NCBI RefSeq assembly: GCF_913773725.1
Contig: NZ_CAJYGK010000034.1
Span: forward strand, 1-64,000
Reading direction: 5' to 3'
DNA: 64,000 nt
Source of the DNA: an uncultured Aquabacterium sp.
GTDB lineage: Bacteria > Pseudomonadota > Gammaproteobacteria > Burkholderiales > Burkholderiaceae_C
A program made the position numbers and the translations under genes. The stretch's first letter is position 1. Every line of letters begins with the position of its first letter. This document shows positions 1 to 64,000 of the stretch, piece after piece. The notes under the pieces were generated by a model that saw only the letters and a list, made by a program, of their open reading frames with translations, did not search any database and had not been told where the DNA came from.

Positions 1-982
1 ACACAGGGGGGGCCGGCGGCACAGCCTGTGCACGTTTCGCCGCCTCACGGCGCGCCTGGCGATGCAGCCAGGTGCCCACGATGCCATGCGGCAGGAAGAT
101 GAGCAGCACGATGAGCAGCGGGCCGAAGACGACCATGCGGTAGTCCTGCAGGAACTGCAGCGACTGGGTCAGCCACGGCACCAGCACCGAGCCCAGGATC
201 GGCCCGAACAGCGTGCCGATGCCGCCCACCAGCATGAACATCACCAGCTCGAAGGTGTGGTGGGTGGCCGCCAGTTCCGGACCGAGAAAGCGCACGTGCC
301 CGGCATACAGGCCGCCCGCCAACCCGGCGTAGATCACCGACAGCACGAAGGCCAGCCGCTTGGTCCGCATCAGCGGGATGCCCAGCGCCTCGGCCAGGGC
401 CTCGCCGTTGCGCACCGCCATGAAGCTGCGCCCCAGAATCGAACGAACGATGCGCTGCATCACCACGGCCCCCAGCACCAGAAAGCCCAGCATCAGGTAG
501 TACTGGCCGATGGGCGTGTCGACCTCGCCACCGAAAGGATGCGCCGGCGCGGGAATGCCCATCACACCGACCGCACCGTGGGTCACGGCCTCCCACTTCT
601 CGATCAGCAGGTAGATGATGTAGCCCACGCACAGCGTGAAGATCGAGAACACATGGCCCGTCATGCGCAGCGACAGCATGCCGATCAACCAGCCCAGCAC
701 CCCGCACACGGCGCCCGCAGCGGCAAACGCCCACCAGAAGCCCCATTGGTAATCGGTGGTGAGCAGGCCGACCGCATAGGCGCCGATCGCCATGAACCCG
801 CCGTGCGCCAGATTGAACTGGCCCGTGTAGCCGGTGATGAGGTTGAGCCCGAGTGCCGCGATCGCGAAGATGTACGACAGCGTCATCACCGACAGGAAGT
901 AGTTGTTGGGCACCACGTAGGGGAACACGAGGGCCAGCGCGATGAGCAGGCCCCAGCCCGCCTTGCCTTGCAGCAGCGTCAT
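1..982 (-). CDS. livM: Branched-chain-type ABC transporter permease LivM (3' end cut by window edge)
   Basis: This is an inner-membrane permease of the LivM family, which imports branched-chain amino acids or related carboxylates. The frame is missing from the ORF track but reads cleanly from ATG at 982 (MTLLQGKAGWGL) with no stop to base 2, so the C-terminus lies outside the window. Visible family features are several hydrophobic segments, the N-terminal GLNLITGYTGQFNLAHGGFM motif, and the cytoplasmic-loop motif MAVRNGEALAEALGI that contacts the ATPase. It starts one base after the livH stop, so the two are co-transcribed. Substrate cannot be told from sequence; ATPase and binding-protein genes are not in the window. 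Confidence 0.93.
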   Translation of the reverse strand, partial: MTLLQGKAGWGLLIALALVFPYVVPNNYFLSVMTLSYIFAIAALGLNLITGYTGQFNLAHGGFMAIGAYAVGLLTTDYQWGFWWAFAAAGAVCGVLGWLIGMLSLRMTGHVFSIFTLCVGYIIYLLIEKWEAVTHGAVGVMGIPAPAHPFGGEVDTPIGQYYLMLGFLVLGAVVMQRIVRSILGRSFMAVRNGEALAEALGIPLMRTKRLAFVLSVIYAGLAGGLYAGHVRFLGPELAATHHTFELVMFMLVGGIGTLFGPILGSVLVPWLTQSLQFLQDYRMVVFGPLLIVLLIFLPHGIVGTWLHRQARREAAKRAQAVPPAPPV

Positions 983-983
983 G

Positions 984-1847
984 TCAGTGCGCACCTTTCG
1001 AGAACAGACCTTGGGGGCGGACCGACAGGATCAGCACCAGCAGCACGAAGGCAATCAGGTCCTTGTAGTCGGTCGAGAAGTAGAAGCCGCCGAAGGCCTC
1101 GGCCAGGCCAATGATCAGACCGCCCACGATGGCACCGGGAAAGCTGCCCATGCCGCCGAGGATGATGATCACGAAGGCCTTGGTGATGACCAGATGCCCC
1201 ATGGCCGGGTAGACCAGGTTGATCGGCGCATACAGCACCGCGGCCACCGCCGCCAGCGCGCCGGAAATGGCAAACACCATCAGCGTGACCCGCGTGGCGT
1301 CGATGCCGACGAGCGCGGCGCCATCGCGGTTCTGCGCCATCGCGACGATGGTGGCGCCCGTGGTGGTGCGCGTGAGGAACAGGTGCAGCAGCACGACCAG
1401 CAAGACCGCCCCGGCCAGGATCAGCAGACGCTGCAACGCCACCGTGAGCCCGAACACCTCCACCAACTGCCCATAAGGGCTGCTCATGCGGTGGAAGTCG
1501 GCGCCCCACAGTGCCTGTGCGCCGGCCTCGAGAAACAGCAGGATGCCGATGGCGGCAATCATGTCGTGCAGAGGGGGCGCATTGCGCAGCGGGTTGAACA
1601 CCAGCCGCTCTGCCAGCATCGACAGCACGGCCACGGCCACCGCCGAGCCGGCCATGGCCAGCCAGTAGTTCAGGCCCAGCGACCCCATCAGGTAGAAGGC
1701 CACGTAGGCCCCGGCCATGTAGAACGCGCCGTGGGCGAAGTTCGGCACATGCAGGATTCCGTAGACCAGCGTCAGGCCCAGTGCGACCAGGCTGTAGACG
1801 CCGCCGATCGTCAGGCCATTGAGCAGTTGCTGAAAGAACAGCTCCAA
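984..1847 (-). CDS. livH: Branched-chain-type ABC transporter permease LivH
   Basis: This is the partner permease of LivM, 287 residues, about the usual family length. The track ORF begins at 2006, but the added N-terminus is unlike the family. A TTG at 1847 (LELFFQQLLNGLTIG) has AAGGAG six bases upstream and gives the canonical LivH N-terminus, so I chose it. Family signatures are LVALGLTLVYGILHVPNFAHGA near the start and LNxLRNAPPLHDMI-like and VIIILGGMGSFPGAIVGG segments later. The use of TTG may lower translation. It is the first gene of a livHM operon. Confidence 0.92.
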   Translation of the reverse strand: MELFFQQLLNGLTIGGVYSLVALGLTLVYGILHVPNFAHGAFYMAGAYVAFYLMGSLGLNYWLAMAGSAVAVAVLSMLAERLVFNPLRNAPPLHDMIAAIGILLFLEAGAQALWGADFHRMSSPYGQLVEVFGLTVALQRLLILAGAVLLVVLLHLFLTRTTTGATIVAMAQNRDGAALVGIDATRVTLMVFAISGALAAVAAVLYAPINLVYPAMGHLVITKAFVIIILGGMGSFPGAIVGGLIIGLAEAFGGFYFSTDYKDLIAFVLLVLILSVRPQGLFSKGAH

Positions 1848-1951
1848 GATGCGCTCCTTGGTTCGCGTTGCGGCAAAGGTGAACACCGTGCCGATATGCG
1901 GTCCAGTTTGTTCCCCAAACCGCACAGAGTCAACGAAAACACAGAACGCAT

Positions 1952-1966
1952 TTCTGCATAGCAGAA
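1952..1966. promoter_or_regulatory. Perfect 15-bp palindrome upstream of livH (candidate operator)
   Basis: The sequence TTCTGC-ATA-GCAGAA is a perfect inverted repeat about 105 bases upstream of the livH start. The shape (6-bp arms, 3-bp centre, TTC..GAA ends) resembles operators of IclR-family regulators, which often control transporters for aromatic or organic acids. No regulator gene lies next to it in the window, so the assignment is inference only. Confidence 0.4.
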
Positions 1967-2030
1967 CAAAATAGGGAAAACGCTTGCAGGGATTTCCAGC
2001 GGGCACCGGCCCGTGACGCGAAGGGGCACC

Positions 2031-2065
2031 AAAGAAAAGCGGCCCGTCCGGAAGGAGCGGGCCGC
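2031..2065 (-). terminator. Rho-independent terminator after the 2102-3960 operon
   Basis: Read on the minus strand there is a stem GCGGCCCG/CGGGCCGC with an 11-base loop, followed by TTTTCTTT. It lies directly downstream of the stop of the 2102-3100 gene and separates that operon from livHM. A second small palindrome (GGCTCAT/ATGAGCC) sits between the stop and this hairpin. Confidence 0.8.
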
Positions 2066-2101
2066 AAATGGCTCATCACATGAGCCAGAAGAGGAACGGG
2101 A

Positions 2102-3100
2102 TCAGCGCAGGCTCAGCGTCAGCTGCACCATGGTCTGGTTGAGCAGCTGATACGCCACTTCACCGAAGGTCATGGGTCCGATGGCCTCGCCGGTTCGGCG
2201 GCCTTCCAGCTCGCCATACAGGTAGTTGAGGATGCAGTTGCACGAGAACTGGGCCTCGGGCAGATCGGCCCCTGCCTGCGCGAAGGCCTCGTCATAGCGC
2301 CCCGCAAAGGGCTGGGCCAGCCGATAGTCCACGCCGCTGAACACCGGCCCGTAAAAAGCCACACGACCGCGCTGGGGATCGACCCAGCGGAAGCTCACAT
2401 TGACGGCAGCCCCGTTGCAATCGGCCACCAGGGGCAGCCGGGTGTCGTGCCCGCGCTCGTGCAGGTAGCTCGCCAATGGCGTCCGCACGCCGTCGATCAG
2501 GCAGTCCGCCACGTCGAAGCCGTCCTGATCGAAGCGGATCGTCGGTCCCGCGCCCTGCTGGAACAGGTTGACGATGCGCACATCGGCCACCAGGCTGTCC
2601 GGCAAGGGCACATGCAGCACCACCGCCTGGTCTTCGTACAGGCGGCCCGTGGTCCCGTCGACCACCTTGGCACGCCGCTGCCCCATGTCGTCCAGGTGCA
2701 CGCCAGCGACCCAACCGACCACCGGCTTCAGGTACATGTCCTCGTAAGCCGGAGCATGCTGCGCATAGGCGCTGTGCACGGCCGAGAACGCCGGGAGGAT
2801 CAAGAGCGAAAAGCCATTGTCCGGCGCTTCCACGCAGATCCGGGACAGGCTGTCCACATCGTGAAGGGCCACGTGCGGCTCGTGCCCGGCAAACTGGTCG
2901 AGCACGGTCACGAACAACTCGGTTCGGCTGGTCTGGCCGCCTTCCTGCCCCATGAAGTAAGGAATGGTGCCCCCGATCCAGCGCCCCCGTGGCAGGCGAC
3001 TCAGGGCCATCTCGTCGCCTGCGATGGTGAGCCACGCGCCGCTTTCGATCAGGGTCACGGCCATGTCGTGATCGACCAGGGCCTGTCGCCACGCGCTCAT
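2102..3100 (-). CDS. Conserved hypothetical protein, possibly FIST-like at its C-terminus
   Basis: A 332-residue soluble protein without signal peptide or membrane segment. I do not recognise the family with confidence. The last 35 residues (GPMTFGEVAYQLLNQTMVQLTL) resemble the end of FIST_C sensory domains, where a GxxxxGE..NQT pattern recurs, and an earlier CNCILNYLYGELEG segment could fit the same fold. The middle contains ILPAFSAVHSAYAQHAPAYED and a WVAGVHLDDMG segment. It overlaps the stop of the upstream ISL3-like gene by four bases (ATGA), so the two are translationally coupled and probably act together. Clean codon use and a terminator behind it argue for a real gene. Confidence 0.75.
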   Translation of the reverse strand: MSAWRQALVDHDMAVTLIESGAWLTIAGDEMALSRLPRGRWIGGTIPYFMGQEGGQTSRTELFVTVLDQFAGHEPHVALHDVDSLSRICVEAPDNGFSLLILPAFSAVHSAYAQHAPAYEDMYLKPVVGWVAGVHLDDMGQRRAKVVDGTTGRLYEDQAVVLHVPLPDSLVADVRIVNLFQQGAGPTIRFDQDGFDVADCLIDGVRTPLASYLHERGHDTRLPLVADCNGAAVNVSFRWVDPQRGRVAFYGPVFSGVDYRLAQPFAGRYDEAFAQAGADLPEAQFSCNCILNYLYGELEGRRTGEAIGPMTFGEVAYQLLNQTMVQLTLSLR

Positions 3101-3960
3101 GCTGCACCTCCCTCACGCAGGGTCTGCAGTTGCTGCAACTCGTGTCCCAGCACGCGCTCGTGGCGCTGCACATAGCGGTGCAGTTCACGCAGCTTGACCT
3201 GCAACACCTCATCGCCCGGTTGCTGGCTGAGCTGCTGGCGCAGTCGGGCCAGCAGCAGCTGAAAGCCCAGGGTGCGGATGTCGATGGGCAACTCGCCACC
3301 AATCAGCCGGACCCACACCGGATCGTCCCAGGCCGGCAGGCCCCGGTTCACCACGATGGCCTCGTCCGCCGGCACGCGCGTCACCGGCAACCCCACCGGG
3401 GACGCCCCCGGCAACGGCGTGTCCGCCCCCGTCGCCGGGAAAGGTGGCGTCCGGCCGCGCACGCGCCGCGCGGTGGCGTACTCGTAGGGCATCTGGCCGT
3501 TGTCCAGCGCATAACGGAACTTCCAGACCTCGGCGAAGGGCAGGCGCATCAGCTCGCAGACCACCGCCATGTCCAGCCCTTCGGCCAGCAGCGCGTAGAC
3601 CTTGCGACCCAACGCGTGCGTGAAGGGCATCTGGTCGGCACCGAGCCAGTCGAGGCTGCGCTCGTCGTCGTACAACCGGTCCAGTGTGTGGATGAAACAG
3701 GCATAGCCCATGCAATCCAGATGGCGCCACACCTGCCCCTCCTTCAGGGCCGGTCGCGGCACCATGACCACCCGCCGCAAGCCGAACCATGCCCGTCGGG
3801 CTTCCACTGGGGGCTCGGGTTCCTGTGTGACCCACAGGTGCACGCTGCGCGCGGTGCTGTCCACCGCATGCTGACTGACGCGCCATGGCAGGCGCACGCC
3901 GGCGACCAGGCCCAGAGAGGCGGCCAGGTCATCGGCCTCGGGGCCGGACTTCTGTTTCAC
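3097..3960 (-). CDS. ISL3-transposase-like DNA-binding protein without transposase catalytic domain
   Basis: The 287-residue product starts best at GTG 3960, which has GGAG seven bases upstream; the track ORF starts earlier without a ribosome-binding site. Residues 15-50 (LGL...PWRVSQHAVDSTARSVHLWV) and 75-135 (VWRHLDCMGYACFIHTLDRL, then PFTHALGRKVYALLAEGLDMAVVCELM) follow the order seen in the N-terminal half of ISL3-family transposases: a zinc-ribbon region ending in WRHLD, then FT..LxxxVxALxxxMxxxxVAxLxG helix-turn-helix. The zinc-ribbon cysteines are almost all gone and no DDE catalytic domain follows; instead a Pro-rich linker leads to a helical, Arg/Gln-rich C-terminus. It is likely a domesticated DNA-binding protein. 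It is coupled by ATGA to the next gene. By-eye homology only. Confidence 0.7.
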   Translation of the reverse strand: MKQKSGPEADDLAASLGLVAGVRLPWRVSQHAVDSTARSVHLWVTQEPEPPVEARRAWFGLRRVVMVPRPALKEGQVWRHLDCMGYACFIHTLDRLYDDERSLDWLGADQMPFTHALGRKVYALLAEGLDMAVVCELMRLPFAEVWKFRYALDNGQMPYEYATARRVRGRTPPFPATGADTPLPGASPVGLPVTRVPADEAIVVNRGLPAWDDPVWVRLIGGELPIDIRTLGFQLLLARLRQQLSQQPGDEVLQVKLRELHRYVQRHERVLGHELQQLQTLREGGAA

Positions 3961-4053
3961 TTCTTGTCTCCGATGTTTTGTCGCTTTGCCTCGGGCCACG
4001 GGCACGCTGACACAGCGCCACCCGCCAGGCTGAGGGTTATCGCGGAGACCGGG

Positions 4054-4090
4054 CGATGCAGACGTCCCGGAGTGAACCAGGTCTGCATCG
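4054..4090. repeat. 10-bp perfect inverted repeat (17-bp spacer) upstream of the ISL3-like gene
   Basis: CGATGCAGAC and GTCTGCATCG are perfect reverse complements separated by 17 bases, about 95 bases upstream of the GTG start at 3960. It could be a dyad operator or an RNA hairpin in the leader. The remaining gap 3961-4163 holds nothing else I can identify. Confidence 0.6.
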
Positions 4091-4163
4091 GAATGGGACA
4101 CCCGCCACGTCCGGCGCGCCGCGGGTCAAGCAGGGGGCAAAGCCCGTGCCAAAGTGGGGCGTG

Positions 4164-5009
4164 TCAGAGCGCCGGCACGAGGTGGGCCAGCATGGCGCCC
4201 GCATACGGGCTGGCGACGGTCTGCAGGAAACGGGGGAAGTCGATGTGGGCCGCGTCGTCCGCCCGATCGGACACCGTGCGGATCACGAGGCAGGGCACGG
4301 TCAGGTCGCGGCACACCTGGGCCACCGCGGCCCCCTCCATTTCGACCGCCAGGGCATCGGGCAACGCGGTACGCAGCGTCGCACTGGCCTGATCGGTGCA
4401 CACGAACTGGTCGCCACTGACAATCAGCCCGGTGTGCAGCCGGGGCCAGGTCAGGCCCAGCGCCGTCAGATCCTCGGCCCGCAACGGGTGCGGCTGCGCC
4501 ATGGACAGGACTTCGGGGGCCAGCGCGGCGGCCAGCGTCTCACGCGCCAGCGTCACCCGGGCCGGATCGGCCGGCAGCCGACTGAGCCCCGTGCCCGGCA
4601 ACTCGAACCGCGGAAACAGCGGCGACGCGTCCATGTCGTGCTGCAGCAGGGCATCGGCCAGCACCACATCCCCCACCCGCACGCCCTCGCCCAGACCGCC
4701 CGCCACACCGACGAACACGATCTGGCTCACACCGAAATGACCGGCGAGCAGCGTGGTGGTGGTGGCCGCGGCGACCTTGCCGATGCCCGACAGCACGGCC
4801 ACGACCGCGCGGCCATGCAGGTGCCCCACCCAGAACGTGCGCCCGCCCAGCTGCACCTGCGCTTCGTCCGGCATGATCTCCAGCACGGCAGCCAGCTCCT
4901 CCGGCAGGGCCGCCATCAACCCGATGGGGCCAACCTCGCCCTGCATGCCAGCCGGCAGGAAACGATCCGGGCGCGGGACGGCATGGGGGACAGAAGGGTC
5001 GACAGGCAT
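4164..5009 (-). CDS. mtnN: 5'-methylthioadenosine/S-adenosylhomocysteine nucleosidase
   Basis: The enzyme hydrolyses MTA and SAH to adenine and the ribosyl thio-compound, recycling by-products of polyamine synthesis and methylation. Family signatures: IGLMAALPEELAAV at the N-terminal beta strand, FVGVAGGLGEGVRVGDVV (phosphorylase superfamily glycine loop), VSGDQF, the ribose-binding VEMEGAAVAQV, and the catalytic Asp in IRTVSDRADD. The first ~27 residues are not part of the fold; ATG at the internal MQGEVG could be the real start. It stands alone on the minus strand, behind an unexplained terminator. Confidence 0.92.
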   Translation of the reverse strand: MPVDPSVPHAVPRPDRFLPAGMQGEVGPIGLMAALPEELAAVLEIMPDEAQVQLGGRTFWVGHLHGRAVVAVLSGIGKVAAATTTTLLAGHFGVSQIVFVGVAGGLGEGVRVGDVVLADALLQHDMDASPLFPRFELPGTGLSRLPADPARVTLARETLAAALAPEVLSMAQPHPLRAEDLTALGLTWPRLHTGLIVSGDQFVCTDQASATLRTALPDALAVEMEGAAVAQVCRDLTVPCLVIRTVSDRADDAAHIDFPRFLQTVASPYAGAMLAHLVPAL

Positions 5010-5047
5010 GGTGCGGTGGCAGGGGGAAAGGCCACATCATCGCCCAG

Positions 5048-5072
5048 AAAAAAACCACCCCGCAGGGTGGTT
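5048..5072 (-). terminator. Strong terminator located upstream of mtnN
   Basis: On the minus strand AACCACCC-TGCG-GGGTGGTT is followed by a T7 run. Its direction means it ends transcripts coming from 5075 and above, before mtnN begins at 5009, although no minus-strand gene is annotated there. Confidence 0.75.
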
Positions 5073-5218
5073 TGTGCAAAGCCTTGCGGCGCCAACCGTT
5101 CACGGAGCAGGCCCCGGCCGGTTGTCAACACCCGAAGGCGTTGCGTGTTTCAAGATTCTCCCCGAGCGGCGCCTCGTTGTGTCTTTTCATGTCAGCGCAC
5201 CGGCCGCATTGTATGTGC

Positions 5219-5246
5219 CATATCTGACCAAACGCGCATATCTGAC
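5219..5246. repeat. Direct repeats CATATCTGAC x2 in front of the BetR-type regulator
   Basis: The 10-mer CATATCTGAC occurs twice, 18 bases apart, about 90 bases upstream of the regulator's start. Tandem sites at such spacing are typical of response-regulator binding, so they may be an autoregulatory site. This is inference from position. Confidence 0.45.
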
Positions 5247-5333
5247 GCAATGTTACGATTTGGGGAGCCCCCTCCCCCAAGAGGGCGAAGCGCCGGGATA
5301 ATCACCTCACGCCCCTGAACCTGCCCTTTGACC

Positions 5334-6281
5334 ATGGCGCCCTACTTCGACAGCGACGACGCCCCCCTGGACGACGCGCCGCACGCGGAAACCGCTGCGG
5401 CGCTGGCGGCGCTGTTGGGCCGGCATGGCATCCCTGCACGGCACCAAGCCGCCCAAGTCGCGCAAATATGCGCGATCTCGGTCAGCCAGGCTCGCCGCAA
5501 GCTGAAAGGCGCTGTCTGGCTTTTCGATGAAGTGAGGGCGGTGTGCCAGCACGTCGGGGCCCGCCTGGACGACTTGTTTCCGTCGGCCGTGGCCCGCGGC
5601 GCGGCCGATCACGCGCCCCTGGCCCCTAACCCGGCGCCGGTCGGCAAGCCTGCCCCCCACCCGGCGCGGCTGCACATCGACGGGCGAGTCCTGCCCTGCC
5701 AGGTGCAACTCGGCCCTGTGCTGCCCACCGCTGTGCCGCCGCCCCTGGAGGCCGTGCATGCGGAGGGCCAGTGGCACGTGGGCACGGAAGCCACCCTGGC
5801 CGCCCTCGCGCCCGGGCTGCCGCGCTATGCGGTCGACCACCTGACGGTGGTGCCCTGCCGCGAACCGGAGCGCCCCCGTGTGGCTGTGGTCGACGACGAC
5901 CCCGACGCCGCCGACGCCCTGAGCGACTGGCTGTGTGAAGCAGGGTGGCGTGCCCAGGCATACACCCGCACCACCGAGTTGATGGCCCCGGGCGCTTTGC
6001 AGCACGATGCCTATGTGATCGATCTCATCCTGGCCGGGGGCCAGACCTCGCAGGCGCTGGTGGAGCGCATCCGCGCCGATCGCCCCCAGGTGCCCATCGT
6101 GCTGCTGACCGGCCAACTGCGCGAGGGCCCGGCCCCGGAGGCCACCCTGGCCACGCTGCTGCGTACACAGGACGTGGTCTTCTTCGAAAAGCCGGTGCGC
6201 CCCACCGTGCTCATGGCCGCCATCCAGCGCCACCTCGACCGGCTGCGACACGGCGGCGACGCGACCGCTCGTCATGCCTGA
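5334..6281 (+). CDS. Response regulator with N-terminal BetR-type helix-turn-helix and C-terminal receiver
   Basis: A 315-residue transcriptional regulator with inverted domain order. Residues ~15-85 form a BetR-like helix-turn-helix (ICAISVSQARRKLKGAVWLFDEVRAVC), a linker of ~90 Pro/Ala-rich residues follows, then a receiver domain (~180-305) with acidic pair VAVVDDDPDAAD, phospho-acceptor Asp in AYVIDLIL (~residue 229), conserved LLTG and the Lys in FFEKPV. Start could also be TTG at 5328. It overlaps the sensor-kinase gene by eight bases, so this is a cognate two-component pair. Its stimulus and targets are unknown. Confidence 0.88.
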   Translation: MAPYFDSDDAPLDDAPHAETAAALAALLGRHGIPARHQAAQVAQICAISVSQARRKLKGAVWLFDEVRAVCQHVGARLDDLFPSAVARGAADHAPLAPNPAPVGKPAPHPARLHIDGRVLPCQVQLGPVLPTAVPPPLEAVHAEGQWHVGTEATLAALAPGLPRYAVDHLTVVPCREPERPRVAVVDDDPDAADALSDWLCEAGWRAQAYTRTTELMAPGALQHDAYVIDLILAGGQTSQALVERIRADRPQVPIVLLTGQLREGPAPEATLATLLRTQDVVFFEKPVRPTVLMAAIQRHLDRLRHGGDATARHA

Positions 6282-7611
6282 GGTCGACACCCGGACACTG
6301 GCCGCGCGCCGCCTGGCCCCGTTGGCCCTGATGCTGGCCGTGGGCAGCATGCTGCTCTTGCTGCAGGATGGGGCGGCAGGGCTCAACACCCCCTGGGAGT
6401 CGCGCTTCGGACCCATCCTGTCCACGTTGTACGGGCTGGCGTCGATCCTGCTGTGGTGGCGCCCGCACCGGATCGATGTGATCGTGGGCGGCACACTCGG
6501 CTGCACCGGCTTCTATTTCCTGGGCTGCCTGTACGAGGGCGCGCGGCTCGACAGCGCGCAGGGACTTTACGCCGTCGGCGCCAACGCGCAGTTCATGCCG
6601 CTTCTGTATGTGGCGGCGTTCATCGCCTTGCGCCGCAGTGCCCTGTGGGTCAGTGCCGCCATGTATGCCGCGCTGCTGGGTCTGTACGGCTGGCTTTACC
6701 GCGACGTCGTGCAGGCCGGCGGCACATACCAGCAGCTCAGCGGGCACGTGTGGACCGTGCTGCTGCTGGTGAACCCGGTCTGCATCCTCGCCCTTCAGTA
6801 CATCACGGCGCTGCGAGGGCGGCTGCAGCGCGCCGAGCGCGAGGCCCATGAAGGCAAGGAGCGCTTCCTGGCCATGCTGTCACACGAAATCCGGTCGCCC
6901 CTGCAGTCCATGCTCGGCTCCATCGATCTGCTGGCCATGCGCCTGCACGACGACGCCGGCCAACGTGCGGTCGACCGCCTGCGTCGCGCGGCGACACAAC
7001 TCGAAGCCCACTTGCGTGACATCACCGAGTACACCCGACTGGAAAGCCCTGACTGGCAACTGCACGAAGAGGACACCGACGTCGCGCAACTGGTGCAGGA
7101 CGTGTGCGACCAGATGGCGCCCCTGGCCGAACACAAGCGCCTGGCGCTGTATTGCCGGCTCCCCGACGCCACGACAGAGGCGCCCCCCCTGGGCATGCAG
7201 AGACTGGACCCCGTTCGGGTCCGCCAGATCCTGCTCAACCTGCTGAGCAACGCCATCAAGTACACGCCCGACGGCGAAATCACGGTCCGGGCCACGCTGC
7301 ATCCCGCCTTGCCCCGCCCCGCCCTGCTGCAGCTGGAAGTGGAAGACACCGGCATCGGCATCGACCCGTCCCAGCGGCACCGGATTTTCGAGCCCCATGT
7401 ACGCCTGGAAGACCCGCGCAGCGACCGCGTCGGCGGCTCGGGCCTGGGCCTGGCCGTGGTGCAACGGCTGGTGGAGCGTCTGGGCGGCCACATCGACGTG
7501 GACAGCCAGCCCGCACAGGGCACCCGCTTCACCGTGACGCTGCCGCTGTCGCCCCCCGCTGCTTCGCAGCGACAATTCCCCCTCTCATCACCAGCCCCCC
7601 ATCGGCCATGA
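6274..7611 (+). CDS. Membrane sensor histidine kinase
   Basis: 445 residues. The first ~175 residues carry about five or six hydrophobic segments and no large periplasmic loop, so it probably senses a membrane or cytoplasmic signal. A short charged coil follows, then the H-box [19 protein letters not shown] (His ~203), N-box [14 protein letters not shown] (~322), G1 DTGIGID and G2 [13 protein letters not shown]. All catalytic motifs are intact. It overlaps the response regulator upstream by 8 bases and purT downstream by the ATGA quartet, which makes a three-gene operon. Confidence 0.9.
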
Positions 7612-8861
7612 ACCTGCCTGTCCAGACCCTGACCCTTGGCACCCCCCTGTCACCGTCGGCCGTGCGCGTCATGCTGCTGGGCTCGGGTGAGCTCGGCAAG
7701 GAGGTGCTGATCGCCCTGCAGCGCCTGGGCGTCGAAACCATCGCTGTCGACCGCTACGACCACGCACCGGGCCAGCAGGTGGCCCACCACCGCCGGACCA
7801 TCACCATGAGCGACCCGGACCAGCTGCGCGCCCTGATTGAAGCGGAGCAACCCGACCTCGTCGTGCCGGAAATCGAGGCCATCGCCACCCCGGTACTGGA
7901 AGAGCTCGAAGCGGCAGGCGTGGTGCGCGTGATTCCCACCGCCCGCGCGGCCCGCCTCACGATGGACCGGGAGGGCATCCGCCGCCTGGCCGCCGAAACC
8001 CTCGGCCTGCCCACCAGCCCCTATCGTTTCTGCGACTCGCTGGCAGCGCTGCAGGCCGCCATCGACGGCCGGGATGGCGAGCCCCCCATCGGCTACCCCT
8101 GCATCGTGAAGCCGGTGATGAGCTCGTCCGGCAAGGGCCAGAGCAAGATCGATGGCCCGGCCGACGTGCAGGCCGCGTGGGACCACGCCATGGCCGGCGG
8201 CCGCGTCAGCCATGGCCGGGTCATCGTCGAAGGCTTCATCGATTTCGACTACGAAATCACGCAACTCACCGTGCGCGCCGCAGGCCGCGGAGCCCAGCTC
8301 GGCGAGGCCCTGACCCACTTCTGCGAGCCCATCGGCCACAAGCAGGTCAGCGGCGATTACGTCGAGAGCTGGCAGCCGCAGCCGATGTCGCCCGTGGCGC
8401 TGCAACGCGCCCGCGAGATCGCCAAGGCCGTGACCGACAACCTTGGCGGCCAGGGCCTGTTCGGGGTCGAGCTCTTCGTCAAGGGTGACATGGTGTGGTT
8501 CAGCGAGGTCAGCCCCCGCCCGCACGACACCGGCCTCGTCACGCTGAGCACGCAGGTGCAAAGCGAGTTCGAGCTTCACGCGCGCGCCATCCTCGGCCTG
8601 CCCGTGGACACCAGCCTGCGTCAGGCGGGTGCGTCGGCCGTGATCTACGGCGGCGTGGACGCGCAGGACGTGGTGTTCGACGGGGTGGCTCAGGCATTGA
8701 GCGAGCCGGGCACCGATCTGCGTCTGTTCGGCAAGCCGGAGAGCTTCGTCAAGCGGCGCCTGGGCGTGGCGCTGGCCACCGACGCCGACATCGAAGCGGC
8801 CCGCGCCAAGGCGCTGCGGGCTGCAGCGTGCGTGCGCCCACGCGTGCCGGACGCGGGCTGA
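7608..8861 (+). CDS. purT: Formate-dependent GAR transformylase (phosphoribosylglycinamide formyltransferase 2)
   Basis: The enzyme uses formate and ATP to formylate glycinamide ribonucleotide in de novo purine synthesis, replacing the folate-dependent PurN step. The track ORF starts in the kinase; the real start is ATG 7608 ([22 protein letters not shown]), giving 417 residues. ATP-grasp features: [13 protein letters not shown] at the N-domain, [15 protein letters not shown] (ATP-binding loop), [16 protein letters not shown], and the Mg-binding [14 protein letters not shown]. Coupling to a two-component system by ATGA is unusual and suggests that signalling affects formate or purine metabolism. 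Confidence 0.95.
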
Positions 8862-8882
8862 ACGGCCCTCGCCTGCTGGCGC

Positions 8883-9662
8883 TCAGCCCGCCGGCTCGGC
8901 CGGTGGGGCCGCGGGCAGGGGCCGCGGATGCAGGCCCGGGTCGATCTGCCCGGCACGCTGCACCAGCCCAGGCAGATCCAGGATTTCGATCTCGGCGTAA
9001 TGCAGGGCCACCACCTGCTCCCGCTCCAGCGCACGCAACGCCTTGTTGACCGTCTGGCGTGACACCCCCAGCATGCTGGCCAGGTACTCCTGAGGCAGAC
9101 GCAGGCGGCGACGCGGCTCGGTCTGCGTCGACTGGCCGAACCCGGTCGAGAAGAACAGGAGCCGGCGCGCCAGCACCTGGTGCAGCGGCAGGGTCGCATT
9201 GTCTTCCATGGCCGTGAGCATCAGCCGCACCTTGCCGCACGCGAGCCGGGCAATGTCGCGCCAGCAGGCCGGGTGTTCATCCAGCCAGGCCTCGATCAGC
9301 GGCCGGGGCACCATCAGCACCATGCTGTCCATGTCGGCGATGGCATGCAGGCTGCGCGGCTGCCGGTCGATCAGGGCGATCTCGCCAAACCAGTGATAGG
9401 GCTCGACATACAGCGTGAGGCGCATGGTGCCGTCGCGCGGGTGGGTGGAGCCGACCTTCAAGGCCCCGGCCAGCACACAGCACAAGCCATCGTTCGGGTC
9501 GCCGCGCTTGAACAGCGGATCGCCGGCCCTCAGCGTCACCACCCGCGCCCGCTCCACGAGCGCCTCCTGCAACGCCTCCGGGCAACTGGCAAACCACACG
9601 TGGGTTCGCAGCGCAGGCAACAAGGTGGTCGGGTGCGGCGTGGAACGGGGGCTCATGGACAT
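8883..9662 (-). CDS. Crp/Fnr-family transcriptional regulator
   Basis: 259 residues. A cyclic-nucleotide-binding-type beta roll (~25-140, with FKRGDPNDGLCCVLAGALKV and WFGEIALIDRQPRS) is followed by a dimer helix and a winged helix (LPQEYLASMLGVSRQTVNKALRALEREQVV, ~195-225). There is no N-terminal Fnr-type cysteine cluster, so oxygen sensing by an Fe-S cluster is unlikely; the arginine of the RQPRS segment sits where cNMP ligands bind, but the ligand is unknown. It is divergent from higA, sharing a repeat-rich intergenic region. Confidence 0.88.
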   Translation of the reverse strand: MSMSPRSTPHPTTLLPALRTHVWFASCPEALQEALVERARVVTLRAGDPLFKRGDPNDGLCCVLAGALKVGSTHPRDGTMRLTLYVEPYHWFGEIALIDRQPRSLHAIADMDSMVLMVPRPLIEAWLDEHPACWRDIARLACGKVRLMLTAMEDNATLPLHQVLARRLLFFSTGFGQSTQTEPRRRLRLPQEYLASMLGVSRQTVNKALRALEREQVVALHYAEIEILDLPGLVQRAGQIDPGLHPRPLPAAPPAEPAG

Positions 9663-9697
9663 CCGATGACGAAAATCGCCAAACGGCTAACGTTGGG

Positions 9698-9765
9698 GAC
9701 AATCTCACGACAATCCCCCGTAATGGTTAGATGCAACGCATCTAATTGTCGAGCGATTGACAATC
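9698..9765. promoter_or_regulatory. Operator-like cluster between the Crp/Fnr gene and higA
   Basis: The region holds a perfect 19-base palindrome TTAGATGC-AAC-GCATCTAA (9727-9745), an overlapping inverted repeat ATTGTC-N8-GACAAT (9745-9764), and three direct copies of GACAATC at 9698, 9709 and 9759. Its AT-richness and position in the divergent promoter suggest operators for HigA and/or the Crp-type regulator. Confidence 0.55.
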
Positions 9766-9821
9766 TGATTGGGGTAAACCACATACGATGAATGAAGTAT
9801 CCCCTAAATCCCATCACGACC

Positions 9822-10139
9822 ATGACTCCCTCCCAAGCTGTGCACCCAGGCGCCATCCTCCGCTCCAAGTTCATGGCCCCGCACGGGCTGTCGGCCAGTG
9901 GTCTGGCCATCCGTCTGCACGTGCCGGCGCCGCGCGTGAACGACATCGTTCGGGAGCGTCGTGGCATCAGCCCGGACTCTGCGCTGCGCCTGGCCCGCTT
10001 CTTCGGGACCACGCCGCAGTACTGGATGGACCTGCAGACGGCCTATGACCTGCGTGTGGCCGAGCAGGCCGCCGGCGATCAGATCCGCCGCGAGGTCGCC
10101 CCGGTGCAGGACGCACGGGTGCTGGCCGACGCCGCCTGA
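9822..10139 (+). CDS. higA: HigA-family antitoxin-type regulator (orphan)
   Basis: 105 residues from ATG 9822; a start at 9792 would add ten residues atypical of the family. It is a Cro/C1-type helix-turn-helix protein with the HigA pattern: HPGAILRSKFMAPHGLS, then LHVPAPRVNDIVRERRGISPDSALRLARFFGTTPQYWMDLQ. HigA proteins normally follow a HigB RNase toxin gene and repress the operon. Here the 160 bases upstream are too short for HigB and carry palindromes, and downstream is convergent amn, so this copy has no partner in sight. It probably acts as a stand-alone repressor. Confidence 0.87.
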   Translation: MTPSQAVHPGAILRSKFMAPHGLSASGLAIRLHVPAPRVNDIVRERRGISPDSALRLARFFGTTPQYWMDLQTAYDLRVAEQAAGDQIRREVAPVQDARVLADAA

Positions 10140-10160
10140 ACCTAACCTTTTCAGGTTAAC

Positions 10161-10183
10161 CGCCCACCCTCCCCGGGTGGGCG
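10161..10183. terminator. Hairpin between convergent higA and amn
   Basis: CGCCCACCC-TCCC-GGGTGGGCG-type stem lies between the two convergent stop codons. It lacks a U-run on either strand, so termination strength is uncertain. An AACCT/AGGTT pair precedes it. Confidence 0.5.
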
Positions 10184-10188
10184 AGGCC

Positions 10189-11685
10189 TCACTGGAAGGC
10201 CACCTCGGCGAAGCTCCGCAGCTTGCGGCTGTGCAGCTGCCCGGCCCGGTCGCCGCGCAGGCGCTCGATGGCGCGCAAGCCGATGCGCAGATGCTGGTCG
10301 ACGCGCTCGCGGTAAAACTGGTTGGCCATGCCCGGCAGCTTCAGTTCACCGTGCAGCGGCTTGTCGCTCACGCACAGCAAGGTGCCGTAGGGCACCCGGA
10401 ACCGGAAGCCATTGGCCGCGATGGTCGCGCTCTCCATGTCCAGCGCCACGGCGCGGCTCTGACTGAAACGCCGCTCGGGCTCGCGCTGCGGCAACAGCTC
10501 CCAGTTGCGGTTGTCGGTCGAGGCCACCGTGCCCGTGCGCATGATGCGCTTGAGCTCGTAGCCGTGCAGCTGCGTCACGTCCGCCACAGCGCCTTCCAGC
10601 GCCAGCTGGATCTCGGCCAGCGGCGGAATGGGCACCCACAACGGCAGGTCCTCGTCGAGCACGTGGTCCTCGCGCACATAGCCATGGGCCAGCACGTAAT
10701 CGCCCAGCTGCTGTGAATTGCGCAGGCCCGCGCAGTGGCCCAGCATGATCCATGCGTGCGGGCGCAACACCGCAATGTGGTCGGTGATGGTCTTGGCATT
10801 GGCCGGCCCCACCCCGATGTTGACCATGGTGACGCCGCTGCGGTCCTTGCGGATCAGGTGGTAGGCGGGCATCTGCGGCAGGCGCGGTGGCACCGCCCCC
10901 AGCGCATCCCCCGGCTCGATCGCCTGCCCCACCCGGCGCGTCACCACGTTGCCGGGCTCGACGAAGGCGATGCAATCGTCGTCGTCCCGCGGGTTGGCGG
11001 GATCGGGGGCACGCCGCATCAGCTCATGCCCCATGCGCACGAATTCGTCGATGTAGAACTGGTAGTTCGTGAACAGCACGAAGTTCTGGAAGTGCGACGG
11101 CGAGGTGCCGGTGTAGTGGCGCAGCCGATGCAGCGAGTAGTCGACGCGCGGCGCCGTGAACAGCGACAGCGGCCGCGCCCCTCCGCGCGTTTCATAGGTG
11201 CCATTGGCAATGCCGTCATCCATCGACGCCAGATCGGGCAGGTCGAACAGGTCCCGCAGCAGCAGGCGGCGTTCGGGGCTCAGGCTGCCTTCAAGGTGCT
11301 GGTGCTCGTCCAGGCTGAAGTGCACCGGGATCGCGTCGCCGCCCAACCCCACCTCGATGGGCACGCCATGGTTGTCCAGCAACAGCTGGAACTGCTCGCG
11401 GTAGTAGTTGGCGAACAGATCAGGGCGGGTCACCGTGGTTTCGTACGTGCCCGGTCCGGCCACGAAGCCGTAAGACAGGCGCGAGTCGGCGCGGGCGACG
11501 GTGTCGGTGTGCACGCGCACGAAGGGGTACTTGGCGCGGATGTGGTGCCGGATCGTGTCGCCGGCCACGAAGCGCTGCAGCGAATCACGCAGGTACTGGA
11601 TCTGCGAGTCGTAGAGCTGGGTGACGTGGCGCAGGGCGGCGTCGGCGTTGTCGAAGCGCTGGGTGGGGAACTTGGGGGCGGCCAT
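10189..11685 (-). CDS. amn: AMP nucleosidase
   Basis: Cleaves AMP to adenine and ribose 5-phosphate, regulating intracellular AMP. The product is 498 residues from ATG 11685 (MAAPKFPTQRFDNADAAL), similar to the E. coli enzyme (484); the track start adds 22 residues. Features are an N-terminal regulatory domain (to ~180) and a C-terminal phosphorylase-like domain with MVNIGVGPANAKTITDHIAVLRPHAWIMLGHCAGL and DMESATIAANGFRFRVPYGTLLCVSDKPLHGE, containing the ribose-binding Met-Glu-Ser and the catalytic Asp. It stands alone, convergent with higA. Confidence 0.94.
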   Translation of the reverse strand: MAAPKFPTQRFDNADAALRHVTQLYDSQIQYLRDSLQRFVAGDTIRHHIRAKYPFVRVHTDTVARADSRLSYGFVAGPGTYETTVTRPDLFANYYREQFQLLLDNHGVPIEVGLGGDAIPVHFSLDEHQHLEGSLSPERRLLLRDLFDLPDLASMDDGIANGTYETRGGARPLSLFTAPRVDYSLHRLRHYTGTSPSHFQNFVLFTNYQFYIDEFVRMGHELMRRAPDPANPRDDDDCIAFVEPGNVVTRRVGQAIEPGDALGAVPPRLPQMPAYHLIRKDRSGVTMVNIGVGPANAKTITDHIAVLRPHAWIMLGHCAGLRNSQQLGDYVLAHGYVREDHVLDEDLPLWVPIPPLAEIQLALEGAVADVTQLHGYELKRIMRTGTVASTDNRNWELLPQREPERRFSQSRAVALDMESATIAANGFRFRVPYGTLLCVSDKPLHGELKLPGMANQFYRERVDQHLRIGLRAIERLRGDRAGQLHSRKLRSFAEVAFQ

Positions 11686-11886
11686 GAGGGAAACCGGATG
11701 AGGTCCACTGTCGCGATGCGTCCCATTGTGCGCGTGCAATCCCCACCCCATGTGTGACCAGGGCCGCGCCGCGTGGGCGGTGTCGCCCTGCGTCGACAGG
11801 CGCCCCCCACAAGGGCGGAAAGGCTTGATCGCCGCCGCCGGCCGCGTGACACTGGTCGATGTGCCCGGGCGTGGCCCTGAACCCGC

Positions 11887-12330
11887 TCAGGGTGCGGCGG
11901 GGGTGTCGCCTGCGGTGTCTGCTGCCTCGGTCACGAACGCGATGCGGCTCAACCCCGCCTGCTGCAGCAGGCCGATGAGCTCGGCCACCTGCCCATACGG
12001 CACAACCTTGTCTGCGCGCAACTGCACCTCGGTGTCCGGCTTCTGCTCGGCCTGGGCCCGGGCCTGCTGGCGCAGGGCCTCTTTGGACACCACCGCGTCA
12101 TCCAGGTGCAGCAGCCCATCGGCTGTCAGGGCCACCGTGAAGGTCAGGGGCGCTGGCTCGGCGCTGGGCGCAGGGGCCTTCGGCAGGTCGAGCTTGAGCC
12201 GGGAGGTCATCAGCGGCGCGGTCAGCATGAAAATGATGAGCAGCACCAGCATCACGTCGATCAACGGCGTCATGTTGATGTCGCTCATGGGCTGGCTGCC
12301 CTGAGGACGCTCGAGTCGACCGAATGCCAT
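11887..12330 (-). CDS. exbD: Biopolymer transport protein ExbD/TolR family
   Basis: 147 residues, with the standard short cytoplasmic N-terminus, one transmembrane helix (MTPLIDVMLVLLIIFMLTAPLM) carrying the essential Asp, and a periplasmic domain ending in VPYGQVAELIGLLQQAGLSRIAFVT. With ExbB it uses the proton gradient to energise TonB or TolA. It lies 21 bases after exbB. No tonB or tolA follows here, so whether the pair serves the TonB receptors at 21-30 kb or the Tol system is undecided. Confidence 0.93.
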   Translation of the reverse strand: MAFGRLERPQGSQPMSDINMTPLIDVMLVLLIIFMLTAPLMTSRLKLDLPKAPAPSAEPAPLTFTVALTADGLLHLDDAVVSKEALRQQARAQAEQKPDTEVQLRADKVVPYGQVAELIGLLQQAGLSRIAFVTEAADTAGDTPAAP

Positions 12331-12351
12331 GGGGCCGGGCTCCGTGCGCGG

Positions 12352-13005
12352 TCAGTCCGCGTCGCCGGCCAGCAAGGCCTCGCGCAGGTCGTGCGCAAAG
12401 CCCTCGAGGTCGGCCTCGCAGGCCGACACATACTTGCCGAACAGGTTGTAGGCCAGCACGGCCGGAATGGCCACCGCCAGGCCCGCTGCGGTCATGATGA
12501 GGGCCTCGCCCACGGGGCCAGCCACCTTGTCGATGCTCACCGAGCCTTCGCTGCTGATGCCCATCATCGCGTGGTAGATGCCCCAGACGGTGCCGAACAG
12601 CCCCACGAATGGCGCCACCGCGCCGACCGAGGCCAGCAGCACCTGCCCGGCCTGCAGGCGTGCCAGCACGGCGTGCAGGGCATCGCGCAGGCGCCGGGTC
12701 AGCTGCGCGCTGCGGTCGGCGCGCCCCTCGAGGGAGGCACCATCCACGGGTTCGCTGACCGAGTCGACCAGCGTCAGCAGGAGCGCTTCACGGTCCACCG
12801 TGCGCAAGGCGGTACGGGCCTGCTGCAGGTCGGACGCCTTCCAGAACACCCGGGCGCCTGCGGCCAGGTCCCGGCGCGCGCGGCTGAGCAGCCAGCCCTT
12901 CCAGAAGATCACGACCCAGGCACTGATCGACATCAGCAACAGCATGAGGGCCACAGCCTTGCCGACCGCATCGCCCTGTTCCCAGAAGTGGGTCCAGCCG
13001 TTCAT
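12352..13005 (-). CDS. exbB: MotA/TolQ/ExbB proton channel protein
   Basis: 217 residues with three transmembrane segments: one near residues 15-40, and two at the C-terminal channel region (LLASVGAVAPFVGLFGTVWGIYHAMM and GEALIMTAAGLAVAIPAVLAYN). These match the conserved ExbB/TolQ proton-channel core. It pairs with the adjacent ExbD in an inner-membrane motor. It starts with ATG 13005 and follows dapB closely in the same direction. Confidence 0.93.
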   Translation of the reverse strand: MNGWTHFWEQGDAVGKAVALMLLLMSISAWVVIFWKGWLLSRARRDLAAGARVFWKASDLQQARTALRTVDREALLLTLVDSVSEPVDGASLEGRADRSAQLTRRLRDALHAVLARLQAGQVLLASVGAVAPFVGLFGTVWGIYHAMMGISSEGSVSIDKVAGPVGEALIMTAAGLAVAIPAVLAYNLFGKYVSACEADLEGFAHDLREALLAGDAD

Positions 13006-13039
13006 GTGCCCTGCCCCTGTTGGATCGCCCGGTTCACGG

Positions 13040-13855
13040 TCACTTCAGACCGAGCACGTCGTCCATGCCGAACAGGCCATGCGGCTGCTGGGCCAGGAAG
13101 CGCACGGCCCGGAGGCTGCCCTGAGCATAGGTGGCGCGGCTGGAGGACTTGTGGGTGATCTCGATGCGCTCACCGATGCCGGCAAACAGCACGGTGTGGT
13201 CGCCCACAACGTCGCCCCCGCGAATGGTGGCAAAGCCGATGGTGCTCGGGTCGCGCTCGCCGGTGACGCCTTCGCGACCGTACACGGCACATTCCTTCAG
13301 GTCTCGGCCCACGGCCTCGGCCACCACTTCGCCCATCTTCAGGGCGGTGCCGCTGGGGGCATCGACCTTGTGACGGTGATGGGCCTCGATGATCTCGATG
13401 TCGTAACCTTCCTTCAGCGCCTTGGCCGCCTGGGCCAGCAGCTTGAAGACGACATTGACGCCCACGGCCATGTTGGGGGCCATCACGATGGCGATGTCTC
13501 GGGCGGCATCCTCGATCTCGGCCTTCTGCTCGTCGGTGAAGCCGGTGGTGCCGATGACCATCTTGACGCCCAGCTCACGGCACACGCGCAGGTGGGCCAT
13601 CGTTCCCTCGGGGCGGGTGAAGTCGATCAGGAAGCCGGCGTCCTTCAGGCCCTGATGCAGGTCGGCGGTGATGGCCACACCGCTGGTCTGTCCGAGGAAG
13701 GCGGTGGCATCGGCGCCCACGGCCGGGCTGGCCGCGATGTCGAGCGCGCCCGCCAGGCGGGCGTCCGGGGCGGCCTGGACGGCCTCGACCAGCATGCGGC
13801 CCATGCGGCCAGAGGCTCCGGCGATGGCGATCGGGTGAGTGGCGGTGGTGCTCAT
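13040..13855 (-). CDS. dapB: 4-hydroxy-tetrahydrodipicolinate reductase
   Basis: DapB reduces hydroxy-tetrahydrodipicolinate with NAD(P)H in lysine and meso-diaminopimelate synthesis. The start at ATG 13855 ([19 protein letters not shown]) gives 271 residues, the normal size; the track start is 17 residues too early. Rossmann motif GASGRMGR at ~11, [11 protein letters not shown], and the catalytic block [23 protein letters not shown] are all present. bamE-dapB order behind divergent fur is typical for Burkholderiales. Confidence 0.96.
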
Positions 13856-13945
13856 GCGGATAAGGAGTCGGTCAGAGGGCACACCCGGCCGGGCTGCCAC
13901 GGTCAACGGAAAGAAGGTTCGCGGGAACGGGCGCAGCCCGCCGCG

Positions 13946-14488
13946 TCAGGGACGACCGCCTTCCAGCGGCGGGTAGTCACGCACAGCGCCCTGGGGCTGT
14001 TTGCGCGGTGCGGTCTCGGTCTTGGGCGGCGCGGGCAGCGCATCGACCTGCTGCGGCGTCAGGTTGGGGGCCGCCGTGCGGGTCACCGGCTTGTCGATCG
14101 ACGCCACGAAATCCCGCTCGGACGGCAAGGGCTCGGTCTCGAAGTGGTCCACCACATCGTTCTTGAAGAACACCGTCACGGCACGACGCTGGTCCGGCAC
14201 GCCCTGGCGGCGGATGGTGAACACGTAATCCCAGCGGTCCGCGTGGAACGGGTCCATCAGCAGTGGCGTACCCAGGATCTCGCGAACCTGCATGCGCCCC
14301 AGCCCGGGCTGAACCTGCGCGATGATCTCCTGGGTCACCACATTGCCCTGCACGATGTCGATGCGATAGGGCTCGAGCAGGCCGAACAGGGTCTCGGGCT
14401 TGCTGAGGGAGACCGTGCTCGAGCAGGCCGAAAGCAGCGCCAGCGGCACCAGGGCCAGCAGGGCGCGACGGGGAAGAGGCAGCGTCAT
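13946..14488 (-). CDS. bamE: Outer-membrane assembly lipoprotein BamE
   Basis: 180 residues from ATG 14488. A lipoprotein signal with lipobox LLSAC places the mature N-terminus at Cys. The SmpA/OmlA fold follows: VVTQEIIAQVQPGLGRMQVREILGTPLLMDPFHADRWDYVF. BamE supports the BAM complex that inserts outer-membrane proteins. A low-complexity tail (TPQQVDALPAPPKTETAPRK) extends beyond the usual domain. It is divergent from fur with 124 bases between. Confidence 0.93.
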   Translation of the reverse strand: MTLPLPRRALLALVPLALLSACSSTVSLSKPETLFGLLEPYRIDIVQGNVVTQEIIAQVQPGLGRMQVREILGTPLLMDPFHADRWDYVFTIRRQGVPDQRRAVTVFFKNDVVDHFETEPLPSERDFVASIDKPVTRTAAPNLTPQQVDALPAPPKTETAPRKQPQGAVRDYPPLEGGRP

Positions 14489-14612
14489 GGGTGCGGTCGT
14501 CACAGTCAGGGTGGCTCGACAAGGCCTCACGCCGGCACGGGTGGGAGGCAAGTCGATATCATTGGGATTCTAGCGGGGGCGGAGACCGCCTGCCTGCGAC
14601 CTGGAGACCACC

Positions 14613-15050
14613 ATGAACCACGCCGAAGAACTCAAAAGCAACGGGCTGAAGGCCACGCTGCCCCGCATCAAGATCCTGGAGGTGTTCCAGCAGACTGCCC
14701 ACCGTCACATGACGGCCGAAGACGTGTACAAGGTGCTGCTGTCCGAAGGTTCGGACATCGGCCTGGCCACCGTCTACCGGGTGCTGATGCAGTTCGAGCA
14801 GGCCGGTATCCTGTCGCGCAATCACTTCGAGGCCGGCAAGGCCGTGTTCGAACTGAACGAAGGCAAGCATCACGACCATCTGGTGTGCGTGAACTGCGGG
14901 CGGGTGGAAGAGTTCTTTGACCCCGAGATCGAACGACGCCAGCAGGAAATCGCAGCGGAACGGGGCTACAAGCTCCACGATCACGCGCTGTCGCTGTACA
15001 TCGAGTGCAACCGTCCGGACTGCACAGGCAAGGGCAGCGGCCCGCGTTGA
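14613..15050 (+). CDS. fur: Ferric uptake regulator Fur
   Basis: 145 residues. Fur dimers with Fe2+ bind GATAATGATAATCATTATC-like boxes and repress iron acquisition. Visible: N-terminal winged helix (GLKATLPRIKILEVFQQ, DIGLATVYRVLMQFEQAGI), the metal-binding KHHDHLVCVNCGRVEEFFD and the C-terminal CNRPDC. It is the likely regulator of the Fur boxes at 23.97, 25.32, 27.23 and 27.49 kb. I see no clear Fur box in its own 124-base upstream region. Confidence 0.97.
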   Translation: MNHAEELKSNGLKATLPRIKILEVFQQTAHRHMTAEDVYKVLLSEGSDIGLATVYRVLMQFEQAGILSRNHFEAGKAVFELNEGKHHDHLVCVNCGRVEEFFDPEIERRQQEIAAERGYKLHDHALSLYIECNRPDCTGKGSGPR

Positions 15051-15074
15051 GGCCGCGGCTCTCGACGGGGCGGC

Positions 15075-16040
15075 TCAGAAGCTGCCGCCGCGCTCCATCG
15101 CGCGCTGGTGACGCTCGATGAATTCCTTGTAGGTGTCGATGCCACGCAGCTGCAGCACGGTGTTGCGCACCGCGGCCTCGACCAGCACCGCCAGGTTGCG
15201 GCCGGCGTCCACCGCGATCACCGCCTTGCGGATGGCCACGCCCATCACCTCTTCATAGAGGGGCTCATAAGGCAGGCGCTCGAACTCGCGCTCCATGGTT
15301 TCCTTGCGGACCAGGTGCACGATGAGCTTGAGCCGCATCTTGCGGCGCACGGCCGTCTCACCAAAGATGGCCTTGATGTCGAGCAGGCCGATGCCGCGCA
15401 CTTCCAGCAGGTTCTGCAACAGCTCGGGACAGCGCCCCTCGACGGCCGTGCGCGAGACGCGGTAGAGGTCGACCGCGTCGTCGGCCACCAGCCCGTGACC
15501 CCGCGAAATCAGTTCGAGCCCCAGTTCGCTCTTGCCCAGACCGGACTCGCCGGTGAGCAGGACGCCCAGGCCCAGGATGTCCATGAAAACGCCGTGACGC
15601 GTGATGCGTTCGGCAAAGTGCTGCGTCAGGTAGTTGCGCAGCACGTCGATCACGTGACCGGCCGGCTCGCGGGTGACGAACAGCGGAATGCCGGCACGGC
15701 CGCACATCGCGACCAGCTTGTCAGAGGGCGTTTCGCCATCGGCCACGACGACCACCGGCGGCTCCAGGGTCACGATGCGCTGGATGCGCCGCTCCTGGTC
15801 TTCCGGAGTGGAGTTCGTGAAATAGGCCGTTTCGCGGCGCCCCACGATCTGCACCCGATAGGGGTGGATGTAATTGAGGTAGCCCACCAGATCCGCAGCG
15901 GACTGCGCGGCGTGGACAGCCTCTTCGTCGAAGCGGCGCTCAGGGTGCGCGTGGCCCGCGATCCATTCCCAGCGCAGGGAGGTGCGGTTGGCCTCGAACA
16001 GGGTTTCCGCACTGATGACGGCAATGTCTTTGACGCTCAC
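15075..16040 (-). CDS. hprK: HPr kinase/phosphorylase
   Basis: 321 residues. Bifunctional enzyme that phosphorylates and dephosphorylates HPr on serine. The Walker A motif [28 protein letters not shown] (~155-180) and the K3/C-terminal signature [28 protein letters not shown] are clear. It sits behind ptsN, forming the nitrogen-PTS-type cluster hpf-ptsN-hprK common in betaproteobacteria, where HprK probably links carbon/nitrogen PTS activity to cell physiology. Confidence 0.95.
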
Positions 16041-16099
16041 AGGATCGCAAATGCCTTCAGTTCTGTGTCACGCCATGATGCCCGATGAATGCGCAGCGG

Positions 16100-16570
16100 T
16101 CAGGCCACGGACTTCAGGGGCTGCCAACGCTCGATCAGGCCATGAACCTCGGCGGCACTGGTCTCGGTCTTGAGGCGCTCGCGCAGTTCTCGGTCGGAGA
16201 GCAGCTCGGCGATCTCGGAGAGGATCTCGAGGTGGCGCTGCGTGGCAGCCTCGGGCACGAGCAGGAAGATCAGCAGGTTGACGGGTTCGTCGTCCGGCGC
16301 ATCGAAGGGAATGGGCTGGCTCAGGCGGATGACGGCGGCCAGCGGGTTCTTCAAACCCTTGATGCGGCCGTGCGGGATGGCCACGCCATGGCCCAGGCCC
16401 GTCGAACCCAGGCGCTCGCGCGCGAACAGGTTGTCCGTGACCGTGGCCCGCGCGATCGCGTTCTGGTTCTCGAACAGCAGTCCGGCTTGTTCGAAGACGC
16501 GCTTCTTGCTGCTGGCGTCGACGTCCACCAGCACCTGGCCGGGGGTAAGGATGGCTGCGAGACGGTTCAT
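16100..16570 (-). CDS. ptsN: Nitrogen-regulatory PTS enzyme IIA
   Basis: 156 residues from ATG 16570 (MNRLAAILTPGQVLVDVDASS). The track's earlier start adds a Pro/Ser-rich piece outside the fold. The phospho-accepting His lies in STGLGHGVAIPHGRIKGLKNP. EIIA-Ntr regulates potassium transport, stress sigma factors and nitrogen responses rather than sugar uptake. It is followed by hprK 59 bases downstream. Confidence 0.94.
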   Translation of the reverse strand: MNRLAAILTPGQVLVDVDASSKKRVFEQAGLLFENQNAIARATVTDNLFARERLGSTGLGHGVAIPHGRIKGLKNPLAAVIRLSQPIPFDAPDDEPVNLLIFLLVPEAATQRHLEILSEIAELLSDRELRERLKTETSAAEVHGLIERWQPLKSVA

Positions 16571-16765
16571 CTTGATGCTGGCGGGGGGCGACGACCGGGG
16601 GGCCTTGGCTCCGCTTCCGGGGACGGATGAGGGGCGGATTATAGGGAATCGACAGACCGACACGGTACCGTCAAATTCCATCGATGTGCGGGATTCTGCA
16701 TCTGCTGCTGCACTGCAGCAAGCAAAAAATCACACAAGCAGAGCCTCGCGCGAGCCGCGCCCATG

Positions 16766-16787
16766 AAAAACGGCCCCGAAGGGCCGT
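16766..16787 (-). terminator. Rho-independent terminator after hpf
   Basis: Minus strand: ACGGCCC-TTCG-GGGCCGT with a UUCG tetraloop, then TTTTT. It lies between hpf and ptsN, so ptsN-hprK needs its own promoter or read-through. Confidence 0.85.
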
Positions 16788-16832
16788 CGTTGCTCGACCG
16801 GCGTGCCAGGGTCAGGCACGCCATGCCGGCGC

Positions 16833-17180
16833 TCACTGTGCGTTGTCCCAGACGCCGTCGCGCTTGGGCGAGGCGTGATGGTGATCCTGCACCTTGTCCT
16901 TGTGGCGGCAGACCTGGCGGTCCAGCTTGTCCATCAATTGATCAATGGCGGCGTACAGATCCTCGTGCGCGGTTTCAACAAAGATGTCCTTGCCCTTCAC
17001 GTGCAGGTTGACTTCAGCCTTCTGGCGGCGATCCTTTTCCTTTTGCTTTTCAACACTGAGCAGGACGGTCACGTCCACGACCTGGTCGAAATGACGGGTC
17101 ACTCGGTCCAGCTTGGTCAGAACGTACTCACGCAGGGCGGGAGTCACTTCAAGATGGTGGCCACTGATCGTCAAATTCAT
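16833..17180 (-). CDS. hpf: Ribosome hibernation promoting factor (short form)
   Basis: 115 residues from ATG 17180 ([20 protein letters not shown]), which has a perfect AAAGGAGG ribosome-binding site; the track start is 12 residues upstream. The sigma-54 modulation/S30AE fold is complete ([44 protein letters not shown]). The short form pairs 70S ribosomes into 100S dimers in stationary phase. In many proteobacteria rpoN precedes hpf; here pglL is divergent instead. Confidence 0.95.
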
Positions 17181-17431
17181 ACTGCCTCCTTTCGAGAGCA
17201 GAAAGGTTGAGAACATCCGGTCGTCGGCTTTTGCTCCAACCGGAAGACCAGTGTGCGCGCGTCGGCGGCGTGTGACAAGGGCATGACATCAGTGTTTGTA
17301 TGGGGTGCGCGACGCCCCGTGTGGAAAGGCCGCAAACCCTTGCGACAGCGCAAGAACCGGGGGTTTCCCTGGCTGACGTGGCCCGGTGCACAGTGGCAGA
17401 AGGCCGTCCACGAGGCCTGACAATAGCGGCC

Positions 17432-19234
17432 ATGACCTCGGATGCCCTTGATCATCGGCCTTGGCCTGTGGCCGGCCCAGCCACCCGCTGGTGGCCCCTT
17501 GCCCTGCTGGCCATCGTGGCGCCGACGCTGCTGGCGGCCCACGACCCTCCTTCGGTGACGTTCTACAACCAGGCCTTGGCGGTACTGGGCTGGGGCCTGT
17601 TCCTGGCCATGCTGTCTTCCACCCCTCTGCCAGCGGGCATTCGCCCCGGCCGGGCGACGTGGGCACTGGCCGGGGTGCTGGCGCTCCAGGCGGCGCTGGC
17701 GGCATGGTCCAGCGCGGGCGGCCTGCTGCCAGCGGGGCTGGGGATGATGGGCGCAGGGCTGTGCCTGGCAGCCCTGTTGGCGGTGCTGGGAGGCTGGCGG
17801 GCCGGCCGCGGCCCGGCGCAGCACGGGGTGGCCGACGTGTTCTTCGGCGCGCTCGCGGTGGCGGGCGTGATTGGCATGGTGCTGGCCGTGATCCAGGTGT
17901 TCCACCCTGCCTGGGCGGACGGGCGCCTGATCGCCACGCCGTCCGTGGCCGGCCGCGCCGTGGGCAACCTGCGCCAGCCCAACCATTTCAGCACCCTGCT
18001 GGTGTGGTGCTGCTGCGCCGTGATCTGGCTGGGCCAGCGCCGCCGCCTGCCCGAAAGCGCGAGCGCCGCGCTGGTGGCCCTCTTCATAGGGGGGGTGGTG
18101 TGGACGGCCTCGCGCACCGGCATGGTTGGCATGGCTTTCCTGTGCCTGTGGGGCCTGCTGGATCGCAGCCTGCCGCGCAAGCTGCGCGCGGTCCTCACGG
18201 CCGCACCGGTGCTGTATGCAGGATGGTGGGGTGTGATGTGGCTGTGGTCGCACGCCGATGGCAGCATCGCCTTTGCCGCTGAGGCGCGGCTGCACGACGG
18301 CAGCGACATCTCGAGTTCGCGCTTTGCGATCTGGGCCAACGTGCTGTCGCTGATCCGGCAGCACCCATGGACCGGCGTGGGCTACGGCGAATTCAACGTC
18401 GCCTGGACGTTGTCAGTCTTCCCTGACCGACCGGTGGCCTTTTTCGACCACACCCACAACCTGCTGCTGCAATGGGCGGTCGAGTTCGGCGTGCCGGTGG
18501 CGATGGCCCTGACCGGGCTGTGCCTGTGGGCCTTCGCAGGGCTGATCGGGCGCCGCCAGCGCAGCGCCCCCCCCCCTGCGATCAGCCCGGCCCCCGCAGC
18601 GGCCGTCATCGTGGCCCTTGCGGGGCTGCACAGCCTGCTCGAGTACCCGCTGTGGTACAGCTACTTCCTGTTGCCGGCTGCGTTTGCCTGGGGCCTGGGG
18701 CTGGGTGCCCGTGAATGCGCCGAGCCCGCCCGGGAAGCGCCCCCCCGGTTGAGCGACACGGGGCGCTGGGTTCGCGCCATGGCAGCGGGCGGTGTGCTGA
18801 CGGCCCTGGGCGCCGTGTGGTGCGCGCTGGATTACCAGGCTGCGGCCAACATCTATGCGCCACGGGCCGGCGCGGGGCCGCTGGCGGAGCGCATCGCGTT
18901 CGGGCAGCGCATGCCCTGGTTCGGCTACCAGGCCGACTACGCTGCCGTGACTGCGCCCGATGCCGACGATCCGAGCCTGCCGCCAGAGGCCTTCCGGCGC
19001 GCCCTGCACAACCTGATCGACGCCCGCCTGATGATCGCGTACGCGCGCTCGCTGGCCGAGCACGGCCGGGTCGACGAGGCCCGCTACGTGGTGGCGCGGC
19101 TCAAGGAGTTCCGCAACAGCATGGCCAAGCCCTTCCTGGCGCCCTGCGATACCGAACCCGAGGACGACGACGAAGAGCCCTTCCAGTGCCAGCCGCCGTC
19201 GCGCCCTTACGCCTGGTCTGACGTGCTGCCCTGA
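17432..19234 (+). CDS. pglL: PglL/PilO-type protein O-oligosaccharyltransferase (Wzy_C family)
   Basis: 600 residues from ATG 17432. A polytopic inner-membrane enzyme with about 12 hydrophobic segments. The PglL_A signature [19 protein letters not shown] (~180) and the Wzy_C region with [28 protein letters not shown] and the catalytic-loop His in [17 protein letters not shown] (~330) are present, followed by a soluble C-terminal region. Such enzymes transfer lipid-linked glycans to type IV pilins; a minor-pilin operon is in this window at 46.8-53.1 kb. O-antigen ligase activity is the alternative. Its 3' end overlaps convergent moaC by 28 bases. Confidence 0.85.
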
Positions 19235-19707
19235 TCGCGGCGCCAGGGCCCACTCTTGCCGCCCTGCTTCTCCATCAGGCCGACGTCGGTGATGAGCATG
19301 CCCTTGTCGGCGGCCTTGCACATGTCGTAGATGGTGAGCAACCCCACCTGCACTGCAGTGAGGGCTTCCATCTCGACGCCAGTGGGACCGACGGTCTGCG
19401 CAGTCACCTCGCAGCGCACGGCCGGAGGCGACGCCTCGAATTCGAAATGGACTGCCACCCGGGACAGCGACAGCGGATGGCACAGCGGAATGAGGTCCGC
19501 CGTGCGCTTGGCACCCTGGATGGCGGCGATCCGGGCCACGCCCAGCACATCGCCCTTGCCGGCACGCCCCTCGCGGATCAGGGCCAGCGTGTCGGGCGCC
19601 ATGCAGATCCGCCCCGCTGCGACCGCCACCCGCGCCGTGGGCAGCTTCGCGGAAACGTCCACCATGTGGGCCTGACCCTCGGAATCGAAATGCGTGAGAA
19701 CGGACAT
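19207..19707 (-). CDS. moaC: Cyclic pyranopterin monophosphate synthase MoaC
   Basis: 166 residues from ATG 19707 ([18 protein letters not shown]). MoaC converts the MoaA product to cyclic pyranopterin monophosphate in molybdenum cofactor synthesis. Motifs: [29 protein letters not shown] and [28 protein letters not shown] with catalytic Lys and Asp. The track start would extend it through a divergent promoter region. No other moa genes are adjacent. Confidence 0.96.
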
Positions 19708-19816
19708 GTCTGGCAGGTAAAGAAGCACAAAAGTGACCCCACGGCCCTCCCCTGATGAGGTGCGCGCGCGGCGGGCGTCATGGCTTCGCAGCATACTGCG
19801 CAGTCCACCTGATTCG

Positions 19817-21466
19817 ATGGTGACCATGTTGATGCCTCTGCCGCGCCCGACGCCCGCCCCCCGCCGCCAAGCCGCTGCCCGACCGGCCATCCGGTGGGTG
19901 GCCCTGGCCACCCTGCTGACCGCCAGCATCTGGGGCGGCCCACGGGCCCATGGGCAGGCGCTCGAGGGCAATCCGCTGCCCTCGCTGGGCGACTCGGTCT
20001 CGCAGGAACTGTCGCCCACCGCCGAGCGGCGCCTGGGAGACCGGATCATGCGCAGCCTCAAGCGCGATCCGGACGTGATCGACGACCCGCTGATTCAGGC
20101 CTACATCGAGCAGCAGTGGCGAGGGCTGCTCGTGGCGGCGCGCCTGCGCGGTGAGATTGGCCCGGACCTGGATGCGGCACACGCCTGGTCGTCCTTCCTG
20201 GTGCGCGACCGGTCCGTGAACGCCTTTGCCCTGCCCGGCGGCTACATCGGCATCCACCTGGGCCTGATCGCCATGACGAACACGGCCGACGAGCTGGCCT
20301 CGGTGCTGGCGCACGAGCTGTCCCATGTGACGCAGCGACACATCGCCCGGATGATCGGGCAGCAGTCACGCACCTCGTGGGTGAGCATCGCCACGATGAT
20401 TGCCGGCATCCTGGCGGCGAGCCGCAACGCGCAGGCGGCCCAGGCCCTGATCTATGGGGGGCAGGCCGTGTCCACCCAGACGCAGCTCAACTTTTCCCGA
20501 GACATGGAGCGCGAAGCCGACCGGGTCGGCTTCGGCGTCCTGGCGCAGGCGGGGTACGACACCGCCGGCATGGCGTCGATGTTCGAGATGCTGCAGCAGG
20601 CTTCGCGGCTGAACGACGATGGCCGCTACCCCTACCTGCGCACCCACCCACTGACCAGCGAGCGCATCGGCGATGCCCGGGCGCGGCTTGGGCTGGGCGG
20701 CGACCACGCGATCCCGCCGGCCAGCCGGCCTGACGGGGAGCGGGCAGCCCTGCACGCCATGATGGCAGCGCGGTCCCGGGTGTTGATGGACACGCGGACG
20801 GTGGCCCTGCAGGCCCTGATGCAGCAGGAGCCGGCCAGCCAGGCCACGGCCCTGCAGCGCGTGGCCCGGCACTACACGGTGATGCTGGCCGCGCAGCGGG
20901 GCGGGGCCCCCACGCAGGCCGCGGCCTCGCTGGTGCGTGCACGCGATGCGGCCCGCGAACTGCCCTTTGCTCAGCAGGCGGTTGTCGCGCGCGTGCTGGA
21001 TCTTGGCGAGGCAGAGAACCACCTGCTGAACCGGCAACCCGCAGCCGCGTCGGCCGCCCTGCAGCGGGCCCTGGCCAGCGGTGCCTCGCTGGACGGGCGC
21101 CCCGAATTGCTGCTGGCCACGCAGGTCACACTGGCCAGCCCGGACAGCCCCGCACGACGCGAACAGGCCGTGCGGCTGGCCGAGCGGCTGCAGGCGCAGG
21201 TCAGCCGACAACCGGACGATGCCACCAGCTGGACGCTGCTGGCGAGCCTCTGGAGCGAGCTTGATCAGCCCTTGCGCGCGGTGCGAGCCGAGGCCGAGGC
21301 CGTCGCCGCACTGGGGGATCTGCCGGGCGCGATCGAACGCATCCAGGGCGCCCGCGCCCGCTTCCGTCAGCCGGATGCAGCCGGGGTGATCGAACTGAGT
21401 GTGATGGACGCGCGCATGAAAGCGTGGATGCGTCAGCAGCGCGACGACCTGCAGGACGCCAACTGA
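19817..21466 (+). CDS. bepA: Periplasmic M48 metalloprotease of the BepA type with C-terminal repeats
   Basis: 549 residues from ATG 19817 (another ATG is at 19826). An Arg-rich N-terminus and hydrophobic stretch [15 protein letters not shown] form a signal peptide ending near AHGQA. The zinc site HExxH is in [17 protein letters not shown] (~170), and the downstream Glu is in [14 protein letters not shown]. The C-terminal half is Ala-rich and helical, consistent with TPR repeats. BepA checks outer-membrane protein assembly, fitting the bamE gene 5 kb away. It starts divergent to moaC. Confidence 0.9.
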
Positions 21467-21517
21467 CGAGACAAGGCCGACCACGACACAGCCCCGCCGC
21501 AGCAGGGCACCACTGGC

Positions 21518-23668
21518 TCAGTGCGACCAGTTCACGGTCAGCTGCGCATGGCGGGGCGCGCCGTAGTACGCCTGCTCCCAGTACAGGCTGTTGATGTACT
21601 TCTGGTTCGTCACGTTGCGAACCTGTGCCGCCACCGTCCAGTGGCGATCGATGCGGTAGCTCACGCCCAGATCCAGCAACGCATGGCTGTCCTGCCGGAC
21701 ACGGGCGCCTCCGACGGCACGGGACGTCGCCGACTGCCAGCGCCATCCCGCGGTCGCTCGCAGTCGGTCGGTCAGGTCGTGGCGCAGGCTGAGGGTGGCC
21801 CGCTCGCGCGGCAGAAAGGTACGGGCATCGTGGCCGGCATCGTCGTGGATTTGCAGGCGCGTCAGGCTGGCCGCCACTTCCAGCCCCTGCACCAGCCGCC
21901 CGGTGGCTTCCAGCTCGACGCCGCGGCTGCGGGTGTCCTGCGGTGAGTAGACGTTGCGGCCGTCCTGCCAGGTCGCGTCCCCCGCCAGCCCATCCTGCCG
22001 GGTATGAAACACAGCGGCCTGCAGGCTCAGCGTCCGATCCAGCACGTCGGCTTTCAGGCCGACCTCCGCGTTGCTGCCGCGCACGGGCGCGAGAGGCTGG
22101 CCGGACACCCCGGCCTCGGTCTGCGGCTTGAAGATCCGGGCATAGCTGGCGTATGCCGAGAGCGCAGACCGAACCTGCCACACCGCACCCACGTACGGCG
22201 TGAAGCGGGTGGCGTCGTAGGCATGGGCGACACCATAGTTGGCCCCGCTGGAGCGCATGTTCACCCACTGAGCGCCAGACAACAATTTGACAGCATCGCC
22301 CAGGCTGAACCGGGCTGCACCGTACACACCCCGGCGCTCGGCATCGAAGTCCGAGCCATCGTAGGCGGCATTCAAGGCCGGCTTGGCAAAGCGCCCGTCC
22401 CAGTCAACCAGGCTGGCGCCCAAGTCGGTGTAACGCAAGCCACCGTAGCTCGCATACCCCGAGCGCTCCGCGGCTTTTTCCTTGGCCCAGTTCGCGCCGA
22501 CCACCAGATCGTGACGACGACCGCCCAGGCGGAAAGGGCCGGATGCCTGCACATTCAGCAGGTTCTGCGTGTAGCGGCCATCAAACGCCGACGGGTAGCC
22601 GAACAAGCCCGTGCGGTCGTCACGCTGCGGGGTGCCGAATACATAGAACAGTTCTGAATCGGAGGTGTTGCGGCGGTGGGTCAAGACCGTGCGCACCTGC
22701 CAACCCTGGCCCAGGTCATGCGAAAGCTCGGCACTCAGGCGACGCTCTCGGTTGTCCCACCAGGCCCAGTCGGTGGCGGTGCTCGTGGACACGTCGTAGT
22801 CTGTCTGGGTGCCGTCCGTATAGGCCATGGGCAGCGCGCCCCACATCGGGCTTCGGGCGTGGCTTTGTCGCTCCAGCCAGCTCAGCGACAGGGTCATGTC
22901 ACGGGTGAGATCCACATCCAGCGCGCCGTACAGCGTGGAGAGGCGTTTGCCATGGCGATCGAGGTGGCTGTCGCCGTCCTGTGCGGCCCCCACCAGCCGC
23001 CCCCGCACGCCGCCATCGGCGTTCAGCGCGCCCGAAACATCCCCGGTCAGCCGCCGGGTCTGCCACGAGCCGATGCTGGCCGAGCCGGATGCCTGGAACG
23101 CGGTGGTGGGCCGCTTGCGCACGAAGTTGAGGGTCGCCGAAGGCTGTCCGGTGCCGGTCAGCAGGCCGTTCGCGCCCCGCAGGACCTCGATGCGGTCATA
23201 GATCAACGTATCGACATCGCCCCACTGGGCTCCATTGGTGAACGGCAGGCCGACGCCATCCAGCTGGAAGTGGTCGATGTCGAAGCCGCGTGCCGTGTAG
23301 TAGGTGCGGTCGGTCTCGACGCGCTCGACCGTCACGCCCGGTGCGTACATCAGCGCGTCGTTCACGGTGTTCAGGCCAAGGTCGTCGAGCTGGGCCCGCG
23401 TGAGGGTGCTGATGGCCTGCGGCGTTTCCTGCGCCGTGAGGGCCAGTCCGGTGGCCGCGCGCGAGCGCCCGCCGCGGTAGCTGTCGCGGTGCTCCGTGGG
23501 GGTGTCCTCCCTGCGGGCAGACACCGACACCCCCTCTACGGACGCCGCCGTGTCGGCCGGAGCGGCCACGGCAAGAGACCAGGATGAAGGTTGAACGGCG
23601 GCCATGCAGGCCACGAGAGAGAGAAGACGGGGGGTCGCGGCGGCGCGACGAGGCGGAATGCGAGACAT
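21518..23668 (-). CDS. TonB-dependent ferric siderophore receptor (FhuE/FpvA-like)
   Basis: 716 residues. Signal peptide, then plug domain (APADTAASVEGVSVSARRED; ETPQAISTLTRAQLDDLGL; YTARGFDIDHFQLDGVGLPF; IEVLRGANGLLTGTGQPSATLNFVRKRP) and a 22-strand barrel ending RNVTNQKYINSLYWEQAYYGAPRHAQLTVNWSH. The RGFDIDxFQxDGV and GTGxPSATLNxVRKRP segments are those of FhuE/FpvA/FoxA-type hydroxamate receptors. It lacks the extra N-terminal signalling domain, so it does not use a FecR cascade. The last residue is His where barrel proteins usually end aromatic. It follows a small membrane protein gene behind a Fur promoter. Confidence 0.92.
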   Translation of the reverse strand: MSRIPPRRAAATPRLLSLVACMAAVQPSSWSLAVAAPADTAASVEGVSVSARREDTPTEHRDSYRGGRSRAATGLALTAQETPQAISTLTRAQLDDLGLNTVNDALMYAPGVTVERVETDRTYYTARGFDIDHFQLDGVGLPFTNGAQWGDVDTLIYDRIEVLRGANGLLTGTGQPSATLNFVRKRPTTAFQASGSASIGSWQTRRLTGDVSGALNADGGVRGRLVGAAQDGDSHLDRHGKRLSTLYGALDVDLTRDMTLSLSWLERQSHARSPMWGALPMAYTDGTQTDYDVSTSTATDWAWWDNRERRLSAELSHDLGQGWQVRTVLTHRRNTSDSELFYVFGTPQRDDRTGLFGYPSAFDGRYTQNLLNVQASGPFRLGGRRHDLVVGANWAKEKAAERSGYASYGGLRYTDLGASLVDWDGRFAKPALNAAYDGSDFDAERRGVYGAARFSLGDAVKLLSGAQWVNMRSSGANYGVAHAYDATRFTPYVGAVWQVRSALSAYASYARIFKPQTEAGVSGQPLAPVRGSNAEVGLKADVLDRTLSLQAAVFHTRQDGLAGDATWQDGRNVYSPQDTRSRGVELEATGRLVQGLEVAASLTRLQIHDDAGHDARTFLPRERATLSLRHDLTDRLRATAGWRWQSATSRAVGGARVRQDSHALLDLGVSYRIDRHWTVAAQVRNVTNQKYINSLYWEQAYYGAPRHAQLTVNWSH

Positions 23669-23737
23669 GGCGGCGGAAGCAGCGTCCGACCTCGAGAAGG
23701 CCGGACCAGGTAGACACCCCGGCGCGGCCCCTGCGCT

Positions 23738-23893
23738 TCATGATGTCGCGTAGACCGGCACGGTCAACCACACCGCCAGCACGACCGCGGCGAACGGCAA
23801 CCAGAAGCGCAAGGCTTCGAGCCAGGCAGCCGGCCGTGCTGTGCGCACGGGCAACCGGCCAGGCAGAACGCGGCGGTCAGATCGACGGAACAT
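23738..23893 (-). CDS. Small membrane protein (51 aa) between the Fur promoter and the receptor gene
   Basis: ATG 23893 has GGAG six bases upstream and lies ~75 bases downstream of a Fur-controlled promoter. The product has an Arg-rich N-terminus (MFRRSDRRVLPGRLPVR) and one hydrophobic helix (FWLPFAAVVLAVWLTVPVYA) near the C-terminus. Its stop is 69 bases before the receptor start. The track ORF begins 24 codons earlier, inside the promoter. I do not recognise a family; a short single-pass accessory of the receptor is the simplest reading, but a leader peptide is possible. Confidence 0.55.
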   Translation of the reverse strand: MFRRSDRRVLPGRLPVRTARPAAWLEALRFWLPFAAVVLAVWLTVPVYATS

Positions 23894-23967
23894 GAACGAC
23901 TCCAGGGCCCGACATCGGGCAGGACGCGTTGACCGGCTGGCGACGGCTGGCTGGCACCACCGCATGA

Positions 23968-23996
23968 ATATAAATGAGAATTGTTATCATATACAA
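23968..23996 (-). promoter_or_regulatory. Fur-controlled promoter of the FhuE-like receptor operon
   Basis: Minus strand: -35 TTGTAT, 17-base spacer ATGATAACAATTCTCAT, -10 TTATAT. The spacer contains a Fur-box match (GATAACAATTCTCATTTA against GATAATGATAATCATTATC), so Fe-Fur would block polymerase. It lies directly after the DUF2325 stop. Confidence 0.8.
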
Positions 23997-24001
23997 GCCC
24001 G

Positions 24002-25285
24002 TCAAGCGGATGGGGCCTTGTCGATCACGCTGGCCTGCTCCAAGGCGCGGGCCAGCGCCGACCGACTGGGCGTGTCGATGAACAGACACGGTTTGCCGGT
24101 GCGCTTGCAGTGCGCCTTGACGCGCCAGTACGCGCCGTGGCTGACACAACCGGTCTGACAGATCACCAGGTCGGCCGCCGCCAGCGTGGCGTCCAGCCGC
24201 TGGGGGTTGTCCTCGTCACCACCGTCGTGGTGCAGGAACCGGCCGCCCGTCTGCTCGACCAGATTCCGGTAGGCCGGCACACTGGCCGGTCGCCCGCCCA
24301 CACACAGCACGGCGCGCTTAGACAAAGCACCGTGCGGCAGCCAGTGCACCGGTGCGTCCAGTAGCGGGTCCGAGTGAATCGGCTCGGCCACCCGGGTCCG
24401 GTCGCTCATGCGTTGAGCCTGCTCGGTCAGGCGGTGCACTTCGCGTTGCAGGACCTGCAGACGCTCGGCCTGCGCCTGACGTTCGCGCAACAGCGCCTCG
24501 CGGGCGGGCAGATCAGGATGGGCCTGCGCCAGATGGTCACGCTCATCACGCAGCTGGGCCAGGGCCGTGTCCCGGCCGATGAGCTCGGCGCGCAGCTGCA
24601 GCACCGTCTGCTCCAGCGCGTCGATGCGGCGCGCCTGCTGCGCGGCCTGATCCTGCAGACGCAACTGCACGGCCTGGTGTGCCTGTTGCAGTTCCGCATG
24701 GTCTGCGAGCAAGGCCTCGAACCGCGTCTGCTCCACCCGTGTCGCCGCGCCCACCTGATGCTGCACCATGTGGACGTGGCCCAGCACCTTGGCGGCCAGG
24801 TCCGGCGTGCACCGCGGGTGCGTGAGTGTGGCCCACAACGCCTCGGCCAGACGGGGCCCGCCCGCCGCCGCCCGCCACCACTGCTGCAGCGCCAGCTCGT
24901 CCTTGCAACGCGCCGCCTGGCGCACTGCCAGCTGATGCCGGCGATCCAGATCCTTCTGCACCGCCTCGGCCAGCGGCCCGCGCTGACGGCACGCCGACAC
25001 CACCGTGCAGTGCAGCTCGTATTCGTCCGCCCACGGGGTGCCCCTCAACAGCCGACTGGCCAGATGATGCAGCGTGGGAATCGGCAGGCACACCCCCACG
25101 ACCGGGCAATGCGCGGTCGCGTCCAACTCCCAGATGCGCCGCCGGCGCGACCCCCGAGCGCCATCGGCCGGCGGTGACGGGACCGGTGTGAGCGGTGCCG
25201 CATGGACAAGCCGGACCGAGCCGGCCTCAGGCTGCATGGGGCGCGACGCGGGAAAATCGAACAAGCGGCGGGACGTATCGCACAT
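24002..25285 (-). CDS. Iron-regulated DUF2325 protein with long coiled coil
   Basis: 427 residues from ATG 25285, which has AAGGAG six bases upstream (the track starts eight codons earlier). Three parts: an N-terminal helical domain rich in Cys/His (DATAHCPVVGVCL, YELHCTVVSACR, DRRHQLAVRQAARC), a central coiled coil (~180-310), and a C-terminal DUF2325 domain (VLCVGGRPASVPAYRNLVEQTGGRFLHHDGG ... DLVICQTGCVSHGAYWRVKAHCKRTGKPC). Conserved Cys/His suggest metal or redox chemistry. The function is unknown. It sits under a Fur promoter whose core is almost identical to that of the sRNA at 27.26 kb. Confidence 0.85.
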   Translation of the reverse strand: MCDTSRRLFDFPASRPMQPEAGSVRLVHAAPLTPVPSPPADGARGSRRRRIWELDATAHCPVVGVCLPIPTLHHLASRLLRGTPWADEYELHCTVVSACRQRGPLAEAVQKDLDRRHQLAVRQAARCKDELALQQWWRAAAGGPRLAEALWATLTHPRCTPDLAAKVLGHVHMVQHQVGAATRVEQTRFEALLADHAELQQAHQAVQLRLQDQAAQQARRIDALEQTVLQLRAELIGRDTALAQLRDERDHLAQAHPDLPAREALLRERQAQAERLQVLQREVHRLTEQAQRMSDRTRVAEPIHSDPLLDAPVHWLPHGALSKRAVLCVGGRPASVPAYRNLVEQTGGRFLHHDGGDEDNPQRLDATLAAADLVICQTGCVSHGAYWRVKAHCKRTGKPCLFIDTPSRSALARALEQASVIDKAPSA

Positions 25286-25309
25286 CGGAATCTCCTTGCT
25301 TCGCGCCAC

Positions 25310-25338
25310 ACTTTAATGCGAACGATTCTCATTATCAA
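25310..25338 (-). promoter_or_regulatory. Fur-controlled promoter of the DUF2325 gene
   Basis: Minus strand: -35 TTGATA, 17-base spacer ATGAGAATCGTTCGCAT, -10 TAAAGT; predicted start about 18 bases before the ATG. GATAATGAGAATCGTTCGC matches the Fur consensus well. Confidence 0.85.
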
Positions 25339-25404
25339 TGTTTGGGGGCACCAAAAACCCGCTCACTTGAAGGGACATGCCGGCCGGCGCTAGACTGCGG
25401 GCTG

Positions 25405-25577
25405 TCCGGAAGGGGAGTAGCGCGCGGCATGAAGTCGCGGTGTCATCCCGTCAACACGGTGGGCCGCCCGGCTCACCCGGGTTCACCAGTGCCCCCTGGC
25501 GTCAGCACGCCAGGCCACCACAGCAAGACCTTCCGGTGACCAACCCGTGCCGTCCGTGGCACGCCTTTGATCACCGG
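25405..25577 (+). promoter_or_regulatory. yybP-ykoY (manganese) riboswitch with RBS-sequestering expression platform
   Basis: Between the Fur promoter and terC lies the yybP-ykoY signature: AAGGGGAGTAGC at 25411-25422 and GCAAGACCTTCC near 25524. P1 is formed by CCGGAAGG (25406-25413) and CCTTCCGG (25529-25536). Internal hairpins include CTGGCG/CGCCAG and CCG/CGG arms. After P1, CCGGTGA (25533-25539) can instead pair with TCACCGG (25571-25577), which covers the terC ribosome-binding site. The two pairings share CCGG, so ligand-stabilised P1 should free the ribosome-binding site. TerC/Alx genes are known targets of this riboswitch class. Confidence 0.82.
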
Positions 25578-25584
25578 AGCAAAC

Positions 25585-26568
25585 ATGCTGTCGATAGCGC
25601 CCTTGTGGCTGTGGTTCGTTTTTGCCGCCATCGTGCTGGTGGCCCTGTTCGTCGACTTCGTCGTCCTGAAGAAACAGGGGGCCCATGCCGTCACCGTCCC
25701 CGAAGCCATTCGCTGGTCCCTGGTGTGGGTCGGCATCAGCCTGGCCTTCAATGGCCTGTTGTGGTGGGCGTTCGCGCAGGACCAGGGCGTGGCCGTGGCC
25801 AACACCAAGGCGCTGGAGTTCCTGACCGGCTACCTGATCGAGAAGTCACTCGCGGTCGACAACATCTTTGTCTTCCTGATGATCTTCACCTACTTCGCGG
25901 TGCCGCCGGCCTACCAGAAGCGGGTGCTGATGATCGGCATCATCGGCGCCATCGTGCTGCGCACGATCATGATCCTGGTGGGGGGCTGGCTGATCAGCGA
26001 GTTCCACTGGGTTCTCTATCTGTTCGGCGCCTTCCTCTTCCTCACGGGTGTGAAGATGTGGTGGGCGGCCGACAAGGAGCCCAACCTCGAAGACAACCCG
26101 GCGCTCAAGTTGCTGCGCCGCGTGCTGCCGGTCAGCGACCGGTTTGACGGCGAACGGTTCTGGACGGTGCAACGCGGCGTGCGCATTGCCACCCCGCTGC
26201 TGCTGGTGGTGGCCCTGGTCGGCCTGACGGACGTGATCTTCGCAGTGGACTCGATCCCCGCCATCTACGCCATCACCACCGACCCGTTCATCGTGCTGAC
26301 GTCCAACATCCTGGCCATCCTCGGCCTGCGGGCGATGTACTTCCTGCTCGCCGCGATGGCCGCCAAGTTCCACCTGCTGAGCTATGGCCTGGCCGTGGTG
26401 CTGGTCTTCATCGGCACGAAGATGATGCTGATCGACCTGTACAAGATCCCGGTGCTGGTGTCGCTCGGCGTGGTGATCGGCATCCTTGCCGTCACGATGA
26501 TCTGGAGCGTGAAGACCGCGCCGAGCATCGGTGGCAGCAAGACCGCGACCGACGGCCCGCAGGCCTGA
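25585..26568 (+). CDS. terC: TerC/Alx-family membrane protein (manganese-linked)
   Basis: 327 residues from ATG 25585 (MLSIAPLWLWFVFAA), with GGAG five bases before; the track's TTG start at 25567 lies inside the riboswitch platform. About nine transmembrane helices and the family motifs EFLTGYLIEKSLAVDNIFVF and DVIFAVDSIPAIYAIT, whose Asp residues are conserved in TerC/Alx. Members export Mn2+ or help metalate exported enzymes. A manganese riboswitch in front supports Mn2+ handling rather than tellurite resistance. Confidence 0.92.
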   Translation: MLSIAPLWLWFVFAAIVLVALFVDFVVLKKQGAHAVTVPEAIRWSLVWVGISLAFNGLLWWAFAQDQGVAVANTKALEFLTGYLIEKSLAVDNIFVFLMIFTYFAVPPAYQKRVLMIGIIGAIVLRTIMILVGGWLISEFHWVLYLFGAFLFLTGVKMWWAADKEPNLEDNPALKLLRRVLPVSDRFDGERFWTVQRGVRIATPLLLVVALVGLTDVIFAVDSIPAIYAITTDPFIVLTSNILAILGLRAMYFLLAAMAAKFHLLSYGLAVVLVFIGTKMMLIDLYKIPVLVSLGVVIGILAVTMIWSVKTAPSIGGSKTATDGPQA

Positions 26569-26642
26569 CCCGCCCTGCCGAGGCCTGTGGCGCAAGGCGT
26601 CCGCATCCCGCGGCGTCTTGCACGGGCCGGGCGGCAGCGACG

Positions 26643-27110
26643 TCAGCCGAGCTGGCTTTGCAGGTAGTTCGGCAGCCCTATCAGACGGATGAGGTTGAGC
26701 TGCTGAGACAGCCAGTGCGCGTGGTCTTCCTCGGTGTCGATCAGCATCGGCAGCAGGATGTCGCGGGTGACGAAATCGCGCTCGTGTTCGCACAAGGCCA
26801 TCACCTCACGGAGGTGGGCCGTCACCGAGATCTCCACGGCCAGGTCGTTGGCGAAAATCTCCGGCACATCGTGGCCGATCGTCAGCGTCGACGGCTTCAT
26901 GTCGGGATGGCCGCCCAGCATCAGGATGCGCCGGATCAGGGCATCGGCGTGCCCCGTCTCATCCTCCATTTCGTGCGCGATGCGAGCGGCCACCTTGGCG
27001 AACCCCCACTCGGCGAGCATGCGCGAATGGATGAAGTACTGATCGCGTGCCGCCAGCTCGTCGACGAGCAGGGCGTTGAGGGCGACCACCACGGCAGGTG
27101 AGCCATGCAT
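26643..27110 (-). CDS. bfr: Bacterioferritin subunit lacking the haem-ligand methionine
   Basis: 155 residues from ATG 27110 (MHGSPAVVVALNALLVDEL). Ferritin-like four-helix protein that oxidises and stores iron as a 24-mer. Ferroxidase residues match E. coli Bfr: Glu18, Glu51, His54, Glu93 (E. coli 94), and the Glu/His pair in DTEEDHAHWL. The position of the haem ligand Met52 is Thr (HEMEDETGHADALI), so this subunit should not bind haem on its own. It ends with the typical LPNYLQSQLG. It faces away from the Fur promoter at 27.23 kb. Confidence 0.93.
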   Translation of the reverse strand: MHGSPAVVVALNALLVDELAARDQYFIHSRMLAEWGFAKVAARIAHEMEDETGHADALIRRILMLGGHPDMKPSTLTIGHDVPEIFANDLAVEISVTAHLREVMALCEHERDFVTRDILLPMLIDTEEDHAHWLSQQLNLIRLIGLPNYLQSQLG

Positions 27111-27227
27111 AGGGGAGACTCCGAAACAGAACAACCCGGTGATCATGCACCGGGCGCCCCTTGCCGGGACCGCGGCGCTCCCGGGGGTTGATGCAGATCA
27201 GCCACACCCGAAGCGAGCCCCGATCGC

Positions 27228-27256
27228 TTGCAAATGAGAATCGTTTGCATTAAAGT
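27228..27256 (+). promoter_or_regulatory. Fur-controlled promoter facing away from bfr
   Basis: Plus strand: -35 TTGCAA, 17-base spacer ATGAGAATCGTTTGCAT, -10 TAAAGT. From AATGAGAATCGTT to TAAAGT it differs by one base in 24 from the DUF2325 promoter, in the same orientation relative to the transcript. TGCAAA-N9-TTTGCA also makes it a dyad. Predicted start near A27263. Confidence 0.75.
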
Positions 27257-27262
27257 TCCCCC

Positions 27263-27407
27263 ATGCGCTGACCTGCTCAGCGTCGTTTCGCGAGGAGCGC
27301 AAACCGTCTGACAGGACGGCCGCTCCGGTGTGGGGACATCGGGATCCTGGGGCAAGTGGGGCTGACGGATCCGTGTGCGAAACGGCGTGGGTCAGCGCAT
27401 TTTTTTT
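27263..27407 (+). ncRNA. Candidate Fur-controlled small RNA
   Basis: The segment between the predicted start and a T8 run has no ORF but clear structure. Its first 11 bases, ATGCGCTGACC, are perfectly complementary to the last 11 before and into the T-run, GGTCAGCGCAT (27390-27400), closing the molecule as a stem followed by T8. Inside, GGAGCG/CGCTCC encloses CCGTC/GACGG. Local alternatives exist: CGCTGA-CCTGC-TCAGCG at the 5' end and GCTGAC...GTCAGC at the 3' end. The layout (Fur promoter, structured 145 nt, terminator) is that of RyhB/NrrF/PrrF-type iron-responsive sRNAs. A terminating leader of the downstream receptor operon is the alternative. Confidence 0.55.
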
Positions 27408-27485
27408 GGTCGACTGGCCCGCCAAGTGTGGCGGGGAAGTGTCATCCCCCCGTCTCAGCGGTCGGGCTTGGATGCCAACAGTATT

Positions 27486-27508
27486 ACGAATCGTTATCAT
27501 TTGCAAAT
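27486..27508 (+). promoter_or_regulatory. Fur box upstream of the Fiu-like receptor operon
   Basis: GAATCGTTATCATTTGCAA, read in reverse as TTGCAAATGATAACGATTC, matches the Fur consensus. It lies ~110 bases before the receptor ATG at 27619 and should repress the five-gene operon that follows. TATCAT within it could be the -10, without a clear -35. Confidence 0.75.
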
Positions 27509-27618
27509 CTACCGGTTCCTCTCGCCCGCCAGCCCGTCCCTGTCCGGACCAGCCAGCCACCCGGAGCCCGGCATTCCAGGCCTGCACCGCAGGCCCCCTG
27601 CCCTCTGGAGTTCTTCTC

Positions 27619-29856
27619 ATGTCCCGACGTCGCACTCGTGTGGCCCGCCCTGCGCAGGCCCCCACCCGATCTCTCCCGACCGTCCTGCCGCTCGGCGCCC
27701 TGGCCGCCGGCGTGGGCCTGAGCCTGCTGGCGGTGCCGGTGATGGCGCAGACGGCCAACAATGCGGCTACTGCTGAAAGTGCCGCAGCCGGTGCCACCCT
27801 ACCCACGGTCGGGGTGAAGGCAAAAAACGTCGCCAAGCCCGCAGCCAAGGAGACCTACCAGGCGGTCACCACGACGATCGGCAAGGGCAAGCAGGAACTG
27901 CGCGACATTCCCCAGTCCGTCACCGTCGTGACTGAAAAGCTGATGGACGACCGCAACCTGACCGACCTGAAGGACGTGCTGCGCACCACCGCCGGCGTGA
28001 CCTTCCTGGCCGGCGAAACGGGTGAGGAAGACGTCCGCCTGCGCGGCTTCTCGCTGGCCCAGGCTGGCGACCTGTACATCGACGGCATGCGTGACCCCTC
28101 GCTGTACGAACGCGACACCTTCAATTACGACCGCGTGGAAGTGCTGCGGGGCTCGGCGTCGATGCTGTTCGGCCGCGGCTCCACGGGCGGCGTGGTGAAC
28201 CAGGTCAACAAGCAGCCGTTCCTGATGAACCAGACGGAGATCGAGACGACGGCTGGCACCGGCAACATGTACCGTGTGACGGCCGACGTCAACGTGAAGA
28301 CCGGGGACAACGCGGCACTGCGCATCAACGCGATGAAGCACGAGGCGGACAACCACGGCGCGACCGTTTCGAAGCAGGGCATCGCCCCGACGTTCCGCTG
28401 GGGCATCGGCACAGCGGACGAGTTCACCGCCAGCCTCTATCACCTCGAGTACGACAACAACCCGATCTACGCGCACCGCTGGTTCCTGGTCAACGGCAAG
28501 ATCAAGCCGGTGATGGCCAACAACGCGTTCTATGGCCTGGACAGCGACTACAACAAGGGTGGGGCAGACTACGCGACCCTGACCCACCTGAAGCGTTTGG
28601 GTGGCGGCGCCGAACTCAAGACCAGCCTGCGTCACGGTCACTTCGAACGCGACCTGCTGGCCACCGTGCCGGCCTATGCGTCGGGCACCACGCTGGCCAA
28701 CTTCAGTGACGCCACGGTGCTGACCCGCAACCAGTCGAAGGGACGCGTGTCGGCCACGACCGGCACCCTGCTGCAGAGCGACTACACCAACAAGCTCATG
28801 CTGGCCGGCATGGAGCACAGCGTGATTGCCGGGGTAGACCTGTCGTGGGACAAGGGCCGACGCGCCAACACCTATCCTCAGACCCGTACTGGCACCAGCC
28901 TCAACACCACCGTGGGCAACCCGGACGACGGCGCCACCTTTGTGGACACCCGTGCCCCGGCCGCGTTCAACTACTTCAGCTCGCGCAACCTCGGCGCCTA
29001 CGCGCAGGACATGGTCGCCATCACCCCGACGGTGAAGCTCATCGGCGGCATGCGCTACGACGCATTCTCGGCCCACTACCGCAACGCGACCGAGAACTAC
29101 GACCGCACTGACTACCTGTGGAGCAGCCGCATCGGGGCGTTGTATCAGCCCACCGACTGGGCCTCGTTCCACGTGTCGCGCGGCACGTCGTTCAACGTCT
29201 CTGCCGACGCCTATCAGTTCGAACTCAACTCGGCGAACCGTGCGAAGCAGTCGGTGGTCGACCCTGAAAAGAGCCGCAACACCGAGATCGGCACCAAGCT
29301 GACCCTGCTGGATCAGCGCCTGTCGGTCGGCGCATCGCTCTTCTATTCCGAGAAGTACAACGAGCGCAACAACGATCCCGACTCGAACACCATCATTCTG
29401 TCGGGCAAGCGGCACGCCGCCGGCCTGGACATCGACATCGCCGGTCAGGTCACGGACAAGTGGGAGTCCTACCTCTCGTGGACCTGGATCCCCGATGCCC
29501 GGATCGACGAAGCGAAAGGGGTGACCGGCAACACCCCACGCGCGGGCGATCGCCCGGGTCTGACGCCCAAGCACAGCGGCAGCCTCTGGAACACCTACCA
29601 ATTGACGCCGCAGATTCGCGCGGGCCTGGGCATCAACCACCGCGGCTCGCAGACTCCGCCGGCCAACCGGACCATCCGTGCCGACGACTTCACCACGTTC
29701 GACGTGATGGCCGAGTACATCGTCAACTGGCGGACCTCGCTGCGCTTCAACATTTCGAACGTGACGAACCGTCTGTATGTCGATCAGGTCTACAACGGCT
29801 TCTACGTGCCTGGTGCCGCCCGCTCGGCCCAGCTCACGCTGAAGGTCACACTCTGA
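27619..29856 (+). CDS. TonB-dependent catecholate siderophore receptor (Fiu/CirA-like)
   Basis: 745 residues from ATG 27619 with GGAG eight bases before; the track ORF starts 97 codons early. Signal peptide ending ...VPVMAQT, TonB-box region, plug (KGKQELRDIPQSVTVVTEKLMDDRNLTDLKDVLRTTAGVTF; DVRLRGFSLAQAGDLYIDGMRD; DRVEVLRGSASMLFGRGSTGGVVNQVNKQP) and barrel ending YVPGAARSAQLTLKVTL. The IDGMRD...SMLFGRGSTGG combination is characteristic of Fiu-type monocatecholate receptors. A PiuC gene immediately downstream supports this, since fiu/piuA and piuC are usually neighbours. Confidence 0.93.
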   Translation: MSRRRTRVARPAQAPTRSLPTVLPLGALAAGVGLSLLAVPVMAQTANNAATAESAAAGATLPTVGVKAKNVAKPAAKETYQAVTTTIGKGKQELRDIPQSVTVVTEKLMDDRNLTDLKDVLRTTAGVTFLAGETGEEDVRLRGFSLAQAGDLYIDGMRDPSLYERDTFNYDRVEVLRGSASMLFGRGSTGGVVNQVNKQPFLMNQTEIETTAGTGNMYRVTADVNVKTGDNAALRINAMKHEADNHGATVSKQGIAPTFRWGIGTADEFTASLYHLEYDNNPIYAHRWFLVNGKIKPVMANNAFYGLDSDYNKGGADYATLTHLKRLGGGAELKTSLRHGHFERDLLATVPAYASGTTLANFSDATVLTRNQSKGRVSATTGTLLQSDYTNKLMLAGMEHSVIAGVDLSWDKGRRANTYPQTRTGTSLNTTVGNPDDGATFVDTRAPAAFNYFSSRNLGAYAQDMVAITPTVKLIGGMRYDAFSAHYRNATENYDRTDYLWSSRIGALYQPTDWASFHVSRGTSFNVSADAYQFELNSANRAKQSVVDPEKSRNTEIGTKLTLLDQRLSVGASLFYSEKYNERNNDPDSNTIILSGKRHAAGLDIDIAGQVTDKWESYLSWTWIPDARIDEAKGVTGNTPRAGDRPGLTPKHSGSLWNTYQLTPQIRAGLGINHRGSQTPPANRTIRADDFTTFDVMAEYIVNWRTSLRFNISNVTNRLYVDQVYNGFYVPGAARSAQLTLKVTL

Positions 29857-29872
29857 GCCTGAGGGCACCGCC

Positions 29873-30556
29873 ATGCTGCTGCAGATCCCCGACGTCCTGA
29901 CCGCCGACGAGCTCGGCCAGATCCGGGCAGCCTTTGCCGAGGCCAGCTGGCGGGATGGCAGACGCACGGCAGGCAGCCAGGCGGTGCACGCCAAACAGAA
30001 CGAACAACTGGCCCCGGACAGCACGCCAGCGCAGCTGGCTCGCCAGGTGATCCTGCAGGCACTGGACCGCCACCCGCTGTTCTTCTCGGCCACCCTGCCT
30101 GCCAGGATCTTCCCACCGCAGTTCAACCGCTACGGCGGCGAAAGCAACTTCTACGGCGACCACGTCGATGGCGCCGTGATGCACTCGGTCACCAGCGGAC
30201 AGCGCGTCCGTTCCGACGTGAGCTGCACCGTCTTCCTGGCCGATCCCGACGAGTACGACGGTGGCGAACTGGTGATCAACGACACCTACGGCCACAAGGC
30301 CGTCAAGCTGCCGGCCGGCCATGCGGTGATCTACCCCAGCACCAGCGTCCACCGCGTCGAGCACGTCACGCGTGGACACCGCATCGCCAGCTTCTTCTGG
30401 ATCCAGAGCATGGTGCGCAGCGACGAACAACGGCGTCTGCTCTTCGATCTCGACATGAACCTCGTGCGCCTGCGTGAAGCGCATGGCGAAAGCACGACGG
30501 TCGTCGGCCTGACGGGCACGTACCACAACCTCCTTCGCATGTGGGCGGAAACCTGA
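29873..30556 (+). CDS. piuC: PKHD-type Fe(II)/2-oxoglutarate hydroxylase PiuC
   Basis: 227 residues, 16 bases after the receptor. Double-stranded beta-helix dioxygenase with iron triad HxD in NFYGDHVDGAVM (~94) and distal His in SVHRVEHVTRGHRIASFFWIQS, whose Arg binds 2-oxoglutarate. The C-terminal FDLDMNLVRLREAHGES...LTGTYHNLLRMW is typical of PiuC/YbiX. Members are iron-starvation-induced and linked to catecholate siderophore use, but their substrate is not established. Confidence 0.93.
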   Translation: MLLQIPDVLTADELGQIRAAFAEASWRDGRRTAGSQAVHAKQNEQLAPDSTPAQLARQVILQALDRHPLFFSATLPARIFPPQFNRYGGESNFYGDHVDGAVMHSVTSGQRVRSDVSCTVFLADPDEYDGGELVINDTYGHKAVKLPAGHAVIYPSTSVHRVEHVTRGHRIASFFWIQSMVRSDEQRRLLFDLDMNLVRLREAHGESTTVVGLTGTYHNLLRMWAET

Positions 30557-30593
30557 GCCCGCCCGCGTTCACATCCCCACTGAAAGCACGCCC

Positions 30594-30872
30594 ATGAACA
30601 TCACCCGCACCCTCGCCACAGCTGCCGTGGCCCTGTTGCCCGCCCTCGTCCTCGCCCACGGCGAAGGCGTGGAATGCAAGGTGCCCGCCAACGAGTGGCG
30701 CCCGAAGGAAGAACTGGCCAGCAAGCTCGAGAAGGAAGGCTGGACCATCCGCAAGCTCAAGGTCGACAACGGCTGCTACGAGGTGTACGGCTTTGACGCC
30801 AAGGGCAAGAAGCGCGAGTCGTACTTCAACCCGAAGACGTTGGAAACCGTGACCGACGTGCTGCAGAAATGA
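30594..30872 (+). CDS. Periplasmic PepSY-domain protein
   Basis: 92 residues with a signal peptide cleaved near VLAHGEG. A single PepSY domain follows (RPKEELASKLEKEGWTIRKLKVDNGCYEVYGFDAKGKKRESYFNPKTLETV). Two Cys remain in the mature part and could form a disulfide. PepSY proteins often accompany membrane ferric reductases or cytochromes. Its stop overlaps the b561 start (ATGA), so the two act together. Confidence 0.88.
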   Translation: MNITRTLATAAVALLPALVLAHGEGVECKVPANEWRPKEELASKLEKEGWTIRKLKVDNGCYEVYGFDAKGKKRESYFNPKTLETVTDVLQK

Positions 30873-31423
30873 CCCCGGCCCGCAGCCTGCGGGTCTGGGA
30901 CCCGCTGGTTCGCGCGTTGCATTGGTCTCTGGTCATGGCAGTGGCCGTCACGTGGCTCAGCACACTGCGCGTCGGCATCCCCCTCGCCTGGCATGAGCCT
31001 GCGGGCTACGTCGCCATCGGGTGCATCGCCATGCGGCTCGTCTGGGGCGTGTACGGCACGCGGTACGCCCGCTTTCGCCAGTTCGTCCGTCGCCCGTCCA
31101 CCACGTTACGCTACGCGCAGGCTGTCCGGCAAGGCCGCGCCCCCCGGCACATCGGGCACAACCCGCTGGGTGGGTGGATGGTGCTGACGCTGCTGGCCTC
31201 CACGGCGGCCATCGCAGTCAGCGGCTGGCTCCAGACGACCGATCGGTACTGGGGCAGCGAAACGCTCGAATGGGTGCACACCGGCTTGGCCTGGTCCCTG
31301 TTGGGTCTGATCTTCCTGCATGTCCTCGGTGTCATCGTCACGTCGCGGCACCACGGCGAGAATCTGGTGCTTGCCATGCTCGATGGCCGAAAGGCGCCCG
31401 CATCGGGCAACGACGTGGCCTGA
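30869..31423 (+). CDS. Prokaryotic cytochrome b561 (di-haem membrane electron carrier)
   Basis: 184 residues with four transmembrane helices. Haem-ligand candidates are the His residues in VRALHWSLVM, AWHEPAGYVA, EWVHTGLAWS and IFLHVLGVI, as in CybB-type b561 proteins. The positively charged loop RFRQFVRRPSTTLRYAQAVRQGRAPRHIGHNPLGG is typical. It passes electrons across or within the inner membrane. In this operon the likely partners are the PepSY protein and the flavin oxidase. Confidence 0.9.
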   Translation: MTPARSLRVWDPLVRALHWSLVMAVAVTWLSTLRVGIPLAWHEPAGYVAIGCIAMRLVWGVYGTRYARFRQFVRRPSTTLRYAQAVRQGRAPRHIGHNPLGGWMVLTLLASTAAIAVSGWLQTTDRYWGSETLEWVHTGLAWSLLGLIFLHVLGVIVTSRHHGENLVLAMLDGRKAPASGNDVA

Positions 31424-31453
31424 CCCGCGCTCCCCCTTCGTCCCCGGCACACC

Positions 31454-32572
31454 ATGTCGTCACCTCCCCTGCAAGCCATCCCGTCTGACACAGCCAGCCT
31501 GGCCGACTACGAACGGCACGCCGGCACTCGTCTGGACGTACCGACCTGGGCCTGGCTGCAAGGCGGCGCGGCCGACGAGCTCACCATCCGCGCCAACCGC
31601 GATGCGTGGGACCGCCTGACACTGCACCCCCGTGTGCTGAGGCGACTGGCAGGGGGGCACACGCGTACCACCCTCTTCGGGCGCACGCTGGCTCATCCGG
31701 TGATCCTCGCGCCGGTGGCCTACCACCGCCTCGCCCATGCAGACGGCGAGATCGGCGTCGCCTTGGCGGCTGCAGCGCAGGGCGCAGGCCTGGTCCTCAG
31801 TTCGCAGGCCAGCACCCGGCTGGAAGACGTGGCACAGGCCATCGGCAGCGACCCGGATCGGGGCCCCCTGTGGATGCAGCTCTACATACAGCCGGATCGC
31901 GCCTTCACCCGGGACCTCGTCGCACGGGCCGTCGCCTCGGGCTATGAGGCTCTCGTCCTGACCGTCGACGCCCCCACCAGCGGCGCACGGGACCGTGAGC
32001 GCCGCACCGGCTTCTCGCTGCCAGACGGTATCTCTGCCGTGAACCTCCGCGGCGTGCGCCCGTCCCTGAAGGTCTCGCTGCGCCCGGGCCAGAGCGCCTT
32101 GTTCGACGACCTGCTGCACCACGCACCCACATGGGACGATGTCGCCTGGCTGCGCAGCATCACGCATCTGCCCATTCTGCTGAAGGGCGTCCTGCACCCG
32201 GACGACGCCCGGCTGGCCTGTGAACAGGGCGCACACGGGCTTGTCGTGTCCAACCATGGCGGGCGCACCCTCGACACCGTACCGGCCACGGCGCATGCAC
32301 TGCCTCGCGTGGTCGAAGCCACACAGGGGCAGATTCCGGTCATCGTAGACGGGGGCATCCGTCGCGGCACCGATGTGCTCAAGGCCCTGGCCCTGGGCGC
32401 ACAGGCCGTGATGGTGGGCCGCCCCTATGTGCACGCACTGGCCACCGCCGGCGCGCGTGGCGTGGCGCATTGCATTCGGCTGTTGCGCGACGAGTTCGAA
32501 ATCGCCATGGCGCTCACCGGCTGCGCCACGGTGGCCGACATCGGCCCCCAGGTCCTCTGCCGTACAGACTGA
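31454..32572 (+). CDS. FMN-dependent alpha-hydroxy-acid dehydrogenase/oxidase (lactate oxidase family)
   Basis: 372 residues. TIM-barrel flavoenzyme. Motifs: FMN-contacting PVILAPVAYHRLAHADGE and SSQAS, substrate loop WMQLYIQPDR, the catalytic His/Arg in LVVSNHGGRTLDTV (~255), and phosphate-binding GGIRRGTDVLKALALGAQAVMVGRPY. The N-terminal Tyr of glycolate oxidase appears replaced by Trp/Leu in WAWLQGGAADE, so the substrate may differ from glycolate or lactate. It is the last gene of the Fur-controlled operon and might feed electrons to cytochrome b561. Confidence 0.9.
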   Translation: MSSPPLQAIPSDTASLADYERHAGTRLDVPTWAWLQGGAADELTIRANRDAWDRLTLHPRVLRRLAGGHTRTTLFGRTLAHPVILAPVAYHRLAHADGEIGVALAAAAQGAGLVLSSQASTRLEDVAQAIGSDPDRGPLWMQLYIQPDRAFTRDLVARAVASGYEALVLTVDAPTSGARDRERRTGFSLPDGISAVNLRGVRPSLKVSLRPGQSALFDDLLHHAPTWDDVAWLRSITHLPILLKGVLHPDDARLACEQGAHGLVVSNHGGRTLDTVPATAHALPRVVEATQGQIPVIVDGGIRRGTDVLKALALGAQAVMVGRPYVHALATAGARGVAHCIRLLRDEFEIAMALTGCATVADIGPQVLCRTD

Positions 32573-32596
32573 CGCGCCAGCCAGGGGACAGCCCCG

Positions 32597-33859
32597 TCAA
32601 CTCGCCCGCAAGCGCGTCGGCTTCTTCTTGCGCCCCAGGCCCGCCTGCTTGATCAGAAAGCCCAGCAGCACCCACAGCGCCGATTCCTTCGGCTTGGGCG
32701 GCTCTCCCCGGCCGATGCGCTTGAGCTGCCCCGTGTACCACGTCACCTCCATCAGCCCCATGCGATCGACCATGCCAATGCCTGTGCGGATCGGGCGCAC
32801 GGTCTGCTGCGGCTGTTGCCCAGCCAGCAGGCGCCGCGGCAGATCAGGCTCGATCGCCAGTGCGCGCGCCAGACCGACGAAGTCGACCGCCCCGGAGGTC
32901 ACGGCCTCGGCCATGCCCTCCAGCGAGCGAAAGCCACCCGTCACGACCAGCGGCACACGCACGGCCTGGCGCGCCTTCTCGGCAAACGCGAGAAAGTAGG
33001 CCTCACGCTGCCGTGTGCTCTCCTTGACCGGCTGCGCCTTGTCCTTCACCCCCGTCATGGCCGGGGCCTCGTACGTGCCGCCCGACACCTCGATCAGGTC
33101 GATGCCGGCCTCGGCCAGCGCACGGATGGTGTCCAGCGACTCCTCTTCCGTGAAGCCGCCTCGCTGGAAATCGGCCGAGTTGAGCTTGATGCCGATCGGG
33201 AAATCCGGGCCGACCGCCTCGCGCATGGCCCGGTACACGGCCAGCACGAAACGCCGCCGCTTCTCGGGCGTGCCGCCCCACTCGTCTTCGCGGCGGTTGT
33301 GATGGGGTGACAGGAACTGGCTGACCAGGTAGCCATGGGCGCCATGGATCTGCACCCCCGTGAACCCGGCGCGCTTGACCACGCCCGCCGCCACACCGAA
33401 CCGGGCCACCAGGGCGCGCACCTCGGCGTCCGTCAACTCACGCGGGGTGGGAAAAAAGGCCTGCATGTCCGGTCGGAACGGCACGGCCGACGGCGCGACG
33501 TTTTCGCGGTTGAGCCCCTTGGGCGCCTGCTTGCCGGGATGGTTGAGCTGAACCCAGCATTGCGCGCCCCCTCGGGTGGCGGCATGGGCCCAGGCCGTCA
33601 GGGCCGCCAGGTGCTCGTCGCTCTCGATGACGACGTTGCCCGGCTCGCCGAGCGCCCCCCGGTCAATCATCACATTGCCCGTCACGCACAGGCCGATGCC
33701 GCCATCGGCCCAGGCCCCGTACAGCCGGACCAGTTCCGGCGTCGGCGCGCCGGCCCGCGTGCCCAGGGCTTCGCTCATGGCCGATTTGAACAGGCGGTTG
33801 CGAACCACCGAGCCATTGGGCAGGGTGAAGGGCTGGGCCAGCACGGCTTGAGGGGTCAT
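32597..33859 (-). CDS. NADH:flavin oxidoreductase, Old Yellow Enzyme family
   Basis: 420 residues from ATG 33859 (MTPQAVLAQPFTLPNGSVVRNRL) with AGGAG eight bases upstream. FMN TIM barrel: SAMSEALGT, CWVQLNHPGKQAPKG, IHGAHGYLVSQFLSPHHNRREDEWGG, FPIGIKLNSADF, and VVTGGFRSLEGM near the C-terminus, then a basic extension (GRKKKPTRLRAS). It lacks the Fe-S/pyridine-nucleotide domain of 2,4-dienoyl-CoA reductase, so it is a stand-alone ene-reductase type enzyme. Substrate unknown. Convergent with the iron operon. Confidence 0.9.
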   Translation of the reverse strand: MTPQAVLAQPFTLPNGSVVRNRLFKSAMSEALGTRAGAPTPELVRLYGAWADGGIGLCVTGNVMIDRGALGEPGNVVIESDEHLAALTAWAHAATRGGAQCWVQLNHPGKQAPKGLNRENVAPSAVPFRPDMQAFFPTPRELTDAEVRALVARFGVAAGVVKRAGFTGVQIHGAHGYLVSQFLSPHHNRREDEWGGTPEKRRRFVLAVYRAMREAVGPDFPIGIKLNSADFQRGGFTEEESLDTIRALAEAGIDLIEVSGGTYEAPAMTGVKDKAQPVKESTRQREAYFLAFAEKARQAVRVPLVVTGGFRSLEGMAEAVTSGAVDFVGLARALAIEPDLPRRLLAGQQPQQTVRPIRTGIGMVDRMGLMEVTWYTGQLKRIGRGEPPKPKESALWVLLGFLIKQAGLGRKKKPTRLRAS

Positions 33860-34175
33860 CAACTTGCTCCTGGGTCGAGGGGGACCCCCTGGATTGAACA
33901 CCAAAGCGCGTTCATGCCAAGCCGGCTGTCACGGTATGTTCCATGCACCGCCATTCCAGGGTGCCGGCATACCGCTTGCTCTCCCGGGCTCGCGGGCCGG
34001 GCCGGCGCTTCACGGGGCAAAATCGTGACGTGCCCCGGCCACATTGGCCAGGAAAGCATGGTTTTGCCTGGGAAGAAGCATTACCATGTCCGATGCATCG
34101 CCTCAGAGGAACGCTTGCGCACGCAGCCAGCGCCCGGGGCCCACAGATTCCGACTTCTCTCTGGAGTGAATTCAC

Positions 34176-34496
34176 ATGGCAACTGCGAAGAAAGCCCCGG
34201 CCAAGAAGGCCGCCACCAAGACTGCCGACAAGGCAGCTGCTCCGAAGCGCGCCCCGAACGCCGCCTTCTCCAAGCCCCTGACCCCGAGCCCGCTGCTGGC
34301 CGCCGTCATCGGCAAGGACCCGCTGCCGCGTACCGAGGTCACCAAGAAGGTGTGGGATTACATCAAGGCACACAAGCTGCAAGATGAAGCCAACAAGCGC
34401 AACATCAATGCCGACGCCAAGCTGAAGCCCATCTTCGGCAAGGATCAGGTCACGATGTTCGAACTGACCAAGCTCATCAGCAACCAGCTGAGCTGA
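34176..34496 (+). CDS. SWIB/MDM2-domain protein with histone H1-like N-terminus
   Basis: 106 residues. The first 30 are Lys/Ala/Pro-rich (ATAKKAPAKKAATKTADKAAAPKRAP), like bacterial histone H1-like tails. A SWIB fold follows (FSKPLTPSPLLAAVIGKDPLPRTEVTKKVWDYIKAHKLQDEANKRNINADAKLKPIFGKDQVTMFELTKLIS in outline). In eukaryotes SWIB is part of chromatin remodelers; bacterial copies are thought to be nucleoid proteins or topoisomerase relatives. It stands alone with GGAG before the ATG and a terminator behind. Confidence 0.92.
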   Translation: MATAKKAPAKKAATKTADKAAAPKRAPNAAFSKPLTPSPLLAAVIGKDPLPRTEVTKKVWDYIKAHKLQDEANKRNINADAKLKPIFGKDQVTMFELTKLISNQLS

Positions 34497-34556
34497 TCGG
34501 TTCGCGAGCCTGGGCGGCGCACGCGTTGCCCGATGCGCGCCCTGCATCGCATCCCG

Positions 34557-34582
34557 AGCCCGGCCTTGCGCCGGGCTTTTTC
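34557..34582 (+). terminator. Rho-independent terminator after the SWIB gene
   Basis: AGCCCGG-CCTTGCG-CCGGGCT followed by TTTTT. It separates the SWIB gene from the convergent enoyl-CoA hydratase. Confidence 0.88.
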
Positions 34583-34618
34583 ATGGTGCAGCGCCTGCGC
34601 GTGGACGCACGGCCTGCG

Positions 34619-35497
34619 TCACCACCACGGATAGAACGGCGGCATGTCGGACGCCTGGCTGGCAAACCGGGCCGGGCGCTTCTCGAGAAAGGCCTGCACG
34701 CCCTCCTTGCCATCGCCGATGCTGGTGTAGAACATTGCCAGCGAATCCACCTGGTGGGCCGCCAGCGGGTGCGGCTGGGCCGCATTGCGGTACATCATCT
34801 GGCGCGTCAGCGCGATGCCCACCGCCGAGCGCTCGGTCGCAATGCGGCGCGCGATCTTCAGGGCCTCGTTCAGCAGTTGCTCGGCCGGCACGACGGCCTT
34901 GACCAGGCCGCCACGCAGTGCCTCCTGGCCATCGAACACATCGGCCATGTAGGTCCATTCCAGCGCCTGAGAGATGCCCACGATGCGCGGCAGGAACCAG
35001 CTGGAGCAGGCTTCGGGCACGATCCCGATGCGGCCGAACACGAAGCCGATGCGCGCCTTGTCCGACGCCAGGCGGATGTCCATCGGCAGCGTCATCGTGG
35101 CGCCGATGCCCACCGCGGCCCCGTTGATGGCGCCAATGACCGGCTTCTTGCAATCGAAGATGGAGAGCACCACCCGCCCCCCGGTGTCGCGCACCCCGTT
35201 CAGGATGGCAGGGTCGTCGAGCCGCTCGCGAAGGTCTTCCAGGGTCGGTCGCTGCTGCTCGTCCAGGCCGAAGACGTTGCCGCCCACCGAGAGGTCCATG
35301 CCCGCACAGAAGGCCTTGCCCGCGCCCGTCACGACAACGGCCCTCATCGCATCGTCCTGGCTGGCACGCTGAAAGGCATCGACCAGTTCGTTCGCCATCT
35401 CCACCGTGAAGGCGTTGAGTTGCTCGGGCCGGTTCAGTCTCAGCAGCAGCACCCCATCGGGATCCACGTTCCAGTCGAGGGTCTGGTAAGGGCTCAT
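34619..35497 (-). CDS. Enoyl-CoA hydratase/isomerase family protein
   Basis: 292 residues from ATG 35497 (MSPYQTLDWNVDPDGVLLL); the track's longer start is unlike the family. Crotonase fold: LNRPEQLNAFTVEMANEL, oxyanion hole AFCAGMDLSVGG and GAAVGIGATMTLPMDIRLAS, catalytic-region GIVPEACSSWFLPRIVG. The Glu of GIVPEA matches hydratases. It probably acts in fatty-acid or side-chain beta-oxidation. A monocistronic unit with no linked CoA genes, so the substrate stays open. Confidence 0.9.
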   Translation of the reverse strand: MSPYQTLDWNVDPDGVLLLRLNRPEQLNAFTVEMANELVDAFQRASQDDAMRAVVVTGAGKAFCAGMDLSVGGNVFGLDEQQRPTLEDLRERLDDPAILNGVRDTGGRVVLSIFDCKKPVIGAINGAAVGIGATMTLPMDIRLASDKARIGFVFGRIGIVPEACSSWFLPRIVGISQALEWTYMADVFDGQEALRGGLVKAVVPAEQLLNEALKIARRIATERSAVGIALTRQMMYRNAAQPHPLAAHQVDSLAMFYTSIGDGKEGVQAFLEKRPARFASQASDMPPFYPWW

Positions 35498-35739
35498 CGC
35501 TTGTCTCGCTTTCTGTGTGTCGTTGTTGATCAACATCGACTGCTTCAATGCGCAGGTGTCCCAGAATAGCGCAGGGGTATGCCCCTTGACGGAGCAGCCC
35601 ACCCCCGGGATGCTACGGAGGAACAAGACATGTCGGCCGGGCACACAATGCGCCCGCGCAACATGCGCTTGAACACGGTGGCGCCCAGAAGGCGCCTGAA
35701 ACTGACAGGGCGCAACCCTGCGCCCCCAACTGGAGACAA

Positions 35740-35934
35740 ATGATGTGGAAGATGCTCGTGGGTTTCGTGGTGTTCGCCGCGATCGTGGTGTTGGTGCTCA
35801 GCAAGACCGACGCCAACATCGACATGGGCGGTGAGAAGCACGGGATCGACGCAACCCACACCGAAGAGCCCGCCTCGGCTGCCAGCGCCCCGGCCAGCGA
35901 AGCCGCACCGGCCGCCAGCGCCGCGTCGAACTGA
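35740..35934 (+). CDS. Small membrane-anchored protein of unknown function
   Basis: 64 residues from ATG 35740 (tandem ATG ATG), with TGGAG before. One N-terminal hydrophobic helix (MLVGFVVFAAIVVLVLS) is followed by a polar, Ala/Ser/Glu-rich tail (EEPASAASAPASEAAPAASAASN) predicted to be disordered and periplasmic. Similar short proteins are common in Burkholderiales genomes without known function. Codon use and the ribosome-binding site support it; it is convergent with mutT. Confidence 0.7.
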   Translation: MMWKMLVGFVVFAAIVVLVLSKTDANIDMGGEKHGIDATHTEEPASAASAPASEAAPAASAASN

Positions 35935-35959
35935 GTCCGCGGCGCCTCGGCGCCGTGAA

Positions 35960-36460
35960 TCAGTCGCCCGCCGGGCTGTCCTGGTGGGTGAGCCCAGCAT
36001 GGCCGCGTTCGGCGGCCAGCCACTGCAGCACAGGAATGGTGCCCGGCAACACCGGCATCACCTCGACAGGCAAGGACTGCCACGCCATGTGCTGCCCCTC
36101 CCGCATCTCGAACACTCCATCCCAGGTGTAGACCTTGCAGAAATGCAGGCGCACGCGGGCGTGGGGGTAGTCCATCACCTCCACCTGCCAGGGATGGGCC
36201 TCGCCGATGGTGATGCCGAGCTCCTCGGTGAGCTCCCGGCGCAAGGCCTGCTCGACCGTTTCCCCGGCTTCCAGCTTGCCGCCCGGAAACTCCCAGTAGC
36301 CCGCGTAGACCTTGCCTTCCGGGCGCGAGGTCAGCAGAAAGCGCCCTTCGCGCCCGTGCGCATCGCGCTCGATCAGCACGCCCACGGCCACCTCGACCGG
36401 CACACGGTCGGTCGCGTCCATCACGTGGTACGACTTGCGTTCGGACGATGCCGTGCTCAT
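35960..36460 (-). CDS. mutT: NUDIX hydrolase, MutT type
   Basis: 166 residues from ATG 36460 (MSTASSERKSYHVMDATDRV). The Nudix box GGKLEAGETVEQALRRELTEELG is perfect. VPVEVAVGVLIERDAHGREGRFLLTSRPEGKVYAGYWEFPGG matches 8-oxo-dGTP diphosphatases that sanitise the nucleotide pool. Its start overlaps the stop of the upstream DUF815 ATPase gene by ATGA. This ATPase-mutT pairing is common in betaproteobacteria. Confidence 0.93.
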   Translation of the reverse strand: MSTASSERKSYHVMDATDRVPVEVAVGVLIERDAHGREGRFLLTSRPEGKVYAGYWEFPGGKLEAGETVEQALRRELTEELGITIGEAHPWQVEVMDYPHARVRLHFCKVYTWDGVFEMREGQHMAWQSLPVEVMPVLPGTIPVLQWLAAERGHAGLTHQDSPAGD

Positions 36461-37362
36461 GACGCATCCCCCTGGAGTCGGCCAGCGTGGTCGCGCGCAA
36501 ACTGGTACGCCACACGACCGGAACGCGACCCGCGCTCGATTGCCCACACGAGGGCCTCGGGCCGGGCGGCCTCGATGGCGTCGGCATCCAGGCCGAAATG
36601 GCTCAGCCACTGCGCCACGATGGCCAGGTACTCGTCCTGGCTGAACGGGTAGAAGCTGATCCACAGGCCGAAGCGCTCGGACAGCGAGATCTTCTCCTCC
36701 ACAACCTCGCCGGGATGGAGTTCACCATCGTCCGAGCGGGTGTAGCTCTTGTTGTCGGAGTGGTATTCGGGCAGCAGGTGCCGCCGGTTCGACGTGGCGA
36801 CGATCAGCACGTTGTCCCCGCTGGCCGACACCGTGCCGTCGAGGATGGACTTCAGGGCCTTGTAGCCGGGCTCGCCTTCGTCGAAGCTGAGGTCGTCGCA
36901 GAACACGATGAAGCGCTCAGGCCGGTGGCTCACCAGGTCGATCAGGTCCGGCAGGTCGATCATGTCGGCCTTGTCGACCTCGATCAGGCGCAGACCGTCG
37001 GCCGCGTGAGCCTGCAGGGCTGCCTTCACCAGAGACGATTTGCCGGTGCCGCGGGCGCCGCTGAGCAGCACGTTGTTGGCAGGCCGTCCCGCCACGAACT
37101 GCGCCAGGTTGCGCGCAAAGCGTGCCTTCTGGGTATCGACCTCCTGCAGGTCGTCGTAGCCGATGCGGGCCACGTGGCGCACCGGCTCGAGCCAGCCCGA
37201 CGCCCACGCGGCCGTGCTGCGTTTGCGATAGCGAAAGGCCACGGAGGCCTGCCAGTCGGGCGCAATCACGGGACTGTGATGCGGCGAGGGAACGAGGGAT
37301 TCGAGGCGCTGCAGCAGGGATTCCGCGCGCGCGATCAGGGACACGACGTCAGGGGAGCTCAT
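36457..37362 (-). CDS. DUF815-family AAA ATPase
   Basis: 301 residues from ATG 37362 (MSSPDVVSLIARAESLLQRL). Walker A in NVLLSGARGTGKSSLVKAAL (~95), Walker B in RFIVFCDDLSFDEGE, sensor-like VLIVATSNRRHLLPEYHSDN and arginine-rich SERFGLWISFYPF. It belongs to the DUF815 group, similar to DnaA/DnaC-like AAA proteins. The role is unknown. It is translationally coupled to mutT. Confidence 0.92.
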   Translation of the reverse strand: MSSPDVVSLIARAESLLQRLESLVPSPHHSPVIAPDWQASVAFRYRKRSTAAWASGWLEPVRHVARIGYDDLQEVDTQKARFARNLAQFVAGRPANNVLLSGARGTGKSSLVKAALQAHAADGLRLIEVDKADMIDLPDLIDLVSHRPERFIVFCDDLSFDEGEPGYKALKSILDGTVSASGDNVLIVATSNRRHLLPEYHSDNKSYTRSDDGELHPGEVVEEKISLSERFGLWISFYPFSQDEYLAIVAQWLSHFGLDADAIEAARPEALVWAIERGSRSGRVAYQFARDHAGRLQGDAS

Positions 37363-37392
37363 GCCCGCGAGTGTAGAACGCACGCACCCCGC

Positions 37393-38181
37393 TCAGGCCG
37401 GCAGCCGATGGAGCCCCTGCGGTGTGACGGCCCACACCTGGTCCGCTCCGGCTGGACGGATGGGATGCATGCCGGTGAAGGCCCCGAAGGCCGGCAGGAC
37501 GCCGACGGGGCGCACACCGGCATCGCCCAGCCAGAAGCACGGCAGGCGCAGGCGGTCGCGCCCCGGCGCCTGAACGTGCACGCACGGGTGCAGGTGGCCG
37601 CTCAGCGTGTAGCCCGCGCCGGCCACCGGCTCGGGATGGTGGGCACACGCCAACAGCCCATGTCGCCAGTGCCCTTCTTCGGGCAGGCAGATCAGCCGCT
37701 CGCCAAGCAGGCCTTGCAGGGCCGACAGGTCCGCTCGGGCCCGGGTGTCGTGGTTGCCACCGATCAGCACCAATTCCGCCGGGAGACCACCAGGGCGGCC
37801 CGCAGCCCACGCGGCCATGGCCCGGGCAAAGCGCGCCGGGCTGTCTCCCCCCTGGGGCCCATGGAACAGGTCGCCCAGCACGACCAGCCGGCGCGCCGCC
37901 GTCGCGTGCAGGGCTGCAGCCAGGCGCGCCAGCGTGTCGCCATCGGCCCCGCTGCGGGCCGACGCCGGCAGGGGCACGCCCAGGGCGCTGAACTGATGGG
38001 CCTTGCCCAGGTGCGCATCGGCCACCAGCAGGGTGCCGCCTGCAGGCCATTCGGTTCCGGCCGGGGCGTGGCCCGCGGCGCCATCGGCGGCGCCACCCGC
38101 TTGGTCCGGGGGCAACCAGGCGGTGCGGTCGGATCGCAGCCACACCGTCACGCCAGCCAGGCTCACGGATTGAGCGTGCAT
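37393..38181 (-). CDS. pdeM: PdeM-like metallophosphoesterase
   Basis: 262 residues from ATG 38181; a GTG slightly upstream would overlap the HAD gene. Calcineurin-like motifs: VADAHLGKAHQF, VVLGDLFHG, LIGGNHDTRA, SGHLHPCVH. This set matches the ligase-associated DNA damage-response phosphoesterase family. In many genomes those genes cluster with an ATP-dependent ligase, an exonuclease-type protein and a Lhr-like helicase; none is adjacent here. Confidence 0.85.
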   Translation of the reverse strand: MHAQSVSLAGVTVWLRSDRTAWLPPDQAGGAADGAAGHAPAGTEWPAGGTLLVADAHLGKAHQFSALGVPLPASARSGADGDTLARLAAALHATAARRLVVLGDLFHGPQGGDSPARFARAMAAWAAGRPGGLPAELVLIGGNHDTRARADLSALQGLLGERLICLPEEGHWRHGLLACAHHPEPVAGAGYTLSGHLHPCVHVQAPGRDRLRLPCFWLGDAGVRPVGVLPAFGAFTGMHPIRPAGADQVWAVTPQGLHRLPA

Positions 38182-38188
38182 GGCCACG

Positions 38189-38899
38189 TCAGCGAGGACG
38201 ATGCGGCCGCCAGTGGTGCAGGGCCCGGAGCCGCCGGATCCTGGCATGCAACCAGCGCGGACGCCCCCGACCCGTGGCCGTCTCGGGGCCATGGGGGTTG
38301 TCCTTCAGGTAGTGCCGCATCCACACGGTGCCCAGACCCAGTTTCTGGGCGCTGCGCAGGTTGGCCAGGGTGTCCTCGACCAGGATGCAGCGGTGGGCCG
38401 GCAACTTCAGCCGCGCCAGCACCACGCGCAACATGCGCGTGTCGGGCTTGGGCCGCAGGTCGCCGAACACACGCATGGCCTCGATGGACACCACGGTCTC
38501 GAACACGCCGGCCAGATCCAGGGTGGTCAGCACCCGCTGCGCATACTCGGCCGGGGCGTTGGTCAGCAGGATCTTGCGCCCCGGCAGCCGCAGCAGCGCC
38601 AGCCGGTCCACATGCGGCATGGACAGCGCCCCCTCCAGCCCAGGCAGGGTGTGCGTCTGGGCCAGGAAGTGAGCAGCGCGGATGCCATGGTGGCGCTCCA
38701 GCCCGAGCAGGGTGGCGCCGTAGCGGCGCCAGTAGTGCAGGCGCAGGGCATCGGCCTCTGGGGGCGGCAGGCCAAGGTGGGTGACGATGTACTCCGTCAT
38801 CGACTGGTTCAGTCGCCCGAAGACCGCCCGGCTCGCATCGTGCAGGGTGTTGTCGAGATCAAAGAGCCAGATCGGCGCGGAAGACGGCGGACGTGGCAT
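38189..38899 (-). CDS. HAD-superfamily pyrimidine 5'-nucleotidase
   Basis: 236 residues. HAD motif I IWLFDLDNTLHDA, motif II ILLTNAPAEYA, motif III with Lys in DLRPKPDTRML, and motif IV CILVEDTLANLRSAQKLG. The family (SDT1/YjjG-like) removes phosphate from pyrimidine or modified nucleotides. The last ~30 residues are Arg/Trp/His-rich (RWLHARIRRLRALHHWRPHRPR), an atypical basic tail. It lies between the GT39 gene and pdeM in a tight minus-strand run. Confidence 0.9.
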   Translation of the reverse strand: MPRPPSSAPIWLFDLDNTLHDASRAVFGRLNQSMTEYIVTHLGLPPPEADALRLHYWRRYGATLLGLERHHGIRAAHFLAQTHTLPGLEGALSMPHVDRLALLRLPGRKILLTNAPAEYAQRVLTTLDLAGVFETVVSIEAMRVFGDLRPKPDTRMLRVVLARLKLPAHRCILVEDTLANLRSAQKLGLGTVWMRHYLKDNPHGPETATGRGRPRWLHARIRRLRALHHWRPHRPR

Positions 38900-38902
38900 G
38901 GC

Positions 38903-40372
38903 TCACTTTCCGGGCTCGGCCACCACGCGGGCCCAGCGCAGCGTGACCGGCGCGCCCTGCGGGCGGTGATAGGGCGGCGCAGCCACCTCGCCAGACCAGC
39001 GGATGGCGTCGGGCGTCAGCCCCGTGCGCGCGGCCAGCCAGGTCTGAAAACGGGGCTCGGTCAGGTCTTCTGCGCGCGCCACCAGCATGACTTCGGAGGG
39101 AAGGGGCGCGGCCCAGGGCACGACGGGCGTCAGCACCAGCACGTCCGCCCCCCAGGCGGCCTTCAGGTTCGCCCCGGGAAGGTGGTGCGAGGCCAGCACG
39201 ACACGGGGCACCGTGCCGCCCCACTGCTGCCGCAGTTGCGCGGCGAGTTCGGCATAGGGCAGGTTCTGGCGCGTGGGCCGTGCGCCGCCCCACCAGACCC
39301 GGCCGGGCAGCGCGACGGCCACCACCAGCGCCAGCAGCGCGCCCACCACGCACAGGCGACGCCCCCAGTGGCGCACGGCCGGATCGGTCGCGGCAGCCAG
39401 CCACAGCGGCAGGAAGAAGAGCTGCGGGAAATACCAGCGCGGGCTGAAGCGATCGACCCCCAGCGCCACGGCAAACACCAGCAGGCAGCAGACCACGGCG
39501 CCAGCCAGGTGCGCCAGGAAGCGCCCGGCCTCGCTGAGTCGCCGGGCCTGCCAGGCCATGGGCAGAGCCAGCAGCCACCAGGGGGTGAAGAAACCGAGCA
39601 GTGCCTGAAAGGCCTCGGCCATCAGCTGGGCTGCGCCCGCGTCGCCATGGATCTTCTGCAGGGTTCGGTTGAGTGACTCAGGGTGAGCGGCCAGCCAGGC
39701 GCCATGGGGCGCCCACGCGAGGGCGCCCACCCCGGCCACTGTCAGCAGGCCGCCCCAACGCCAGCGGGCGCGGGTGACCGGCGAGCAGGCCAGCGTGAGC
39801 GGCAAGGCCACCAGGAAAATGAGTGCGTTGTGCTTGGACAGCAGCGCGGCCGCCGCCAGCAGGCCGGTGCGGGCGTCACGCCACCAGGCAGGCCGGTTCA
39901 GGCTGTCGAGTGCGGACCACAGCACACCCGCCCCGATGCTGGCAGCCAGCAGCGAATGCGTCAGGTCACGCTGCGCTTCCCAGATGACGGCCGGCACCAG
40001 CGCCAGCCCTGCCACCGCCGCGGCCCGCTGCGCTGTGCCGAGGCCCAGGCAACGGGCTGCGCCGTCGCAAGCCAGCACGAAGCCGGTCAGCAAGGCCACT
40101 TTCAGCGCCCACAACGAGAACACCACCGAGCCCGTCAGGGCCGTCAAGCCCCACACCAGCCAGGTGTAGAGCGGCGGCTGGTTGGTGTAGCCCCAGGCCA
40201 GCTTCTGGGCCAGGATGAGCTGCTCGGCCTGGTCGAGCTCGAGCGTGGGCGAGACGGCCGCCTGCAGCCCGGCCACCAAGCTCAAGTAGGCCAGCAGCAG
40301 GAGCACCCACGCTGCGGGAACGGCCTGCCCCGGGGACGGCCTCAGGGCGTCACCCGGCACGCGGAATGTCAT
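38903..40372 (-). CDS. Family 39 (ArnT-like) membrane glycosyltransferase
   Basis: 489 residues with about 11 transmembrane segments. The first periplasmic loop has the GT39 pattern PTLELDQAEQLILAQKLAWGYTNQPPLYTWLV, with the acidic residue that binds the polyprenyl-phosphate sugar. Further hydrophobic segments follow, then a C-terminal periplasmic domain. These enzymes add sugars from undecaprenyl-phosphate donors to lipid A or other envelope acceptors. Acceptor unknown. One base separates it from argB. Confidence 0.87.
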   Translation of the reverse strand: MTFRVPGDALRPSPGQAVPAAWVLLLLAYLSLVAGLQAAVSPTLELDQAEQLILAQKLAWGYTNQPPLYTWLVWGLTALTGSVVFSLWALKVALLTGFVLACDGAARCLGLGTAQRAAAVAGLALVPAVIWEAQRDLTHSLLAASIGAGVLWSALDSLNRPAWWRDARTGLLAAAALLSKHNALIFLVALPLTLACSPVTRARWRWGGLLTVAGVGALAWAPHGAWLAAHPESLNRTLQKIHGDAGAAQLMAEAFQALLGFFTPWWLLALPMAWQARRLSEAGRFLAHLAGAVVCCLLVFAVALGVDRFSPRWYFPQLFFLPLWLAAATDPAVRHWGRRLCVVGALLALVVAVALPGRVWWGGARPTRQNLPYAELAAQLRQQWGGTVPRVVLASHHLPGANLKAAWGADVLVLTPVVPWAAPLPSEVMLVARAEDLTEPRFQTWLAARTGLTPDAIRWSGEVAAPPYHRPQGAPVTLRWARVVAEPGK

Positions 40373-40373
40373 C

Positions 40374-41327
<954 letters not shown>

Positions 41328-41477
41328 TTAGAAGCTCCTGCAAGGCAACAGGGTCAACCGGGGGCCTCGCGCGGACGTTCGGGCATCAGGGCATCATGTG
41401 TCCGCAGCCCCGGGGAACCATCCTGGGCCTGGCGGGTCTGACAAGCTGTGTTTCCCGCTGACCAACCGGAGTGTCTT

Positions 41478-41771
41478 GTGAAAGTTTCTGTCATGCGCAC
41501 GATCGTGGGCCTGCTGTCCGGCCTGGGGATCGCCCTGTCCGCGCTGGCGCAACCGGTCGACGGCGAAGTCCGCAAGGTCGACCCGGATGCCGGCAAGATC
41601 ACGCTCAAGCACGGCGAGATCCGCAACCTGGACATCCCCGCGATGCAGATGAGCTTCCGTGTGGCCGACCCGGCGTGGCTGAAGCGCTTTCAGGTGGGCG
41701 ACAAGGTGACCTTTACCGCGGACAAGGTGGGCGGACAGTTCACCATCACGTCGATGTCGCCCAAGCCCTGA
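41478..41771 (+). CDS. cusF: Periplasmic CusF-like copper-binding protein
   Basis: 97 residues from GTG 41478, which has GGAG six bases upstream and gives a clean signal peptide (MKVSVMRTIVGLLSGLGIALSALAQ). The OB-like domain matches CusF: GEVRKVDPDAGKITLKHGEIRNLDIPAMQMSFRV. His and the two Met ligands (H..MxM) are kept, but the Trp that caps copper in E. coli CusF is Ile here. No cusCBA pump is nearby, so it may be a stand-alone chaperone. Confidence 0.88.
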   Translation: MKVSVMRTIVGLLSGLGIALSALAQPVDGEVRKVDPDAGKITLKHGEIRNLDIPAMQMSFRVADPAWLKRFQVGDKVTFTADKVGGQFTITSMSPKP

Positions 41772-41775
41772 AATG

Positions 41776-41811
41776 GACAAAGGGCCCCGGCCTGAGACCG
41801 GAGCCCTTCCC
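41776..41811 (+). terminator. Possible terminator after cusF
   Basis: AAGGGCCCCGG...CCGGAGCCCTT forms an imperfect stem five bases after the cusF stop. It lacks a good U-run, so the call is weak. Confidence 0.4.
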
Positions 41812-41989
41812 CCGAGACATGCCCTCCCTGGACCTGGCTCTTCGATGACAGCGTTTTTGCTTGTTTGCCGCCCCGCCGGCTGACTGTGTCGTCGCTCTGC
41901 GGCGTGACCGATGCGGGTGGACGAAAAGCAGTTTAGTGGCGCGCCGGATCAAACCGCCAGACTGGCCCGAGGGAATCGTTACAAGATGC

Positions 41990-42007
41990 TTCCCATGTTC
42001 ATGGGAA
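41990..42007. repeat. Perfect 18-base palindrome downstream of the DedA-like gene
   Basis: TTCCCATG-TT-CATGGGAA lies in the convergent gap 41772-42065 between cusF and the DedA-like gene. It has no U-run on either side. It could be an RNA hairpin at the end of the minus-strand transcript or a protein site. The rest of the gap shows nothing. Confidence 0.5.
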
Positions 42008-42065
42008 ACCCCCGAAAGAGGGAAATCGGCCGCACACGCCCACCCATTTGACCGATGGGAGATGC

Positions 42066-42575
42066 TCAGATCATCCACAACAGCGCCGCGGTCATCGTGA
42101 TGTACCGCAAGCCCTTGCCGATCGCCATGTAGAAAAGGCAGGGCCAGAACGGCAGCCTCAGCCACCCGGCCACGGCGCACAGCGGATCGCCGACGACCGG
42201 CAGCCACGACAGCAAACAGGCCGCCGGCCCGAACCGCACCAACCAGCGCGCCGCCCGGCCCTCGGCACGCCCCGCGGAAGGCGGCAGCGCGGGGTCATCG
42301 TCTCGGTGGCGCAGCGCGTCCGCCGCACGATGGGCGCCCCGCCCCATCCACCAGGTGATCGCACCGCCCAGCGTGTTGCCGGCCGTGGCCACCAGCACCG
42401 CAGGCCAGAACAGGTCGGGCCGCAGCTTCACCAGGGCGTACACCGCGGGCTCGGAACCCATGGGCAGCAAGGTGGCCGACACCGTGGCCACCAGAAACAC
42501 CGCACCCAGACCGACTTCCGGGAGTGCAAACCACTGCAGGATCACCTGGACCCACGACATCAAGCTCGCTTCCAT
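42066..42575 (-). CDS. YqaA/DedA-family membrane protein
   Basis: 169 residues from ATG 42575 (MEASLMSWVQVILQWFALPE). Four or five transmembrane helices; family features include ATVSATLLPMGSEPAVY, TAGNTLGGAITWWMGR and the C-terminal GRAARWLVRFGPAACLLSWLPVVGDPLCAVAGWLRLPFWPCLFYMAIGKGLRY in outline. DedA/SNARE-assoc proteins are undecaprenyl-phosphate or phospholipid flippases; YqaA members are less studied. Separated from ompW by a strong terminator. Confidence 0.9.
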   Translation of the reverse strand: MEASLMSWVQVILQWFALPEVGLGAVFLVATVSATLLPMGSEPAVYALVKLRPDLFWPAVLVATAGNTLGGAITWWMGRGAHRAADALRHRDDDPALPPSAGRAEGRAARWLVRFGPAACLLSWLPVVGDPLCAVAGWLRLPFWPCLFYMAIGKGLRYITMTAALLWMI

Positions 42576-42617
42576 GCGGGGATTGTGCGGTGGGATGGGA
42601 GGGTAGCCAGACACCCA

Positions 42618-42641
42618 CAAAAAAAGGCCCCTGTCGGGGCC
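42618..42641 (-). terminator. Rho-independent terminator after ompW
   Basis: Minus strand GGCCCC-GACA-GGGGCC followed by TTTTTTTT, 52 bases after the ompW stop. Confidence 0.9.
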
Positions 42642-42692
42642 CTTGTCGCAGGACCGCTTAAAGGCGGTCGCCGGCACGTCACGCCGTTCTGA

Positions 42693-43481
42693 TCAGAACG
42701 TGTAGCCCACCGACATGGAGAAGGCTGAGGGGTGGAAGCGGTAGATGGCCTTCTGCTCGCTGTGATCGGTGCGGATGGTGAGCTTGTTCTTCACAGCTGC
42801 CGTGGCCCAGCCCGCGTTGATCGACCAGTTGCGGTCGATGCGGTAGCTCACGCCGGTCTGGAAGGCCAGGCCGTAGGAGTCAGTGAGATCGATGCGGACC
42901 TTGCCGTCGCTGTACAGCTTGTTGCCTACGTCGTTGGAGGTGGCCTTGAAGCGCGTGTAGTTGATGCCGACACCGATGAACGGGCGCAGGGCGGCCCCCG
43001 GCTCGGCCAACTGGTAGTTGAAGAACAGCGTCGGTGCGGCCTGCTTCACCGTGGCCACCACCTCGCCATTGTTGCGCTGCAGCTTCTGCGTGGTACCCGC
43101 CACCTTCGCGTTGCCCAGCGGCGTGCCAGCTTCTGCCGAGAGGGCGCTCAGCTCCGGGTTCGGCGCGCGCAGCTTGACATCGTGCTCGGGCGGCACGCCT
43201 AACACCAGCTCGGCGCTCCAGCGGTCGCTCAGCGGGCGCTCGATGCTGAACATGACCGTGCTCTTGGGCTGCACTTCAAGGCGGGTGCCGCCGTTCACGT
43301 TGATGTTGCCCAGGTAGGCGCCCTGGTACACCGGCAAGGTGCCCTTGAGCGAGCTGCTGGTGGCGCGCGGGTCGATGTAGATGCCACCGAGCTTGATGGT
43401 GTAGCCCTCGGCAAGTGCGGACGAGGCGGACAGCGCGCACAGAACGGCGCCGGCGGACAAGGCGAATAAAGACTGCTTCAT
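42693..43481 (-). CDS. ompW: Outer-membrane protein OmpW
   Basis: 262 residues from ATG 43481 (MKQSLFALSAGAVLCALSASSALA is the signal peptide). Eight-stranded barrel; family segments are YTIKLGGIYIDP, ELVLGVPPEHDVKL, PTLFFNYQLAEPGAALRPFIGVGINYTRF and SYRIDRNWSINAGW; it ends in YTF with the aromatic C-terminus used by BAM. OmpW forms a narrow hydrophobic channel for small molecules. Loops rich in Lys/Ala (ELSALSAEAGTPLGNAKVAG) lengthen it slightly. Confidence 0.93.
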   Translation of the reverse strand: MKQSLFALSAGAVLCALSASSALAEGYTIKLGGIYIDPRATSSSLKGTLPVYQGAYLGNINVNGGTRLEVQPKSTVMFSIERPLSDRWSAELVLGVPPEHDVKLRAPNPELSALSAEAGTPLGNAKVAGTTQKLQRNNGEVVATVKQAAPTLFFNYQLAEPGAALRPFIGVGINYTRFKATSNDVGNKLYSDGKVRIDLTDSYGLAFQTGVSYRIDRNWSINAGWATAAVKNKLTIRTDHSEQKAIYRFHPSAFSMSVGYTF

Positions 43482-43544
43482 GGTGGACCGGTCAGAGGGA
43501 TTGGAACGCGACGGTACCGCGCGCATGGCATTGTGACCGCAACG

Positions 43545-43563
43545 ATTGCATTTGTACTGCAAT
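43545..43563. promoter_or_regulatory. Inverted repeat near the ompW promoter
   Basis: ATTGCA-TTTGTAC-TGCAAT, 64-82 bases upstream of the ompW ATG. It has the size of a dimeric regulator site but does not match Fnr or Crp consensus closely. Confidence 0.45.
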
Positions 43564-43657
43564 ATTCATCCGGGATTTCCCTGAACGCCCGCGGCCTGTG
43601 GCGGCACGGGCGGCGGTTCGTGCCATGGGCATCGCCCGCATGGAGGACGAGGGCCGG

Positions 43658-43710
43658 TATACTCTGCCTTCTTTTTAAGCAGCCCTGTTCGCCTGCGCGG
43701 ACGGGGCTGC
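43658..43710 (+). promoter_or_regulatory. dusB-fis promoter -10 and leader hairpin
   Basis: TATACT followed by a T-rich tract, then GCAGCCC...GGGCTGC enclosing an imperfectly paired CGC/GCG core. It lies ~75 bases before dusB. No convincing -35 was found. The hairpin could slow transcription or stabilise the mRNA; a TTTTT run precedes rather than follows it, so it is not a terminator. Confidence 0.45.
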
Positions 43711-43783
43711 GCTGTCTTTCACGGGTGCCCTCGGTGGCCCCCCTGCCGTGCCGGTCCTGGTGCCGCCTCGCCTTTCGTCGCCC

Positions 43784-44878
43784 ATGTCTTCCATCACCTT
43801 GACCACCAGCGCACTGCGACTCGGCTCCCTCGAGTTGCCGAACCGCCTGTTCGTGGCGCCGATGGCCGGGGTGACCGACCGCCCCTTCCGGCAGCTGTGC
43901 AAGCAGCTCGGCGCGGGGTACGCGGTCAGCGAGATGGTGACCTCGCGCAAGGATCTGTGGCACAGCCTCAAGACCTCACGACGAGCCAACCATGACGGCG
44001 AGACTGCACCGATCGCCGTGCAGATCGCGGGCACCGATGCCACCATGATGGCCGAAGCGGCGGCCTACAACATCGACCGCGGTGCGCAGGTCATCGACAT
44101 CAACATGGGCTGCCCGGCCAAGAAGGTCTGCAACAAATGGGCGGGCTCCGCGCTGATGCAGGACGAGCCGTTGGCGTTGCAGATCGTCGAGGCCGTGGTC
44201 GCCGCCTGCCTGCCGCACAAGGTGCCCGTGACCCTGAAGATGCGCACAGGGTGGAACCAGCAGCATCGCAATGCCGTGCGGCTGGCCCGGGCGGCCGAAC
44301 AGGCCGGCGTGGCCATGCTGACGGTGCATGGCCGCACGCGCGAGCAGGGTTACACCGGCCAGGCCGAGTACGACACGATTGCGGCGGTGAAGGACGCCGT
44401 CCGCGTGCCGGTCGTGGCCAATGGCGACATCACCTCGCCCGAAAAGGCCCTGGCCGTGCTGCGCCACACCGGAGCCGACGCGCTCATGGTGGGCCGCGCC
44501 GCCCAGGGGCGTCCGTGGATCTTCGGGGACATCGCCCACTACCTGGCGACCGGCACACACCGCACGCCGCCCACGACGCAACAGGTCAAGCACTGGCTGC
44601 TGAGCCACCTGGAAGACCACTATGGCCTGTATGGCGAGTTCGCCGGTGTGCGGACCGCGCGCAAGCACATCGGGTGGGCCGTGCGCGCCCTGCCTGGCGG
44701 TGAAGCCTTTCGCGCCCAGATGAACACGCTCGACAGCTGTGATGCACAGGTGCGGGCGGTCACCGATTTTTTCGACGTCCTCAGCCTGACCCACGACCGA
44801 CTGCCCGCTGCAGCCGGGGAGGCGACCGGGGACGACAGCCTGCAGGCGCCCCACCAGGCGGCCTGCATGGCGAACTGA
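43784..44878 (+). CDS. dusB: tRNA-dihydrouridine synthase B
   Basis: 364 residues from ATG 43784 (MSSITLTTSALRLGSLELPNRL). FMN enzyme that reduces uridine in the tRNA D-loop. Motifs: LFVAPMAGVTDRPFRQLC, IAVQIAGTDATMMAEAA, INMGCPAKKVCNKWAGSALM with the catalytic Cys, LTVHGRTREQGYTGQAEYDTI, VVANGDITSPEKAL and DALMVGRAAQGRPWIF. The usual partner fis follows 11 bases later. Confidence 0.96.
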   Translation: MSSITLTTSALRLGSLELPNRLFVAPMAGVTDRPFRQLCKQLGAGYAVSEMVTSRKDLWHSLKTSRRANHDGETAPIAVQIAGTDATMMAEAAAYNIDRGAQVIDINMGCPAKKVCNKWAGSALMQDEPLALQIVEAVVAACLPHKVPVTLKMRTGWNQQHRNAVRLARAAEQAGVAMLTVHGRTREQGYTGQAEYDTIAAVKDAVRVPVVANGDITSPEKALAVLRHTGADALMVGRAAQGRPWIFGDIAHYLATGTHRTPPTTQQVKHWLLSHLEDHYGLYGEFAGVRTARKHIGWAVRALPGGEAFRAQMNTLDSCDAQVRAVTDFFDVLSLTHDRLPAAAGEATGDDSLQAPHQAACMAN

Positions 44879-44889
44879 CCGACAAGAAC

Positions 44890-45126
44890 ATGAGCAAGAA
44901 GACCATCCAGGACTGCATCAAGGACAACCTTGAAAGTTACTTCCAAGACCTGCGCGGCGCCGAACCGCACGCGGTGTACGACATGGTCGTCAACGCGGTC
45001 GAGCGCCCAATGCTCGAAGTCGTGATGCAGCGCGCCGAAGGCAATCAGTCCAAGGCAGCCGAATGGCTCGGCATCAATCGCAACACCCTGCGCCGCAAGC
45101 TCGTGGAACACAAGCTCATCAAGTGA
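44890..45126 (+). CDS. fis: DNA-binding protein Fis
   Basis: 78 residues. Nucleoid-associated factor for inversion, rRNA transcription and growth-phase control. The C-terminal helix-turn-helix QRAEGNQSKAAEWLGINRNTLRRKLVEHKL is nearly canonical. It is slightly shorter than E. coli Fis (98) because the N-terminal beta-hairpin arm is trimmed, as in other betaproteobacteria, so invertase stimulation may be missing. It lies between dusB and purH. Confidence 0.95.
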   Translation: MSKKTIQDCIKDNLESYFQDLRGAEPHAVYDMVVNAVERPMLEVVMQRAEGNQSKAAEWLGINRNTLRRKLVEHKLIK

Positions 45127-45189
45127 GCGTCGTCGCAGTCCCATTTTTCATTTCCCAGCCTCCACTGCTCTTTGCCCAAAGGAAGAACC

Positions 45190-46779
45190 ATGGCCCTGAC
45201 CGCCCTGCTGTCCGTGTCCGACAAGACCGGCATCGTTGAATTCGCGCAAGCACTGCATGCCCAGGGTGTGCGCCTGCTGTCCACCGGCGGCACCGCCAAG
45301 CTGCTGGCCGACAAGGGCCTGCCGGTCACCGAAGTGGCCGAGATCACCGGCTTCCCCGAAATGCTGGATGGTCGCGTCAAGACCCTGCACCCCCGTGTGC
45401 ACGGCGGCATCCTGGCCCGCCGCGACCTGCCCGAGCACATGGCCGCGCTGAAGGAACATGGCATCGACACGATCGACCTGCTGGTGGTCAACCTCTATCC
45501 CTTCGCGCAAGCCACGGCCAAGGCCGACTGCACCCTGGCCAACGCCATCGAGAACATCGACATCGGCGGCCCCACCATGCTGCGCTCGGCCGCCAAGAAC
45601 TGGCAGGACGTGACCGTGATCATTGACCCGGTCGACTACGAGCAGGTGCTGACCGAGATGAAGGCCGGCCAGATCACCCGCACCACCAAGTTCATGCTGG
45701 CCAAGAAGGTGTTTGCCCACACCGCGGCCTACGACGGCATGATCACCAACTACCTGACCTCGCTGGAGGCCGGCGTCGAGCTGGAAACCGAAGCCGTGCC
45801 CGCCAAGGCCGAGTACCCCGCCGTCTACAACCTGCAGCTGCACAAGGTGCAGGGCATGCGCTACGGCGAGAACCCGCACCAGTCGGCGGCCTTCTACCGT
45901 GAGGCTTCGCCGGTGGTCAGCACCCTGGCCAATTGGACGCAGATCCAGGGCAAGGAACTGTCCTTCAACAACATCGCCGACGCCGATGCCGCGTGGGAAT
46001 GCGTGAAGGCCTTCGAAGCGCCGGCCTGCGTCATCATCAAGCACGCCAACCCCTGCGGCGTGGCCGTGGGCGCCGGTCCGCTGGAGGCCTACACCAAGGC
46101 CCTCAAGACCGACCCGACCAGCGCGTTTGGCGGCATCATGGCCTTCAACCGCGTGGTCGATGCCGACGTCATCGAGGCCATCAACGCCAACAAGCAGTTC
46201 GTGGAAGTGGTGATTGCACCGAAGTTCACGGACGCCGCGCGCGCCGCTTATGCGTCCAAGCAGAACGTGCGTCTGCTGGAAGTGCCGCTGGATGACGCGA
46301 CCCGCAAGCTGGGCAACGCCCTGGACTTCAAGCGTGTGGGCGGCGGCATGCTGCTGCAGTCGGCCGATGCGATCGACATCGTGGGCGATGTCAAGGTGGT
46401 GACCAAGCTGCAGCCCACCGAGCAGCAGATGAAGGACATGCTGTTCGCCTGGACGGTGGCCCGCTTCGTCAAGAGCAACGCCATCGTGTTCTGCAAGGAC
46501 GGCATGACCATGGGCGTGGGCGCCGGCCAGATGAGCCGACTGGACTCGGCCCGCATCGCGTCGATCAAGGCCCAGCACGCCGGCCTGACCCTGCAGGGCA
46601 CCGCCGTGGCATCGGACGCCTTCTTCCCGTTCCGTGACGGCCTGGATGTGGTGGTCGATGCGGGCGCGACCTGCGTGATCCATCCGGGTGGCTCGGTGCG
46701 CGACGACGAGGTCATCGCCGCGGCCGACGAACGCGGCATCGCCATGGTGTTCACCGGCACGCGCCACTTCCGCCACTGA
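45190..46779 (+). CDS. purH: Bifunctional AICAR transformylase/IMP cyclohydrolase
   Basis: 529 residues from ATG 45190, with AAAGGAAG before. The N-terminal IMP cyclohydrolase (MGS-like: [36 protein letters not shown]) is followed by the AICAR formyltransferase ([38 protein letters not shown], and [12 protein letters not shown] near the end). It does the last two steps of purine synthesis. Fis upstream and a strong terminator downstream define the operon end. Confidence 0.97.
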
Positions 46780-46799
46780 GCACCATCGGCACGTGCGAC

Positions 46800-46826
46800 A
46801 AGGGCCTCCACGGAGGCCCTTTTTTC
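46800..46826 (+). terminator. Rho-independent terminator after purH
   Basis: AAGGGCCTCC-ACGG-AGGCCCTT with TTTTTT. It separates purH from the convergent pil operon. Confidence 0.92.
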
Positions 46827-46844
46827 ATGGCGGCGGCGCAGGCT

Positions 46845-47258
46845 TCACCAGCAGCCGGCCACGGTCAGGACGGTGGTGCCGTTCAGGTTGCGCGTGCGGC
46901 CGGTCTCGTTGAGCTCGAAGGTGCCGCAGCTGTCGCCCGTCTGCACGCCGGTGGGCGTGGCGGTGACGGTGAAAGCCGACGAGGTGACGCCCGACAGCGC
47001 CAGCGTGTAGCCATTGACCGACGAGGCGCTGTAGCCGAAGTCGGACAGCGTGCTGCTGTAGCTGTTGAGCTGGCTGAAGCGGCGCTCCTGACGGGCAGCG
47101 ATGTCGAGCAGGGCGTTGCGGGCCTCGGCCCGGCGCGACTTGCGCACGTAGTCCGTGTAGCTCGGGTAGGCCACGGCCGCGAGGATGGCCACGATGGCCA
47201 CCGCGATCATCAGTTCGATCAGCGTGAAGCCTCGCGCGAGGGGATGGTGGGGCTGCAT
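46845..47258 (-). CDS. pilE: Type IV minor pilin PilE
   Basis: 137 residues. Short basic leader then the prepilin site [23 protein letters not shown] with Glu5. [37 protein letters not shown] is typical of PilE minor pilins at the end of fimT-pilVWXY1E operons. Two Cys near the C-terminus (DSCGTFEL...VAGCW) should form the D-region disulfide. It is the last gene of the operon. Confidence 0.93.
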
Positions 47259-47285
47259 GGTGATGCCTTTCTCGTATCCCGGCCC

Positions 47286-50200
47286 TCAGCGCACGCGGAT
47301 CCAGTTGACCCGCTGCCCCTTGCCGGTGGCGCTCGGGTTCACCTGCACCGCCGTGCCTGTGCCCCGGTTGTTCTGCTGAACCAGCACGGTGCGGCCGCGC
47401 GTGGTGACGAAGCTTGGAGAGCCTGTGCCGTTGAGGCCCACGCCGGCGATCACGGCGCCGGTGGGCACGGAGAGGCTGCTGGGCGTCAGGCTGCTGAAGA
47501 ACGACGCGGCTGGGGCCGCACCTGTGTCGGCCCGGATGGCCATCGTGAAGCCGGCCGAGGCGGTGGTGGTGCAACTCAGCGGCTGGTCATTGGCCGGGAT
47601 CAGCGTGTTGGCCACCAACAGGCTGTTGAACAACACCGGGTTGAAGACGATCTGCTCGGACGTTCCCGGCAAAGCGAGGCGCCAGCCCATGTGGTTGTTG
47701 GCGGACGTCCCGCCCGTGCAGGTCGTGCTGCCACGCCAGCAGACGGCCGACTGGCTCACCGTCCGATACCCGTTGACCTCGCCACTGCTGCCCGTGACGG
47801 ACGAGATGGTCTGCGTGACCAGCTCGCTGGTGGCCACGGTCGGATAGTTGGTGGCGGTGGATGCGACGCCGGTGTACTGGGCGGTCGCGCCGCCAAGTTC
47901 GTTCCACCGCGCCATGTCGGCATCCCAGACCCCGAACAGGTACTGCGTGCCGCTGGCATAAGCAGCTCCTGCCGTGGCCGTCTGTGGCAGAACCTGGCCG
48001 GTGCCGACGTTGAGGATGACGCGCGGTACACCGGTGGCCGACAGGGCCGACGACACCAGCACCCGCGTGGTGATCGGCAGACCGCCGGTCGAGAACACCG
48101 GTGTGCTGCGCACCGCCCAGTCCGACGGGTTGCTGCTCGTCAGATCGAAGCGCCAGACGTAGCCGAACACATCACCGGCATAGAGGTAGTCGGTGACCCG
48201 GTCGCCGTCGAGATCGGCCGACGACACGAAGGCGATGCCGTTCTTGCCGCTGGCGCCCTGCGGGTCTCGGGATGGGCCGTACCCGGTGCTCAGGAAGCGC
48301 ACCGAAGGCACACCGGACGTCGCGTTGAAAGTCACGACGAAGATGCCGGCGACGCCGTTGGCGCTGTTGCGCCCGTTGCCGAAGATCAGCGCCCACTCGC
48401 CGTTGTGCAAGCGCCGGATCAGCGGCGTGCCATAGGTGTTGCCCAGGTGTGCGCCACAACCGGTGACGTTGACGCAACTGAGGCTGGCCGAGGACCACTC
48501 TCCGATGACGAGGCTGGCGGCATTGGCTTCCGAGAAGCTGGACGGGTTGGTCACGTCGAGCGCGTAGATCGTGCCGGTCCCGGTGGCGGTGCGGTTGTTG
48601 ATGACCCCACCGGCATTGCCCCCGGCCCCCAGACCACCGACCAGCCAGGTACGCCAGGCGCCCCGATAGAAGATCTCGCCTGTGGCCGGCGTGGCGTCGA
48701 CATAGGCGTTGTCGATGTAGCTGGCCGAGGCGTAGCTGAGCGATGCCGTCGTGGAATGGATGGTGCCGAGCACCTGCGAGGGCATGTAGCCCAGCACCTC
48801 GCGCCCGTCGTTCGGCGTGGTGGTGGTCGAGAAATTGCCGCTGGCATCGGTAGCCCCCGCCCGGAAGCCGTGCAGCCAGCCGTCGTTCGAGCCGACATAC
48901 ACCACATGGGGGCGCGTGGCATAGGTGGACTGAAAGGCGCTGTAGCCCGTCTCGGCGCCTTGCGTACCGGTCAGGCGATCACGCCAGGTGTCCGGGTAGT
49001 TCGTGGTGGGCGGGCCGACCCAGGCCGGACTCGAGTTCTGGATGTCGCCCAGTACCCCGGTGCGGGCGCGGAAGGTGCCGGTGCCCGATGAGGTGATCTC
49101 CTTGCTGCGGTCTCCGCGGAGGTAGCTCAGCCGGTCGGACGTGGCCGTGGCGTCGCCCGCGGTGAGCGCGCTGCGCTGCGCACTGGTCAGGCTGGCCCAT
49201 TGGAAAGGAATGCCTTGCGCGCCGTTCCAGGTCAGCAGGGCCCGGCTTGTCGGGCCCTGGGCTGACACCGTGGTGCCGCCGGTGGACAGGCAGGTGCCAC
49301 CCGTCAGCACGCAGTGCGCGTCCCAGTTGGCCGTGCTGGCCAGGCTGACGCTGTCGGTCGAAGTGTCGTACAGCAGGCTGTTGGCCGTCAGCTGCCCCCA
49401 GTTGTTGGTGGGGTGGTAGTAGGCCAGGTAGACCTGCGTACCCGCCTGCACCCGTGAGGCCTGCTGGGCGTTCACGCTGCCGGAACTGCTGGAGGTGGCG
49501 ATCTGCTCGGCCTTGAAGCAGGTGATTTCATGGACGTTGCTGCCGCCCCCGGTGCCGGCGCTGAAGCCGAATCGGAAGTTGGACGGCAAGGCGCCATTCG
49601 ACGCCGTGATGGCCTGGTCCGTCAGGACCGGTGTGGCCGCGCCCCCGTTGTAGCTGTAGGACAGGCTGAGCAGGCCGGACTGCGTCAACCGGAGCGAGTA
49701 GGTAATCGGAATGGCGTTGCCACGCACGGGCGAGGCGATGGCCTGCTGGTTGGCAATCGGCTGGCTGGCTGGCAAAGTCTGCGCGCGAATCAGCGGATAG
49801 CTGCGCACCGGTGTCGACGTCTGGGCAGGAAACCAGGTGTTGTAGTTCCACAGATAACCCGTGCGACAGGTGTTGCGGACCGCGGCCGACCGGGAACTGG
49901 CGCTCAGGCCAGATGGATAAAGCGACGGGTAATTGGCATTGAGCCAGGCCCAGGTGATGTTGCCGCCCCCGCGCAGCACGATGGACCGGGGCGTGAAGCC
50001 GGGTCCGGAAGCGGTCGTGTCTTCGGGATTGGAGAAGTTGCCGAACTCGTCGATGCCCAGGCCGATGTAGCCACCCAGCACCCCGTCCGCAGCGTCCTTG
50101 TTGTTCGAGCAGCTGTAACCCAGCGAGCCGCCGTAGGCTCCGACGTTGGGCGACCGGGCGCCGTCCATCAGGAAGAACACCATGCCGTCGGCACCGGTGG

Positions 50201-50639
50201 TGTTGTAGGCGTTGCCACCGTAGGTCACGCTGGTGAACGTCACCTGCAGGCCCTGCCCCGAAGGAAACGTGAAGTTCGACACCACCGCGCCGGTCTGGTT
50301 GTTGCCGTTGCTGCCATCCTTGACGGTGTCACCGTTGGACAGCCGCAAGGCCCCCTGCCCGACCGGGTCAGGAAGACGCCCCGAGACCCCGCCCACCTGG
50401 GTCTTGCCGCTGTAGTACGGCAGGCCAGAGCACCCGGGAATGGAACTCGTGCCGGTCGCGGAGTACGTGCCGGCCGTCAGACACGCGCCATTGAGGCTCA
50501 CCCAGTCGTACGACGAGGTGGCGCCGGTCAACCGGTCGCTGATGACCAGCTGGCCATGCGGCGCCAACGGCCACCCCACGGCGAGGCACACCATCGCCGG
50601 GCGCAGAACAGTGCGGATGCGGGTCATGTGCGTTGTCAT
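47286..50639 (-). CDS. pilY1: Type IV pilus tip adhesin PilY1 with lectin-like N-terminus
   Basis: 1117 residues with a signal peptide ending near PHGQL. The C-terminal half (~550-1117) is the PilY1 beta-propeller: HVVYVGSNDGWLHGFRAG, GTPLIRRLHNGEWALIFGNGRNS and the Ca2+ loop SSADLDGDRVTDYLYAGD. Instead of a von Willebrand A domain, residues ~30-370 look like a legume-lectin/ConA fold: GALRLSNGD, VVSNFTFPSGQGLQVTFTSVTYGG, TGADGMVFFLMDGA, GGYIGLGIDEFGNFSNPED. PilY1 caps the pilus, and together with the minor pilins primes assembly and adhesion. Confidence 0.9.
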   Translation of the reverse strand: MTTHMTRIRTVLRPAMVCLAVGWPLAPHGQLVISDRLTGATSSYDWVSLNGACLTAGTYSATGTSSIPGCSGLPYYSGKTQVGGVSGRLPDPVGQGALRLSNGDTVKDGSNGNNQTGAVVSNFTFPSGQGLQVTFTSVTYGGNAYNTTGADGMVFFLMDGARSPNVGAYGGSLGYSCSNNKDAADGVLGGYIGLGIDEFGNFSNPEDTTASGPGFTPRSIVLRGGGNITWAWLNANYPSLYPSGLSASSRSAAVRNTCRTGYLWNYNTWFPAQTSTPVRSYPLIRAQTLPASQPIANQQAIASPVRGNAIPITYSLRLTQSGLLSLSYSYNGGAATPVLTDQAITASNGALPSNFRFGFSAGTGGGSNVHEITCFKAEQIATSSSSGSVNAQQASRVQAGTQVYLAYYHPTNNWGQLTANSLLYDTSTDSVSLASTANWDAHCVLTGGTCLSTGGTTVSAQGPTSRALLTWNGAQGIPFQWASLTSAQRSALTAGDATATSDRLSYLRGDRSKEITSSGTGTFRARTGVLGDIQNSSPAWVGPPTTNYPDTWRDRLTGTQGAETGYSAFQSTYATRPHVVYVGSNDGWLHGFRAGATDASGNFSTTTTPNDGREVLGYMPSQVLGTIHSTTASLSYASASYIDNAYVDATPATGEIFYRGAWRTWLVGGLGAGGNAGGVINNRTATGTGTIYALDVTNPSSFSEANAASLVIGEWSSASLSCVNVTGCGAHLGNTYGTPLIRRLHNGEWALIFGNGRNSANGVAGIFVVTFNATSGVPSVRFLSTGYGPSRDPQGASGKNGIAFVSSADLDGDRVTDYLYAGDVFGYVWRFDLTSSNPSDWAVRSTPVFSTGGLPITTRVLVSSALSATGVPRVILNVGTGQVLPQTATAGAAYASGTQYLFGVWDADMARWNELGGATAQYTGVASTATNYPTVATSELVTQTISSVTGSSGEVNGYRTVSQSAVCWRGSTTCTGGTSANNHMGWRLALPGTSEQIVFNPVLFNSLLVANTLIPANDQPLSCTTTASAGFTMAIRADTGAAPAASFFSSLTPSSLSVPTGAVIAGVGLNGTGSPSFVTTRGRTVLVQQNNRGTGTAVQVNPSATGKGQRVNWIRVR

Positions 50640-50640
50640 C

Positions 50641-51249
50641 TCACGGGTTGTCCAGGGGCGTGACCTGTGCGGTCAGGGCATAGGTGCTTTGCACCACCGA
50701 AATGGTCGAACCGTTGCCGCCAATGCCGTAGCTGCTGACCTGGTAGAGCGGCGTGCGGCCGTCCGGTCCCAGGCCCAGGGCCGAGATGTAGAAGCCGGGC
50801 AACTGGGCATGGCGCTGGGTCGTGCTGTCCGACGTGCCCACGGCCATGCCGCTGGGCTGGTAGGTGAAACGCGTGGCCCAGTTGCTCGGCTCGGTGACGA
50901 TGGCCCGCTGGGCGCTGGCCGTGCTCGCGCTGCCGTACACCGGCTTGTCGCAGACCTGCACCAGGCCGGGGCTGGTCACGGCCACGGTGCCGGCGTCACA
51001 GGTGGCGAGGTTGCCGGTATACACACCGCTGAGCCAGTTCTCGGCATACTGCAGCGCCGTCTGCGCCGCGGCCAGCGCACGCTGATGCTCCCGCACATTG
51101 CCGGCCATGCGCTCTTCGCCCACGACCTTGCTGAACATCGCAACACTGAGCACCGTCACCACCAGCAGCAGCAACAGTGACACGATCAGGGACGTGCCCC
51201 GCTGTGACCGCGGCCGGGCATGCCGGACAAGAGGCAGGTCCTTCTTCAT
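50641..51249 (-). CDS. pilX: Type IV minor pilin PilX
   Basis: 202 residues from ATG 51249. PilX-type N-terminus RGTSLIVSLLLLLVVTVLSVAMFSKVVGEERMAGNVREHQRALAAAQTALQYAENWL in outline: like other PilX proteins it has Ser-Leu rather than FTLIE after the Gly and lacks Glu5. The start overlaps pilW's stop (ATGA). One base separates it from pilY1. Confidence 0.9.
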   Translation of the reverse strand: MKKDLPLVRHARPRSQRGTSLIVSLLLLLVVTVLSVAMFSKVVGEERMAGNVREHQRALAAAQTALQYAENWLSGVYTGNLATCDAGTVAVTSPGLVQVCDKPVYGSASTASAQRAIVTEPSNWATRFTYQPSGMAVGTSDSTTQRHAQLPGFYISALGLGPDGRTPLYQVSSYGIGGNGSTISVVQSTYALTAQVTPLDNP

Positions 51250-51998
51250 ACGAAATTGGCCAGGTTGATCACCTGCACCCAGGTTCGCTGTCCATCGACG
51301 AAGGTCAGCTCGATGCGCACGGTGAGGACACGCAGCCACTCGTCGTCGCTCATCTGGGCGGCGGTCTTGTAGCGGCTGACGTTGCGTGCCACATCGAAGG
51401 TGGCGGCGCCCTCATGCACGCCGTACAGCACCGCCATGCTCCGGACATTGCCCAGAATGGGCTGGGCGGCCGCACCGTCGTCCACCTCGCACACCAGCTC
51501 GTTGCTGGCATTGACGCTCAAGGTGTTGAGGTACAGCCGGGCAGTGCCCGCCGGGCCGGTGTTCGTGTCGCCCTTGCAGTTGAACAGGCCGTCGCCCGAC
51601 AGCGTCTGGAAACGCACGTACAGCGTGTCGCCCGTGGCCCCTGAACCGGCCTTGCCAGCCACCGCCTGCCCCGCCGAAAAACGCGGCACCGCGCCGGTGG
51701 CGGCCACCGCGGGCAAGGCATCCACACGCGCGTTGCGAGCCGGGTCGATGTAATACCCTGCCGCCTGCACCACCGTGCGGACCATCTGTACCGCCATGCG
51801 CTGCGCCTCCTGCAGTTGGGCCTGACTGTCCTGCGAACGGTAGGTGGCCTTCAGGTTGACGAAGACGCCGATGCCCGCCGACACCACCAGCAGCCCGATC
51901 GCGACGGCCACCATCAGCTCCACCAGTGTGAAGCCGGACGCGGGCCGCCTGCGCGTCAGGCGGGTCGGCGGCAGGGTCGGGCGATCAGGGCTGGACAT
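51246..51998 (-). CDS. pilW: Type IV minor pilin PilW
   Basis: 250 residues. Basic leader and prepilin site ASG|FTLVELMVAVAIGLLVVSAGIGVFVNLKATYRSQDSQAQLQEAQRMA. The long C-terminal part includes DTLYVRFQTLSGDGLFNCKG and SMAVLYGVHEG, typical for PilW. Overlaps pilV by 14 bases and pilX by ATGA. Confidence 0.92.
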   Translation of the reverse strand: MSSPDRPTLPPTRLTRRRPASGFTLVELMVAVAIGLLVVSAGIGVFVNLKATYRSQDSQAQLQEAQRMAVQMVRTVVQAAGYYIDPARNARVDALPAVAATGAVPRFSAGQAVAGKAGSGATGDTLYVRFQTLSGDGLFNCKGDTNTGPAGTARLYLNTLSVNASNELVCEVDDGAAAQPILGNVRSMAVLYGVHEGAATFDVARNVSRYKTAAQMSDDEWLRVLTVRIELTFVDGQRTWVQVINLANFV

Positions 51999-52548
51999 AG
52001 TGGGTCAGCGTCTGGTCCACCACCCCGGCACCGTTGCCCTGGATGGCCGGCAGGCTCTCCTGCCAGCGCACCGTGATCTGCACGTTCACCGAGGTCCCTG
52101 CATCAGGCGGCTGCACAACCAGCGTGGCCCCCTGAAAGAAGTCGCCGAGCTGAGACTGCAGGTTGGTGGCCCACGCACGCAGGTCGTAGGCCGCGAGTTC
52201 GGTCGCCGTGCAGCTGCTGGACGCGCAGTCGCGCGTGGCCGCCGTCAGATCCGACGACGACAGCATGGGCCCCGTGCTGCCTGGTGTGACGGTGAGGGTC
52301 AGCGGCGTCGTGCGCCCCTGGCTCACGCCCCGCCAGTAGGACGGGTTGCCCTCCAGGGCGGCCGCCAGGCTGCCCGCAGCGAGCGACACCAGCGCCCGCT
52401 GACCGGATGAGTACGTGCTCTTGAGGATCAGGGCCTGCGTCTTGGCCACGCCCAGCAAACCGAGGCTGAGCACGAGCAGCGCCACGGCGACCTCCAGCAG
52501 GGCGTAACCGGCCTGCCCGGGGCGAGGGGGGCGGGCGGACGTCATCAT
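51985..52548 (-). CDS. pilV: Type IV minor pilin PilV
   Basis: 187 residues from ATG 52548, which overlaps the fimT stop (ATGA); the track's GTG start is two codons earlier. The prepilin site is G|YALLEVAVALLVLSLGLLGVAKTQALIL with Tyr at +1 and Glu5 retained. Two Cys in ATRDCASSSCTATEL. Minor pilins PilVWX with PilY1 form the pilus tip. Confidence 0.9.
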   Translation of the reverse strand: MMTSARPPRPGQAGYALLEVAVALLVLSLGLLGVAKTQALILKSTYSSGQRALVSLAAGSLAAALEGNPSYWRGVSQGRTTPLTLTVTPGSTGPMLSSSDLTAATRDCASSSCTATELAAYDLRAWATNLQSQLGDFFQGATLVVQPPDAGTSVNVQITVRWQESLPAIQGNGAGVVDQTLTHYVQP

Positions 52549-53120
52549 GTGCACTGCTGCCCGTCATAGGCCAGCTCCTGCAGCCGGCCGCCCCGACTCA
52601 ACACCAGGCACCGGGTGGCATTCTGGCTCACGGGGCTGGTGCGGATCGTCCACGTCACGGCCGCCCCGAGATTGAATGCGAAGCCATCCCGGCTGAAGGT
52701 GACGGCCGCCACGCTGTTGCTGGCCGCCATGCTGTCGCCCCCCGAAAACCCGCTTTGAACGCGAAGCACCAGGTCGACCGTGTCCACCGCCTGATTCGCA
52801 TCGCGGTCGACGAAGGCGATCCAGCCCGACTCCCAGGCCGAACGCCCCGAACAGCTGGTGCCGTTCGACGACGCACACACCGTCACAGGCAGGCCCTGGC
52901 GCATGGCCTCGGCCCGCGCCACCCGCATGCTGGCGGTCAATGCATTCATTTCGGTCAGGGTCCGGTTCTGCTGCACGATCGGCTGAAAGGCAGGAGCCGC
53001 CACAGCCATCAGAATGACGGTCACGGCCAGCACGACCATCAGTTCGATCACCGTGAACCCGCCAGCACCCGGGCCGACACAGGCCTGCCGGCACCGGCCC
53101 AGCCCCTTGTCTGCCCGCAT
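52545..53120 (-). CDS. fimT: Minor pilin FimT/FimU (GspH family)
   Basis: 191 residues from ATG 53120 (MRADKGLGRCRQACVGPGAGG), with AGGGGA eight bases before; the track start is 84 codons too early. Prepilin site G|FTVIELMVVLAVTVILMAVAAPAFQPIVQQNRTLTEMNALTASMRVARAEAMRQGLPVTVCASSNG in outline, and a GspH-type domain. First gene of the minor-pilin operon; divergent to ruvC. Confidence 0.92.
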   Translation of the reverse strand: MRADKGLGRCRQACVGPGAGGFTVIELMVVLAVTVILMAVAAPAFQPIVQQNRTLTEMNALTASMRVARAEAMRQGLPVTVCASSNGTSCSGRSAWESGWIAFVDRDANQAVDTVDLVLRVQSGFSGGDSMAASNSVAAVTFSRDGFAFNLGAAVTWTIRTSPVSQNATRCLVLSRGGRLQELAYDGQQCT

Positions 53121-53288
53121 CTGAAAATCCCCTATGACGCTCTCACGTGATGAAAGTGTATGGAGCTCTTTCCCGCCACAAGAAGTGCAAAAGACCGGAT
53201 TTCTGCACCTTCCTCCCCCCGTAAGCGCCATCTCACGCGGGGGTGATGCGACAGCACAACATCCAACCCCCGGAAAATCGGAAACACC

Positions 53289-53849
53289 ATGAGCATGCGC
53301 ATTCTGGGCATCGACCCGGGCCTGCAGACCACCGGGTTCGGGGTCGTGGAAACGGACGGGCCGAAGCTCCATTACGTGGCCAGCGGCACGATACGAACGA
53401 AAGAAGCGGCCCAGGGCGACCTCCCGAACCGTTTGCGGCTGATCTTCGAAGGGGTCCGCGAGGTGGTGGCCCGCTATCAGCCGACAGACGCCTCGGTGGA
53501 AATCGTCTTCGTGAACGTGAACCCGCAGTCCACGCTGTTGCTGGGGCAGGCGCGGGGGGCCGCCATCGCCGGCCTGCTGTCGTCCGACACCTCACCCAAG
53601 GTGTCCGAGTACACGGCGCTGCAGATGAAAAAGGCCGTGGTCGGCCACGGTCACGCGGCCAAGGCGCAGATCCGGCACATGGTGATGCGGCTGCTGGATC
53701 TGCCACGCGAGCCCCACAACGACGCCGCCGACGCGCTCGGGCTGGCCATCTGCCATGCCCATGCGGGCCACGCCATGGCTCAGATGGCCCGGATGACGGA
53801 CCTCAGCCGCCGGACGCACGCTCAGATCAAGGGCGGACGCGTGTATTGA
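53289..53849 (+). CDS. ruvC: Holliday junction resolvase RuvC
   Basis: 186 residues. Endonuclease that cuts Holliday junctions. Acidic active-site residues are visible: Asp in [15 protein letters not shown], Glu in [15 protein letters not shown], and the two Asp in [13 protein letters not shown] short C-terminal tail follows. In many Burkholderiales ruvC follows purH and precedes ruvAB; here the pil operon lies between purH and ruvC, and no ruvAB follows. Confidence 0.96.
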
Positions 53850-53852
53850 CGC

Positions 53853-54890
53853 TCACTGACCGTCCTTGATCAGCCGACCGGAGGCCGCCTGCACCGGCCG
53901 GGCGTTCATCGGGTAGAGCCGGCTGAAGACCTGCACCTGCTCGCGCGACACCCCGGCGGGCTGCTTCATCACCAGCCACAACACCCCTTCCGAGCAGGGC
54001 GGCGTGGTGAGCGACCCCATGTACGTGTAGTACTGCCGGGCCTCGGGCAGCAGGCGGTTCAGATCGATGGGCTGCATGGCGGCCTGCTCCAGGCTTTTCT
54101 CCAGCGGCAGGTTGTTCCACACCTGCTGCACCACCGGATTGGCCGGGCCCGCATTCAACAGCACGGCCACCACGGCCAACCGGCCCTCCGGGTCCTTGTG
54201 GACGAGGTGAGCGCTCATGTCGAACTGCCGGCCGTTGATGCGCTCTTCGCTGGGCCGATGAAAGTGAAACTGCACCAGCTCGTAGCGCCGGCCACTCACG
54301 GTGATGCCGTTGCCGGCATCGACGTTCACCTGCACCGTGTGGCCGTTGTCGATCACGCGGAAGGCCGTCGGCCGGTAGTCGAAGGCAATCGGGTCCAGCT
54401 CGACGGGGATGCCGTCCCGGATGTCGATCGGGCTCTGGCGCTTGCCCAGCATGCACTGGCGGAACTCGGGCTTGAGCTGCCCCCAGTTTTCGGGGCCGGT
54501 GGCCCCGCTGTAGGCCCAATGCACCTCGTGTCCGTGCGGGTCCAGCGCCGCCCCACCGGACGCGGCATGGCCGGCGGGCACGGCGGCGGTGGCGCCAGCG
54601 GCGGGCTTGCTCGCGCGGGGGCCGCGGCTCTGCACGCGGACCACCGCGGGCGCCTCGCGGCGTGCCCGCACCTCCGAGATTTTCTGGTCGATCATGTCCC
54701 GCAATTCAGTCATCGAGACATTGCTGCTGGCCGCGGCCTCGGGTCGGGACGCGGCGTCGGCCTTGGCTTCTCCATGGGCGCTGCCGGCCGCATGGGCGTC
54801 GGCCGCATAGGAGAGGCCGACAGACAAGGTCAGCAGGCTGACGTAGTGTTTGACGCGCTGGAGCGCAGGGCGGGCATCGGATGCGGGCAT
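53853..54890 (-). CDS. Periplasmic alpha-carbonic anhydrase with extended N-terminus
   Basis: 345 residues from ATG 54890 (MPASDARPALQRVKHYVSLLTLSVGLSYAADAHA is the signal peptide). Residues ~35-115 are Ala/Arg-rich with a short helix (MTELRDMIDQKISEVRARR). The catalytic domain has HWAYSG, LGKRQSPIDIRDG, zinc His in ELVQFHFHRPSEE and MSAHLVHKD, and GSLTTPPCSEGVLW. It interconverts CO2 and bicarbonate in the periplasm. rnpB ends 107 bases upstream. Confidence 0.92.
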   Translation of the reverse strand: MPASDARPALQRVKHYVSLLTLSVGLSYAADAHAAGSAHGEAKADAASRPEAAASSNVSMTELRDMIDQKISEVRARREAPAVVRVQSRGPRASKPAAGATAAVPAGHAASGGAALDPHGHEVHWAYSGATGPENWGQLKPEFRQCMLGKRQSPIDIRDGIPVELDPIAFDYRPTAFRVIDNGHTVQVNVDAGNGITVSGRRYELVQFHFHRPSEERINGRQFDMSAHLVHKDPEGRLAVVAVLLNAGPANPVVQQVWNNLPLEKSLEQAAMQPIDLNRLLPEARQYYTYMGSLTTPPCSEGVLWLVMKQPAGVSREQVQVFSRLYPMNARPVQAASGRLIKDGQ

Positions 54891-54963
54891 GGCGGGGACG
54901 CAAGAAGGGTCTCCCCAGGTTGTCGGACAGCCCGCCGGCAACTTGAATCCCGCAGTGCGACAA

Positions 54964-54978
54964 GGCGCCCCTGGCGCC
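54964..54978 (-). terminator. Hairpin after rnpB (weak terminator)
   Basis: GGCGCC-AGG-GGCGCC followed by TTG lies ~20 bases after the mature rnpB 3' end. The U-run is poor. Confidence 0.35.
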
Positions 54979-54996
54979 CCGCATCGTGAAATAAGT

Positions 54997-55322
54997 GTGA
55001 AGTCGGCCGATAGGCCGGATTCTGTGCAGTCCCGTGTCTCGCGACGCTGGACCGTGACCGCCATTCCTCTGGGCCGCCTGTCGCCAGAGCGGCTCGGTGC
55101 CACCTACCCGCACACTCCCCGGGCCAGGTCGTCGTGTGCCTATTTGGTGTTGCTGCGCGTAGAGATTGCCCGTTTCACCCGAACTGAATCGGCTCGTCTC
55201 TGTTGCTCTGATCCTCACCTCGCGGTGGAGAGGTGTTACCTCCTACGCTGCCCTGTGCAGTCCGGACCTTCCTCCAGTGCGCCCTTTCGGGCCTTGCACC
55301 AGCGGCGGTCTGGCCGACTTCA
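54997..55322 (-). ncRNA. rnpB: RNase P RNA (class A)
   Basis: Minus strand, ~326 nt. Starts GAAGTCGGCCAGACCGCCGC and ends AATCCGGCCTATCGGCCGACTTCAC, which closes P1. Conserved cores: GGAGGAAGGTCCGGACTGCACAGGGCAG (CRI/P4), GAGCAACAGAGACGAGC, GGTGAAACGGGC, CAACACCAAATAG and GGGTAGGTGGC-type elements. Compared with E. coli, the P4 A67 and U360 are G and C here, a compensatory pair. It is the catalytic RNA that trims tRNA 5' ends. Ends are approximate. Confidence 0.95.
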
Positions 55323-55329
55323 CCCGCGC

Positions 55330-55357
55330 ATTATCGCCGCAGTCCGTGGCGCTGCAA
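55330..55357 (-). promoter_or_regulatory. rnpB promoter overlapping the bcr stop codon
   Basis: Minus strand: -35 TTGCAG (55352-55357), 16-base spacer, -10 GATAAT (55330-55335), predicted start at 55321/55322, exactly the RNase P RNA 5' end. The TAA stop of the MFS gene lies inside GATAAT. Confidence 0.8.
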
Positions 55358-56548
55358 GGCGCCCCAGGCAAAGAGGCCCACCAGCATCAGCAGCAACGAG
55401 GCCACGGCGAGGGCCACCGTGTCGTGCATGACCAGCGGCACCACCACACCGGCCACCACGCCGTTGGACAACGCCCCCACAAAGGCCTGCATCGAGGCCG
55501 CCATGCCCCGGCGATCCGGGTAGAGATCCAGCACCATCAGCGTGACAACCGGCGTCATCATCGCCCAACCGAGCGCATATAGCCCGATCGGGATCAGCGA
55601 CCAGCTCACGTGCGCCGCCCACAGCACATTGGCCACCAGGTTGAGCACCGACACCGTCAGCATCACGCCCAGGCCGATGCGAATCTGGCGGTCGCGCTCG
55701 ATGCGCCCGGCCAGCCGCCCGCTGATCCACGCGCCGCCCATGATGCCGCTGATGGTGCACAGAAAGAACCAGAAGAACTCGGTGGGCGCCAGCTTCAGGT
55801 GCTCGCCCAGAAACGCCGGCGCAGCCAGCACATAGAGGAACATGCCGTTGAACGGCACCCCGCTGGCCAGCGCCAGCAACAGGAAACGCGGGCTCGTGCC
55901 GATGGCCACATAGCCCCGCATCAGGTTGCCCAGCACGAAAGGCTGCCGGTGCGCGGAGTGGAGCGACTCGGGCAACAGCCGCCAGTTGGCCACCCACAGC
56001 ACGACGCCCACGCCCGTCAGGAACCAGAACACCGCGTGCCAGCCCAGGTGGGCGAACAGAAAGCCGCCGATCACCGGGGCGATGGCCGGCGCGATGCCGA
56101 AGAACAGCGTCACCTGCGACATCACCCGCTGCGCGTCGGCCGGCGGAAACAGATCGCGGATGACGGCACGCGACACCACGATGCCCGCGCCAGTGGACAG
56201 CCCCTGCAGGGCGCGGAAGAACACCAGCTGCCCGATGCTCGTCGACAGCGCGCACCCGGCCGAAGCGAGCGTGAACACCGCAATGCCGGTCAGCACGACC
56301 GGCCGGCGGCCCAGGCTGTCGGACAGCGAGCCGTGGAACAGGCTCATGAAGGCGAAGGCGAACAGGTAGGCGGACAGCGTCTGCTGGATCTGCACCGGCG
56401 TGGCCTGCAGGTCGGCCGCGATGCCGGAAAACGCCGGCAGGTAGGTGTCGACCGCGAACGGGCCCAGCATGCCGAGCGCAGCCAGCAGCACCGACAGCAG
56501 CCACATCGGGGCCCGCCACAGGGCCCGGGCATCGGGGTGCATGCTCAC
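55331..56548 (-). CDS. Bcr/CflA-family MFS drug efflux transporter
   Basis: 405 residues with 12 transmembrane helices. Motifs: LGPFAVDTYLPAFSGIAADLQATPVQIQQTLSAYLFAFAFM in outline, the MFS loop GSLSDSLGRRPVVLTG, and ALQGLSTGAGIVVSRAVIRDLF. Exports bicyclomycin, chloramphenicol or sulfonamides in known members. GTG 56548 overlaps the dsbD stop (GTGA); ATG 56542 is an alternative. Its 3' end carries the rnpB promoter, which should constrain codon choice there. Confidence 0.9.
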   Translation of the reverse strand: MSMHPDARALWRAPMWLLSVLLAALGMLGPFAVDTYLPAFSGIAADLQATPVQIQQTLSAYLFAFAFMSLFHGSLSDSLGRRPVVLTGIAVFTLASAGCALSTSIGQLVFFRALQGLSTGAGIVVSRAVIRDLFPPADAQRVMSQVTLFFGIAPAIAPVIGGFLFAHLGWHAVFWFLTGVGVVLWVANWRLLPESLHSAHRQPFVLGNLMRGYVAIGTSPRFLLLALASGVPFNGMFLYVLAAPAFLGEHLKLAPTEFFWFFLCTISGIMGGAWISGRLAGRIERDRQIRIGLGVMLTVSVLNLVANVLWAAHVSWSLIPIGLYALGWAMMTPVVTLMVLDLYPDRRGMAASMQAFVGALSNGVVAGVVVPLVMHDTVALAVASLLLMLVGLFAWGALQRHGLRR

Positions 56549-58287
56549 AATCCGGCCTGCTGCAGGGCCACGGCGAACACGTCCGGCTTCTGGAAGCCGA
56601 CGACCCGTGCGGCCGGCACCGGCTGCCCCTGCGCGTTCCAGAACAGGATGCCCGGCGGCCCGAACAGCTGGAAGCGGGCCAGCAGGGCGCGGTCATCGTC
56701 GTTGTTGGCCGTCACATCGGCCTGCAGCAACACGGCACGCTCCAGGCGCGGTCGCACGCCGGGATCGCGGAAGGTCAGCTGCTCCATTTCGATGCACGAC
56801 ACGCACCAGTCGGCGTAGAAGTCCAGCATCACCGGCCGCCCCTCGGCGGCGGCGCGGGCCAGAGCGGCATCCAGCTCGGCCACGGTGCGCACCCGCTCGA
56901 AGGGCAGCACGCTGCGGTGCGCCCCGGCAGCGGCCTGCTGGCCCATGACCTGCGCCACCAGCACCGGCCAGGCCGGGCGCGTGATCCACGCCGCCATCAC
57001 CAGCATCAGCACACCGAACAGCGCCTTGACCGCCTTCATCCAGGGCCCCGTGCGCGGCAGCAGCGTACCCGCCGACAACCCGACCAGCAGCAGCGGCACG
57101 CTCATGCCCCAGGCCATGGCGTACAGTGCGCCGCCGCCCAGCCACACGTCGCGCGTCTGGCTGATGTAGAGCAGCGCCCCGGCCAGCGGCGCCGACACGC
57201 AGGGGCTCACGATCAACGCCGAGACCACACCCATGGCGAACACGCTGATGAAGCGCCCGCCGGGCAGCCGGCTCGATCCCTCGCCGAGCCAGCTCTGCAC
57301 CGCCGCGGGCAGGCGCAGCTCGTACAGGCCGAACATCGACAGCGCCAGCAGCACCATCAGCGCGCCGAAGCCCAGCACCACCCAAGGATGCTGAAGATAG
57401 GCCGCGAGGCCCTGGCCCAGCAGCCCGGCGGCCACCCCCAGCGCCGTGTAGACCAGCGCCATGCCTTGCGAATAGCTGAGCGCCAGGGCAAAGCCCCGAC
57501 CGCGGCTGACCTGCCCCTTCTGCCCGACGATGATGGACGACAGGATGGGCACCATGGGCAACACGCAGGGGGTGAGCGACAGCAGCACCCCCGCCAGCAG
57601 GAACACCGGCACGATGGTCAGCAGGCTGCCCGAAGCCAGCGCGCGGCTGACCTGGTCGCCGCCCTCGGCCGCGGCCGCGGGCACGGTCGGCGTCGCGGGC
57701 AGCGGGGGCCGCTCGACGCTGGCTGAGCCCAGCAGGCGCGCGCCGGGGGGGGCCAGGGCCACCGTCCCGCCGGCGGGGCGCACACCCCGCAGTTCGCCCC
57801 GCTCGTCCACCTGCAGTTCGTAACGCCGCGTCTGCGGCGGGTAGCAGAGGCCGGCATCCGCACAGCCCTGGTAGACGATGGTCAGCAGCGGCTCACCGCG
57901 CAGCCCCTGGGGCAGCACCACCTCGCCCGAAACATTGCCGTGGTAGACCTCCATCACCTTGTCGAAGGTCGGGTCGTGCTTGGCCTGCCCTTGGGGCAGC
58001 CGCCAGCTCAGCACAGCCGGCGCCGCGCGTTCACCGCCCTGCAGGCGGGCTTCGAAGCGTTCCTTGTACAGGTAGACGCCCGGCGCCTGGCCCACGTCGA
58101 CGCGCACGGCCTGGGGGCCCGCCACGCCCACGCTCACCCGGAAAGCCTGGTCGGCAGGCAGGAAATCCTCGGCCTGCGCCCGCCAGGGCCACAGGGCGAC
58201 CATGATCAGGAGCAGGCACGGCAGCCAGAGCCCCCCCGTTCGCGCGCCGGGCCGACCACCCAGCGACCACATCAGTGATTGCAACAT
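56545..58287 (-). CDS. dsbD: Thiol:disulfide interchange protein DsbD
   Basis: About 580 residues from ATG 58287 (other ATGs at 58296 and 58338). Order: signal peptide; DsbD-alpha domain with the Cys pair in [19 protein letters not shown]; eight transmembrane helices with Cys in [12 protein letters not shown] and [16 protein letters not shown]-terminal thioredoxin domain with [13 protein letters not shown]. It carries electrons from cytosolic thioredoxin to periplasmic DsbC/CcmG. All six redox cysteines are present. Coupled to the MFS gene downstream; divergent to cysK. Confidence 0.94.
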
Positions 58288-58368
58288 GGCCCGCATTCTG
58301 CCCGCCCGGCGTCGTATGCTCTTGGTCGCTTTGTGCATAAGGTCTTTGTGACCGCGGAGAGAACCACC

Positions 58369-59286
58369 ATGAAAGCCTCATCCATCCTCGACACCATCGG
58401 CCGCACGCCCCATATCCGCATGAACCGCCTGTTCGGCACGGCGCCCGAGGTGTGGATCAAGGCCGAGCGCGCCAACCCGGGCGGCTCGATCAAGGACCGC
58501 ATTGCCCTGGCCATGGTGGAAGACGCCGAGCGCAGCGGCGCACTGCAGCCCGGCGGCACCATCGTCGAGCCGACCTCCGGCAACACGGGCATCGGCCTGG
58601 CCATGGTGGCCGCGGTCAAGGGCTACCGCCTGATCCTGGTCATGCCGGACAGCATGTCCATCGAACGTCGCCGCCTGATGCTGGCCTATGGCGCGCAGTT
58701 CGACCTGACCCCGCGCGAAAAAGGCATGAAGGGCGCGATCGAGCGCGCCAAGGAACTGGTCGCCTCCACACCCGGCGCCTGGATGCCGCAGCAGTTCGAG
58801 AACCCGGCCAACATCGCCGTGCACGAACGCACCACCGCCCAGGAGATCCTGGCCGACTTCCCCGAGGGCCTGGACGCGCTGATCACCGGCGTGGGCACCG
58901 GTGGCCACCTGACGGGCTGCGCCAAGATCCTCAAGGCCGCCTGGCCGAAGCTCAAGGTGTTCGCGGTCGAGCCCAAGGCCTCGCCCGTGATCTCGGGCGG
59001 CAGCCCGGCACCGCACCCCATCCAGGGCATCGGCGCCGGTTTCGTCCCGGTCAACCTGCACACCGACCTGCTCGACGGCGTGATCCAGGTCGATGCCGAA
59101 GACGCCCGTGAGTACGGCCGCCGTGCGGCGCGCGAAGAGGGCATGCTGGTCGGCATCTCGTCGGGGGCCACGCTGGCGGCGATCGCGCAGAAGCTGCCCG
59201 AGTTGCCGGAAGGCGCCCGCGTGCTCGGCTTCTGCTACGACACGGGCGAACGCTACCTGTCGGTCGAGGGCTTCCTGCCCGCCTGA
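58369..59286 (+). CDS. cysK: Cysteine synthase A (O-acetylserine sulfhydrylase)
   Basis: 305 residues from ATG 58369 ([22 protein letters not shown]); the track start is 30 codons early. PLP enzyme: Lys in [15 protein letters not shown], substrate loop [16 protein letters not shown], phosphate-binding [10 protein letters not shown], and [10 protein letters not shown]. It makes cysteine from O-acetylserine and sulfide. The DTIGxTPHIRxNRLF start is typical of betaproteobacterial CysK rather than CysM. Confidence 0.93.
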
Positions 59287-59331
59287 CATCCGCCTCTGCA
59301 GCCTTTCCGGGCCCCCGCGCCCGGCTACGCC

Positions 59332-60141
59332 ATGCCCAGACGCTTCGGCCGCTTCGACGCGGCCCATTCTCCGTGGCCGATGCTGATCGCCCTGATCGCC
59401 AGCGTGCCGGCCTTCTACGACTCGATGATGCCGACGCCGGCCACCTGGGCGACGTGGATGTACCTGCTCAGTGGCACGGTGGTGCTGGTGTCGGCGTGGC
59501 GGGTGCGGCGGGCGGTCCGCTTGCGGGGGACTGCGCCGGACGAGCACAGCAGTGTGTGGGGTCACCACCCCATGGAGTTGCGGCTCGACTGGTTTCTGGG
59601 CGGGGCCCTGTTGCTCAACGCCGTGCTGCCGCAGAGCAACGAGTCCGAGCCGGCGCTGATCTGGCGTCTGGCCATCGCGGTGCTGATGCTCTATCGGCTG
59701 CTGAAGATCAGCAAGCCGCTGTTCACCGAGACGGGGCTGGCGCGGCTGCTCGCCATGGGCGCCACCGTCATCGGCCTGTGCGGCATCGGCTTCTACTGGC
59801 TCGATCCGGGCGTCAGCTCCTTGCACGAAGGGCTGTGGCTGGCCTTCTCGACCGCCGCCACGGTGGGCTATGGCGACGTCGTGCCGACCAGCACGGCCTC
59901 GCGTGTGTTTTCGGTGTTCGTGGTGCTGCTGGGCTACGGCCTGCTGTCGCTGGTCACGGCCAGCATCGCCGCGATGTTCGTGGGCACGCAAGAACGCAAG
60001 GTCGAGCGCGACATCCTGCGCGACATGCACACGCAGATCCGCTCACTGCGCGAAGAAATCAGCGGCCTGCGCAACGAAGTCCATGCCCTGCGGGCAGAGC
60101 GGGCCGCCCGCACCCCACCCGGCCCGAACGAGGGCCCCTGA
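59332..60141 (+). CDS. Potassium channel-like protein with TVGYGD filter
   Basis: 269 residues. Several N-terminal hydrophobic helices (to ~140), then pore helix and selectivity filter LAFSTAATVGYGDVVPTS (~180) and the last helix FSVFVVLLGYGLLSLVTASIAAMFVG. A C-terminal coiled coil (ERKVERDILRDMHTQIRSLREEISGLRNEVHALRAER in outline) probably tetramerises it. There is no Arg-rich S4 of a classical voltage sensor and no RCK domain. Monocistronic after cysK. Confidence 0.9.
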   Translation: MPRRFGRFDAAHSPWPMLIALIASVPAFYDSMMPTPATWATWMYLLSGTVVLVSAWRVRRAVRLRGTAPDEHSSVWGHHPMELRLDWFLGGALLLNAVLPQSNESEPALIWRLAIAVLMLYRLLKISKPLFTETGLARLLAMGATVIGLCGIGFYWLDPGVSSLHEGLWLAFSTAATVGYGDVVPTSTASRVFSVFVVLLGYGLLSLVTASIAAMFVGTQERKVERDILRDMHTQIRSLREEISGLRNEVHALRAERAARTPPGPNEGP

Positions 60142-60176
60142 GCCCCCGGGGTACGCTGTCAGACACGAACGGAACG

Positions 60177-61220
60177 TCAGCGCAGACGCCAGCGCAGCGT
60201 CTCGCCGCCACGCAGCGGCTTGATGACCGCCTCGCCGAAGGGCAGGCTTTCCGGCACCACCCAGTCTTCTCGCGCCAGCGTGATGCGGTCGGTGTTGCGC
60301 GGCAGCCCGTAGTAATCCGGGCCGAAGAAGCTGGCAAAGCCCTCCAGCTTGTCGAGCGCACCGGCGGCTTCGAAGGCTTCCGCATACAGCTCGATGGCAC
60401 ACGGCGCGGTGTAGCAGCCGGCGCAGCCGGAGCTGTGCTCCTTCAGGTGCGAGGCGTGCGGCGCGCTGTCGGTGCCCAGGAAGAACTTGGGGCTGCCGCT
60501 CGTCGCGGCCTGCACCAGAGCCAGGCGGTGCTCTTCGCGCTTCAGGATGGGCAGGCAGTAGTAGTGCGGGCGCACGCCGCCCATGAAGATGGCGTTGCGG
60601 TTGTACAGCAGGTGCTGCGGGGTGATGGTGGCGCCCACGAAGCGGTCGGCCTCGGTCACGTACTGCGCGGCCTCCTTGGTCGTGATGTGCTCGAACACGA
60701 TCTTCAGCTCGGGGAAGTCACGGCGCAGCGGGATCAGCTTGTCGTCGATGAAGGCCTTCTCGCGGTCGAACACGTCGACCTCGCTGTCGGTCACCTCGCC
60801 GTGCACGCACAGCACCAGGCCCTCGCGCTGCATGGCTTCCAGCACCTTGTAGGTCGTGCGCAGGTCGGTCACGCCGGCATCGCTGTTGGTGGTGGCGCCG
60901 GCCGGGTAGAGCTTGAAGGCCACGGCGCCCATGGCCTTGGCGCGGGCCGCCTCGTCGGCCGGGGTGTTGTCCGTCAGGTAGAGCACCATCAGCGGCTCGA
61001 AGGCCACACCGGCCGGCACCGCCGCGCGGATGCGGTCGCGGTAGGCCACGGCCTGCTCGGCCGTCGTGATCGGCGGACGCAGGTTGGGCATGATGATGGC
61101 GCGGGCGAACTGCGCCGCCGTGGCCGGCACGACCGAAGCCATGGCCGCGCCATCGCGCACGTGCAGGTGCCAGTCGTCGGGGCGGGTCAGGGTCAGCGTG
61201 GCGGGCGCGGTGTCGGTCAT
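60177..61220 (-). CDS. pyrC: Dihydroorotase
   Basis: 347 residues from ATG 61220 ([23 protein letters not shown]); the track adds 45 residues across the promoter. Class II PyrC closing dihydroorotate in pyrimidine synthesis. Zinc ligands and motifs: DWHLHVRDG, carboxylated Lys in [33 protein letters not shown], and LGTDSAPH. Length equals E. coli PyrC (348). Confidence 0.96.
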
Positions 61221-61333
61221 GGCAGAGCGGGTACGGGTGTGGAATCGGCCGCTATTTTCGCACCGCCGCCGGCCCGCGCAGCCATTACGATGCTGGCCAG
61301 GCCGCCATCCGAGCGGCTGCATCAGGAAGGACC

Positions 61334-62164
61334 ATGACCTCGCTTTCTTCTCCATCCCGCGTGGGCCCGGTGCTCAAGGGCGCGCTGTACATCGGCGGCG
61401 CGCTCTTCGCGCTGTCTCTCCTCAACCCTGTGGTCGTCATCACCGCCGGCGAGCGCGGTGTCAAGACCACCTTCGGCAAGCCCGACGACGCCGTCTACGA
61501 GCCCGGCATCCACTTCAAGGTGCCGCTGGCGCAGTCCATGCATCTGATGGACGTGCGCATCCAGAAGGGCGAAGGTGAAGGCGACGCGGCCTCGCGCGAC
61601 CTGCAGTCGGTGCACACGCGCATCGCCATCAACTACCACCTCGACCCGCGCCGGGTGGTGGACGTGTTCCGCTCGATCGGGCCGAGCACCGACATCGCGG
61701 CCGACCGCATCATCATCCCGGCCGCGCAGGAGGCCGTGAAGGCCGTCACCGCGCGCTTCACGGCCGAGGAGCTGGTCACACGCCGCACCGAGGTGCGCGA
61801 TGCCATCGGCGGCCTGCTCAAGCAGAAGATGGAACGCCACGGCCTCGTCCTCGACGAATTCGCCATCGTGAACTTCGCGTTTTCGCGCTCGTTTGCCGAG
61901 GCCATCGAGGCCAAGGTCAAGGCCGAGCAGGAAAAGCTCAAGGCCGAACGCGACCTGCAGCGCATCGAGGTGGAAGCCAAGCAGAAGGTGGCCTCGGCCA
62001 AGGCCGAAGCCGATGCGCTGGCCCTGCAGCGTCAGCAGGTCACACGCGAGCTGCTGGAGTTGCGCAAGGTCGAGAACGAACGCGAGGCCATCCGCAAGTG
62101 GGACGGCAAGCTGCCCAACGTGACCGGGGGCACCGTGCCCTTCATCCAGGTCAAGCCCGACTGA
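61334..62164 (+). CDS. Prohibitin-like SPFH-domain membrane protein
   Basis: 276 residues. One N-terminal membrane helix ([24 protein letters not shown]) and an SPFH domain ([27 protein letters not shown] ... [39 protein letters not shown] in outline), followed by a long charged coiled coil ([33 protein letters not shown]). It resembles prohibitin/HflK-like scaffolds that assemble membrane rings and control proteases such as FtsH. No NfeD or hfl partner is next to it. Confidence 0.9.
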
Positions 62165-62178
62165 CAGCCCCGACCGCG

Positions 62179-64000
62179 TCAGCCTTCGCCGCCGGCCTGC
62201 TGCAGCCGCCACATCTGCGCATAGCGGCCGTTGGCGGCCAGCAGCTGCGGGTGGGTGCCGCGTTCGATGATGCGGCCCTGCTCCATCACCAGGATCTCGT
62301 GCGCGTGCACGATGGTCGACAGCCGGTGCGCGATCACGAGCACCGTCTTGCCCTGGCCGACGGCCGCCAGCTCGGCCTGGATGGCGCGCTCGTTCGCGGA
62401 ATCGAGCGCCGAGGTCGCCTCGTCGAACACGAGGATGGGCGGGTTCTTCAGCAGCGTGCGGGCAATGGCCACGCGCTGCTTTTCACCGCCCGACAGTTTC
62501 AGGCCCCGCTCGCCCACCATGGTGTCGTAGCCCCCGGGCGTGGCGGTGATGAAATCGTGGATGTGCGCGGCCTTCGCCGCCTGCTCGACCTCGTCGCGCG
62601 ACGCGTCGGGCCGGCCATAGGCGATGTTGTAGGCCACGGTGTCATTGAACAGCACGGTGTCCTGCGGCACGATGCCGATGTGGCGGCGCAGGCTGTCCTG
62701 CGTCAGGCTGCGCACGTCATGGCCATTGACGGTGATGCGCCCGCTCTGCACGTCGTAGAAGCGGTACAGCAGGCGCGCCAGTGTCGACTTCCCCGAGCCC
62801 GACGGCCCCACCACGGCCACCGTCTGCCCACCGGGGATCTCGAAGCTCACGTCGTGCAGGATGGGCCGCGCCGGATCGTAGGCAAACTGCACGTGGTCGA
62901 AGCGCACGGCCGGGGCCTGCTGGTCCTTGAGCAGCAGCGGGCGGGCGTCGGCGGCATCGGCCACCTCGCGCTCGCGCGCCATCAGCGTGAACATCTTGTC
63001 GAGGTCGGTCAGCGACTGCTTGATCTCGCGGTAGATCACGCCCAGGAAGTTCAGCGGGATGTACAGCTGGATCATGAAGGCATTGACCATGACCAGGTCG
63101 CCCACCGTCATGCGGCCATCGACCACCCCCTGCGTGGCGCGCCACAGCATCACGATCAGGGCTGTCGCGATGATGGTCTGCTGCCCGGCATTCAGCAGCG
63201 ACAGCGTCTGCTGCGTGCGCACCGCGACCTTGCGCAGGCGCTCGAGTGCCTCGTCGTAACGCCGGCCTTCGAAGGCCTCGTTGTTGAAATACTTGACGGT
63301 CTCGTAGTTCAGCAGCGAATCGACCGCGCGCGTGTGGGCCTTCGAGTCCAGCTCGTTCATTTCGCGGCGAAAGCGCGTGCGCCAGCTCGTCACCCCCACC
63401 GTGAACGCCACATACCCCACCAGCGCCACCACGGTGATCCACACAAAGGCCATGTCGAACTTCGTGCCCAGCAGCGTCAGCACCAGCGCCACCTCGATCA
63501 GCGTGGGAACGATGCTGTAGAGCGAGTAGGAGATCAGCGAGTGCACGGCCCGGGTGCCGCGCTCGATGTCACGCGTCATGCCGCCGGTCTGGCGCTCGAG
63601 GTGGAAGCGCAGGCTCAGGGCATGCAGGTGCGAGAACACCTCGAGCGAGATGCGACGCGCGGCGCCCTCGGTGGCCTTCGCAAACACCAGCTCCCGCAGC
63701 TCGGTGAACACCGAGGTCGACAGCCTCAGCAGCCCGTAGCCCAGCAACAGGCCCGCCGGCACGGCCAGCAGGGCTTGCGGGCTGCTCGCGTCCGGCGCCA
63801 GACGATCGACCAGGTTCTTGAGCACCACCGGCACGCCCACGTTGGCCAGCTTGGCGCCCACCATGAAGGCCAGCGCCAGCAGCACCCGCCCCTTGTAGGC
63901 CCACAGATAGGGCCACAGACGGGCCAGCGTCTGGCGCTCGCCATGCTGGGCGACGGGAGCAGCGCCGGCAGGGGCGTCGGCGGCGGGAACGTGTGCGTAA
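62179..64000 (-). CDS. Atm1/HMT1-type ABC exporter (5' end outside window)
   Basis: The track ORF begins at 63885, but the frame stays open to base 64000 (…QHGERQTLARLWPYLWAYKGRVLLALAFM), so the true start lies beyond the edge. One protein carries a six-helix membrane domain with the Atm1-type SLLNYETVKYFNNEAFEGRRYDEAL and RFHLERQTGGMTRDIERG, then an ATPase with Walker A VGPSGSGKSTLARLL, signature LSGGEKQRVAIARTLL, Walker B ILVFDEATSALD and H-loop VIAHRLST. Bacterial Atm1 homologues export glutathione-metal conjugates. Confidence 0.92.
   Translation of the reverse strand, partial: YAHVPAADAPAGAAPVAQHGERQTLARLWPYLWAYKGRVLLALAFMVGAKLANVGVPVVLKNLVDRLAPDASSPQALLAVPAGLLLGYGLLRLSTSVFTELRELVFAKATEGAARRISLEVFSHLHALSLRFHLERQTGGMTRDIERGTRAVHSLISYSLYSIVPTLIEVALVLTLLGTKFDMAFVWITVVALVGYVAFTVGVTSWRTRFRREMNELDSKAHTRAVDSLLNYETVKYFNNEAFEGRRYDEALERLRKVAVRTQQTLSLLNAGQQTIIATALIVMLWRATQGVVDGRMTVGDLVMVNAFMIQLYIPLNFLGVIYREIKQSLTDLDKMFTLMAREREVADAADARPLLLKDQQAPAVRFDHVQFAYDPARPILHDVSFEIPGGQTVAVVGPSGSGKSTLARLLYRFYDVQSGRITVNGHDVRSLTQDSLRRHIGIVPQDTVLFNDTVAYNIAYGRPDASRDEVEQAAKAAHIHDFITATPGGYDTMVGERGLKLSGGEKQRVAIARTLLKNPPILVFDEATSALDSANERAIQAELAAVGQGKTVLVIAHRLSTIVHAHEILVMEQGRIIERGTHPQLLAANGRYAQMWRLQQAGGEG

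Follow-up and report, generated by a model that had tools for sequence, protein, structure and literature searches.

We identified an evolutionarily maintained, structured non-coding element linked to a Fur box in a stretch of 64,000 nucleotides (hereafter, the window) from an Aquabacterium genome (G000). The element is very probably a Fur-controlled small RNA gene. We also consider the fuller account likely, with less certainty: a Fur-repressed, trans-acting small RNA that would spare iron by means of G-rich loops acting on mRNAs, with sdhC, followed by petB, as the best candidates. The RNA belongs to an apparently undescribed family whose functional kind is known; our literature searches turned up no earlier account of it. 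Its parts and the control sites around it are listed below by window coordinates.

27228 to 27256, plus strand: predicted sigma-70-type promoter (from sequence, with a similar layout in the aligned promoters of homologues)
27230 to 27248, plus strand: Fur-box-like site GCAAATGAGAATCGTTTGC within the promoter spacer, matching 13 of 19 consensus positions
27263 to 27407, plus strand: predicted small RNA of 145 nt (fold z-score of -5.66; covariance models)
27263 to 27273, plus strand: 5' arm of the closing stem P1 (exact inverted repeat; covariation in 16 sequences)
27280 to 27292, plus strand: 5' arm of the inner stem P2 (fold; compensatory changes in the diverged set)
27294 to 27326, plus strand: hairpin 1, a variable element that other species lack or replace (fold)
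27327 to 27340, plus strand: hairpin 2, GGUGU-GGGG-ACAUC, with a GGGG loop (invariant in five close homologues)
27342 to 27373, plus strand: hairpin 3, with the loop AGUGGGGCU at 27355-27363
27376 to 27388, plus strand: 3' arm of P2 (fold; compensatory changes in the diverged set)
27390 to 27400, plus strand: 3' arm of P1, entering the T-run; predicted terminator stem
27400 to 27407, plus strand: T8 of the predicted terminator (T5 to T8 after P1 in homologues)
27488 to 27508 (approximate), plus strand: second Fur-box-like site, distinct from the first and located ahead of the TonB receptor gene

The promoter matches the preliminary description, which had placed a Fur box in the spacer of a -35/-10 pair: the -35 (TTGCAA, 27228-27233) and -10 (TAAAGT, 27251-27256) elements are 17 bp apart. 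Scores of at least 13 of 19 against the Fur-box consensus occur at only five distinct places in the window. The predicted start of the RNA, at 27263, lies seven bases 3' of the -10 element and is the first base of P1. All 16 homologue promoters carry a Fur-box-like site, the best box of each matching 11 to 16 of 19 positions, which supports the Fur control proposed earlier. Fur binding and transcription, together with the loop pairing discussed below and its effect on translation, are what we infer. Elsewhere in the window, a strong Fur-box-like site (GATAATGAGAATCGTTCGC, 15 of 19) was found at 25310-25340, before a gene for a DUF2325 protein (24002-25309, minus strand) that adjoins a FauA/FhuE-like siderophore receptor (21518-23668).

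The 145 bases that follow the promoter contain no ORF and end in T8, as originally noted, and ATGCGCTGACC (27263-27273) and 27390-27400 are exact reverse complements of each other. The predicted fold has an energy of -77.7 kcal/mol, compared with -56.6 +/- 3.7 for dinucleotide shuffles, none of which (0 of 200) did as well. This fold comprises the 11-bp closing stem P1 and, nested within it as had been suggested, the 13-bp inner stem P2 and three hairpins; P1 is predicted to be formed essentially always, and the hairpin 2 loop has a predicted unpaired probability of 1.0. Local hairpins at both ends had been described as competing with P1. The 5' one is real: all five close homologues keep it (-8 to -11 kcal/mol), whereas the diverged ones lack it. 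A competing 5' hairpin is not general to the family. The 3' one ends about 6 nt before the T-run, and P1 is therefore the only stem that abuts it. In the close homologues, too, no local hairpin abuts the T-run, and the predicted terminator stem is P1, built from both ends of the putative transcript. The proposed Rfam search returned no family at the gathering threshold in the region, and none up to an E-value of 10 within 27200-27450. Four G-runs at 27332-27361 (GGGG-N5-GGG-N5-GGGG-N5-GGGG) fit a G-quadruplex pattern; we discarded this candidate, as the pattern is confined to the window copy and is absent in G037, G012, G036 and the diverged set.

A DNA search with the window sequence detected copies in G040, G037 and G012 (89-94% identity) and, in G036, a distant copy of which only part was matched. 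The latter genome holds a complete RNA with a Fur promoter, in which the closing stem GCGUUGACC/GGUCAACGC replaces GCGCUGACC/GGUCAGCGC. A covariance model (R1) recovered only these five copies, that of the window included, among 42 Aquabacterium genomes and gave no credible match across 401 genomes drawn from the family. The very narrow spread suggested by the five-genome DNA search was overturned by copies residing beside orthologous receptors. We sought such diverged copies upstream of orthologous TonB receptor genes, as T-runs that follow a stem arm whose complement lies some distance away, and obtained six more. All six have a Fur-box promoter and GUGGGG loops, and their closing stem is GCGUUUGUCGC/GCGACAAACGC or differs from it only slightly. 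A second model (R2), built from these six, added another five, each of which has a Fur box. Overall, the syntenic and covariance-model searches placed the RNA in 16 of the 42 Aquabacterium genomes, at one copy per genome. A model of all 16 (R3) recovered the same set and yielded only chance matches across 399 genomes of the order; since the filters were strict, more diverged relatives may exist elsewhere. Weak model matches in other genera and in G004, G013, G020 and G034 were rejected because they had neither a Fur box nor the GUGGGG loop frame, and several resembled coding sequence. Pattern matches in contigs of non-Aquabacterium genomes were inspected and rejected on the same grounds.

The 16 sequences also allowed us to check the closing-stem arms for loss in relatives, and the stem proved to be kept and covarying. 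Within the alignment, 91.9% of P1 cells are paired, and both sides change at six of ten pairs (22 cells). None of 500 shuffles equalled the alignment in paired cells, changed cells or covariation score, and sliding the P1 partner by one to three columns lowered pairing to 31-44%. In the six diverged sequences, both partners are changed at 12 of 34 pairs, some of them in the inner stem and hairpin 3, a count that leans in favor of the structure, as the structure was derived from the same alignment. Fold, covariation and homologues together support the structured non-coding product first proposed. It is hardly conceivable that the element is not a gene, that is, a chance inverted repeat, a repeat element or a small coding gene: compensatory changes run across 16 species, the promoter is conserved, each genome has a single copy and length changes are not in multiples of three. 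The 2-nt difference in length between close relatives likewise argues against coding.

Across homologues, the P1-P2 frame is kept together with one or two GUGGGG loops. Every homologue has a GUGGGG or GUGGGGG loop (GUGGGGG in many diverged copies), predicted to be mostly unpaired. The fold is very rigid, its ends are closed and its loops are small, which would also suit a structured, Fur-regulated RNA that works through protein binding, as a decoy (for example, of a CsrA-type regulator) or as a scaffold, with no mRNA pairing; several GGA triplets in the window copy are in line with this. We consider this reading quite unlikely, given that the conserved element is GUGGGG(G) and that complementary sites lie at sdhC and petB. 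A CsrA/RsmA-sequestering RNA in particular was rejected because GGA is not conserved and is absent from hairpin 3 of most diverged copies.

The gene order in the window is TerC, bfr, the RNA, the TonB receptor, a PiuC-like dioxygenase, PepSY, cytochrome b561 and FMN dehydrogenase. In most loci, a TonB receptor gene lies downstream on the same strand, and the alternative 5' hairpin of the close homologues could switch the terminator; both would fit a cis-acting leader or attenuator of the receptor gene with conditional read-through. We find this most unlikely. The receptor gene has its own Fur-box-like site further down (27488-27508), and is therefore under its own control. In G016 and G001, the downstream gene is instead PiuC, convergent on the opposite strand. 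The receptor of G012 and G040 shares only 48-52% identity with that of the window, whereas their RNA is 89-94% identical. In addition, G036 lacks bfr between TerC and the RNA (about 8140-8300 of its locus) and keeps the remaining order and the RNA. Taken together, these observations indicate that the RNA is neither a leader of the receptor mRNA nor tied to the ferritin, in agreement with the independence from the receptor gene that the preliminary description had assumed. That description had also drawn on iron-related neighbors. The receptor does stand beside most loci, but the ferritin is incidental and we dropped the link: bfr is present at only four of the 16 loci. As a separate observation, the window's receptor gene (27619-29856) is 94% identical in G037 against 48-52% in G012 and G040, while the bfr and OYE-family genes flanking it remain at 92-99%; the block from the receptor to FMN dehydrogenase was likely swapped. 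The window further encodes an ordinary class A bacterial RNase P RNA (54995-55321, minus strand).

Since sdhC is a classical target of iron-sparing RNAs, we examined its leader, which reads GGAGCCCCACACAACAUG in G000, G012 and G037. Before the start codon lie two complementary stretches, CCCCACAC for GUGUGGGG in hairpin 2 and AGCCCCAC for GUGGGGCU in hairpin 3, each over eight pairs. Most genomes also have a second CCCCAC at sdhC codons 7-11, whether they carry the RNA or not. Scanning these three close genomes with the strict pattern GGAG-CCCCAC-ATG revealed sdhC and petB as the only annotated-looking genes common to all three; the pattern was derived from sdhC, and petB was not sought beforehand. 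Both encode heme subunits of respiratory complexes, petB being cytochrome b of the bc1 complex. CCCCA precedes the petB start in G000, G012, G037, G040, G022 and G029, all of which bear the RNA, and was found there in none of the 11 readable RNA-less genomes. In G001, G016 and G033, petB has CACCACG at this place and hairpin 2 reads CGUGGUGGGG, giving seven pairs. For sodB, another classical target, a match over the start codon was confined to three close genomes. A genome-scale ranking of called genes by duplex energy was too noisy to help, because GC content and unreliable gene starts dominated it.

Leader pairing was stronger in RNA-bearing than in RNA-less genomes (p = 0.0007 for sdhC, p = 0.034 for petB), and stronger for an RNA with its own leader than for swapped partners (p = 0.045 and p = 0.02, respectively), in small and partly post hoc tests that ignore ancestry. 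The petB tree holds at most four independent RNA/site contrasts, too few for an ancestry-aware test. Candidate target sites tend to occur across species where the RNA does, as counted with shared ancestry uncorrected. Exceptions are the poor sdhC sites of RNA-bearing G023 and G041, the poor petB site of RNA-bearing G036 and the CCCAC in the sdhC leader of RNA-less G011. There is a small but appreciable chance that the RNA is Fur-regulated and pairs with mRNAs, but that its real targets are others and the sdhC and petB matches arose by chance in a GC-rich genome. Some RNA-bearing genomes do lack the sites, and a run of eight is reached by 1.4% of background leaders (two of 141 in G012, from a partial and crudely called set). 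Against this, the two genes from the three-genome scan both specify heme subunits of respiratory complexes, and petB was not chosen in advance. A second sdhC-sdhD pair of a different type lies on contig C155 of the window genome (1451-2217); the other genomes searched do not show it, and it may be a second operon or contamination (listed as 2.5% for this genome).

We favor an iron-sparing RNA directed at these mRNAs. With iron present, Fur would occupy the promoter spacer and keep the gene off. When iron is lacking, the 145-nt RNA would be made, starting at the first base of P1 and stopping at T8, and the molecule would be closed by its own 5' and 3' ends, paired as the terminator stem. GUGGGG would be exposed in two hairpin loops and pair with CCCCAC-type sites between the Shine-Dalgarno sequence and the start codon of mRNAs for iron-rich respiratory proteins, of which sdhC and then petB are the best candidates. 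This pairing would block translation of the heme subunits of complexes II and III, and iron would be saved. A bolder version, which we hold only as a tentative possibility, is a new RNA family in which one end-to-end stem serves as both terminator and cap against decay, the two GUGGGG loops clamp the sdhC mRNA at two CCCCAC sites (before the start codon and at codons 7-11), and loops and target sites change together between species.

RyhB, PrrF and NrrF are repressed by Fur when iron is present; made without iron, they block mRNAs of iron-using respiratory proteins by pairing. The RNA described here resembles them in having a promoter directly under a Fur box and in its proposed repression of respiratory iron enzymes, such as that of sdhC. 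It differs in having no Rfam match to any of them, in the pairing of its two ends and in the closed multibranch fold that holds its G-rich loops. By analogy, it looks like an unrelated counterpart of E. coli RyhB and not a sequence homologue of any Rfam family. The RyhB-like role suggested in the preliminary description gains support from the sdhC and petB sites and is one that we still infer. BrrF, a strongly structured iron-starvation RNA of 126 nt from Burkholderia, is similar in belonging to the Burkholderiales and in counting sdhC among its targets (PMC7377471). When its G-run, which parallels our G-rich loops, was replaced by C, BrrF no longer complemented (PMC7377471). However, BrrF is processed out of the 3' end of the hemP mRNA, which is under Fur control; it lacks a Fur box of its own, and its terminus is at U residues with no accompanying hairpin (PMC7377471). 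The window RNA, in contrast, has a Fur-box promoter and a predicted terminator to itself, adjoins TerC and TonB-receptor genes, and has no hemP next to it; we thus rejected its identification as BrrF. In Staphylococcus aureus, the Fur-controlled IsrR pairs at ribosome-binding sites through short repeated motifs, with sdhC among its predicted targets (PMC11257911). The mode of action of RyhB, PrrF and NrrF has been proposed for IsrR (PMC11257911) as well as BrrF (PMC7377471). IsrR uses C-rich motifs against ribosome-binding sites, whereas the RNA studied here would use G-rich loops against C-rich spacers beside the Shine-Dalgarno sequence.

It is unusual for one stem to close the whole RNA and to double as its terminator, as is proposed here. 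Loops and target leaders vary among species of a single genus, so that co-evolution of RNA and target can be tested directly. Iron-sparing RNAs arose separately in several bacterial groups, and BrrF is, to our knowledge, the only one known from the Burkholderiales. A family that covaries strongly, has a Fur promoter to itself and offers clear candidate targets would be an independent addition to these cases, and would point to the mRNAs that may be hit once more, those for the heme subunits of complexes II and III.
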